46,105 nucleotides of DNA from Bacteroidota bacterium (GTDB taxonomy: Bacteria; Bacteroidota; Bacteroidia; NS11-12g; UBA955): assembly GCA_013205405.1 (NCBI GenBank), contig JABMMZ010000022.1, positions 1-46,105 on the forward strand. Reading direction: 5' to 3'. Within the stretch, counting starts at the first letter, position 1, and the number at the start of each line of letters is the position of its first letter. Below are positions 1 through 46,105 of the stretch, one piece after another. A program made the translations under genes and the position numbers. The notes under the pieces are model-generated. The model was not told the DNA's origin. It made no database searches and saw only the letters and a program-made list of their open reading frames with translations.

Positions 1-186
1 GAAGAAAAATATCAAAAAGATATTATTAAATTAGAACAAATTAAAAGTCAAGGATTAAGCCAAAAAAATATACAGGAAAGGACAAAATATTCTATTGAAT
101 TTCTTATAAAAATGCCAAATTTTATTGAAATTTGCTTCAATAACCTTGAGTTTTGTCCTAAATTTGGATATTTTTTAAGTATTTAA
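1..186 (+). CDS. C-terminal fragment of an unidentified protein, truncated by window start
   Basis: Frame 1 is open from base 1 to TAA at 184-186: EEKYQKDIIKLEQIKSQGLSQKNIQERTKYSIEFLIKMPNFIEICFNNLEFCPKFGYFLSI. Coiled, charged tail; family not identifiable with confidence. Confidence 0.5.
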   Translation, partial: EEKYQKDIIKLEQIKSQGLSQKNIQERTKYSIEFLIKMPNFIEICFNNLEFCPKFGYFLSI

Positions 187-276
187 TTTATTGATAATCA
201 GTTGTTTAAACTCTAATTATCCACATTGTCATATTAAATTTTTGTTAAATGTTTTGTTTATTGGATTGTAGTACCG

Positions 277-284
277 TATTTTTG
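277..284 (+). promoter_or_regulatory. Bacteroidota -7 box TATTTTTG upstream of the 318 gene
   Basis: Exact TAnnTTTG match, 33 nt before ATG; a TTTG at 253-256 could serve as the -33 element. Confidence 0.6.
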
Positions 285-317
285 CGGAGTAAATAAAAAA
301 GATAAAACTAGTTAAAA

Positions 318-1841
318 ATGAAACAAATAAAAATAACAATTTTAACCTTAAGTTTAGTATGTTTTGCAGTATTAGCAAATGCTCAAAATTCACTTAACAG
401 CGGATCAAGTAGTTCAGACACTCCTAAAATTTGGAAAAGACACCCTTATGCATTGCAAAAGTATAACAATGACACTAGAACATCAGATTCTGGTCAAAAT
501 TTACAAGCGTCTTATTTTCAAGACAGAAGAGCTAAAAAATGGACTTTAGGTTTATTAGCTGGTACATCAATATTTAATGGTGATGCCGATAAAAAACAAT
601 TGGGTTGGGATTTTGCACCATATGTAAAATATTCAATTTCTCAAACTTTTGCTTTAAGAGCTGAATACAACATTGCTAAATTAAGAGGAGAAAGAGATTA
701 TCAAAATCCAACTTTGTTTAAAGATAACTTTAAATTTACTAGTTTAGTGCAAGATTGGAATGTACAAATGCATTTTACTTTAGGTAATATATCATTTTTA
801 CGTCCATTACGTAAAACACAAATGTATTTATTTGCTGGTGTAGGTCAAGCTTCTTTCAAATCTAGTGCTTCATTTTTAGACCAAAGATTATTTACTGGAG
901 ATTATTATTTAACATCATACTATGGTCAAGGTACTCCAAATCCTAACTTAGGAAAAGATGTTGTAGAAATTTACCAAGGTAAAAATATGATTGTACCAAC
1001 AGGTTTAGGATTCAAACACTATTTAAGCAGTATGTTTGATTTAGGTTTAGAGTATAGACATACATGGTTAAGAAGCGATGATATTGATGTTTACAATACT
1101 GCTATTTGGCAAAACAGATGGTGGGATTCTTATGGTTTCCTAAGAGCTAGTTTCGGATGGAAATTCGGAGCTAAAAATCCTCAGCATTATGATTGGTTAA
1201 GTCCAGTTGAATCTATATATGATCAAATGACTGACGTTAAAAAGAAAGTAGATTGTTTAGGTAAAGATGATGACAATGATCACGTATCAAATTGTTTTGA
1301 TCAAGAAAATAATACGCCAGATAGCTGCATGGTATATGGTAACGGTATGGCTGTAGATACAGACAGAGACGGTATTCCTGATTGTAAAGATAAAGAAATC
1401 ACTGAAATGGATTGTGCAGTAGATGCTAATGGTGTTGCTATTGATTCTGATGGTGATGGTGTTGCTGATTGCAGAGACAGAGAATTGAATTCTTCTCCAG
1501 GAGCATTAGTAGATAGAAACGGAATAGAATTGAAATCTTGTTGCAATTGCGATAACATTATGTTCCCAGCTATTACAATTGGTAAAAATTGTTTAACTTA
1601 CGAAACTAAAATGATATTATATCAAGTAGCTGACAAAATGAAACAATGCCCAGACAAAAAATTAATAGTTAATGGCCCAGCAGGAAAATCATCTAAATAC
1701 AATGCTACAGGTAATACAAAATGTATGGATGAGGTTATTAAATTCTTAAACGAGAAATTTGGAATATCTCGCGATAGAATTATTACTAACTATAGCGGTG
1801 GTACTGAAAACAAAAATACAATTGAAGTTCAAATTCAATAA
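318..1841 (+). CDS. Outer-membrane beta-barrel protein with thrombospondin type 3 repeats and a divergent OmpA-like C-terminus
   Basis: Signal peptide; barrel-like N-terminal domain; Ca-binding type repeats (DTDRDGIPDC, DSDGDGVADC); C-terminal domain of OmpA-like layout. Confidence 0.75.
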   Translation: MKQIKITILTLSLVCFAVLANAQNSLNSGSSSSDTPKIWKRHPYALQKYNNDTRTSDSGQNLQASYFQDRRAKKWTLGLLAGTSIFNGDADKKQLGWDFAPYVKYSISQTFALRAEYNIAKLRGERDYQNPTLFKDNFKFTSLVQDWNVQMHFTLGNISFLRPLRKTQMYLFAGVGQASFKSSASFLDQRLFTGDYYLTSYYGQGTPNPNLGKDVVEIYQGKNMIVPTGLGFKHYLSSMFDLGLEYRHTWLRSDDIDVYNTAIWQNRWWDSYGFLRASFGWKFGAKNPQHYDWLSPVESIYDQMTDVKKKVDCLGKDDDNDHVSNCFDQENNTPDSCMVYGNGMAVDTDRDGIPDCKDKEITEMDCAVDANGVAIDSDGDGVADCRDRELNSSPGALVDRNGIELKSCCNCDNIMFPAITIGKNCLTYETKMILYQVADKMKQCPDKKLIVNGPAGKSSKYNATGNTKCMDEVIKFLNEKFGISRDRIITNYSGGTENKNTIEVQIQ

Positions 1842-1860
1842 TTTAAATTTTAAAATACAG

Positions 1861-1890
1861 AAAAGTACTGATTTACTCAGTACTTTTTTT
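1861..1890 (+). terminator. Rho-independent terminator after the OmpA-like gene
   Basis: Perfect stem aaaagtactga / tcagtactttt (1861-1871, 1877-1887) with loop tttac and a T-run. Confidence 0.85.
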
Positions 1891-1988
1891 TTGTCTTAGT
1901 TTATTTATCTCAAATATTGTTTCAATTCTTTTTAAAAAATAGGTTAACTTATTGAACTATTTTGAAAATATAATCAGTATTAAAATAT

Positions 1989-1996
1989 TATATTTG
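1989..1996 (+). promoter_or_regulatory. -7 box TATATTTG abutting the ATG of the 1998 ORF
   Basis: Exact TAnnTTTG; only 1 nt separates it from ATG at 1998. Confidence 0.5.
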
Positions 1997-1997
1997 C

Positions 1998-2798
1998 ATG
2001 ATTGTGTTTAAGAAATCTATCATTTTTATTTTTTTACTACTGTCTTTTAGTATGTCTGCCAAAGATATTAGAAATGATAGTGTTTCAAAAAATAAAATAA
2101 ATTTTCTGGATAACAGTATTTTATTTGGAGTAAGCTATGCTTATCAGCAACCAAGCGGTATGCTTTTAAAAAGATTTGGATTTAGTAATTCACTAGGGTT
2201 TAGTACTTCTTATAAGTTTGGACCAAATATTTTCATTCAAGGAGGAATAGATGTATTTTTTGGAAGTGATGTTAAAGAAACTGGTATTTTAGACTCTATA
2301 ACAGGACCAAGCGGCCAATTAATAGATGCTCAAGGTAATTTGATATCTGTAAAACTATATCAGCGTGGCTATGTTTGGCATTTTAATATTGGAAAAATTA
2401 TACCTTTGAGCAGAATGAATTTAAACTCTGGTTTATTATTTACAGGTGGCTGTGGTTTTATGCAACATAAAATTAAGTTCCAATATAGCAGAGGCACTGT
2501 GCCACAATTAGATGGTCAAAATTTTATGGGCTACGATAGACTTACCAATGGTCTTATGATAAGAGGCTTTGTTGGATACCAAAGAATTGACCCTTTGGGT
2601 ATGTTTAATTATTTTGCAGGCGTAGAATTTTTACAAGGCTATACTTATAATAGACGCTCTCTTAATTATGATACTAGAGTTAGAGAATTAGCAAGACGGA
2701 ACGATATATTAACAGGTATTAAAATCGGTATTATGGTAAAAATATCTGGCAAACAAGCAGGGAGAAAAAAGGGCGAAAACGATAATTTCTTTGAATAG
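1998..2798 (+). CDS. Putative outer-membrane beta-barrel protein, function unknown
   Basis: 266 aa, signal peptide, alternating aromatic/glycine-rich beta pattern. Confidence 0.65.
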   Translation: MIVFKKSIIFIFLLLSFSMSAKDIRNDSVSKNKINFLDNSILFGVSYAYQQPSGMLLKRFGFSNSLGFSTSYKFGPNIFIQGGIDVFFGSDVKETGILDSITGPSGQLIDAQGNLISVKLYQRGYVWHFNIGKIIPLSRMNLNSGLLFTGGCGFMQHKIKFQYSRGTVPQLDGQNFMGYDRLTNGLMIRGFVGYQRIDPLGMFNYFAGVEFLQGYTYNRRSLNYDTRVRELARRNDILTGIKIGIMVKISGKQAGRKKGENDNFFE

Positions 2799-2804
2799 AA
2801 AGAA

Positions 2805-4034
2805 ATGATAAAGTATCCTTATTTATTCATAGTTAATTTGATTGAATTCATTTTGCCTATGGCTTTGTTTTTTGCAAAAAATAAAAAAGTTATTGCTTTT
2901 ATCAAAGGGCGTCAATTAGTAATTCCAAAATTACAGAAACATACAAATCGTTATTGGTTCCATTGCGCTAGTTTAGGAGAATTTGAACAAGCTAAACCTC
3001 TTATAGAAGCTTTGAAACGATCGGAATTGAAAGCTAGTATTGTAATTTCATTTTTTTCACCTTCTGGTTATGAGCAGCAAAAGGATTATAAATTGGCTGA
3101 TTTAGTAATTTACTTACCATTAGATACGCCTAAAAACGCAAAAAAAATAATAGAATTGTTACAACCAAATGTGGTTGTTTTTATAAAATACGAAATTTGG
3201 TATTTCTTACTTAAAGCGTTATTTAACAAAAAAATTCCAGTGTATTTAATATCAGCTACTTTCAGGCCTAATCAATTTATTTTTTCTATTTGGGGTCGAT
3301 GGTTATTTAATTTGTTGCCCCAATATTCTAATATTTTTATTCAAGATATTACATCCTACAACCTTTTAAAAAGCAAAGAGTTAAATAATATTTTATTAAC
3401 AGGAGATACACGATTTGATAGGGTATTAGAGAACTCAAAAAATGTAATAACGAATGATATAATAGAAAAATTTAAAATCAATAAATTCTTAATCATATTA
3501 GGGAGTAGCTGGGAAATTGAAGAGGATTTAATATTTAATTACCTTTTATTAAAAAAAAGAATTGATTTTAAAGTATTAATAGCACCACATAATGCAGGCG
3601 AACTAAACATACAGTCTATTTTAAAAAAATTTGAAGTCTTCAAAGCACAACAATATACTAAATTTGATGAATCTAAAGAAACAAACATACTTATTTTAGA
3701 TACAATAGGACATTTAGCGTCTGCTTATTATTACGGCAATTTGGCTTTTATAGGAGGTGGTTTTACAGGCGCGTTGCATAATATATTAGAACCGCTTTCC
3801 TTTGGATTACTTGTTATAACTGGTCAAAATTTAAGTAAATTCCCTGAAGCGACTTTAGCTGAAAAAGAAGGTGTTTTAAGCGTGGTTTCTAGTCTTAATT
3901 TCAATCAACAAATTGATAGATTTTTAGCTTTGGATATTAAAAATCAAAAATTGCTGAATAACCAAGCGAAGGATTTTATCCTAAAAAACACTGGAGCTAC
4001 TGGTAAAGTGGCAGATATTATAAAAATAAGTTAG
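2805..4034 (+). CDS. waaA: 3-deoxy-D-manno-octulosonic acid (Kdo) transferase
   Basis: 409 aa; N-terminal TM; YWFHCASLGEFEQAKPLIEAL, FIKYEIWYF, LGSSWEIEED, FIGGGFTGALHNILEPLSFG are characteristic of WaaA/KdtA. Confidence 0.92.
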   Translation: MIKYPYLFIVNLIEFILPMALFFAKNKKVIAFIKGRQLVIPKLQKHTNRYWFHCASLGEFEQAKPLIEALKRSELKASIVISFFSPSGYEQQKDYKLADLVIYLPLDTPKNAKKIIELLQPNVVVFIKYEIWYFLLKALFNKKIPVYLISATFRPNQFIFSIWGRWLFNLLPQYSNIFIQDITSYNLLKSKELNNILLTGDTRFDRVLENSKNVITNDIIEKFKINKFLIILGSSWEIEEDLIFNYLLLKKRIDFKVLIAPHNAGELNIQSILKKFEVFKAQQYTKFDESKETNILILDTIGHLASAYYYGNLAFIGGGFTGALHNILEPLSFGLLVITGQNLSKFPEATLAEKEGVLSVVSSLNFNQQIDRFLALDIKNQKLLNNQAKDFILKNTGATGKVADIIKIS

Positions 4035-5584
4035 AAATTATTTTCAGAAATGTATTTTACCCACTCAATGTATTTATCATTTGTTAATACTCTTGGAAAC
4101 TTACTTTGAGAGCCATATTTGCCTTGCAACTGCATCCATTCTAAGAAAACTTTGCTTGGTAAGAGTTTTACAGATACATTTTTGAGTGCATGTTTTCTCT
4201 CTGTAAGGTAGTCATCATTTAATTCCATTAAGTACGAATCAATTTTAAGACCTACATCTTCGGCATTTATTTTAGCATCATCGCAAGCAATATACCACCG
4301 ATGAGCGTGCATTTGCCCTTCCGACTCTCCTTTTACAGTATATTCATTAATAGCAATATCAAGTGAGGTACTCAATTTCTCAATTGCTTTATTCATATTG
4401 TCTACACTAAGATGCTCTCCACATACACTTAAAAAATGTTTAGTTCTACCCGTAATTTTAATTTCACAGTCTTCTAAATCAACAAATTTTATGGTGTCGC
4501 CAATTAAATAACGCCAAGCTCCACTGCAAGTAGTAAGTAAAATAGCATATTCCTTATTCAATTCTACTTGTTTAATACTAAGCGCCAAGGCATTGGGTTT
4601 AATATTATTATTCTCATCAAAAAATTGCTCTGTAAATGGCACAAATTCGAAAAACATTCCATTTTTAAAGTTTAATTTCATTCCAACAGCATTTTTCTTA
4701 GTTTGAAAAGCTATAAATCCTTCTGATGCTAAATAGGTTTCTAAATACGTTATTGGTTTTTCTAATAGCGCATTCAAACTTTTTTTATAGGGTTCTATCG
4801 CCACTCCACCCCATAAGTAAATACTTAAATGTGGCCATAGGTCATGAATGGTTCTTAAGTTATAACGTTTTATTATTTGTTCAAACAAAATTTGTATCCA
4901 TGCAGGTACGCCCGCTATTAAAACTACGTCCCATTCTGGAGCTTCGTCTACCATTCTGTCTATCTTGTTCTGCCAATTTTTAACGCTTTTTATATCATTA
5001 GAAGGTTTTGAGAATCTTTCAAGCCAGTTTGGTACATTACTAGTTGTAATACCGCTTAAATCGCCCGCATAGGTTTTGCCTTCGTCATTAAAGTATAAGC
5101 TAGTACTACCGCCTAACATTAAATAGTTTTTTGTTAAATAATCTTTTGGAATGTCAGATTTAGCAATACTTATTACCTGCCTTAAACTGGCTCGTGTTAT
5201 AGATTTTATCATCTCATGCGATACAGGAATGTATTTACTACTTCCTTCAGATGTACCTGAGCTAAGCGCAAAATATTCTATTTTACCAGGCCACGAAATA
5301 TTTTCTTCACCATTATAAGCCTTTTGCCACCAATTATGCATGGTTGAATATTCAGAAATTGATACATTTTTTTGATACTCCTTGTAAACAAATTTTGAAT
5401 TTAGGACATTACTAAAGTTAAATTTTTTACCATATTTAGTATTTTCCGCTTTTAATAATAATTTTTTGAGTGTTCTTAACTGCTGTCTGTATGCTTTTTC
5501 TTGATTTAAAGAAAAAGGTTGGGCTAATCTTTTACCAGCACTCAGTAATTGGGTTATTATTTTTTTAGGGAAATAATTAGGCAT
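4031..5584 (-). CDS. GH3 auxin-responsive-promoter family protein (acyl-adenylate-forming superfamily)
   Basis: 517 aa; FALSSGTSEGSSKYIPVS, YLASEGFIAFQ, TTCSGAWRYLIGDTIKF, ITGRTKHFLSVCGEHLS. Confidence 0.9.
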   Translation of the reverse strand: MPNYFPKKIITQLLSAGKRLAQPFSLNQEKAYRQQLRTLKKLLLKAENTKYGKKFNFSNVLNSKFVYKEYQKNVSISEYSTMHNWWQKAYNGEENISWPGKIEYFALSSGTSEGSSKYIPVSHEMIKSITRASLRQVISIAKSDIPKDYLTKNYLMLGGSTSLYFNDEGKTYAGDLSGITTSNVPNWLERFSKPSNDIKSVKNWQNKIDRMVDEAPEWDVVLIAGVPAWIQILFEQIIKRYNLRTIHDLWPHLSIYLWGGVAIEPYKKSLNALLEKPITYLETYLASEGFIAFQTKKNAVGMKLNFKNGMFFEFVPFTEQFFDENNNIKPNALALSIKQVELNKEYAILLTTCSGAWRYLIGDTIKFVDLEDCEIKITGRTKHFLSVCGEHLSVDNMNKAIEKLSTSLDIAINEYTVKGESEGQMHAHRWYIACDDAKINAEDVGLKIDSYLMELNDDYLTERKHALKNVSVKLLPSKVFLEWMQLQGKYGSQSKFPRVLTNDKYIEWVKYISENNF

Positions 5585-5674
5585 TCTTTCTGCAAAGTAA
5601 AGAAATTTATCTAATATCTAAGGTATTTATTAGCTTATAAATTTTATAAACCGATATAATTAAAATATTTACAA

Positions 5675-5682
5675 TAAATTTG
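5675..5682 (+). promoter_or_regulatory. -7 box TAAATTTG, 4 nt upstream of ATG 5687
   Basis: Exact TAnnTTTG. Confidence 0.55.
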
Positions 5683-5686
5683 CAAA

Positions 5687-6031
5687 ATGAATAGTGAAAG
5701 TGGAGAAAACTGGAAAAAAATTATAGCATTTGTAGAAACAAATTTTAACAAAAAACCAGATATGAACGCTCTGCTTTTTTTAATCGGCATGAGAGAGTTA
5801 GGGAATATACCTGAAAATAATTTTAAAAAAGATGATAAAGTAAGTTTAATGCATATTGCTATTTGCAAAATACTAAGCTATAGTGGGCATTATGAACTTA
5901 AAGGAAAAGATGACGAAGGCTGGCCACATTGGGAATTAGTAAAACAAATGCCAAATATGAATACCTTTGAGCAAGAAACTTATATCAGAGAACATGTAAT
6001 CGAGTATTTTTTAGCCGAAGAAATTATTTAA
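5687..6031 (+). CDS. Conserved hypothetical protein
   Basis: 114 aa ORF with a promoter-like element immediately upstream and normal composition; no recognised domain. Confidence 0.7.
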   Translation: MNSESGENWKKIIAFVETNFNKKPDMNALLFLIGMRELGNIPENNFKKDDKVSLMHIAICKILSYSGHYELKGKDDEGWPHWELVKQMPNMNTFEQETYIREHVIEYFLAEEII

Positions 6032-6054
6032 ATTCGCACCAATAAAATATAACT

Positions 6055-7161
6055 ATGTATAAATTATCAAAATTAATTTTTGTTGCATTCATTGCAATTA
6101 TCCTTGAAGGATGTCCTAACTCAAATGCTACTCTTTCAGAAAAAGAATTAGCTGCTACCGATCCATTATTAATCGACAAAAATGCGCCACCAGTTGCAGT
6201 AGAACCAGCTAAATTTGATAAAACAGATTATATTCTGGCACATATCAAAACAAATAAAGGTGAAATAGTATGTGATTTAGAATTTGAAAAAACGCCTGTA
6301 ACTGTTGCTAATTTTATTGGTTTAGCTGAAGGAAAAATAGAAAATTCTTGCAAAACTTTAACTAAACCTTTTTATGATGGACTTACTTTTCATAGAGTAG
6401 TAGATAATTTTATGATACAAGGTGGCGACCCAAAGGGGAATGGTATGGGAGATCCAGGGTATAAATTTATGGATGAGTTTGATCCTACTTTAACATTCAA
6501 TACTTCTGGTATATTAGCAATGGCTAATTCAGGACCTGGTACCAATGGGTCTCAATTTTTTATTACTCACCTTCCTACCGAATTCTTAAATAATAAACAC
6601 ACAATTTTCGGTCATGTTGTTACGGGTCAAAATATTGTTAATGCTATAAAATCAGGCGACATTATGGAATCCATAACAATAGAAATAAAGGGCGATAAAG
6701 CAAATGCTTTTGATGCAGTAAGTGTATTTAAAAATAAAAAGGTTAAAACTACTGCAATTCCGGCATCTACGTTAAGTCAAGAATTACCTGAATTTAACAC
6801 TTGGGTAAAAAAGAATTATCCTAAAGCTAAAAAATATGGTGAAATGTACATTTTAGTTACACAAAAGGGTAGTGGTGCCATACCTAAAAATGGGCAACAA
6901 ATATCCGCAAATTATACTGGAAAATTTATTGATGGCAAAAAGTTTGATTCTTCTTTAGATGGTGGTGTACCATTTACCTTTAATTTAGGTGCTGGAATGG
7001 TAATAAAAGGTTGGGATGAAGGTTTTGCAAAACTTAATATTGGGAGTAAAGCCACATTGTTAATTCCTTATACTTATGGTTATGGCGAACAAGGTTCTCC
7101 TGGTAATATACCACCAAAAGCTACATTGGTATTTGATGTAGAATTAATGGGGGCAAAATAA
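6055..7161 (+). CDS. Lipoprotein with fused cyclophilin and FKBP peptidyl-prolyl isomerase domains
   Basis: Lipobox ILEGC; cyclophilin motifs FHRVVDNFMIQGGDP, NGSQFFIT, NNKHTIFGHV; FKBP motifs ANYTGKFIDGKKFDSS, VIKGWDEGF, IPYTYGYG, LVFDVEL. Confidence 0.92.
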   Translation: MYKLSKLIFVAFIAIILEGCPNSNATLSEKELAATDPLLIDKNAPPVAVEPAKFDKTDYILAHIKTNKGEIVCDLEFEKTPVTVANFIGLAEGKIENSCKTLTKPFYDGLTFHRVVDNFMIQGGDPKGNGMGDPGYKFMDEFDPTLTFNTSGILAMANSGPGTNGSQFFITHLPTEFLNNKHTIFGHVVTGQNIVNAIKSGDIMESITIEIKGDKANAFDAVSVFKNKKVKTTAIPASTLSQELPEFNTWVKKNYPKAKKYGEMYILVTQKGSGAIPKNGQQISANYTGKFIDGKKFDSSLDGGVPFTFNLGAGMVIKGWDEGFAKLNIGSKATLLIPYTYGYGEQGSPGNIPPKATLVFDVELMGAK

Positions 7162-7163
7162 AA

Positions 7164-7556
7164 TCAAAGATTTGCTTTTATACCATTTAGGGTAGTTTGA
7201 TATTCTTCAGTATTAAATTTTTTTCTTTCAGTAGTAAAATTTAAATCGCCTACCTTATTCATTGGTACTAAATGGATGTGTGCATGAGGCACTTCTAATC
7301 CAATTACTGCTATACCTATTTTTACACAAGGTATAGCTTTTTTTAGGGCTATTGCTATTTTTTTTGAATAAATATGTATTTCTCCTAATTGGGCATCAGG
7401 CATATCAAAAATATAATCCAATGGGTGCTTAGGAATAATAAGTGTATGTCCCTCAGCTAAAGGATTTACATCTAAAAAAGCTAAGAAGTTTTCTGTTTCA
7501 TGAATTTTATAGCATGGTATTTCACCACTTATAATTTTAGAAAATAGGGTGCTCAT
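7164..7556 (-). CDS. HIT family protein (histidine triad nucleotide hydrolase)
   Basis: 130 aa; FSKIISGEIPCYKIHE...FLDVNPLAEGHTLIIPK, HAHIHLVPM triad. Confidence 0.93.
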   Translation of the reverse strand: MSTLFSKIISGEIPCYKIHETENFLAFLDVNPLAEGHTLIIPKHPLDYIFDMPDAQLGEIHIYSKKIAIALKKAIPCVKIGIAVIGLEVPHAHIHLVPMNKVGDLNFTTERKKFNTEEYQTTLNGIKANL

Positions 7557-7564
7557 TTTTTAGT

Positions 7565-8038
7565 TTAAATAGAAATATTTAAAACTTCTAACTTTACAAG
7601 ACCTGCTGGAACTGTGACTTCAATAACATCTCCAATTTTTTTGCCCAATAAAGCAGAACCAATGGCAGATTTACTCGAAATACGTCCAACTTTTATGTCT
7701 GCTTCTTTTTCGGAGACAACAGTATATTCCATTTCTCTGTTGGCTATCAGATTTTTTACTTTTACTTTATGTAGAATATTTACTTTGCTATTGTCTAATT
7801 TAGTTTCGTCAAGCACTCTAGCATTAGCAAACATGGTTCTTAAGCCAGCTATTTTAGCTTCTAATAAGCCTTGTGCTTCTTTGGCTGCATCGTATTCAGC
7901 ATTTTCAGACAAATCACCTTTGTCTCTTGCTTCTGCTATTTGTGCGCTAATAGCAGGTCTTTGCACTTTTTGCAGATGTTCAATTTCTAATTTTAGTTTT
8001 TCAAAACCATCTTTGGTTAGATATACAATATCGCTCAT
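7565..8038 (-). CDS. greA: Transcription elongation factor GreA
   Basis: 157 aa; YLTKDGFEKLKLEIEHL, RDKGDLSENAEYDAAKEAQ, GRISSKSAIGSALLGKKIGD. Confidence 0.95.
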   Translation of the reverse strand: MSDIVYLTKDGFEKLKLEIEHLQKVQRPAISAQIAEARDKGDLSENAEYDAAKEAQGLLEAKIAGLRTMFANARVLDETKLDNSKVNILHKVKVKNLIANREMEYTVVSEKEADIKVGRISSKSAIGSALLGKKIGDVIEVTVPAGLVKLEVLNISI

Positions 8039-8055
8039 ATTAATTATGTAAAAAA

Positions 8056-8089
8056 ATAAGCGCTCTCAAGTTATTTTGAAAGCACTTAT
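8056..8089 (-). terminator. Terminator downstream of the PorV-like gene
   Basis: On the minus strand: 14-bp stem ataagtgctttcaa / ttgagagcgcttat (two G-U pairs), 6-nt loop, followed by a T-run. Confidence 0.8.
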
Positions 8090-8134
8090 GCAAATGTAAT
8101 TATTTAGTTTTAATAAAAACTAATCTTATTTTTT

Positions 8135-9310
8135 TTATAAAGCAGCGGCTTCTGTTTTAGAGCCTAGTTTAATACGAATACCAAAAGTATGAGTTCCACC
8201 AAACGGATTGGTCGCTCTATAGCTGTAATCTATTGCAATAAGACTTGCGTTATCTCTATATTTTTTATTTTCTATTTTTTTACCCAAAGCAAATTGAACT
8301 GAAGTACCAAATGAAATACCTGTATAGACATTGCGTCTTAAATCTTTATTGAAAATGTCTTTTTCATAATCAAATCCTGTTCTAAACATTAATATTTCTT
8401 TAAAAGCATACTCTAAGCCTACAGAAGTTTGGTTGCTAGAGAAAGAATTATTAGTAAAATTAGCTGCAGCTGTTAATCTGTGCCAATAAAGTTCTTCTTT
8501 GCTGTCTAATCTAAAATCGTAAGCAAATCCAATATTTACTAATGATGGCAATTGTGTTCTATCGGCTCTTTGACTAGTGGTAGTTGTAAAAGATTTTCCA
8601 CCAATATTAGATTTGGTAGCTAAACCATCGCCTTGGTATTTTAAATCTGGACCAAGGTTTTTTATACTAACACCAAAATGAATATCACCTTCTCTTAAAG
8701 CTGCTGGATTATCGCTTCTATATTTAGCATCAGATCCTTTAGCATCAGATCCTAATAGATTTGTAGCATATTGTATACCAGCATCTAAAGCAACACCGCC
8801 AGTTCTTACATCAGGTGTACTTTCGCTAATAACTTTAAAATTTAAACCTGCCGAAATTCCTTTTCCGAAATTATAGGCATAGCCTAAGTTTATATTACTT
8901 ATTGAAGGTTTGTAAGTTCCTAGTCCACCGTCAGGTTGCTCTACAGTAGTAATAGGAATTTGACCAATAGCAAAAGACATAACACTTAATCCAAGAACAC
9001 CGCTTTCGCTTATTTTTTGGGCAAACCCAAAAGAACTAATATTGATATTAGTACCAACCAGCCAAGCAGTTCTGCTAAATGCTAAATCAGTGCCATTGGT
9101 TTTCCCTAAACCAGCAATATTTTGATAAAAAGATTCAACGCCAGCAACACCAGCTGAATTAGAATTAGCCATACCACTTGATTGACCCCATCCATTAATT
9201 AGTAGTTGTGTAAATCCAGCTTGTCCAGACCTTACAGGACCTTGCGCCATTAAATTATGAAAGCAAAATGTAATGCCAACTGCTGCTATATATTTTAAAA
9301 ATTTGTTCAT
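8135..9310 (-). CDS. PorV/PorQ (FadL-like) family outer-membrane protein
   Basis: 391 aa; GQAGFTQLLIN..., GVESFYQNIAGLG...DLAFSRTAWLV, GLSVMSF, LGYAYNFGKGISAGLNFKVISES, matching the PorV-family barrel pattern. Confidence 0.85.
   Translation of the reverse strand: MNKFLKYIAAVGITFCFHNLMAQGPVRSGQAGFTQLLINGWGQSSGMANSNSAGVAGVESFYQNIAGLGKTNGTDLAFSRTAWLVGTNINISSFGFAQKISESGVLGLSVMSFAIGQIPITTVEQPDGGLGTYKPSISNINLGYAYNFGKGISAGLNFKVISESTPDVRTGGVALDAGIQYATNLLGSDAKGSDAKYRSDNPAALREGDIHFGVSIKNLGPDLKYQGDGLATKSNIGGKSFTTTTSQRADRTQLPSLVNIGFAYDFRLDSKEELYWHRLTAAANFTNNSFSSNQTSVGLEYAFKEILMFRTGFDYEKDIFNKDLRRNVYTGISFGTSVQFALGKKIENKKYRDNASLIAIDYSYRATNPFGGTHTFGIRIKLGSKTEAAAL
8723..8752. repeat. Perfect 15-bp tandem duplication inside the PorV-like CDS
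   Basis: tttagcatcagatcc at 8723-8737 and 8738-8752; encodes GSDAK twice. Confidence 0.95.
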
Positions 9311-9334
9311 TTTGTTTTAAATTGTTTTTAAGTA

Positions 9335-12300
9335 TTAATAGGTATCTAAATCTAATTGACGAATAACACCATACCATTTTAATATTTTCTCTCCTAAGTC
9401 ACCGCAATCTACATGAATAATGTACAAGCCACTGCCAATAGGCACTCTACTGTCATTTTTCAAATCCCAATCTGCATAAGTTGTTAAATCATCTTTTTTA
9501 ATCTTTCTTACTAAAGTGCCACTTAAAGTGAAGATAGAAATAGTGCATTTAGGGGGCAAGTTTGTAAATTTAACTTTATTATCTATTGGTCCTGATTCAT
9601 ATTCAGAGGTAGCATAATAAGGATTAGGTACAACATTGATAGTACTTACAGATTTTTTACCAGTTTCTTTATTTTCGTTGTTATAAACACCTTCAGTATT
9701 AAAAGTATATTTAGGTAATGCTGCGGCACTCGTATCAGGACTAAATTTATTATAAGGTTTACGCATATTGATAGAAATACTCACATCATTTGGCGGTACG
9801 CCATTTTTTAAATTAAATCCTGGAGTAGCCATTGATGGAATTACCCACATAGCTTGCGAAAAGACTCTACGTTTGTCAGTTGTGTTAGGATTGGTATTTG
9901 GTGCTGCTACTGCTAAACTTGACGCATAAACAGAACCTTCATCGTAAATTGGCCCTTTAAAATTTCTTCCTGTCATACCATTATAGCTACCCATTATATA
10001 AATATAGTGCTTACCACCAAAATTAAAATAATTATTACTGGTTAAAAAACTGCTCGTTGGGTTCCATATCATGTCACTTCCATTATCGTTTGGTAAATAA
10101 GAATCTTCACCAAACATGATATTTAATCTTTCGCCTGTTTCTAAATTTACTGCATAGCCAGGGAAATAACTTCTACCTCTTTCTGATGGGTCATCTTGCC
10201 ATCTAATAAACTCACCTGTAGATGTATTATAGATAGGCTTAACAGAATTGTGCCAACGCATATTAAATTTCTCCATATTACCTTCAGTCAATGTTTTGTC
10301 TTCTCCCATTTCTAATACCACACATTTAGTCCATTTGCGCACATCGGAGGTCATTACTAGTTTTATACTTGATAATTCTAATAAAGGATTGTCATTAATG
10401 GCATTGTTTTTCCAGGCCATACCAAAGGCAATTCTACCTGCTGCATTTGTACCCTCTACTCTAGAACACAAAGCATAAGGGGCAATTCTTCTATCCCATA
10501 TTTTTTCAAAAACTTCATTTGGGTCATAGGAATCTACACCATCATTAGTATTATCAAAATCAGCTACCATATCATCCGTAAATAAATCAGGCGTTGCACT
10601 TTTTAAACCTTTGGTACCACTTCTTATCCAATTGAAAGGTACTTGAAAAAAGCTTTCAGTATTATCATTGTCAATTACTGCTGTCAACCATTGGTTAGAA
10701 GGGTCAGCAAAAGTAACATTATAAGACAATAGACCATTGGTAGCATCATCAGGATTATGAGGGTTTCTACCAGGTGTTTTTACTTGTTGTACTTCAACAG
10801 CTAGTCCCCAATCGTTTAAATTATTTTTTAATTTAGTAGGGCCTTTAAAAGGAAATCTACCTTGCACTGTTTCTACTTTATTATTAATGGTAGTATCAGA
10901 GTATACAGATTCGTTGGTTGTTAAATTTGTTAATACCCACCAGCTTCTTTGAGAAATAGAATCTTGCCAAGGTAAAGTGCCTTTAGCAGCCACTCTTAAA
11001 TTGGTAGGCTCAATAAATTTAAATTCAAAATTAGCTTTAGGCACTTTAAGAGGATCAACCACTTTAATATGGATAGGTCCTTTTCCACCTAAATAAGTTG
11101 GTGTAGCTGCTTTATTGTTTTTTAAGATATCATTAATCGTTTCATCACTAAATTCTAAAATTTGTCCGCCATTACCACGTCCTTTTATTTGGGTAATAGC
11201 AGGGCCATCGCCATATTTAGCTTGCGTATTACTACCAAATGCTTCAGACTCTATTTTATGTGGAATCAAGCTTATTTTAACAGGCGTGTTAGAAGGTAAA
11301 TATTGAATAGATGTTGCCCAAGTTTCTGGTTTGTCAGTAGGATTGGCAGGATCAAAATTTGGGTCGTTTATACAATTACCATAAGGAATAACCAAGAAAT
11401 AATAGGTTTTATAATTTACCAAAGTTTTGTTAGAGCCCATTGCAAAGGCATCTTCTTTTATAGAGAAAGTTCTATTCAAACCAATATTATTCCCAGTTAC
11501 TTTTAGTTTTGGGATATCCAAGCCTACCTCATTATCAAATTCTCTATTGATAAGTGTAGAATACGCATCTTTAATATCGCATTGTGCCACTAGTACCGCT
11601 TTATCAATATCATCTAATTCACTGTTAGATACGCTACCATTTTTTAATTGGTAAATCATATAACCTTGAAATTTATAATCTAAATTAATTTTTGTAATAT
11701 TAGCTAAGGTTTTTACAAAACGCTCTTCGTATTTTTCAGTAATTTCTGAATTTAGAACTTTAATTACAACTTGGTTTTCCAATTCTTGCGATTCAATATT
11801 GGTTTCAGCAAATTGAGGACCTCCTAAAATTGAGAATTTATTATCATACACTTCTTGTGCTTTATCACTAGCCCTTTTTAATAAATTTAAAGAACCTGTA
11901 GCACCACCTTTATTGGCCTTAGCCCATACTACAGCAACAGTTACATTGTTTACTGCACCATGAAATAAACTAAATGGTCCAGCAGATTGAAGGAAACGTC
12001 TGTCACTTGGAGTATTGCCTGAACTTCTTTCGTTCCATCTTGGTAAGCTAGAAGTGGCAGGATTTGTACCATCATCAAACATATATTTTGTACAAACGGA
12101 ACCACCAACACCATTGCCACCATAGGTCACACAATTGCCATTTTGCCATTTTGCTTGTAGGTAGTTGTAAAAATCAAGTGCATTATTAGGATTTCCATTA
12201 ATTGGATCACTATTATTATTGTAATAAATAAAGGCACCCATACCTAAAGTATTGCCTAAAGAATCTTTTGGTCCTTCAAAAAAATCTACTCCAATACTTG

Positions 12301-13348
12301 GAGGGTTTAAACCATAACCTAAAACACCTTCATCATTGTCATCGCCATTGTAGCAATATCCTAAACTTCTAGTTACATCACATCCAACATAATCATCAGA
12401 ATAATTTCCTAAATCAGCATCTACCCATTGACCAAAGTAAGTATTATCTAAAGCCTCAAAGCCTCTGTTTACAATTTTAGTTCTATAAAATGTAGTATTA
12501 TTCAACTCATCTAATGTTTGGTAGGCAAACGCAGTAGTTTGTAACTCTAAACCAATTGGAATACCACCTGTTTCGGAGTGTACGTTACCTCTGTCGTTAT
12601 ATACAAACCAAATCATTTGATCAGGTTGGTCTTTTGGTAAGTTTTTACTTGGGTCTTTTGTATCATCTAATACAGGATAATCGCCTAACTGAGGCTCATA
12701 GATACCAACAGTACCTGGTCCGCCATTGGTAGCTCTATCAAAAAATGGAGCTAAATCTTCTGTTTGGTTTGTTGCCATAGGAACTGAAGAGTTTCCTCTT
12801 GCTGGCCAATCTAAAATTCCTTGAGAAATAATAACATTGTTTGAGTTTTGTTGTGCTAAAAGTTCACTTTTATTTACTCTAAACATTTTATTCCAACTTT
12901 CGCATCTTGCTGGATCAGTACTTACGCCATTAGTATCTAAAGTACCAGGAAAATAATCGTTTCCAGTTTGACGGTAAGTCATGGCTGCAATACGCAAGTT
13001 GCCATCACCTCTGCTTATTCCACCTATCCATAAAGAACCTGCGAATAAGGCATGTTTTCTGGTTTCAGTAGAACCTTCTATTAGCTTTGGTATTTCGTAT
13101 TTAGGGTTGTTTAAATCCCACCACATATCTCCTCCGTTTAAAATCAAAGTTCTAACGTTGTTGATATCTAACTCTGCTTTTGCAGAAGCGGGTTTACATG
13201 TATTTGCAAAGGTATTGGCCCCTCCATAATAAGTATTGTTTGGTGTTTTGCTTTTTGGCGAGAAATTTTTAATTTCTGCTGCATTAACATTTACGGCTAT
13301 TAAAACAATAGCTGCAAATAATCCTGATTTTAAAAAAACATTTTTCAT
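9335..13348 (-). CDS. Large secreted protein with T9SS type A-like C-terminal domain, function unknown
   Basis: 1337 aa; signal peptide; NVRTLILNGGDMWWDLNNPKYEIP...HALFAGSLWIGG; C-terminus NVVPNPYYATSEYE...IFTLSGTLVRKI...SGLYIIHVD. Confidence 0.82.
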   Translation of the reverse strand: MKNVFLKSGLFAAIVLIAVNVNAAEIKNFSPKSKTPNNTYYGGANTFANTCKPASAKAELDINNVRTLILNGGDMWWDLNNPKYEIPKLIEGSTETRKHALFAGSLWIGGISRGDGNLRIAAMTYRQTGNDYFPGTLDTNGVSTDPARCESWNKMFRVNKSELLAQQNSNNVIISQGILDWPARGNSSVPMATNQTEDLAPFFDRATNGGPGTVGIYEPQLGDYPVLDDTKDPSKNLPKDQPDQMIWFVYNDRGNVHSETGGIPIGLELQTTAFAYQTLDELNNTTFYRTKIVNRGFEALDNTYFGQWVDADLGNYSDDYVGCDVTRSLGYCYNGDDNDEGVLGYGLNPPSIGVDFFEGPKDSLGNTLGMGAFIYYNNNSDPINGNPNNALDFYNYLQAKWQNGNCVTYGGNGVGGSVCTKYMFDDGTNPATSSLPRWNERSSGNTPSDRRFLQSAGPFSLFHGAVNNVTVAVVWAKANKGGATGSLNLLKRASDKAQEVYDNKFSILGGPQFAETNIESQELENQVVIKVLNSEITEKYEERFVKTLANITKINLDYKFQGYMIYQLKNGSVSNSELDDIDKAVLVAQCDIKDAYSTLINREFDNEVGLDIPKLKVTGNNIGLNRTFSIKEDAFAMGSNKTLVNYKTYYFLVIPYGNCINDPNFDPANPTDKPETWATSIQYLPSNTPVKISLIPHKIESEAFGSNTQAKYGDGPAITQIKGRGNGGQILEFSDETINDILKNNKAATPTYLGGKGPIHIKVVDPLKVPKANFEFKFIEPTNLRVAAKGTLPWQDSISQRSWWVLTNLTTNESVYSDTTINNKVETVQGRFPFKGPTKLKNNLNDWGLAVEVQQVKTPGRNPHNPDDATNGLLSYNVTFADPSNQWLTAVIDNDNTESFFQVPFNWIRSGTKGLKSATPDLFTDDMVADFDNTNDGVDSYDPNEVFEKIWDRRIAPYALCSRVEGTNAAGRIAFGMAWKNNAINDNPLLELSSIKLVMTSDVRKWTKCVVLEMGEDKTLTEGNMEKFNMRWHNSVKPIYNTSTGEFIRWQDDPSERGRSYFPGYAVNLETGERLNIMFGEDSYLPNDNGSDMIWNPTSSFLTSNNYFNFGGKHYIYIMGSYNGMTGRNFKGPIYDEGSVYASSLAVAAPNTNPNTTDKRRVFSQAMWVIPSMATPGFNLKNGVPPNDVSISINMRKPYNKFSPDTSAAALPKYTFNTEGVYNNENKETGKKSVSTINVVPNPYYATSEYESGPIDNKVKFTNLPPKCTISIFTLSGTLVRKIKKDDLTTYADWDLKNDSRVPIGSGLYIIHVDCGDLGEKILKWYGVIRQLDLDTY

Positions 13349-13389
13349 TTTTAATTTTTTTTTAACAATTGATAATTTTAATTTCTAGT

Positions 13390-16300
13390 TTAGAAAAATA
13401 ATTTAGCTCCTAATCTCATAAAACGTGGACCTTGGTAGAAACCAGGGTTGTTTACGGCAGTATTATAATAAAAGCGATAAGCATCGGCACTTAATTGAGT
13501 TTGTAAAGCTTGTTGTCCTTTTGGAGAATTTAAAAAACCATCGTCTTTCACACTTCCAGTATAAGGCCAAACACTGTTTACATTTTGGGTATTTAATAAA
13601 TTAGTTACAAAATAATAAACTTGTAAATTTAAGTTTCTGTCTTTTGTACCTTCTTTATTGGTTAGTTTAATTGCAATATCTTTAGAAACATTTAAACTCA
13701 TATTAAACTGCCATGGTAAACGAGAGCCAAAAGGTGTACCTTTTATAGGTGATACATCTACAGCGCCTTGCTGAATTGGTTGTAACTTAGCTGTATATGG
13801 CAAACCTGAAACTGCCGCATACGTTATTGTAAAATTTGTATTAGCAAATATTTTTTTACCACCGATTAGGGGGCCAGTATATTTGTATTTTGCTTTATCT
13901 TTTCCTACACCTTGGTCGCCAAAAAACTCCCAATTAATATAGCCTTTCAATTGATGGCGAATGTCTAAATCTCCTAAAGGGAATAAACTTCTTAAATTTG
14001 GTTGATTGCTAGATATTAAGGCTCTATTAGAACCAATAGATGCGCCCGTTCCGTCTGCAAACTGAAGTGTGTAATTGGCATTCAAAGTAATGTTATTTTT
14101 TGCTTTGTAATCAAATTCAGCAGTAAAACCTTTGACAGTGCTAAAATCTATATTACTGTAACTTATATAATTTTGAACAGGAGAGGTGTGACTTAAAAAA
14201 AATTCATTTACATCGTTTTTTGTTTCCTTGTAATAAGTCATCAAACTTAATAAAGTTGATTTATTTAATTGTTGTTTAAAGCCTATTTCATAAGCTGTAG
14301 TTATTCTAGAGGTTAGGGCAGGATTTGCAACTGTTGGAGATGATTTTCCGTTAATAAAAAAGTAATCGTCTATTGTAATTTGGTTTGCATTTGGTCTTTG
14401 AGCCAATACATCATAACTTGCAAAAAACAAACTGGTTGGATTTAGCGGAAACTTAAAAAATATACGTGGTAAAACGTTTACTTTAGGTTGGTAATCTTTA
14501 AATGACGCTTCAGTAATTTCTGATTGATTTTTATCTACCAAAAGAGGTTTAACACTTCCTCCAGATTTAGCTGCAATAAAATCTCCAGTAGTTAAAATAC
14601 CGCTTTCAGAGTACCATTGGTTATCTTTTCTATAACCTACTATTTTTGGGTTGATACTTTTGTTATCATCTACATAAACAGCATAATCGCTACCAATATT
14701 GCTTGGGTGTGTTACAGGATTGCCTCCTAATTTATCTACTTCGCCTGCTGTTTTAACAGGATAGATAGAGTATGGATCTTTTAAAACAATTTGGTTAGCA
14801 TCATAGCGTTCTAATCTTAAACCTAATCTAAATTCTAAATCTTTGAACATGAATTTATCTTGAAACCAAGCGGCAGTGTATATTGGCATAAAAGCACCAA
14901 TACTTCGTTGTAATTTATTGTTGATAAAATCGTTTACACTTGGACGGCCACGCAATCTTTTACCTTTATAGTCGAAGCCATTATAGCTAACATAAGCGCC
15001 AGATCCATTACTAAGCAATTCATCAGCACTGAACATATTAATATTAAAATCTGAAGGCTTATAAGAATTAATATCTAAAAAAGTGGTTTGGTTGATTTTT
15101 TTACCATAAATATCTGTTGCTCCCTGATTAATCAGCTTGGTTCTAAACTCTTTGTCAAATGTGCTTTGAGCAGCAGAATTTACCAATCTATTGAACCTTA
15201 TAGTATCTCTAAATACACCATTAGCATCATAAGATACTATAGCATTGCCTGTTATTTCTCCATTGATTCCAAGTTTTGGTTTATCTAATTCAGTGATATG
15301 GCTATTGGCCAATTGCCCCATTAATCTCCAAAGATTATTTGCATTTAGTCCATAGCTTCTGCTTACTGTTTGCTCATATAAAATACCAAATTGCAGACTA
15401 TGTGAGCCTCCGGCTTCTTTACCTTCAGTTACTTTACCTGTTAGTACAGTTTGCCCTAAAGCATATAAAGTGTAACGCTCTGCTTGACTTTTACTAAAAC
15501 CAGCTAGTTGAGTTCCTGGGGTATTAAATAATGAATAGATACTGTTAGGATTATAACCATTCAATAAGCCTTGTTGACGCAAAATATCATCATCTGTTGT
15601 TATTCTGCCACCTTGTTCTCTGGTTTTGTCAAACAAAGATTGGGTATAATTACCTCTTACTTGGTTGATGTTAGCTCTTGTAAATTTTATAGAAGTATCT
15701 CTAAAACCTACTTGCTCATAATAATTTTTAAGAAAAACAGTATCTCCATTCTGATCTACAAATCCTTTAGAAGTGCTATTTGAAAAAGCAGCCGCAGAAT
15801 AGGCCGCAGTTGGAAAATGTCTAAATTGTCCTATATAGCCGTAACTAAAAATATCATCTCTAAAATTTGCATCTTGGGATTTGGCCCAAGTAGATTGATA
15901 ATCTAATCTAACTTCAATGGCCGTTTTATTTAATGTTGCACCAAGGGCTTTTTTTGCAGCATCGGGATCTTTGAATCTTTGTAGAAATTTAACATATCCC
16001 AATACATCTGTTCTAGTTGATAAAGGATTGTTTCTATAAGCCATTAAATAGGAAGATTGACCAGATGTGGCTAATGAGTTGCTATAATTAAAATTACCAA
16101 ACACACTTAGTGTGGCTAGGTCATTTAAACGGAAATCAAATTTAGCACTAGCACTTGATGCATAAGATCTTCTATTATTTCTTACTTTAACTAAATCGTA
16201 ATCATCCTCTGTTAAATAATTGGCTGCATGCACATAGCCACCGTCTTTATTCACAATTAATGGATTTCTTTCAAGTTTATTTAATTTTTCATCATTAATT

Positions 16301-17256
16301 TGTGTGTAAGGAATATAACTTGCACCATCCCTGTTGAATGAAAAATTGGCAGATAAGATCATGCCAGCAATTGGAATTTTTTTTATTTTAGCATTACCTG
16401 TTCCATTAGGATCATACTTTTTGTTTTCTTTAAATAAAATTGGACGACCCATTGAAAATTCAATTAAATTACTATGGTACGGATTGAACATACTTGAACT
16501 TTGAATTTCTAATGCGGTGAATGGTTTCGGATTAACCCCTCCTCTAGTTGAAATTGCTACACCAAGACCAGTAAAATCTCCATATTGTGCAGGAATTCCA
16601 CCTTGTAAAATATCCACTTGGTCACTCGAACTTTGAGCTAAACTTGGATTAATTACTCTAACGCCATCAATAAAATAAACGGTGCCATCTACTCTACTAC
16701 CTCTTCCGCTTAGTCCACCAGCTGTTCTGGTAATACCTGCACCTAAGCCAGCTAATGAGTTAAAATCTCTAAATCCACTTTTTCTAAGAATTTCTTTATC
16801 AAAAGTGGTTGAGTTTTGTGTTTTTTGTAATTTAGTACCTAAAACATTTTTAACTACTATACCCGCACCAGTTGTAACAGGCTCTTTATCAGTTTTAATT
16901 AAATTTTTAAGGTAAATATATGCAAGCTTGGTTTCACTAATTGCAAGCGAAAGTGATTCAGTTGTATCAGATTTAAAATCAGGTTTATCTGTAATTAAAA
17001 TGTAGTAACCAGGGGCTAATTGATCAAACATATAACTGCCTTGAGCATCAGAAATTTGCTCAGCAATACTAAATTCAAACTTCGTATCATCAGCATTAAA
17101 TATTCTTATGATTGCTCCCGATATTCCTTTTTGAGTTTTTGAATCATTTACAGTACCTTGCAATGTGCCCACATTGGTTTGTGCTGATAATTTATTTTCT
17201 GCTAAAAAACAGAATAACGATAGTAAAACAATTTTTAAAGTAATCTTTATATTCAT
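13390..17256 (-). CDS. TonB-dependent receptor with N-terminal carboxypeptidase-regulatory-like domain
   Basis: 1288 aa; GTVNDSKTQKGISGAIIRI, plug RVDGTVYFIDGVRVINPSLAQSSSDQVDILQGGIPAQYGD, long barrel ending in F. Confidence 0.9.
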   Translation of the reverse strand: MNIKITLKIVLLSLFCFLAENKLSAQTNVGTLQGTVNDSKTQKGISGAIIRIFNADDTKFEFSIAEQISDAQGSYMFDQLAPGYYILITDKPDFKSDTTESLSLAISETKLAYIYLKNLIKTDKEPVTTGAGIVVKNVLGTKLQKTQNSTTFDKEILRKSGFRDFNSLAGLGAGITRTAGGLSGRGSRVDGTVYFIDGVRVINPSLAQSSSDQVDILQGGIPAQYGDFTGLGVAISTRGGVNPKPFTALEIQSSSMFNPYHSNLIEFSMGRPILFKENKKYDPNGTGNAKIKKIPIAGMILSANFSFNRDGASYIPYTQINDEKLNKLERNPLIVNKDGGYVHAANYLTEDDYDLVKVRNNRRSYASSASAKFDFRLNDLATLSVFGNFNYSNSLATSGQSSYLMAYRNNPLSTRTDVLGYVKFLQRFKDPDAAKKALGATLNKTAIEVRLDYQSTWAKSQDANFRDDIFSYGYIGQFRHFPTAAYSAAAFSNSTSKGFVDQNGDTVFLKNYYEQVGFRDTSIKFTRANINQVRGNYTQSLFDKTREQGGRITTDDDILRQQGLLNGYNPNSIYSLFNTPGTQLAGFSKSQAERYTLYALGQTVLTGKVTEGKEAGGSHSLQFGILYEQTVSRSYGLNANNLWRLMGQLANSHITELDKPKLGINGEITGNAIVSYDANGVFRDTIRFNRLVNSAAQSTFDKEFRTKLINQGATDIYGKKINQTTFLDINSYKPSDFNINMFSADELLSNGSGAYVSYNGFDYKGKRLRGRPSVNDFINNKLQRSIGAFMPIYTAAWFQDKFMFKDLEFRLGLRLERYDANQIVLKDPYSIYPVKTAGEVDKLGGNPVTHPSNIGSDYAVYVDDNKSINPKIVGYRKDNQWYSESGILTTGDFIAAKSGGSVKPLLVDKNQSEITEASFKDYQPKVNVLPRIFFKFPLNPTSLFFASYDVLAQRPNANQITIDDYFFINGKSSPTVANPALTSRITTAYEIGFKQQLNKSTLLSLMTYYKETKNDVNEFFLSHTSPVQNYISYSNIDFSTVKGFTAEFDYKAKNNITLNANYTLQFADGTGASIGSNRALISSNQPNLRSLFPLGDLDIRHQLKGYINWEFFGDQGVGKDKAKYKYTGPLIGGKKIFANTNFTITYAAVSGLPYTAKLQPIQQGAVDVSPIKGTPFGSRLPWQFNMSLNVSKDIAIKLTNKEGTKDRNLNLQVYYFVTNLLNTQNVNSVWPYTGSVKDDGFLNSPKGQQALQTQLSADAYRFYYNTAVNNPGFYQGPRFMRLGAKLFF

Positions 17257-17385
17257 TTTTGTAAATTTTATATTTTTCTTAATTTTAATCCTAATTTGTT
17301 TGACTTTAATACAAAAGTTAATTTTTAAAAGAGTGGCAATTTCTATTATTTTTTTGATTTTTTTAACTTTCGTCCGATTTATTTT

Positions 17386-18336
17386 TTATTTCGTCTTGTA
17401 TTCAATTAATTTTTCTGCTAAAACTAGGGCTATTCTTTCATAACTTTCTTTTGTCCATCCAGCAACATGAGGTGTTAAAATAACATTGTCAGATTTCATT
17501 AAATGCTTGTTTTTATTGGCTTCTTCTATAGAATAAGTACTTAATCTTTCGTTTTCTAAAACATCCGATAAAAAACCATTAAGTGTGTTATTAATTAAAT
17601 TTTCTAAAATTATATTAGTATCTACAATTTTTCCACGTGAGGTATTTATGAGTGTTATTTTATTTTTAAAACTACTCAAAAAATCTTGATTTACCATTCC
17701 AATTGTTTCTGTCGTTAAAGGAATGTGCAAGGAAACTATATCAGCTTTGTTTTGTAATTCGGATAAGCTGACTTGTTTTGCATAAGCATTAATAGGAATA
17801 TCTAGGTACTTATCGTAAAAAATTACTTGACAATTAAATCCACTTAGTTTCTTTGCAAAAGCACTGCCTGTATTACCAAATCCTATTATGCCTATTGTTT
17901 TTCCGCCAATTTCAAAACCTCTATTTTCCTCTCTTTGCCAAAGGTTCTGTTTTATTTCGTTATGTCCTTTAACAATATTATTGCTAAATGCAAGAAGTAA
18001 ACCAACAGCGTGTTCTGCAACTGCATCTCTATTACCTTCTGGGGCATTTAATAAACTTATATTTTGAGAAAATGCTACCTCCTCGTCAATATTATCCATA
18101 CCAGCACCGCCTCTGGCAATGCATTTTAAATTAGGCAAATTTTGAATAAGCGCTTTGGTAAATTCTACCTTGCTTCTAACTGCTACAATATCAAAATCTT
18201 TTATTTTAGAAATGGCTTCATCTCCAGAAATATGAGGTAAATAAGTAACGTTAAATCCTGCATTATTCAATTTTTCAACAAAGATTGGATGAAAATCATC
18301 AATAATAATAATGCTTAAAGGATTTAATTTGGTCAT
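17386..18336 (-). CDS. D-isomer 2-hydroxyacid dehydrogenase, phosphoglycerate dehydrogenase-like
   Basis: IARGGAGMDNID, GKTIGIIGFGNTGSAFAKKL, LINTSRGKIVD, LTPHVAGWT. Start placed at MTKLNPLS (18336); the track's upstream extension lacks a dehydrogenase-like sequence. Confidence 0.88.
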   Translation of the reverse strand: MTKLNPLSIIIIDDFHPIFVEKLNNAGFNVTYLPHISGDEAISKIKDFDIVAVRSKVEFTKALIQNLPNLKCIARGGAGMDNIDEEVAFSQNISLLNAPEGNRDAVAEHAVGLLLAFSNNIVKGHNEIKQNLWQREENRGFEIGGKTIGIIGFGNTGSAFAKKLSGFNCQVIFYDKYLDIPINAYAKQVSLSELQNKADIVSLHIPLTTETIGMVNQDFLSSFKNKITLINTSRGKIVDTNIILENLINNTLNGFLSDVLENERLSTYSIEEANKNKHLMKSDNVILTPHVAGWTKESYERIALVLAEKLIEYKTK

Positions 18337-18337
18337 A

Positions 18338-18411
18338 AAGGGGCGAGAAGATAATAAAGAGCAAATAAACAAAACGTAAACCATATAAAAAATACAAATT
18401 ACTCGCCCCTT
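18338..18411 (-). promoter_or_regulatory. Inverted repeat flanking the 5' region of the dehydrogenase gene
   Basis: Perfect 10-bp arms aaggggcgag (18338-18347) and ctcgcccctt (18402-18411), separated by 54 AT-rich nt; on the minus strand the second arm ends 1 nt before ATG. Confidence 0.6.
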
Positions 18412-18556
18412 CAGAACCATTGAAAACACACACTTAACATTTTTAAACAACCCGCTCATTTGTAAACAGCTTTAAAACATTTGACAATATAAATTAGACA
18501 AACGCTGCAAAACCATAGATAAAATGTTTAATATTTTGAAAAACAGCGTTTTAAAT

Positions 18557-19276
18557 TTACTTGTTAAGTACTTCAAAAAGTATTTCTCTGCTTTTTAAAG
18601 TGAAGTTTTCATTAACATGGTATTTGAAATAAGCTATAAGCGCTTCAATTACATCATGTCTTAGAAGTACTATTGAAGGTAATAGTTCCAAATCTTTATT
18701 TAAAATATGAAATATGAGGGAACTAATTTCTTTATTTGCTATGGCTTTATAAGTATTTTTTGAATCTGAGTTTTGAATGAAAACCCCATTCTGAAGATCT
18801 AAAACATAATTTTCAGTATAACTTTCACAATTGGGCGCGCAACCAAAATAATGCAAAATATAAATCATTATTTGTGGCAATTGCCAAAAATGCCCTTTGT
18901 CATTCAATAATGGAATTTGATAATCATAGAGATAGTTAAATAGAGCAGCATTCTGCTCATTTGTTTTCAAAGTTTGATTTAATATCTCTGTAATAATATT
19001 ATACAAAGCTTTTTGATGAAAAGATTGGTTGTTGAAATGGTATAAGAAATTAAGCTCTTTAACATTAAATAAATTTTTGCTAGATGAATAATTAAAGGTT
19101 AGCTCTAGTACATTAAGTGCCTGAATATGGGAGGGTTTGATATAGCCTTTATTGGCATAAATTTTTGGAAAATAAAATCCTAATAAACCAAATTCATGTG
19201 TAAATATATTCACAATAGCTGAATTGTCGCCATATTTTACAGATTTAATAACAATGCCTTTGGTTTTAGAAAGCAC
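18557..19276 (-). CDS. recO: DNA repair protein RecO
   Basis: 239 aa; MLSKTKGIVIKSVKYGDNSAIVNIFTHEFGLLGFYFP; FGCAPNC region; gene order with porZ. Confidence 0.9.
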   Translation of the reverse strand: MLSKTKGIVIKSVKYGDNSAIVNIFTHEFGLLGFYFPKIYANKGYIKPSHIQALNVLELTFNYSSSKNLFNVKELNFLYHFNNQSFHQKALYNIITEILNQTLKTNEQNAALFNYLYDYQIPLLNDKGHFWQLPQIMIYILHYFGCAPNCESYTENYVLDLQNGVFIQNSDSKNTYKAIANKEISSLIFHILNKDLELLPSIVLLRHDVIEALIAYFKYHVNENFTLKSREILFEVLNK

Positions 19277-19280
19277 CCGT

Positions 19281-21536
19281 TTATTTAATAAATAATATTT
19301 TACCTAAGCCAGTCTCTGTGCCATCTGTATTGATACAAAAAGCTAAATATACCCCTGTTGATGGTCTTTCACCACTCAAAGTTTTGCAGTTCCATGTGGC
19401 CATTCCTCCATTGGAATAAGTTTGATAAACCAATTGTCCATTAATATCTGTAACTTTTACTAAAGTATTATCCATTAAGCCAGTAATGGCTATATCACCA
19501 TCAAAATCTGGTCTTACAGGGTTAGGGAATATTTTTACATCATTAAAATTCTTCTTCGAAAGTAAAGCATCTGATTGGTATGAAATGATACCATTATTGG
19601 TGCCAAAGAAAACTTCACCTGTTTCGTCCATTATACCAATGCTTTTTATTTCATCTGTCATTAGTGGTGAATTATCTTTTGTAAAATGAAGCAATATAGT
19701 TTGACCATCATCTCCAATTAACCAAGCGCCATTATTGGTGCCTACCCAACGTCTATCAGCTCCGTCTATGGTGATACAATTTATATATTCTGGCCCAAGT
19801 AAATAGCCTCCTAAATTAGTGCCAGCTTCTACGCCAATAGTAATCCTTTGCGCATCGTAATTACCTCCGGTAAATAAATTGTTTGGATTTGCTATTCTAC
19901 TGTAACCTAAATCGCTTCCTACTAAAAGTTCTCCCAATTTATTGAATGCAATACTGGTAATATTAGAGGATGGTAAATTACCGCTGCCTTTGTTAGTAGT
20001 AAGTGGGTATATAATATCATCTGTTAAAGTAGCTGTTCCTTTATCGTTATAAACTACAATAGGATTGCTGGTATTAGGACACATTATCCATTTATTATTT
20101 TTACTATCAATAATAATTTTAGAATTTCCTGTAACAGGGAGCTTATAATTAAACCAAACACCTTTATTTGTAAATTGAAGTAATGAACTATCAATCCCAT
20201 AATTACTTACCCATAAATTATTGTTTTTATCAAGTGCCAATCCACTTATAGTAGTATATAGATTGCCAATACGCTTGAGCGGAGAATTAGTATAGTCGTA
20301 ATTTTTTACAGGATTTCCGTTTATTAAATGTAACAAACCCTTGCCATGGGTTCCTATAAAAGTATGTCCATTCGTTTTACTTGAAATAATATCTCTATAG
20401 TTAAAAAGTTTGTCAGCAATAATATTGCGATCTGGATAGTTCCAGTTAGTATTATTAAAAATATAGTATTGATCATAATTGTCATCTGGAAATCCTCCTG
20501 GGGTAACCCAAAGGTTATTATTTACATTAGAAAAAGCAAAATTTTTATTTGAATTTGGGCCGTTAGGGTAATAATTGATTTCGCCTATACTGCTCATTAC
20601 TACCATTCCATTAAAAGGACTTGAGTACCAATAATTTTGATCAAAATCCAACAAACACTGATTTAATTGATTAACCGGCTTGTATGTTTTTGTTCCATTT
20701 AGGTCTTCAGTTATAATATGTTTTCCATAAACCCCAATTAATAATTTATCATGACAAACATCTATATTAGAAATAATAAGTGAGGCATAATTTTCATACA
20801 ATGACCATGCGAAATTTTTGTATATAAATAATTGACTATCAATTTCAGTATAAAGATTTTGGTTGAATGCAGTTATAAATTTACTTTTTTTAGTAATACT
20901 TTTTGTTTGAATCCAATTATTGAAGTCAGATAAATTAATGTTGCTATTAGTAGAAGTATGTATAATACCTAAATCTGTAGAAAGATAAATGCTGTCTTTT
21001 AAAACGGCAGAATTGTAAATTGGAATTGTATTGCCATTTGGCCCTATATTTAAGTATGAATTTCGTATTTCATTTTTAGAAATATTATATTCAATTAATC
21101 CAAACGAACAACTTAAATAAGCAATTTCTCCAACAATATTAATTTGATTTATTTTTTTAATCCCATTTATTGTTTTGCGCTTAATATCCTCATTGATAAT
21201 TATTTTATTGTTTTTTACAATTTCAATGGTACAATCTTGATAAACTATAATTAAAACATCTAATTTTGTATCATATTTTAAATCAGAGACTATGTAACCA
21301 TAAAAACCATTAGCTTTAGAAAGCCTTTCAACACTGCCCTCTGATATTTTATAAATAAATAAACCATTAGAAGTAGCACAGTAAATTTTATCGTCCGTTT
21401 CTGCCGCCTTAAGGACATTTTTGTACGAAAAATGAACTCTCCATTGGCCAATTGGAACAGGTGAGTTGTTGGCTATTAATGAATTAGTAAAAATCAGGCC
21501 AAAAAATATATAAAAAGAAAACTTTTTGTTCATCAT
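19281..21536 (-). CDS. porZ: PorZ-like T9SS beta-propeller protein with C-terminal sorting-like domain
   Basis: 751 aa; PIGQWRVHFSYKNVLKAAETDDKIYCATSNGLFIY... and C-term VKIFPNPVRPDFDGDIAITGLMDNTLVKVTDINGQLVYQT; located next to recO. Confidence 0.8.
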   Translation of the reverse strand: MMNKKFSFYIFFGLIFTNSLIANNSPVPIGQWRVHFSYKNVLKAAETDDKIYCATSNGLFIYKISEGSVERLSKANGFYGYIVSDLKYDTKLDVLIIVYQDCTIEIVKNNKIIINEDIKRKTINGIKKINQINIVGEIAYLSCSFGLIEYNISKNEIRNSYLNIGPNGNTIPIYNSAVLKDSIYLSTDLGIIHTSTNSNINLSDFNNWIQTKSITKKSKFITAFNQNLYTEIDSQLFIYKNFAWSLYENYASLIISNIDVCHDKLLIGVYGKHIITEDLNGTKTYKPVNQLNQCLLDFDQNYWYSSPFNGMVVMSSIGEINYYPNGPNSNKNFAFSNVNNNLWVTPGGFPDDNYDQYYIFNNTNWNYPDRNIIADKLFNYRDIISSKTNGHTFIGTHGKGLLHLINGNPVKNYDYTNSPLKRIGNLYTTISGLALDKNNNLWVSNYGIDSSLLQFTNKGVWFNYKLPVTGNSKIIIDSKNNKWIMCPNTSNPIVVYNDKGTATLTDDIIYPLTTNKGSGNLPSSNITSIAFNKLGELLVGSDLGYSRIANPNNLFTGGNYDAQRITIGVEAGTNLGGYLLGPEYINCITIDGADRRWVGTNNGAWLIGDDGQTILLHFTKDNSPLMTDEIKSIGIMDETGEVFFGTNNGIISYQSDALLSKKNFNDVKIFPNPVRPDFDGDIAITGLMDNTLVKVTDINGQLVYQTYSNGGMATWNCKTLSGERPSTGVYLAFCINTDGTETGLGKILFIK

Positions 21537-21664
21537 TGGTATTAACTATTTTTTTGAAAATAAATTTTGTTTGGCATAAAAAAAGTACTTTAGTTTGTAA
21601 AGTATTAAAGCGCAAAAATATCTCTATTATTTAACATTATTTGCAATTACATTTATTTTTTTGA

Positions 21665-22034
21665 ATGCATAGTTTAGAAAACAAACACCTCCTCCGTCTC
21701 CGGGAAATTAATACAGTAATTTACGACAGGCAAATAGTTCTAACTGATCCAAATATTATAAACGGTACTTTTTGGCGACCAGGTTTGCCAACAGGTTGGC
21801 CAACGAATGAGCAAAAATTAGAGGGAATGACAGGATATAAAACGCTTTTATTAAAAGATATTGGCACTTTATAGAATCTCTGCAGATTTGTTAAGTACAT
21901 TTTTTACTACTCAAGGATTGCATATTACATTGTATAGATTTACTAATAATGAAGTAGTATTTGGAAATAGAACTTTAGATTTTATAACCTATTCTTCATA
22001 CTCAGGCTTGTTTAAATTCAAACCAAGTTTATAA
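21665..22034 (+). pseudogene. Frameshifted orphan ORF, about 122 aa if one nt is removed
   Basis: Frame 1 gives ...MTGYKTLLLKDIGTL*. The overlapping frame continues YRISADLLSTFFTTQGLHITLYRFTNNEVVFGNRTLDFITYSSYSGLFKFKPSL* to 22034. The two join by skipping one T near 21869. Confidence 0.55.
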
Positions 22035-22057
22035 AATTCAATAAAAATAAAATACTT

Positions 22058-22090
22058 AAAGGGGTTGAATTTATTCAGCCCTTTTTTTTA
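22058..22090 (+). terminator. Probable terminator
   Basis: aaaggggttgaa / ttcagcccttt stem with one bulge, then a T-run. Confidence 0.65.
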
Positions 22091-22111
22091 TTATTAGTTG
22101 GCATTTTCACT

Positions 22112-22119
22112 TACTTTTG
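22112..22119 (+). promoter_or_regulatory. -7 box TACTTTTG, 18 nt upstream of ATG 22138
   Basis: Exact TAnnTTTG. Confidence 0.55.
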
Positions 22120-22137
22120 CTACCTTAAAATACGTTT

Positions 22138-24477
22138 ATGTGGAATAGTATAGCTAGTTTTATTTTGCGCCATCGATTTTGGTTATTGCTTTCAATAATA
22201 GCCCTTACGGGATTAATGGTATGGCAAGCAAGTAAGGTTCAGGTAGGATATGGAAACAAAAAAATAATTCCAGTAAATGATCCTGATTATATTGATTATA
22301 CCAAATTTCAAAACACATTTGGCGATGATGGTGGAATAATAATTATTGGTATAAGCACTGATAAATTATTTAAATTAGATGTTTTTAATGGATGGTATGA
22401 TTTAGCTAATAGTATTAACAATATTAAGGGTATTGATAAGACAGTTTCAATTACAAAACTGTATAATATTTCTAAAAATAATTCAATTGGAAAATTTCAA
22501 GTAGGTGAACTTTTAAGCCAAAAACCGCAAACCCAATTGGAATTAGATAGTTTGAAAACGATTATTTTGAATTTAAGTTTTTATAAAGATTTATTGTATA
22601 AGCCAGAGACCAATACTACGCTCATGGCCATAACAATGAATAAAAAAGAGCTAGATTCTAAAAACAGAATTAAAATTACAGATAGTATTGTAAGTACACT
22701 TAATGTATTTGCCAATACCTATAATGTTGAAACACATATTTCAGGATTGCCATATGTTAGAACTGTTGTAGCAACTAAAGTCAGCAAAGAGTTATCTTTT
22801 TTTACAATACTTTCTGCAGCGCTAACCGCTTTTATACTTTTAATATTTTTTAGATCTTTTAACGCTGTTTTTTATAGTATGGTTGTTGTAGTTATCTGTG
22901 TAATATGGTGTGTGGCTTCTATTAATTTATTTGGGTTTAAGGTTTCTCTGCTAACAGGTGTAATACCTCCATTAATAGTTGTAATTACAATACAAAATTG
23001 TATTTACTTACTCAATGTTTATCATTTTGAATTTCAAAAACATGGTAATCAGGCTCTTGCTTTGTCTAGAGTGATATCAAAAATTGGCTTGGCATCATTT
23101 TTAACAAATATTACGACTGCAGTTGGTTTTGCAGTATTTAGTTTTTCTGGAAGCGAATTGTTAGATCAATTTTCTGTTGTATCTACTGTAAATATAATAG
23201 TTGTATATGTTTTATCACATATTATGATTCCTACTATCTTTAGTTATTTAAAACCGCCAAGTCAAAAGGAAATTAAGCATTTGGATAGAAAAATATTAGC
23301 AGGTGTGCTTGGTTTTGTAAATAAAATTATAGTTAGCAAAAGGAAATGGGTTTATATCACTACTTCTATTTTGTTAGTTATATCATTTGTAGGTATTTCA
23401 AAAATAAAAACGGTTGGTTATATGTTGGATGATATTCCTAAAAATGACCCTGTTTATTTAGATTTAAAGTTTTTTGAAAAAAATTTCAAGGGTGTAATGC
23501 CATATGAAATTTCAATTAACACCAAGATAAAAGATGGTGTTAAGGATTTACAAACACTTCAAAAAATAGATAAATTGCAAAAAAGAATAAAGTTGCACCC
23601 AGAATTTTCTCGAAGTATTTCTATCGTTGATATGTTAAAATTTAGTAATCAGGCGTATAATGACGGAGATCAAAAACGGTATATTATGCCTAACGTAATT
23701 GATATTTCAGAAATAGTATCTATGCTGCCCAAAAATAATGATAGCAGCAATTTATTAAAAAGCATGGTGGATAATGATTATCAAATAGCCAGAGTTAGCA
23801 TGCAAATAGCAGATATTGGATCTGAAAAAACAGCAGAATTAAATAAAACTGTGAGAGAACAAATTGATTCAATTTTCCCTAAAAATGATTTTGATGTTAA
23901 TATTACAGGTACCACCGTTATTCAAATGAAGGGAAATGATTATTTAGTATCAAACCTTTCTAGTAGTATGCTTTGGGCCTTAGTAATTATTTCTATTATG
24001 ATGACCTTTATGTTCTTTTCTTATAAAATGACCTTAATTTCCTTAGTGCCAAATATTATTCCGTTGATAATAACGCTAGGAATAATGGGTTTCATGGAAA
24101 TACCTTTAAAAAATAGCACTATCATCGTATTTAGTATAGCCTATGGTATTGTGGTAGATTTAACAATTCATTTTTTAGCGAAATATAGAATGGAGCTAAA
24201 AAAACAAAATTGGAATATTTTCCCTTCTGTTACGCATACTGTCGAGGAATCTGGTTTTAGTATGATATACACAACAGTGGTTTTATTTTTTGGGTTTGTG
24301 ATATTTGCATTTTCTACATTTGGTGGTACTGTAGCTTTAGGCGTTCTAACTTCTATTTGTTTAATCATTGGGTTGCTTACCAATTTATTTTTACTGCCTA
24401 GTATGTTATTGTCTTTAGAAAAAAGCATGAATATGAAGAAGGAACTAGAGAATGCTTTAATTGAAGAGGAAGATTAA
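22138..24477 (+). CDS. RND superfamily / MMPL-type transporter
   Basis: 779 aa; about 12 TMs in two halves; duplicated periplasmic regions; SIAYGIVVDLTIHFLAKYR. Confidence 0.88.
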   Translation: MWNSIASFILRHRFWLLLSIIALTGLMVWQASKVQVGYGNKKIIPVNDPDYIDYTKFQNTFGDDGGIIIIGISTDKLFKLDVFNGWYDLANSINNIKGIDKTVSITKLYNISKNNSIGKFQVGELLSQKPQTQLELDSLKTIILNLSFYKDLLYKPETNTTLMAITMNKKELDSKNRIKITDSIVSTLNVFANTYNVETHISGLPYVRTVVATKVSKELSFFTILSAALTAFILLIFFRSFNAVFYSMVVVVICVIWCVASINLFGFKVSLLTGVIPPLIVVITIQNCIYLLNVYHFEFQKHGNQALALSRVISKIGLASFLTNITTAVGFAVFSFSGSELLDQFSVVSTVNIIVVYVLSHIMIPTIFSYLKPPSQKEIKHLDRKILAGVLGFVNKIIVSKRKWVYITTSILLVISFVGISKIKTVGYMLDDIPKNDPVYLDLKFFEKNFKGVMPYEISINTKIKDGVKDLQTLQKIDKLQKRIKLHPEFSRSISIVDMLKFSNQAYNDGDQKRYIMPNVIDISEIVSMLPKNNDSSNLLKSMVDNDYQIARVSMQIADIGSEKTAELNKTVREQIDSIFPKNDFDVNITGTTVIQMKGNDYLVSNLSSSMLWALVIISIMMTFMFFSYKMTLISLVPNIIPLIITLGIMGFMEIPLKNSTIIVFSIAYGIVVDLTIHFLAKYRMELKKQNWNIFPSVTHTVEESGFSMIYTTVVLFFGFVIFAFSTFGGTVALGVLTSICLIIGLLTNLFLLPSMLLSLEKSMNMKKELENALIEEED

Positions 24478-24485
24478 TTTCAAAA

Positions 24486-25199
24486 ATGGCTATTAAAAAA
24501 ACACAAATTCAATCCTTAGAAGGTCCTCAAAGTAGATTAAAAGAACTTTGGTTTACCGTAAAAGTAGCTTACCAATTTATAAAAGGCTTTAGAGTATTGC
24601 ACTTTGTGGGGCCATGTATTACTATTTTTGGTTCAGCACGCTTCAAAGAAGATCATGAATATTATAAAGCTACTGTTAGAATAGCGGGTAAAATAGCAGA
24701 AGCTGGCTTTACAATAATGACAGGTGGAGGCCCCGGAATTATGGAAGCAGCCAATAGAGGAGCAAGAGAAGTAGGCGGAAAATCTGTAGGTTGTAATATT
24801 CAATTGCCTTTTGAGCAACATGAAAATCCTTATTTAGATAGGTTCGTTAATATTAAATACTTCTTTGTTCGTAAAGTTTTATTGCTCAAGTATTCTTATG
24901 GGTTTGTATGCATGCCAGGTGGCTTTGGCACTATCGATGAATTGTTTGAAACTATTACCTTAGTGCAAACTAATATGATATTGAAGTATCCAGTAGTAAT
25001 TTATGGTACTGCTTATCATACAAAATTAATTGAGTACATCGAAGATATGAAAAAGGCTGGCACTATTAGTGCTGAAGACACTAATTTATTTTTAATTACA
25101 GATAATGAGGATGAATTAGTAGACTATATTCTTAAACACACCATTAAACCATTTGGATTGAAATTAGCCAAAAATAAGAGTTGGTGGCTTGGTGAATAA
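24486..25199 (+). CDS. LOG family (TIGR00730-type) Rossmann-fold protein
   Basis: 237 aa; MTGGGPGIMEAANRGA and CMPGGFGTIDELFE motifs. Confidence 0.92.
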   Translation: MAIKKTQIQSLEGPQSRLKELWFTVKVAYQFIKGFRVLHFVGPCITIFGSARFKEDHEYYKATVRIAGKIAEAGFTIMTGGGPGIMEAANRGAREVGGKSVGCNIQLPFEQHENPYLDRFVNIKYFFVRKVLLLKYSYGFVCMPGGFGTIDELFETITLVQTNMILKYPVVIYGTAYHTKLIEYIEDMKKAGTISAEDTNLFLITDNEDELVDYILKHTIKPFGLKLAKNKSWWLGE

Positions 25200-25210
25200 A
25201 ATTTTCTTTT

Positions 25211-26329
25211 TTAAATTTTGTTATAAATAGCCATTAATTTTTGACTATGTACTTCTATAGAATGATTTTTAATAATATCTGTATGGGCTAAAATACCTTT
25301 TTCTTTTATAGAACCTGGGTTCGATAAAATTTCCAGTATAATAATCAATAGTTGCTTTTCAATATTTAAAATGAGTTTGTTAGGATTGCTTATGTCGGCA
25401 TCATAGCTACCTTTGTTTTTTGTATGAATCGACCAGCCTTTGATACCATTGTTGATTTCAGGCATTGCTCTTACATCTGTAGTTATAACAGGGCATCCTG
25501 CAGCTTGTGCTTCTAAAATAAAAAAGCCAAATGTTTCTGCTAATGAGGGCAATAATGCAATATGCGTTTGTTTTAAAATTTTTTGTACATCGTTATTATT
25601 TAACTTCTCGTAATAATTAATATTATCAGGATATTTTTCTATTATTTGAATGGCATTTATTTTATCCATAATACTTGTTTTAGAAGCATAGTCGCCATAA
25701 TTCAGAGAGCTAACAATATTTAATTTGATATTTTTCTTTTCGGCAAGTAATTTTTTAAAAACATTCAAAATAGCTTGCCCTCCTTTTCTAAAAAAATCAG
25801 CACCTACTATGGTAAAAACTATAAAATTAGGATCTAATATTTTATCCGAATATTGTTTAATAATAGGTTCTTGAGGAGGTAGCATGATAATATTTTTAGA
25901 CATAATAACATCTAAAAATTGTGGAGCATACTTTTGAATACAAACTTTTTGCATATTAAAAGCACATTCAGATAATGCAATAATTTGAATACAGTTTGGT
26001 TTAGCTAGAATATTCATTCCCTTAACAAAGTCATATGGCGTGTTTCGCCAACGCGGCAAGGTAGCTTCGTAAGTGGTTATAAATGGTTTTTTATCTAAAC
26101 TAATTACATTGAAAAAATGAAAAAAAGCAACCTTGTTTATTCCTAAATCAAAAAATGAATTTTGCCACTTTCTATTTAATTTGTTAAATAATTTGAATAT
26201 AATAAAAGATGGGATTTTGTAAAAATCTTTTACTTTTTTGAATGTTGTATTTGGGATATTTAATCCAGCAAAATTTCTTAACTCAGGATAGGTAAGGGCA
26301 TTAGTTCCAATAATTATTTTTTTACTCAT
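25211..26329 (-). CDS. Glycosyltransferase family 1/4
   Basis: LLPSLAETFGFFILEAQAAGCPVITTDVRAMPEI; start placed at MSKKIIIGTNALTYPE. Confidence 0.88.
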   Translation of the reverse strand: MSKKIIIGTNALTYPELRNFAGLNIPNTTFKKVKDFYKIPSFIIFKLFNKLNRKWQNSFFDLGINKVAFFHFFNVISLDKKPFITTYEATLPRWRNTPYDFVKGMNILAKPNCIQIIALSECAFNMQKVCIQKYAPQFLDVIMSKNIIMLPPQEPIIKQYSDKILDPNFIVFTIVGADFFRKGGQAILNVFKKLLAEKKNIKLNIVSSLNYGDYASKTSIMDKINAIQIIEKYPDNINYYEKLNNNDVQKILKQTHIALLPSLAETFGFFILEAQAAGCPVITTDVRAMPEINNGIKGWSIHTKNKGSYDADISNPNKLILNIEKQLLIIILEILSNPGSIKEKGILAHTDIIKNHSIEVHSQKLMAIYNKI

Positions 26330-26330
26330 C

Positions 26331-27248
26331 TTAATTTTTAAAATAATTACCAATAAAACCGCCAATTTCCATTAACCATGCTATACCAGCATGCACCATT
26401 ATACCGCCAAATATACTTTTACTGTGAAAAGAAATAACACCAAGAATAGTACCTCCAAAAAATGAACTTATGGCTTCGCCCATTGGTTTGCCGTAGTGAA
26501 TAGATAAATAAAAACAAGCCATAGGTAAAATTGCGTTAATACCAATATATCTTGCAAAAGCTATCACCATAAATCCTCTAAAGAAAAGCTCGATTGATGA
26601 AAAATCTAATCCGTAGCAGATTTCATATGCCCAAAGTTTCCATGTTGGAGGGTTCATATATTCTAGTTTATGAAATCGGGGATAGTAGTTTAAAAAATCA
26701 GATTGCGTACTAGCAAAAATTATTAAAGGGACCATACAAGCTAACAAAGTCCAATATAGTTTAGCTTTATGATGCTCAAAAGAAACGCCATACAAAGGTT
26801 GATTTTTTTTGTCGAAGAAATACCAAACAATTGTTACAGGAATTACCAAGTATAAGAGCCTAAAAATATCGTTAAAAACAAATTGATTTATGCCTATTTG
26901 ACCATCAGGAGAATGGTTTCCAATCCATTCAGAATGTTGATAGGTAGTGGCTCTAAAGGCAAAAATAATAAAACTGATAATGAGTAAAAACCAAAAACCT
27001 GGCTTAGCCCAAAAGTCATACTTTTTGTAAAGTACACTGTAAACTAAATAGGCAAAAATAGTATGCACACCATATAAAGTAACATAGGCAAAAAATTCTT
27101 TAATACCATTCATTTCGTCCATTGCATCTTGCAATCCTAGTCCATAATTTATATATACACTTATGCTGCAAAAAATAATCAATACTAGCCAATGTGTTAA
27201 CTTTTGGGCTTTAATAAATGATTTTAATTGGTGGATTACTATTTTCAA
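26331..27248 (-). CDS. CPBP family intramembrane metalloprotease
   Basis: 305 aa polytopic; SIELFFRGFMVIAFARYIG, FYLSIHYGKPMGEAISSFFGGTILGVIS. Start codon TTG. Confidence 0.75.
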   Translation of the reverse strand: MKIVIHQLKSFIKAQKLTHWLVLIIFCSISVYINYGLGLQDAMDEMNGIKEFFAYVTLYGVHTIFAYLVYSVLYKKYDFWAKPGFWFLLIISFIIFAFRATTYQHSEWIGNHSPDGQIGINQFVFNDIFRLLYLVIPVTIVWYFFDKKNQPLYGVSFEHHKAKLYWTLLACMVPLIIFASTQSDFLNYYPRFHKLEYMNPPTWKLWAYEICYGLDFSSIELFFRGFMVIAFARYIGINAILPMACFYLSIHYGKPMGEAISSFFGGTILGVISFHSKSIFGGIMVHAGIAWLMEIGGFIGNYFKN

Positions 27249-27272
27249 AATATTAAATGCAAATAAACGATT

Positions 27273-28256
27273 TTAAACTAATAAATTACAACCTCTTATA
27301 TCGCTATTGTCTATTCTTCCTAATACTTCAAAAGTATTGTTTTGATAACACTTGCCTAAATCATCTGTAGCAATAAAGCAACACGAATCAATATTCCCTA
27401 AGTCTATTATATTTATTTTACCATTTTTTTCAAAACCTACTTTTGTAAAAGGGTCATTTATTTCAGTTAAAATTAATTGCATCCAAGGTGGACATTGATA
27501 TACGCCATCTCCTTTTGAGTAAGCCTGACTCATAATCTCTGTCATGCCATATTCTCCGCCTATTTTATCAATGCCAAAGGATTTAGAAAGTAAGGAATGT
27601 AATTCAGTCCTAATCATTTCTTTTTTGCGGCCTTTCATTCCACCTGTTTCAATTATGATGGTATTTTTTAATGGGATTTGATATTTTTCTATAAAATCTA
27701 GCAGAGCAAAAGTAACGCCCCATAGTATTGTTTTAATTTCTAGTTTTTCATTTTTTATTAGTTGTTGATGTAATTCATCATGATTATATAAATAAAAGCC
27801 ACTTTCTTCAAAACTAGAATTTTGTATAAAGTGATCAATTTGATAAACTAATGAAGAATTCTGTCGCTCTAAATAAGCTGGAAGCAAAGCCAGATGACAG
27901 TAATTTTGAAAATTATTAAAGGCGAAATCAAAACTTTTAGTACATATTTTTTCGTACCATTGAGCGCTTTTTACACAATGTTTACTAGTTATAAAGCCAG
28001 TTGTATTGCTGCTTTCAAATATTTTTTCAGGATTAAAGGTGTTAGTTGTTATACTGAAATTTTTAAAAAAAGAAATTGGTAGGTAAGGAATATCTTTTAA
28101 GTTTGTTACCTTTGTTACATCGGTTTGTAAATGCTTTAAGTATTGAGAGTAGATAACACAATTTTTGCTTTGGTAAATAAAAATTTCTAAAGCTAAGGCT
28201 TCAAAATTTTGTTCTGTTACTTGCATAATTTTTGCATATATACTTTCCAATTCCAT
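27273..28256 (-). CDS. LuxE/PaaK-family acyltransferase (acyl-protein synthetase-like)
   Basis: PYLPISFFKNFSI, IFESSNTTG, GGMKGRKKEM, GEYGMTEIMSQAYS. Start placed at MELESIYAKI. Confidence 0.85.
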   Translation of the reverse strand: MELESIYAKIMQVTEQNFEALALEIFIYQSKNCVIYSQYLKHLQTDVTKVTNLKDIPYLPISFFKNFSITTNTFNPEKIFESSNTTGFITSKHCVKSAQWYEKICTKSFDFAFNNFQNYCHLALLPAYLERQNSSLVYQIDHFIQNSSFEESGFYLYNHDELHQQLIKNEKLEIKTILWGVTFALLDFIEKYQIPLKNTIIIETGGMKGRKKEMIRTELHSLLSKSFGIDKIGGEYGMTEIMSQAYSKGDGVYQCPPWMQLILTEINDPFTKVGFEKNGKINIIDLGNIDSCCFIATDDLGKCYQNNTFEVLGRIDNSDIRGCNLLV

Positions 28257-28258
28257 AT

Positions 28259-28774
28259 ATGCTTCAAAAATATAACATAATTGTAGTTTTTTTAATTTTT
28301 GTTGCTTCTTGTAAACCAGAAAGTATGCAGTATTCTGATATACCTGCATTAAATTTTAATAAAGTGGATCAAATACTTTTAAATGGAAAAGATTCTATCG
28401 TAAATATTTATGTTAATTATTCTGATGGCGATGGGGATATTGGGTTAAACACCAATGATACCTTAGCGCCTTATAATTTTGGGAGTAAGTATTTTCATAA
28501 TTTATTTATTGAAATGTATAAAATAGAAAACGGTGTTTCTTCTAAAATTACTTTACCATTTAGTTCAGATACTATTAATTTTAATGATAGAATTACTAAT
28601 TTAACACCAACAGGCAAAAATAAAAGTATCAGTGGCGAAATTCTATTGCCAATAAAATCTTCGCCATATAATGGTTTTATATTTGATAGTATTTATTATA
28701 CTATTCAAATAGTTGATAGAAAATTAAACTTAAGTAATAAGGTGAGAACACCTGCATTAAAGTTTCAATTTTAA
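28259..28774 (+). CDS. Putative lipoprotein, function unknown
   Basis: MLQKYNIIVVFLIFVASCKPE: lipobox FVASC; YSDGDGDIGLN. Start placed at 28259 rather than 28232. Confidence 0.75.
   Translation: MLQKYNIIVVFLIFVASCKPESMQYSDIPALNFNKVDQILLNGKDSIVNIYVNYSDGDGDIGLNTNDTLAPYNFGSKYFHNLFIEMYKIENGVSSKITLPFSSDTINFNDRITNLTPTGKNKSISGEILLPIKSSPYNGFIFDSIYYTIQIVDRKLNLSNKVRTPALKFQF
28265..28272 (-). promoter_or_regulatory. -7 box TATTTTTG for the LuxE/PaaK-like gene, inside the divergent lipoprotein CDS
   Basis: Exact TAnnTTTG on minus; 8 nt to ATG at 28256. Confidence 0.5.
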
Positions 28775-28817
28775 AAATAAGGTTATATTTTTTCTTTAAA
28801 ATCAGATGCTTTAGGCA

Positions 28818-30289
28818 TTATTTATTTCTTATTTCTAGGTTACTATTACGTTTGCTATATAAAAAGTATATTAAAATACCCAACAACCCCCAAATAATAA
28901 ATGCAAACCAAGTTTCTTTTCTAACAAAGCACATTAAAAAAATATTAAAAGCTACGCCTAATGAACCTACCAAATAAACTGCAGGCGTTTTATAAGGTCT
29001 TTCTAATTCTGGTTTTTTGTAACGCAATATCATAACTGCTATACATACCATTGCAAAAGCTAATAAAGTTCCCATACTACACATTTCGCTACTTTATTTA
29101 TTGGAGTTAGTGAGGCTACAACAGAAACTATAAGACCAACTAAAATGGTGCTTTTATATGGTGTTTTAAATTTTTCATGTAAAGTTCCAAACATTCCTTT
29201 TGGCAATAAACCATCTTTAGCCATACCAAGAAATATTCGTGTTTGACCAAGCATCATAACCAGCATTACAGATGTAAGACCAGCCGTAGCGGCTATTGTA
29301 ATAATGAAAACAGCCCAATTTAATCCAATTCCACTAAATGCAGATGCTACCGGTGCTGCCTTATCTAATTGGTCGTATTTTACCATTCCAGTTAAGACTA
29401 AAGAAACTAAAATATAAAGAACAGTGCATATAACTAAAGATGCAATAATAGCAAAAGGAACGTCTTTTTTAGGATTGATGGCTTCACCAGCTTGGGTAGA
29501 AACAGCATCAAACCCTATATATGCAAAAAATACAATTGTAGCGGCAGTAAGTACACCTCCAAATCCAAAATTAACTTTAGAAATACCGTCTTTTCCAATA
29601 GTTGTTACTTCATCTGGAATAAATGGCATCCAATTATTGACATCTATGTAAAATGCACCTACAATTATTACAAATAAAACAACTGCAATTTTTATAACAA
29701 CAATAACATTGTTAGTTTTAGCTGCTTCTTTTATGCCTTTAACTAGGATAACAGTAACTAACCATGTAATAATAAAAGCTGGTAAATTAAATGCAAAAGT
29801 TGGTGCTGGTTGACCTAAAGCTAAATATTTTTCACTTGCTGTTGCAAAATCATTGCATAACCAAATGGGAATATTGATATTGAATAAATGTAAAAGTTTT
29901 GTAAAATAACCACTCCATGCCACAGCCACAGTTGTAGCACCCATCATATATTCTAAAATTAAATTCCAGCCAATAAACCAAGCAAATAATTCGCCAACGG
30001 TGCCGTAGGCATAAGCATAGGCACTTCCTTCCACTGGCAAAACAGAAGCAAATTCTGCATAACATAAAGAAGCAAATAAGCATCCAATTCCTGCAATTAC
30101 AAATGCTAAAGCAAGAGCTGGTCCAGCATAATCGTGAGCGGCTATTCCAGTCAGTGTAAAAATACCACCGCCAATAATTGCCCCTATTCCAAGTGATGTT
30201 AAGCCCCATCTTGTTAATACACGCTTTAAATCACTTTTTTTCATATCAGCTTCAAAAGCTGAAACAGGTTTTACTCTCCAAATAGACAT
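28818..30289 (-). pseudogene. APC superfamily amino acid permease interrupted by a single frameshift near 29085-29088
   Basis: 30289-29060 encodes ...SLTPINKVAKCVVWELY*. Adding one G (gcgaaatg to gcgGaaatg) gives VAEMCSMGTLLAFAMVCIAVMILRYKKPELERPYKTP, continuing to 28818 (about 490 aa). Confidence 0.85.
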
Positions 30290-30337
30290 AAATGCAATAA
30301 TAGTATAAAATAACTATTATTGAAAAAAAGATATCTC

Positions 30338-30370
30338 AAAAAAAGGTCGTTTATTAAACGACCTTTTTTT
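30338..30370 (-). terminator. Terminator after clpX, symmetric and possibly bidirectional
   Basis: aaaaaaaggtcgttta / taaacgaccttttttt. Confidence 0.85.
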
Positions 30371-30381
30371 AATTTTTAATT

Positions 30382-31617
30382 TTAAGCAGCTTTACTTTTA
30401 TCTAAATCTGCCAACTTTTCTACTACCATGTCGGCAGTAATAGTAATATTTTTATCTTTTCTATCAGGCGCATCATACATCACATCAAGCATTAGTTTTT
30501 CGCATATTGTTCTTAAGCCTCTTGCCCCTAATTTGAATTCTACTGCTTTGCTGATTATTACTTCAATTGCTTTTTTATCAAAATCTAAAGTAACACCTTC
30601 CAATTCCATTAATTTAATGTATTGTTTTAAAATAGCGTTTTTAGGTTTGCTCAATATATCTTTTAAAGCCTCTCTATCCAATGGTTGTAGGTATGTAATC
30701 ATTGGCATACGACCTATAATTTCAGGAATTAAACCAAAACTTCTTAAATCAGAAGGTGCAATTTGTTCTATTAAGTCGGTTTCTGTAATTCTATCTTTGC
30801 CTTGGGTTACAAAGCCAACGGCAGAGTTATTCAAGCGTCTAGCAATTAATCTATCAATGCCATTAAAAGCACCACCGCAAATAAATAAAATATTTCGGGT
30901 ATCTATTTTTACAAATTTTTGATCAGGATGCTTTCTTCCACCTTCGGGTGCAATATTAGCAATAGTGCCCTCTAATAGTTTAAGTAATCCTTGTTGAACA
31001 CCCTCACCACTTACATCTCTGCTTATAGATGGGTTATCTCCCTTTCTGGCAATTTTGTCTATTTCGTCAATGTAAACTATTCCGCGTTGTGTTGCATCAA
31101 AATCATAATCACTTGCTTGGTACAAACGAGAAATGACACTCTCTACATCTTCACCAACATAACCTGCTTCTGTTAAAACAGTAGCATCGGCAATACAAAA
31201 TGGAACTTTAAGTATTTTCGCCAAAGTACGCACCAATAAAGTTTTTCCAGTTCCAGTTTCACCTACCATTAGTACATTGCTTTTCTCAATTTCTATTTCA
31301 TTTTTATCGCCAATATTCATTAAGCGTTTGTAATGATTGTATACAGAAACAGATAATACTTTCTTAGCTTGATCTTGGCCAATAACATATTCATCCAAGT
31401 GTTTTTTTATATCACTAGGTTTTGGCAGAGCAATATTAAAATTAGAATCAGCACCTTTCTTTTTAGAAACTCCGCCCATTTCTACATCTACTATTTTAGA
31501 GGCTTGCTCGACACAAGCATCACAAATATTGGCTTCGATGCCAGATATTAGCATGGTAGCTTCTTCTTTTGGTTTACCACAAAAAGAACAAAATGATCCT
31601 GATTTTTTACTTGCCAT
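30382..31617 (-). CDS. clpX: ATP-dependent Clp protease ATP-binding subunit ClpX
   Basis: 411 aa; N-terminal Cys4 zinc domain, MVGETGTGKTLLVRTLA, YIDEIDKIARK, RGLRTICE. Confidence 0.97.
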   Translation of the reverse strand: MASKKSGSFCSFCGKPKEEATMLISGIEANICDACVEQASKIVDVEMGGVSKKKGADSNFNIALPKPSDIKKHLDEYVIGQDQAKKVLSVSVYNHYKRLMNIGDKNEIEIEKSNVLMVGETGTGKTLLVRTLAKILKVPFCIADATVLTEAGYVGEDVESVISRLYQASDYDFDATQRGIVYIDEIDKIARKGDNPSISRDVSGEGVQQGLLKLLEGTIANIAPEGGRKHPDQKFVKIDTRNILFICGGAFNGIDRLIARRLNNSAVGFVTQGKDRITETDLIEQIAPSDLRSFGLIPEIIGRMPMITYLQPLDREALKDILSKPKNAILKQYIKLMELEGVTLDFDKKAIEVIISKAVEFKLGARGLRTICEKLMLDVMYDAPDRKDKNITITADMVVEKLADLDKSKAA

Positions 31618-32312
31618 TATTTTTTATCTTTAATACGCACTAATATTTCATCAAGCATGCCATATTCTTTTGCTTCTTCACTTGTCATCCAATAGTCACG
31701 ATCGCTATCTTTTTCTACTTTTTCGTAAGTTTGTCCACTATGCTGAGAAATAATATCGTAAAGTTCTTTTTTAAGTTTGTTTATCTCTCTGTAGGTAATA
31801 TCTATTTCGGTAGCTTGACCTTGTACACCGCCCATTGGTTGGTGTATCATTACACGGCTATGTTTAAGAGCAGAGCGTTTGCCATGAGCACCAGCACACA
31901 TTAAAACAGCTCCCATGCTAGCAGCCATTCCTGTACAAATAGTGGCTACATCGCTACCTATATATTGCATGGTGTCATAAATGCCTAACCCAGCGTAAAC
32001 ACTACCACCTGGACTGTTAATATATATTTGAATATCACGGTTTGGGTTGGTGCTTTCTAAAAATAGCAATTGTCCCATAACGATGTTAGCTACTTCATCA
32101 TTGATACCCACACCTAAAAATATAATTCTGTCCATCATTAAGCGAGAGAAAATATCCATTGCAGCTATATTTAATTGACGTTCTTCAATTATATTAGGAG
32201 TTAAATTAACAATTGAAGATGGTGTAGCATTTTTAATATATCTGTCTAAAGTAAGACTGTTAATTCCTAAATGCTTTGTGGCGTATTTTTGAAATTCTAA
32301 TTGATTGTTCAT
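31617..32312 (-). CDS. clpP: ATP-dependent Clp protease proteolytic subunit
   Basis: DRIIFLGVGINDEVAN, INSPGGSVYAGLGIYDTM, GMAASMGAVLMCAGAHGKR, MIHQPMGGVQGQATEID. Start placed at MNNQLEF; stop overlaps clpX start (TAATG). Confidence 0.96.
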   Translation of the reverse strand: MNNQLEFQKYATKHLGINSLTLDRYIKNATPSSIVNLTPNIIEERQLNIAAMDIFSRLMMDRIIFLGVGINDEVANIVMGQLLFLESTNPNRDIQIYINSPGGSVYAGLGIYDTMQYIGSDVATICTGMAASMGAVLMCAGAHGKRSALKHSRVMIHQPMGGVQGQATEIDITYREINKLKKELYDIISQHSGQTYEKVEKDSDRDYWMTSEEAKEYGMLDEILVRIKDKK

Positions 32313-32316
32313 ATGG

Positions 32317-32324
32317 CAAAAATA
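32317..32324 (-). promoter_or_regulatory. -7 box TATTTTTG, 4 nt upstream of clpP ATG
   Basis: Exact TAnnTTTG on the minus strand. Confidence 0.55.
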
Positions 32325-32437
32325 ATAAACAATTATGATACAAATTTTGTTTTGTGACAAAAAGACTATTATTTTTTTAAAAACAATAAAAAAGGAGATA
32401 AAAAGTGCTATTGATAAACAGAATTATGAGACATTAA

Positions 32438-34576
32438 TTATAAATTTACACCCATTTCTGATATCAAATCTTCGCAATTATCTAAATATTTCATTGTATA
32501 CAAAACAAAACGAATATCCACTGCTATGCTTCGACTGTAGTCTTTATTCCAGCTATAATCATTCAAAGTAGCCGTGTAGGCTCGGTCAAAATTTACACCT
32601 ACAAGTTCTCCATCGGCATTCATTACCGGGCTGCCGCTATTGCCACCAGTAGTGTCTAAATTATAGAGCATGCATACTGGTATGTCTTTTTTGTTTTCTT
32701 CTATTAAGGTATTGGCTATTGCCTTAGTTTCAAGCAATCCTTTAACCTCTGCAGACAATCTGTAATCTATATTATCAGTAGCGTTTTTCTTGAAAATTTC
32801 ATTTCTGTATGTATACGGGTAAGGGCTTTTGTTTAAGCCTTCTTTATAAGCACTAATGTAGCCATAAGTAAAACGCAATGTACTGTTAGCATCAGGAATA
32901 AATTTCTTATCGCAATATTTTAATTTAGCATCTAATAATAGAGGTAATTGTTCGTCTAGCTTATCGTTCTGTGCTTGCTGAATAGCACTCAATGCTTGTA
33001 ATTCTGGCAATAATTTTATGGCAAGTTCTTGAAATTTTCCAGTGTTTTTATATACCTGCCAAGGCACACTATCTAATAGTTTAAATAAGAATGTAGGTTC
33101 ATCATAATAGCTTTCTGCATAAGCAGAATTTATCCATTTGTCAGCTTTTTTTATTTTTGATAACCCTTTTATTTTAGATTTTCCTTTTAGCTTTTTACCC
33201 CTTTTTATTAATTCTGATAAAATGGCTTTGTCCAAATCAACATCGTTCATTCTATAATTGTTTTTTAATGTATTTTTTACATTGGTTTTCCATTTAGTCC
33301 AAAATTCTGTGTTAGATTGGTCTGGTGCATTTGGATTAGCAATAACAGCATTTTGAACAATTAAAGCTGCCGCTAAACTGCCGCAATCATTGTTAAATCT
33401 ATTCAAGAGCATATCATGTTTTCCATTCTTTAATTTTTCAGAATAAATATCATTAATAACTTTAAAAAATAATGGTGCAGTTGTTAAATTATTTTTAGCC
33501 ATAAAGGTTTTTTCTAAAGCTACTTGTTCAGCTTTTTTAGTGGCCAATAAACCTGTTTCTTTAAGACCAAATAATTTGCCTTCAAAATTCTTTTTGGTGT
33601 TGGCAAGACTTTTAATATTGCCTGCTAATTTTAGCTCACGCTCCCTGTTTCCCTTGCCTAATTCTTCCATTTTATTCATTCGCCAACCATACCATTCACT
33701 AATAAATGGTAATATATGTTTTTGTTGATATTCTAAAAATTGATAAGGCTTATGACGGTAAGTGGTTCCAGGATAACCTAGTATAAAAACCAAGTCATTT
33801 TCTTTGGTTCCTTTTGGATTTACTTTTAAAAATTTCTTTGGGGTATATGGAATATTGTCTGGGCTATATTCAGCAGGTTTTCCATCCTTGCTTACGTATG
33901 CTCTTACAAAGCTAAAATCACCGGTGTGTTTAGGCCATTCCCAATTGTCTGTTTCGCCTCCAAATTCGCCAATAGTGCGGGGCGGCACGTATACCAAACG
34001 CACATCTTTGAGTGTTTGATAACGAAATAAAGTGTAGCTAAAACCAACAAACATTTCGCTTATTTCTATCGTTAATTCAGGATTTTTAGATTGTTCTGCT
34101 TTCGTTAAAATACCTATGTTTTGAGCTATTATATCATTTTTTTGAGCAGGTGTCATAGTTGGAAGAATGCCTTCTAGTATTTTATTACTTACATCTTCGT
34201 AGCTTTTGGTAATTCTGCATGTTAATCCAATTTTTAGTTCCTTGTCTTTGCCTTTGGCATAAAAGCCTTTTTCCAAATAATCTTTTTCTTTAGTACTTAC
34301 GCCAGCCACACTGCCAAAAACACAATGGTGATTGGTAATAATTAACCCCTCATTGCTTACAAAAGAACCTGTGCAGCCACCTAAGCGCACTAAGGCATCT
34401 GTTAAGGCAATACCATCTGGATTGTATACATCCTTTTGCGAAATATTAAAACCAGCAGCCTTAAAATCTACTTGGTTTAATTGACTAAGCGGAAACATGC
34501 CCTCATCTGTCTTGTGCGACTTGAGGATAAAAGCTATTAATATTAATAGCGTAATTTTAGATAATGATTTTAACAT
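32438..34576 (-). CDS. S46 family peptidase (DPP7/DPP11-like)
   Basis: 712 aa; GGCTGSFVSNEGLIITNHHCVFGSV, GGETDNWEWPKHTGDFSFVRAY, DTTGGNSGSPVMNADGELVGVNFD. Confidence 0.93.
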   Translation of the reverse strand: MLKSLSKITLLILIAFILKSHKTDEGMFPLSQLNQVDFKAAGFNISQKDVYNPDGIALTDALVRLGGCTGSFVSNEGLIITNHHCVFGSVAGVSTKEKDYLEKGFYAKGKDKELKIGLTCRITKSYEDVSNKILEGILPTMTPAQKNDIIAQNIGILTKAEQSKNPELTIEISEMFVGFSYTLFRYQTLKDVRLVYVPPRTIGEFGGETDNWEWPKHTGDFSFVRAYVSKDGKPAEYSPDNIPYTPKKFLKVNPKGTKENDLVFILGYPGTTYRHKPYQFLEYQQKHILPFISEWYGWRMNKMEELGKGNRERELKLAGNIKSLANTKKNFEGKLFGLKETGLLATKKAEQVALEKTFMAKNNLTTAPLFFKVINDIYSEKLKNGKHDMLLNRFNNDCGSLAAALIVQNAVIANPNAPDQSNTEFWTKWKTNVKNTLKNNYRMNDVDLDKAILSELIKRGKKLKGKSKIKGLSKIKKADKWINSAYAESYYDEPTFLFKLLDSVPWQVYKNTGKFQELAIKLLPELQALSAIQQAQNDKLDEQLPLLLDAKLKYCDKKFIPDANSTLRFTYGYISAYKEGLNKSPYPYTYRNEIFKKNATDNIDYRLSAEVKGLLETKAIANTLIEENKKDIPVCMLYNLDTTGGNSGSPVMNADGELVGVNFDRAYTATLNDYSWNKDYSRSIAVDIRFVLYTMKYLDNCEDLISEMGVNL

Positions 34577-34582
34577 TTTATA

Positions 34583-35122
34583 TTATTGGTTAATACTTAT
34601 TTGAAAAGTATCGTTTAGAATTTTATTATTGGTTTGAACTTGAATTTTAAAAATATAATTTTTACTGCTATTAAATGTAAATTGAGAAAGATTAATGCCA
34701 TAAATACCTTTATGTTTTGTATTAATTGAACTTGGAGGATTAGAACTTTGGTTAATTTGATAATCTAATAAATTAGTGTTTTTTGTAATCGTAGTTAGAT
34801 TGAAAAATAAATCTTCGTTACAAAATACTTTGGTAGAATCTCTTAAAACATTATCTGAATTAATATCTGATTCCTTTACTTTATTGTAAGTAAAACAAAA
34901 TTTCTTCTTAGATTTTTTAACATGTGATAAAAAATGATATTCAATGAGTAAGTTTTCTTTTGAAGTATAATTTCTTTTCTTTTTTAAAATTTCAAAACCA
35001 TCAAGTTTAACAAAATCAGCAGGAGCGGTGCACCCACAGCTATTAAACAGAATAACTATTGAACAAATAACAATTAACTTAATAACTGATAACTTACTGA
35101 AAATAACTTGCTTTAATAAATT
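34583..35122 (-). CDS. Putative lipoprotein, function unknown
   Basis: MNLLKQVIFSKLSVIKLIVICSIVILFNSCGCTAP with lipobox; overlaps the mlaF-like 3' end by about 29 nt. Start choice uncertain. Confidence 0.6.
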   Translation of the reverse strand, partial: NLLKQVIFSKLSVIKLIVICSIVILFNSCGCTAPADFVKLDGFEILKKKRNYTSKENLLIEYHFLSHVKKSKKKFCFTYNKVKESDINSDNVLRDSTKVFCNEDLFFNLTTITKNTNLLDYQINQSSNPPSSINTKHKGIYGINLSQFTFNSSKNYIFKIQVQTNNKILNDTFQISINQ

Positions 35123-35831
35123 CATCCAGTTCTTGTATTTCTGTTTGTGCATGCTTTAGTTCATCCTTGCTGCCTTCCCATTTTTTATGTCCTTTGTAAA
35201 TAAAAATAATATGGTCGCCAATATCAAATACTGTTTTCATATCATGGCTATTAATTACATTGGTAATATTGTATTCTTTGGTAATCTCATCTATTAATGC
35301 ATCTATTAATCGTGAGGTAATGGGGTCTAAACCGCTATTGGGTTCATCGCAAAATAGGTATTTAATGTCTAAAGCAATGGCACGGGCTATACCAACTCTT
35401 TTTTTCATTCCTCCACTAATTTCACTCGGAAATTTTTTATTTATATTTTCTAAATTTACCCTTTTTAAACAGAAGTTTACGCGGTCTCTTCTCTCTGCGG
35501 CCCTCATGTTACTAAACATACGCAAAGGAAATTCTATATTTTGTTCCACTGTTAATGAATCAAAAAGCGCAGTACCTTGAAATAACATGCCTATTTCTCG
35601 TCTTACTTCTCGCATTTCTTGTTCGTCTAAAGAAAGCATATCACGGTTATCAAAAAGAATTTTACCACTTTCTGGTTTTTCCAATCCAACCATACACTTC
35701 ATCATTACGCTTTTTCCACCACCACTTGCGCCAATAATTAAATTATTTTTACCTTTTAAAAATTGGGCATTTATATCGTTTAGCACATGCTTGTCATCAA
35801 AGCTTTTATTAACGTTTATTAATTCAATCAT
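35094..35831 (-). CDS. ABC transporter ATP-binding protein, MlaF-like
   Basis: GASGGGKSVMMKCMVGLEKP, EISGGMKKRVGIARAIALD, FCDEPNSGLDPITS. Confidence 0.92.
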   Translation of the reverse strand: MIELINVNKSFDDKHVLNDINAQFLKGKNNLIIGASGGGKSVMMKCMVGLEKPESGKILFDNRDMLSLDEQEMREVRREIGMLFQGTALFDSLTVEQNIEFPLRMFSNMRAAERRDRVNFCLKRVNLENINKKFPSEISGGMKKRVGIARAIALDIKYLFCDEPNSGLDPITSRLIDALIDEITKEYNITNVINSHDMKTVFDIGDHIIFIYKGHKKWEGSKDELKHAQTEIQELDEFIKASYFQ

Positions 35832-35843
35832 ACTTTAAATATT

Positions 35844-36587
35844 TTACAATAATAATTCGGCTAATAAATAATCAAAAAACAAGATAAGAACAGAGCTGTA
35901 AACTACTGCTTTTGTGCTGCTTTCGCCCACTTCTAAAGCACCACCGCTGGTGTAATATCCTTGATAACTGCTTACAGAGGTTATAATAAAAGCAAAAGTA
36001 AATGCTTTTATCATACTAAATACAAGTGTAAAACCCTTGAAGGTTTCTCTTGCCCCACTTACAAATTCCTCGTGTGTTAAAATACCCGAAAGTTCGCCAG
36101 CCATATAGCCTCCATAAATACTTAAAGTAATAGCCACAATATTTAATAAGGGAATCATTATAATACCAGCTATAATTTTAGGTAAAGCTAAATATCCTGG
36201 TGCATTTATGCCCATTACTTCTAAAGCATCTATTTGCTCACTTATACGCATATTGCCAATTTCTGAAGAAATATGAGCGCCTACTTTGCCCGAAAGTACT
36301 AAACAGGTGATTGTTGGTCCTAGTTCAAGCATGGTACTATCCGATACAATAGTGCCTATTACAGATTTTGAAATTAAGCCACTTACCAATTGATAGGCTG
36401 TTTGCACTGTTGTAACTGCTCCAATAAATAAAGCAGTAATAGCTACAATGGGCAATGAACCAATACCAATACTATTCATTTCATGGAATAAGCGCTGAAA
36501 AAAAACTTTCGTTTTTTCAGGTTTGTATAACATGCTTCTTAAAAATAGGATATACCTTCCAAAATGATAAAAGAAACTTAAATTCAT
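35844..36587 (-). CDS. ABC transporter permease, MlaE-like
   Basis: IGSLPIVAITALFIGAVTTVQTAYQL, LELGPTITCLVLSGKVGAHISSEIGNMRISEQIDALEVMGI. Confidence 0.93.
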   Translation of the reverse strand: MNLSFFYHFGRYILFLRSMLYKPEKTKVFFQRLFHEMNSIGIGSLPIVAITALFIGAVTTVQTAYQLVSGLISKSVIGTIVSDSTMLELGPTITCLVLSGKVGAHISSEIGNMRISEQIDALEVMGINAPGYLALPKIIAGIIMIPLLNIVAITLSIYGGYMAGELSGILTHEEFVSGARETFKGFTLVFSMIKAFTFAFIITSVSSYQGYYTSGGALEVGESSTKAVVYSSVLILFFDYLLAELLL

Positions 36588-36606
36588 TTAATAAGTTGTA
36601 AAAATG

Positions 36607-36614
36607 CAAAAGTA
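36607..36614 (-). promoter_or_regulatory. -7 box TACTTTTG for the mlaE-like gene
   Basis: Exact TAnnTTTG on minus, 19 nt before ATG at 36587. Confidence 0.5.
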
Positions 36615-36637
36615 AATAAATAAAACTAAAAATAAGT

Positions 36638-36645
36638 TAAGTTTG
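36638..36645 (+). promoter_or_regulatory. -7 box TAAGTTTG, 4 nt upstream of the SDR ATG
   Basis: Exact TAnnTTTG. Confidence 0.55.
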
Positions 36646-36649
36646 AAGC

Positions 36650-37330
36650 ATGCAAAAAATAGCAGTTGTTACGGGAGGCTCCAAAGGTATTGGTTTGGCT
36701 ATAGTTAAAAAGTTAATAACAGAAAACTTTAAGGTAATAGTAGCTGCAAGAACAATTGGAGAATTAGATACAGAGAATAAAAACATTATTTTTATTGAAA
36801 CCGATTTAACTCAAAGAAAAGATATTGAAAACTTTTGTAATGAAGTTAAAAATAACACCACCCAAATTGATATTTTAGTAAACAATGCGGGTGTTTTTAT
36901 GCCAGGTCAAATTCATTCGGAAACTAAAGATGCTTTTGATATTCAAATGCGGTTAAATGTTGCAGCACCTTATCATTTAACCCGCTCATTGTTAAATTTA
37001 ATGATGCCTTTTAAGTCAGGATATATTTTTAATATTTGCTCTACAGCGAGCATTGTGCCTTATATAAATGGTGGCAGTTATTGTATCAGTAAACATGCAT
37101 TTTTAGGATTTAGTAGAGTTTTGCGTCAAGAGATGATTGCCTATAATATTGGCGTAAGTAGTATTTTACCTGGAGCTACACTAACCAATAGCTGGTTGGG
37201 TACAGAATTGCCAAAAGAGCGCTTTATTCAACCAGAAACTATAGCAAATGCCCTATGGTTTGCATGGCAAAACAGAGAAAATTGCATCATGGAAGAAATA
37301 TTATTACGACCCATGGAAGGCGATATTTAA
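36650..37330 (+). CDS. Short-chain dehydrogenase/reductase
   Basis: 226 aa; VTGGSKGIGLAIVKKL, DILVNNAGVFMPG, YCISKHAFLGFSR. Confidence 0.93.
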   Translation: MQKIAVVTGGSKGIGLAIVKKLITENFKVIVAARTIGELDTENKNIIFIETDLTQRKDIENFCNEVKNNTTQIDILVNNAGVFMPGQIHSETKDAFDIQMRLNVAAPYHLTRSLLNLMMPFKSGYIFNICSTASIVPYINGGSYCISKHAFLGFSRVLRQEMIAYNIGVSSILPGATLTNSWLGTELPKERFIQPETIANALWFAWQNRENCIMEEILLRPMEGDI

Positions 37331-37471
37331 ATTAATATGATTGATTGTCAGTTGATTAATTAATTTCATGCTTTATATTGCAGCGAAAGTAATATTCATA
37401 TTGTCTAAATGATGTTATCGCTCGGATGTAAGTCAAACTAAAAAAAATTTTTTAGTTTTATATATATGACT

Positions 37472-37479
37472 TATTTTTG
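37472..37479 (+). promoter_or_regulatory. -7 box TATTTTTG upstream of the T9SS cargo gene
   Basis: Exact TAnnTTTG, 47 nt before ATG. Confidence 0.5.
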
Positions 37480-37493
37480 ACGATTATTATAAA

Positions 37494-37521
37494 ATACAAT
37501 TAAAAAAATACAATTAAAAAA
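37494..37521. repeat. 14-bp tandem repeat in the leader of the T9SS cargo gene
   Basis: atacaattaaaaaa twice (37494-37507, 37508-37521). Confidence 0.9.
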
Positions 37522-37526
37522 AGTTT

Positions 37527-38867
37527 ATGAAAAAATTATTATCTACTATCATACTGCTATCATCATTAACAGCATTTGCTCAAGTGCAAATGAAAGATAA
37601 CTCTCCAAAATACAAAGCAGATGAATTTGTAAAAGAAATCGCAAAAAAAAGTCAATTAAATTTAAAACGTGCTGCTGTAGAAACCCACACATATTTCCCG
37701 TTTTCAATTGATCTTGCAGATCCAGCTGCAGATGATATCTTAGGTTTTATACAAGAGTCGCAAATTAGTGCAACTTGGAGAACATACGTTAATTTCCTTT
37801 ATCCTGATTCTTCAGCTTTGCTAATATCATCTACTGGTGGAAAAAATTATATCAATACACACTTAGTTGGTAATACTTTTGATCCTAGAGATTCAAACGT
37901 AGATAACAACTCACCAACTGTTCCAAGATTATCTAGATGGACTAAATATACAGTAGATACTTTAGGGGTTAGATTTGGTTATCACAGACATTTAGATTCT
38001 TTTCAAGGAGCTGAAGTAGTAGATACAATGATATTTCAGTTTTTTAGTAATACAAAACTAACTTATGTTAAATATACAGCTTCTGGTTTCGAAAGTTTTG
38101 CTTATCCAAATACAACAGCAATGAACTTAACTACATTGTTGTCAAGTGGTGCTAATAAAACATATAAATTGCCATTAAGAAAAGCAGATAGAGACAGAGA
38201 TTCTACAACAGGTTGGGTTACTCAATTAGCTGAAGTTCCAGTAGATGTAACAATTTCTCCAGTAAATGGCGGTAATAGTGCATTTTCATACACAATGGCT
38301 TTCAAACCAATGGTAAAAGCAAATTTAGGTGATACAGTATTCAATCAACAAAATCTTAATAGCAATTTTAAGAAAAATAACTATGTAAGTTATTCATTAC
38401 AAATAAATGAAAGCCCTTCTAATCTGCAAGTAAAACAGTTTTCTTTTTTCAATAATACTTTTTATTTAAATTCTAACCAAAAGTATAATTATAGCACTAA
38501 TGGATGGACTACTTTTGTACCTGGAAACGCATTCTTCTCGCATCAATATGCTTTTGCTTATTACAAATTAACAACTGCAAACTTAGATATCAAAAATTCT
38601 AATACTGAGGTTTCTTTATTAGAAGCTTATCCAAATCCAGCAAATGCTAATTCAGAAGTTGTTTTATCTTTAAAATCAGTAAAAAATACATCTGCTTTAG
38701 TAACTATTACTGATATTTCAGGAAAAGTTATCAAAACAATGGATACTGAGTTAGTTAATGGAAAAAATAACATTACTGTTTCAACTAGTGCAATGAGCAA
38801 TGGGTTATACATCGTTACTGTTAAAGGTGCAGATTTTACATCTTCATCTAAATTGGTAATAGAATAA
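37527..38867 (+). CDS. Secreted protein with T9SS type A sorting domain
   Basis: 446 aa; signal peptide; C-term LLEAYPNPANANSEVVLSL...VTITDISGKVIKTMD...LSNGLYIVTVKG-type pattern (AMSNGLYIVTVKGADFTSSSKLVIE). Confidence 0.85.
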   Translation: MKKLLSTIILLSSLTAFAQVQMKDNSPKYKADEFVKEIAKKSQLNLKRAAVETHTYFPFSIDLADPAADDILGFIQESQISATWRTYVNFLYPDSSALLISSTGGKNYINTHLVGNTFDPRDSNVDNNSPTVPRLSRWTKYTVDTLGVRFGYHRHLDSFQGAEVVDTMIFQFFSNTKLTYVKYTASGFESFAYPNTTAMNLTTLLSSGANKTYKLPLRKADRDRDSTTGWVTQLAEVPVDVTISPVNGGNSAFSYTMAFKPMVKANLGDTVFNQQNLNSNFKKNNYVSYSLQINESPSNLQVKQFSFFNNTFYLNSNQKYNYSTNGWTTFVPGNAFFSHQYAFAYYKLTTANLDIKNSNTEVSLLEAYPNPANANSEVVLSLKSVKNTSALVTITDISGKVIKTMDTELVNGKNNITVSTSAMSNGLYIVTVKGADFTSSSKLVIE

Positions 38868-38886
38868 TTATTTATTAAAATTAATT

Positions 38887-38922
38887 AAATCCTTCGCAAA
38901 TATATTTGCGAAGGATTTTTTT
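38887..38922 (+). terminator. Strong rho-independent terminator
   Basis: Perfect palindrome aaatccttcgcaaata / tatttgcgaaggattt followed by T-run. Confidence 0.9.
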
Positions 38923-38928
38923 TATCCG

Positions 38929-38936
38929 TATTTTTG
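38929..38936 (+). promoter_or_regulatory. -7 box TATTTTTG upstream of tRNA-Arg
   Basis: Exact TAnnTTTG, 14 nt before the mature tRNA 5' end. Confidence 0.6.
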
Positions 38937-38950
38937 CAATTCAATTTATT

Positions 38951-39023
38951 GGACTCGTGGCTTAATGGATATAGCACTTGACTACGGATCAAGAGGTTGG
39001 GGGTTCGACTCCCTCCGAGTTCA
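38951..39023 (+). tRNA. tRNA-Arg (anticodon ACG)
   Basis: Acceptor GGACTCG/CGAGTTC; anticodon stem CTTGA/TCAAG with loop CTACGGA; T-arm GGGGG-TTCGACT-CCCTC; CCA not encoded. Confidence 0.95.
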
Positions 39024-39029
39024 CTAATT

Positions 39030-39066
39030 AAAAATGACTTTGCATAATTGTAAGGTCATTTTTATT
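39030..39066 (+). terminator. Terminator after tRNA-Arg
   Basis: aaaaatgac (39030-39038) / gtcattttt (39055-39063) plus T-rich tail. Confidence 0.65.
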
Positions 39067-39260
39067 TTGTGCCAATACTTACTACAAAACAGTCCAATAC
39101 ACTTTGAAATGTTGAAATGGAAAATGCTTATAGATTTGTTGTTTAGTCTAATTATAGTTTAGTGAAAGATTGGACTAATAAAGAATCCGTATAGATATTA
39201 TTAAAAATTATCCTGCTTTAATTTCAAAATATTTGGTTTAATTTAACTTAATTTGCACCT

Positions 39261-41033
39261 ATGAGAAACATTTTTTTCATTCTATTTATTTTTTTAAATA
39301 TAACAATGGAAGCCACAACAATTAATTATAAAATTTCGGTGCTAAATCCCAATACACATTATGCCAATGTAGAACTTGAGATATCTGATTTTGCAAGTAA
39401 AACATTAGAATTTAAAATGCCAGTGTGGACTCCCGGAAGTTATATGGTGCGTGAGTTTGAAAAAAATGTTGACAGAGTAACCGCATCAAATGAAAAGGGG
39501 GCTATTGAGATTTCAAAAACAGATAAAAGTACTTGGAAAATATCAGACACTAAAGGAAGTAAAAAAATAGTAATTAGCTATCCTATTTATTGTTTCGAAG
39601 CCAGTGTTAGAACATCTTATATAGATTCTGAACATGCATTTTTCTTGCTTACAAGTTGCCTTATGTATTCAGAGGGTATGACAGCTAATGGAGGCTCTAT
39701 TACTCTTGATTATCCTAAAACATGGCAAAAAATTTCAACTACATTAAGTTTATCAAAACCTAATGTTTATAATTATGCAAATTATGATGAACTTGTAGAT
39801 TCGCCAATAGAAATAGGCAATCATACAGAAATTAGTTTTACTGTGCAAGGTGTTCCACATAAAGCCGCTTTGGTTGGATTAAACAATTGCCCAATTGAAA
39901 AATTTACTACAGATATTACAAAAATATGTGAAACTATGAGTGCCATAGTTGGAAAGCATCCTTGTAAGGAATATTTATTTGTTATACACCATTTAGAAGA
40001 AGGTGGTGGCGGTTTGGAGCATGCCAATAGCTGTGTTGTGCAAATACCTCGTTTTAATTATACAAAGCCTGATAAATATATTTCCTTTTTAGGATTGTTG
40101 GCTCACGAATATTTTCATTTATGGAATGTTAAACGTATTCGTCCTATTGCCTTAAATCCTTTTGATTATAGCAAAGAGAATTATACCAATTTGCTTTGGG
40201 TGGCCGAAGGAATAACAAGTTATTATGATGAATTGGCATTATACCGTGCTGGTTTTTGGACCAAAACCCAATATTTAGATGTATTAGCAGGTGGTTTTAA
40301 CTCTACTCAAAATAGAATAGGCGCAAAAGTACAATGCCTTCACGAAGCCTCTTTTGATGCATGGATTAAGGAATATCGCCCAACAGAAAATAGTATAAAT
40401 AGTAATATTTCTTATTATACAAAAGGTGCCATTATAGCTGCTATATTAGATATGGAGATAGTAAGTGCTACCAATGGCAGCAAGCATTTAGATGATTTAA
40501 TGCAATATTTGTATAATGAGTTTTATATCAAACAAAACAGAGGTTTTACAGATAAAGAATTTTATGAGTCTATAAATGTAGTGGCTGGCAAGCCAATAGA
40601 TATGAATGAGTGGGTGTTAAATACCAATAACGAATCTACTTTTAATAAATGGAATGCAGTACTTGATAAAATAGGATTGAGTTTGGAAAATAAACCCAAT
40701 ACTTCTGTTACCTATACTGGTATAAATTTAGAATTAAAGGGCGAAAAACAATTGGTAAAATCTGTAGACGCCAATTCTCCGGCCATTCAAGCGGGACTGC
40801 AAGCGGGAGATGAGCTCATAAGTATCAATAATTTACGAGTTAAATTAAATTTTGAAGAATTGATTAAAACACAATTTCAATTGTATGATTCTAAAAGTAC
40901 TTTTGAAATTATTTACAGCCGGGCAGGAATAGTTTATAAAACAATTATTAGTGCTACACTTTCACCAAAAGTAAATTATAGTATTAAGGAGTTGAAACCT
41001 AATGAACTGCTAGAAAAATTTTTAAGAAAATAA
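39261..41033 (+). CDS. M61 family metallopeptidase with C-terminal PDZ domain
   Basis: 590 aa; LLAHEYFHLWNVKRIRP (HExxH), LLWVAEGITSYYDEL, SPAIQAGLQAGDELISIN. Confidence 0.93.
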   Translation: MRNIFFILFIFLNITMEATTINYKISVLNPNTHYANVELEISDFASKTLEFKMPVWTPGSYMVREFEKNVDRVTASNEKGAIEISKTDKSTWKISDTKGSKKIVISYPIYCFEASVRTSYIDSEHAFFLLTSCLMYSEGMTANGGSITLDYPKTWQKISTTLSLSKPNVYNYANYDELVDSPIEIGNHTEISFTVQGVPHKAALVGLNNCPIEKFTTDITKICETMSAIVGKHPCKEYLFVIHHLEEGGGGLEHANSCVVQIPRFNYTKPDKYISFLGLLAHEYFHLWNVKRIRPIALNPFDYSKENYTNLLWVAEGITSYYDELALYRAGFWTKTQYLDVLAGGFNSTQNRIGAKVQCLHEASFDAWIKEYRPTENSINSNISYYTKGAIIAAILDMEIVSATNGSKHLDDLMQYLYNEFYIKQNRGFTDKEFYESINVVAGKPIDMNEWVLNTNNESTFNKWNAVLDKIGLSLENKPNTSVTYTGINLELKGEKQLVKSVDANSPAIQAGLQAGDELISINNLRVKLNFEELIKTQFQLYDSKSTFEIIYSRAGIVYKTIISATLSPKVNYSIKELKPNELLEKFLRK

Positions 41034-41071
41034 AATTCTTTATTCAAAGCATTTTAATTCTCTTTTTTTCA

Positions 41072-41079
41072 TACTTTTG
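41072..41079 (+). promoter_or_regulatory. -7 box TACTTTTG upstream of dnaX
   Basis: Exact TAnnTTTG, 23 nt before the TTG start. Confidence 0.5.
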
Positions 41080-41102
41080 CAATCCTATTTATTTATTAAA
41101 GT

Positions 41103-42817
41103 TTGGAAAATTTTATAGTATCTGCCCGTAAGTACCGCCCCTCAATATTTAACGATGTTGTAGGACAAGCACATATTACAGGTACTCTTTTAAATGAAAT
41201 AAATAGCGGGCATTTAGCACAAGCATTTTTATTTACAGGCCCTAGAGGTGTGGGTAAAACCACCTGTGCGCGTATTTTGGCTAAAGTTATCAATCAAAAG
41301 GAAGGCGATAACCCAGATATGGATTATGCTTTTAATATTTTTGAATTAGATGCGGCAAGTAATAATTCTGTAGAGGATATTAGAGCTTTAAATGAACAAG
41401 TAAGAATTCCACCACAGGTTGGTAGTTATAAAGTTTACATAATAGATGAGGTTCATATGCTTTCTACACAAGCTTTTAATGCTTTTTTAAAAACATTAGA
41501 AGAGCCACCAAAGTATGCCATTTTTATTTTAGCAACTACCGAGAAACATAAAATATTACCAACTATATTATCACGTTGTCAAATCTTTAATTTTAAACGA
41601 ATACAAATTAAAGATATGGTTAATCACCTTAAAACTATTGCTGAAAAAGAGAATATTGAGGTTGACAATGAATCATTACACCTAATTGCCGAAAAAGCAG
41701 ATGGTGGATTAAGAGATTGTTTGTCACTATTTGATCAAATGGCAAGTTTTTGTAGCGGTAAAATTACATATGAAAAAGCAGTTGAAAATCTTAATATTTT
41801 AGATAGAGATTATTATTTTAAAATAACAGATTCATTGCTGAATCAGAATATTGCAGAGGTGCTTAATCATTTTGATGAAATTACAAACAAAGGATTTGAA
41901 GGTCAATTATTTTTGAATGGCTTAAGCGAGCATTTTAGAAATTTAATGGTTTGCAAAAACTCTGAAACCGTGCATTTATTAGATGTTGGAGAAAATCATA
42001 AGGTGAAATATGACGAGCAAAGTAAATTGGTAGATTTATCATTTCTTTTAAATGGATTGAATATTAATAATCAATTTGATATTGAATATAAAAATAGCAG
42101 AAACCAACGCTTGCATATTGAATTGGCACTAATGAAATTATGCCACATACGCAGCATGCTAAATAATGCTACAACCTTAGAGGAATTAAAAAAAAAAGTG
42201 ATGAATATATAGCAGCTAAACTGCTTGCTAAAAATACTAAATCAATTCCAGTAGTTTCTAAGCATTTATTAAAAGAAGAGACGTTAGCTGATTCAAACTT
42301 TTCATTACCTAAATTACCCAAAAAAGAGACCTTACCTCCCATATTACCTGCAATTCAATTGGCTATTGCAGAGATTATAGAACACTCGGATGAAATGGCC
42401 TTAGAAGAGGAATTAGTTGCAATGGAAGTGGCCGATGAAGATTATAAAGTAGACGCAAAAATATTTCCTACACTTACCTTAGAAAATGCTAAAATTGCAC
42501 TAACAGAATTTTCAGATAAACAAACTCCTGCTTTAAAAACACTGCTTAAAATGGTAGATTTTGAAATAGAAGGGAATAACCTAGTAGTAAAGCTCTCTTT
42601 GCAGCAAATGGAAATGACAGATAAAATAAAAGTAGAATGGCAATCTTTTTTACGTCAATATTTTAATTTAAAAAATTTATTCCTTTTAATAAAAGAAAGT
42701 GAAGATGAAATAACCACCCGCAAAGCATACACAGCAAGAGAACAATTGGATGAAATGTTAATAGAGAATCCTGAATTAATGAGTTTTATTCAGAAATTTA
42801 ATTTGAAGTTAAAATAA
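41103..42817 (+). CDS. dnaX: DNA polymerase III subunit gamma/tau; frame 0 ends at 42212 (369 aa), continuation in the -1 frame from the A10 tract to 42817 (about 571 aa)
   Basis: VSARKYRPSIFNDVVGQAHITGTL, FTGPRGVGKTTCARILA, FELDAASNNSVEDIR, IIDEVHMLSTQAFNAFLKTLEEPP. The -1 frame is open from the A-run: KSDEYIAAKLLAKNTKSIPVV...MAIAEIIEHSDEMALEEEL...FNLKLK. Confidence 0.92.
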
Positions 42818-42948
42818 TACCGATACGGTTTCTGTATTAGCCAATTTATCGCTGCGCTCAAATTAGACTACACAACTACTCTGACGGCATTTACCACTAC
42901 AACATTTCAAAACAGTTTTTTTGACTATTTTAAAATGAGTATTGGTAT
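42817..42948. repeat. Intergenic segment bounded by near-perfect inverted repeats, MITE-like candidate
   Basis: ATACCGATAC (42817-42826) versus GTATTGGTAT (42939-42948), 9/10 inverted match; interior more GC-rich than the surrounding spacer. Confidence 0.4.
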
Positions 42949-43030
42949 AAGTTAAAACCACCTTTTTAGTTGTCAAAATATAGAAGAAATTTTTATTTAA
43001 GAAAATAGCCTTTTATTTGTACTATAATTA

Positions 43031-43771
43031 ATGTCCATTTCTACTATTATTATAGCCAAAAACGAAGCAGAAAATTTAAAAATTTCGTTGCCAAAGCTAC
43101 ATTGGTGCAAGGATATTGTCCTAGTAGATGATAACAGCACAGATGAAACTATAAAAATAGCAGAACAGTTTGGTTGCAGAGTCTTTACGAGAATATTTGA
43201 TGGATTTGGTACACAAAAACAATTTGCAGTAAGCCAGGCGTTAAATAATTGGGTTTTGAATATAGATGCTGACGAAGTGCTAACGGATGAATTGATTGAA
43301 GAAATACAAATATTAAAATTAAACAATGAAATATCGGGCTACGAATTACCTATTCGTCATGTATTTTTAGACAAAATATTTAAGTATGGCAAGGAAAGTA
43401 GATATTACCATTTGCGTTTATTTAACAAATTAGAAGGTAATTTTGATTCGGCAAGTGTACACGAAAAAGTTATTTTAAAAGGCAATGTCTTAAAATTACA
43501 AAATGTTATTTTACACAATAGTTACAAAAATTTAGATCATTATTTCGAAAAATTTAATCGTTATACCAGCATTGGTGCCGAAAAGTTAAAAGAAAAGGGA
43601 AAATCAAGAAATCTTTTGATGAGTATAGTTAGTTTTCCTATTTATTTTTTTAAGCATTACATACTTTATAGAAATTTTTTGAATGGTAAGGCAGGCTTTA
43701 TTTGGAGTTATTTAAATGCTTGGTATCATGTAGTAAAGTATTTGAAATTAAATGAATTAAATAATAAGTAA
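43031..43771 (+). CDS. Glycosyltransferase family 2 (WaaE/LgtF-like)
   Basis: 246 aa; STIIIAKNEAENLKISLPKLHWCKDIVLVDDNSTDET, NIDADEVLTDEL. Confidence 0.9.
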   Translation: MSISTIIIAKNEAENLKISLPKLHWCKDIVLVDDNSTDETIKIAEQFGCRVFTRIFDGFGTQKQFAVSQALNNWVLNIDADEVLTDELIEEIQILKLNNEISGYELPIRHVFLDKIFKYGKESRYYHLRLFNKLEGNFDSASVHEKVILKGNVLKLQNVILHNSYKNLDHYFEKFNRYTSIGAEKLKEKGKSRNLLMSIVSFPIYFFKHYILYRNFLNGKAGFIWSYLNAWYHVVKYLKLNELNNK

Positions 43772-44481
43772 TGACGAAACTTACTGTTTTAATGTATCAT
43801 AAAATAGCAAAAAATCACACTGATTTTTTAACTGTAGATACTACCTCACTTGTTAATCAATTAAAGTGGCTAAAGACGAATTATAATTTTATTAAGTTAA
43901 GTGACTTAGTGGCTCATATTGAAGAAAAAAGACCTTTCCCAGAACGTTCAATTTTAATAACTTTTGATGATGGTTATGAAAACAATTACGACTATGCATA
44001 TCCTATTTTTAAGGAACTCAATATTCCGTTTTGTATTTTTTTAGTAGGTGATTTTATTGGGAAAAAGGTAAACTATGATGGAGAGGAACAATCATTTCTT
44101 AATATTAATCAGTTAAAGCAAATGAGCGATATTGTAGAGTATGGTTTTCATAGTGTCCAGCATAAGAACATTATGCAAATACCATCTCGCGAATGGGCTG
44201 AAGAAGTAAATGAAGGTGTAAAAGTATTAAGGCAAATGTCTATACAAATTCAAAATATTTGGGCGTATACTTATGGGAGCTTTCCTAAAAAAAATAGAGT
44301 AGCATTTAAACAATTGCAAACTATTTTTAAATCAGAAAGTATTGTCGGAGCTCTTAGAATTGGCAATAGAAAGAATAGTACACCATTAAAAAACCCATTT
44401 GCCATCCAACGCATTGATATAAGAGGAAATGATAGTTTTTTAAAATTTAAATGGAAAGTATGTTTTGGCAAAATTATTTAA
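43771..44481 (+). CDS. Polysaccharide deacetylase family protein
   Basis: 236 aa; LMYHKI, ILITFDDGYENNYDYAYPIFKE, YGFHSVQHKNI; start overlaps previous stop (TAATG). Confidence 0.9.
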   Translation: MTKLTVLMYHKIAKNHTDFLTVDTTSLVNQLKWLKTNYNFIKLSDLVAHIEEKRPFPERSILITFDDGYENNYDYAYPIFKELNIPFCIFLVGDFIGKKVNYDGEEQSFLNINQLKQMSDIVEYGFHSVQHKNIMQIPSREWAEEVNEGVKVLRQMSIQIQNIWAYTYGSFPKKNRVAFKQLQTIFKSESIVGALRIGNRKNSTPLKNPFAIQRIDIRGNDSFLKFKWKVCFGKII

Positions 44482-44533
44482 TAACTCCATTTTAAAAATA
44501 AATTACTTATCGTTGTATTCATAATACCTAACT

Positions 44534-45937
44534 ATGCAAGAGATTATTCTAGATGACGATGTTGTAAACTTATCGAAAGATAATTTAACGCCTAATCCTA
44601 AAAATGTAAAGAAAGTTACCAATGCTTGGTGCATGTACGATTGGGCCAATAGTGTTTTTCCATTAACCATTACTTCAGCTATTTTTCCTATTTATTGGAG
44701 TAGTCAAACGCCTAAAAATGTTGAAATATTAGGCACTATCTTAGAGCATTCTACACTTTATAATTATTGCCTAAGTTTCGCGTTTTTAATAATTGCACTT
44801 ATTAATCCTATTTTAAGTGGCATTGCAGATAGTGCAGGAAATAAAAAAAGCTTTATGGCAGCTTTTGTTGTAATAGGTTGTATAGGTTGTTTTGGATTAA
44901 GTTTTTTTGATAGTCAGCATATTGGAATTGGTGTTTTAGCATTTATTATTGGCACTATTGGCTATGCAGGTAGTATAGTTTTTTACAATGCATACCTACC
45001 CGAAATAGCTACTAACGATCAATATGATAGAATAAGTGCCAAAGGTTTTAGTATGGGCTATATTGGGGCTGTAATTTTATTGGTTTTAAATTTATTAATT
45101 ATACTAAAACCAGAAATTTTGTTCGATGTTCAAAGTAAAGTAGATAGTATTTTGCAAGAACAAATAGGATTAAGTGAAAAATTGGCCTTAAAACAAGCTA
45201 AGGCTTTTTATGCAGGCTCTGCTAGTAGATTAGCGTTTTTTACTGTTGGTATTTGGTGGCTTGGATTCTCTATGATACCTTTTTATTATTTACCTAAAAA
45301 TAGGTTAAAGAATAGCACAATTTCTATAACAAAGGGTTATCACGAATTGATGAAAGTATTTAAACAAGTCAGAAATTCGGGTGCTATTAAAAAATATTTG
45401 GGCGCATTTTTCTTTATCAGTATGGGTGTTCAAACTGTAATGTATGTGGCGGGTTTATTTGGTGTGGAAGAGCTTAAGCTACCCAGTGAAAATTTGATTG
45501 CTACTATTTTAATTATACAACTGGTAGCTGTTTTAGGTGCTTATTTATTTTCATTGTTTTCCAAAAAATTTGGTAATATAAATGCCTTATTAACCTTGGT
45601 TGGAATTTGGATTTTGGTATGTTTTGCAGCCTTTTTCGTATACAGTGTTAACGAGTTTTATGCCTTAGCAGGGGCAGTAGGTATGATAATGGGAGGTGTG
45701 CAAAGTTTGGCGCGTAGTACCTATGCTAAAATTATTCCTCAAAATACATTAGACACTGCATCATATTTTAGTTTTTATGAATTTACAGAAAAAGTAGCCA
45801 TTGTAATAGGTACTTTTAGTTTTGGTTTCATTAATCAAATTATGCACAGCATGCGTTATTCTATTGTTTCTTTAGTGGTGTTTTTTGTTGTTGGGTTTAT
45901 ATTTTTGTTGAGCTGCAGGGTTAAGGCTAGGGTTTAA
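44534..45937 (+). CDS. MFS transporter, UMF1 (Atg22-like) family
   Basis: 467 aa, about 12 TMs; AWCMYDWANSVFPLTITSAIFPIYW, GGVQSLARSTYAKIIP. Confidence 0.9.
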   Translation: MQEIILDDDVVNLSKDNLTPNPKNVKKVTNAWCMYDWANSVFPLTITSAIFPIYWSSQTPKNVEILGTILEHSTLYNYCLSFAFLIIALINPILSGIADSAGNKKSFMAAFVVIGCIGCFGLSFFDSQHIGIGVLAFIIGTIGYAGSIVFYNAYLPEIATNDQYDRISAKGFSMGYIGAVILLVLNLLIILKPEILFDVQSKVDSILQEQIGLSEKLALKQAKAFYAGSASRLAFFTVGIWWLGFSMIPFYYLPKNRLKNSTISITKGYHELMKVFKQVRNSGAIKKYLGAFFFISMGVQTVMYVAGLFGVEELKLPSENLIATILIIQLVAVLGAYLFSLFSKKFGNINALLTLVGIWILVCFAAFFVYSVNEFYALAGAVGMIMGGVQSLARSTYAKIIPQNTLDTASYFSFYEFTEKVAIVIGTFSFGFINQIMHSMRYSIVSLVVFFVVGFIFLLSCRVKARV

Positions 45938-45990
45938 ATTTAATTTATGGCTGCTTCTAAATTCATTTCAATAGATTAAAAAAAATCCCT

Positions 45991-45998
45991 TAATTTTG
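45991..45998 (+). promoter_or_regulatory. -7 box TAATTTTG, 4 nt upstream of ATG 46003
   Basis: Exact TAnnTTTG. Confidence 0.55.
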
Positions 45999-46002
45999 TT
46001 TT

Positions 46003-46105
46003 ATGTTTTCAAGAAAAAAGATATTTATTTTATTATGTTTACTGGGCACTGTTTTCGCCTTTAAAGCTACTGATGATTATTTTGAGGTTTCAAAAAATAT
46101 AGAAA
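46003..46105 (+). CDS. N-terminal fragment of probable S41 (CtpA-like) peptidase, truncated by window end
   Basis: MFSRKKIFILLCLLGTVFAFKATDDYFEVSKNIE...; the signal peptide plus DDYFEVSKNIE resembles Bacteroidota S41 peptidases. Confidence 0.55.
   Translation, partial: MFSRKKIFILLCLLGTVFAFKATDDYFEVSKNIE

Follow-up and report, generated by a model that had tools for sequence, protein, structure and literature searches.

The dnaX locus and its reading frames

The window, that is the whole stretch of DNA analysed (46,105 nucleotides, contig JABMMZ010000022.1 of a Bacteroidota bacterium), carries on its forward strand a dnaX gene whose coding information is divided between two reading frames. 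The frame-0 open reading frame (41103 to 42212) starts at a TTG codon and encodes a gamma-like product of 369 residues, consisting of the clamp-loader core followed by a tail of eight codons, with an N-terminus reading MENFIVSARKYRP.... The position matching this TTG showed no in-frame ATG. The clamp-loader core and domain III were both recognised (dnaX_nterm match, 4e-117), and the core aligned with the 614-residue gamma/tau model PRK14971 (4.9e-180) and with the E. coli gamma/tau structures (2.7e-56).

Where the core ends there is a run of ten A residues (42188 to 42197, forward strand), the candidate slippage site, across which the frame-0 codons are TTA AAA AAA AAA GTG ATG AAT ATA TAG, the TAG stop at 42210 to 42212 ending the gamma-like product. 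The +1 frame, which would be read from transcripts with nine or twelve A residues, is closed by a TGA located 1 nt past the run (42199 to 42201), a stop that is conserved in the genus. The -1 frame remains open from the run up to a TAA at 42815 to 42817, and the resulting extension (42188 to 42817, stop included) terminates in a conserved C-terminal tau domain of about 116 residues (42467 to 42814) bearing the motif YT..EQL...NP...F.LKLK. The original prediction had placed the run and the frame-0 stop at exactly these positions and had described a -1 frame open to 42817 giving about 571 residues; both readings were confirmed. Translation of hypothetical transcripts returned products of 369, 365 and 366 residues for A10, A9 and A12 respectively, and of 571 and 570 residues for A11 and A8. 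The predicted C-terminus of gamma is KKKVMNI, and the predicted peptide across the tau junction is KKKSDEYIAAK.

The core of the window DnaX (41270 to 41345) is devoid of the four-cysteine zinc module of E. coli gamma (CARILAKVINQKEGDNPDMDYAFNIF). This module was absent in all the genes read from families f1, f2, f5 and f6, kept in f3, f4 and Sphingobacteriaceae, and mixed in f10, a patchy distribution that probably reflects more than one loss. Since whole families of Bacteroidota are without it, its absence is no ground for excluding the identification of the gene as dnaX.

The dnaX A10 is the sole run of nine or more A or T residues within the roughly 42 kb of coding sequence in the window, and sense runs of at least nine A residues occur once against about 5.3 expected from synonymous resampling. 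This rarity fits selection against long A or T runs in the coding sequence of the window, with dnaX as the exception. By the same resampling, runs of at least eight A residues numbered 8 against 13.4 expected, and runs of at least eight T residues 2 against 6.5. When 22 distinct genomic runs of ten or more A residues were read, the one in dnaX was the only one joining two long open reading frames lying in different frames. The window also holds a tRNA-Arg gene with anticodon ACG (38951 to 39024).

Conservation of the junction and of the tau extension

The alignment of dnaX genes from close relatives, proposed in the original prediction as a check, was carried out on 14 other assemblies of the same genus that contain the dnaX core; two further assemblies gave no match to the core. 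All 14 genes carry the A10 run at codon 361 in an identical phase, thus 15 out of 15 when the window is included, and a frame-0 TAA or TAG is found at the identical codon in each of the 14. In 13 of them no stop interrupts the -1 frame for about another 200 codons, the exception being L013, a fragmented metagenome-assembled genome (MAG) estimated as 82% complete, in which a stop occurs 26 nt past the run.

The extension behaves as a protein-coding sequence in the -1 frame. Over 91 pairs its pN/pS value was 0.53, compared with 0.96 and 1.28 for the two wrong frames, and in two close pairs dN/dS ranged from 0.02 to 0.08. It aligned with the tau C-termini of relatives having an uninterrupted dnaX (hhalign, 1.1e-12 and 5e-14) and matched the end of PRK14971 (positions 478 to 613 of 614, 2.5e-5). 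On the strength of these sequence comparisons, the tau-specific C-terminal region is present and encoded in the -1 frame. The structure model of the extension showed pLDDT block means of 70 to 96 over residues 91 to 205, i.e., the last 115 residues or so. A sequence search of the tail against solved structures gave no match, and a Foldseek search of the model against the PDB returned nothing below 1e-3; the match ranked second by Foldseek was 4tps_D, an entry of SirA together with domain I of DnaA, whose TM-score on the target was 0.65, which is no more than suggestive.

The survey was then considered at the level of the phylum. A total of 283 Bacteroidota dnaX genes, taken at order, class and phylum level and from named genomes, were classified and reduced to one representative per genus (115). 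A run of at least nine A residues was found at the end of the clamp-loader core in 99 of these 115 representatives (A10 in 71 genera, A9 in 21, A11 in 6 and A12 in 1); some of the 16 representatives without a run are truncated contigs. The remaining sequence of the same dnaX genes (175 kb) contains only five such runs, and its lysine codons are 71% AAA and 29% AAG, while AAG interruptions are not present in the junction run, whose 9 to 12 A residues are kept unbroken. Family f13 (L244, L249, L254 and L256) has an uninterrupted dnaX and no run of six or more A residues in the junction window.

The frame holding the tau extension differs among genera, being frame 0 in 72 of them (e.g., Pedobacter and Solitalea) and -1 in 27. 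In two genomes of one further genus (L203 and L204, f6/g30), an extension with the tau motif lies in the +1 frame; here the run is A10 and a frame-0 TAG follows immediately 3' of it.

Proposed transcriptional slippage and its alternatives

The layout of the open reading frames and their conservation support the proposal made from the window sequence that frame 0 encodes the gamma-like product and the -1 frame encodes tau, which could then be made only by slippage. Our main reading, to which we assign a probability of about 0.8, is that the window dnaX is one gene producing two clamp-loader proteins via programmed transcriptional slippage. RNA polymerase would slip on the A10 run, generating a mixture of mRNAs that differ in their number of A residues. 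Transcripts carrying A10 (or 9 or 12) would meet a stop a few codons past the core and give gamma, of 365 to 369 residues, while those carrying A11 (or 8) would be read from the core into the -1 frame and yield tau, of 570 to 571 residues, whose C-terminal domain would presumably tether the polymerase and the helicase, as in other bacteria. We infer that the polymerase and not the ribosome slips, and the same standing applies to any gamma:tau ratio and to the functions of the two products.

Several lines of evidence favour slippage by the polymerase. The first concerns the third frame, which closes early in addition to the frame that ends the short product; a -1 ribosomal shift would never enter it, but a polymerase adding or dropping A residues would, and its closure therefore points to transcriptional slippage. 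In genera with tau in frame 0 the +1 frame meets a stop within 20 nt in 86% of cases (p = 1.6e-15) and in genera with tau in -1 in 85% (p = 1.5e-10), against 34-45% in the null, p-values that treat genera as independent although they are not fully so. As stops occur in the window in both non-tau frames within 15 nt past the run, every wrong-frame transcript from it would yield a clean gamma. Second, the +1 location of tau in some relatives is one from which a -1 ribosomal shift could not produce it. Third, the run is kept long and uninterrupted although seven bases suffice for -1 shifting.

Programmed -1 ribosomal frameshifting on A_AAA_AAA, by which tau would be made from the unaltered A10 mRNA, is an unlikely explanation but one that deserves consideration. 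The A_AAA_AAA heptamer lies in frame within the A10 run, E. coli dnaX itself uses ribosomal shifting, and a 2016 review assigns the reversed type of gene to ribosomal frameshifting (PMC5009743). Moreover, tRNA-Lys(UUU) was the only lysine tRNA found in a 99% complete relative, the same situation as in E. coli; tRNA-Lys content was accordingly dropped as a support for transcriptional slippage, UUU alone having been found. Ribosomal shifting nevertheless leaves unexplained the unbroken run of 9 to 12 A residues without AAG interruptions, the closed third frame and the relatives with tau in +1.

The stimulatory elements expected for a ribosomal shift were also considered. The hairpin suggested by the original prediction (42211 to 42225) is indeed present in the window, but it is not conserved as a stimulator, all five of its pairs being retained in 1 of 14 same-genus sequences and four of five in one other. 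Similarly, the purine stretch AGAGGA occurs upstream of the run (42179 to 42184) as had been described, but it does not appear to be kept as a Shine-Dalgarno (SD)-like motif; upstream SD-like matches of five or more amounted to 6% versus 3% in the null, a weak excess. As Bacteroidia ribosomes do not recognise SD sequences (PMC9976891), an upstream stimulator of the E. coli type is not expected to work. Downstream folding z-scores averaged about -0.4, a measure with little power since the E. coli cassette itself scored -0.3, and an Rfam scan of the locus gave no match. The lack of a conserved stem-loop and of an expected SD function also speaks against the ribosomal mechanism.

A homopolymer sequencing or assembly error concealing a single continuous dnaX, raised in the original prediction as a true run length of A11 or A8, is very improbable. 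The window derives from a MAG of 123 contigs that is 84% complete, and homopolymers are error-prone; yet it agrees with the 14 same-genus genes and with a further 26 genera whose tau lies in -1, and both other frames have conserved stops as well. The error was rejected on the basis of genus-wide conservation and of purifying selection on the extension, which contradict it.

Phase variation, in which the length of the run in the DNA would differ from cell to cell and switch tau on and off, is equally hard to credit. Replication slippage readily occurs at poly-A tracts, but neither run length nor polarity varies within the genus, polarity is clustered on the DnaX tree, and DnaX is expected to be essential.

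The possibility that the extension is a separate protein, translated from a start in the -1 frame or by re-initiation past the frame-0 stop, can be practically dismissed, given that, although a mechanical open reading frame begins at TTG 42359, no start-like codon is positionally common to the 14 relatives, the first one occurs 15 to 129 codons into the tail, and relatives with tau in frame 0 encode this tail as a continuation of the core.

Known recoding systems and changes of polarity

The reversed polarity of the window gene is already known. A 2013 study describes two-ORF dnaX genes in which tau depends on recoding, 17 in number and drawn from 12 genera, of which nine carry ten A residues, and its authors suggested transcriptional realignment for the A10 two-ORF type (PMC3711429); two-ORF dnaX genes needing recoding are also mentioned in the 2016 review (PMC5009743). 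The window dnaX belongs to this kind: in the GeneTack dnaX cluster, too, the gamma ORF is in frame 0, the stop lies just past the poly-A and tau is in -1, and no difference from the cluster emerged for the window gene itself (PMC3711429). The extent of the two data sets is different, the 17 genes of 12 genera given there comparing with 99 genera and with tau in 0, -1 or +1 in the present survey.

In Thermus thermophilus, as outlined in PMC1088944 and PMC5009743, dnaX undergoes transcriptional slippage at A9 with tau in frame 0. The Thermus and window genes share a run of at least nine A residues at the end of the core and nearby stops in both other frames; in Thermus, slippage on a run of nine gives the second product, gamma, whereas in the window it would be required for tau. 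The -1 ribosomal frameshift of E. coli dnaX is established, according to the same two sources (PMC1088944, PMC5009743). As in the window, one gene specifies gamma and tau with a shared core, and the shift falls at lysine codons. E. coli dnaX differs in relying on A_AAA_AAG, in having an SD-like element with a stem-loop, and in encoding tau in frame 0. In the window, tau is in -1, GTG is the first frame-0 codon past the run and A_AAA_AAA takes the place of the A_AAA_AAG heptamer; a conserved stem-loop was not found, and SD-like matches showed the weak excess given above. Shigella mxiE, described in PMC1088944 as a case of transcriptional slippage on a run of U residues, resembles the window in that its longer product needs homopolymer slippage, but the gene is unrelated and the slippery residues are U. 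In a literature search covering few subscription papers and the main text of PMC3711429, we did not find a description of the phylum-wide conservation of the site and its repeated flips, or of the +1 tau case and the closed third frame of dnaX.

The polarity of the gene was mapped on a tree of 167 DnaX core sequences. At least 14 changes are needed once sequences lacking a run are excluded, and for the state with tau in -1 at least nine changes are forced by well-supported branches. Polarity labels are strongly clustered, with 26 changes over all states compared with 58.9 in shuffles, indicating that polarity is heritable and not noise. L197 (f3/g42) has A9 and tau in -1, and its sisters L180 and L187 have A10 and tau in frame 0; L197 is either a natural polarity reversal by one base or an error in that single genome.

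A one-frame annotation would record dnaX genes of this type as a short gamma accompanied by an orphan ORF, or as a pseudogene, despite the presence of a conserved tau. The finding also raises the question of how polymerase slippage persists in a central replication gene while coding runs of nine or more A residues look depleted elsewhere. Bacteroidota dnaX constitutes a phylum-wide natural experiment, in which the same slippage site is found with tau in 0, -1 or +1 among related species, and allows a direct test of whether the tau:gamma ratio follows from polarity or the frame is made irrelevant by slippage. Extensive slippage would give a similar share of tau transcripts from any DNA frame and so leave polarity free to flip. 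We tentatively propose, at somewhat below even odds, that slippage into all frames is so efficient in Bacteroidota dnaX that the DNA frame hardly matters and the tau frame drifts nearly neutrally. If this is true, tau:gamma ratios are predicted to be similar across species with tau in 0, -1 and +1, and dnaX would represent an ancient and central gene without selection on the continuity of its reading frame.
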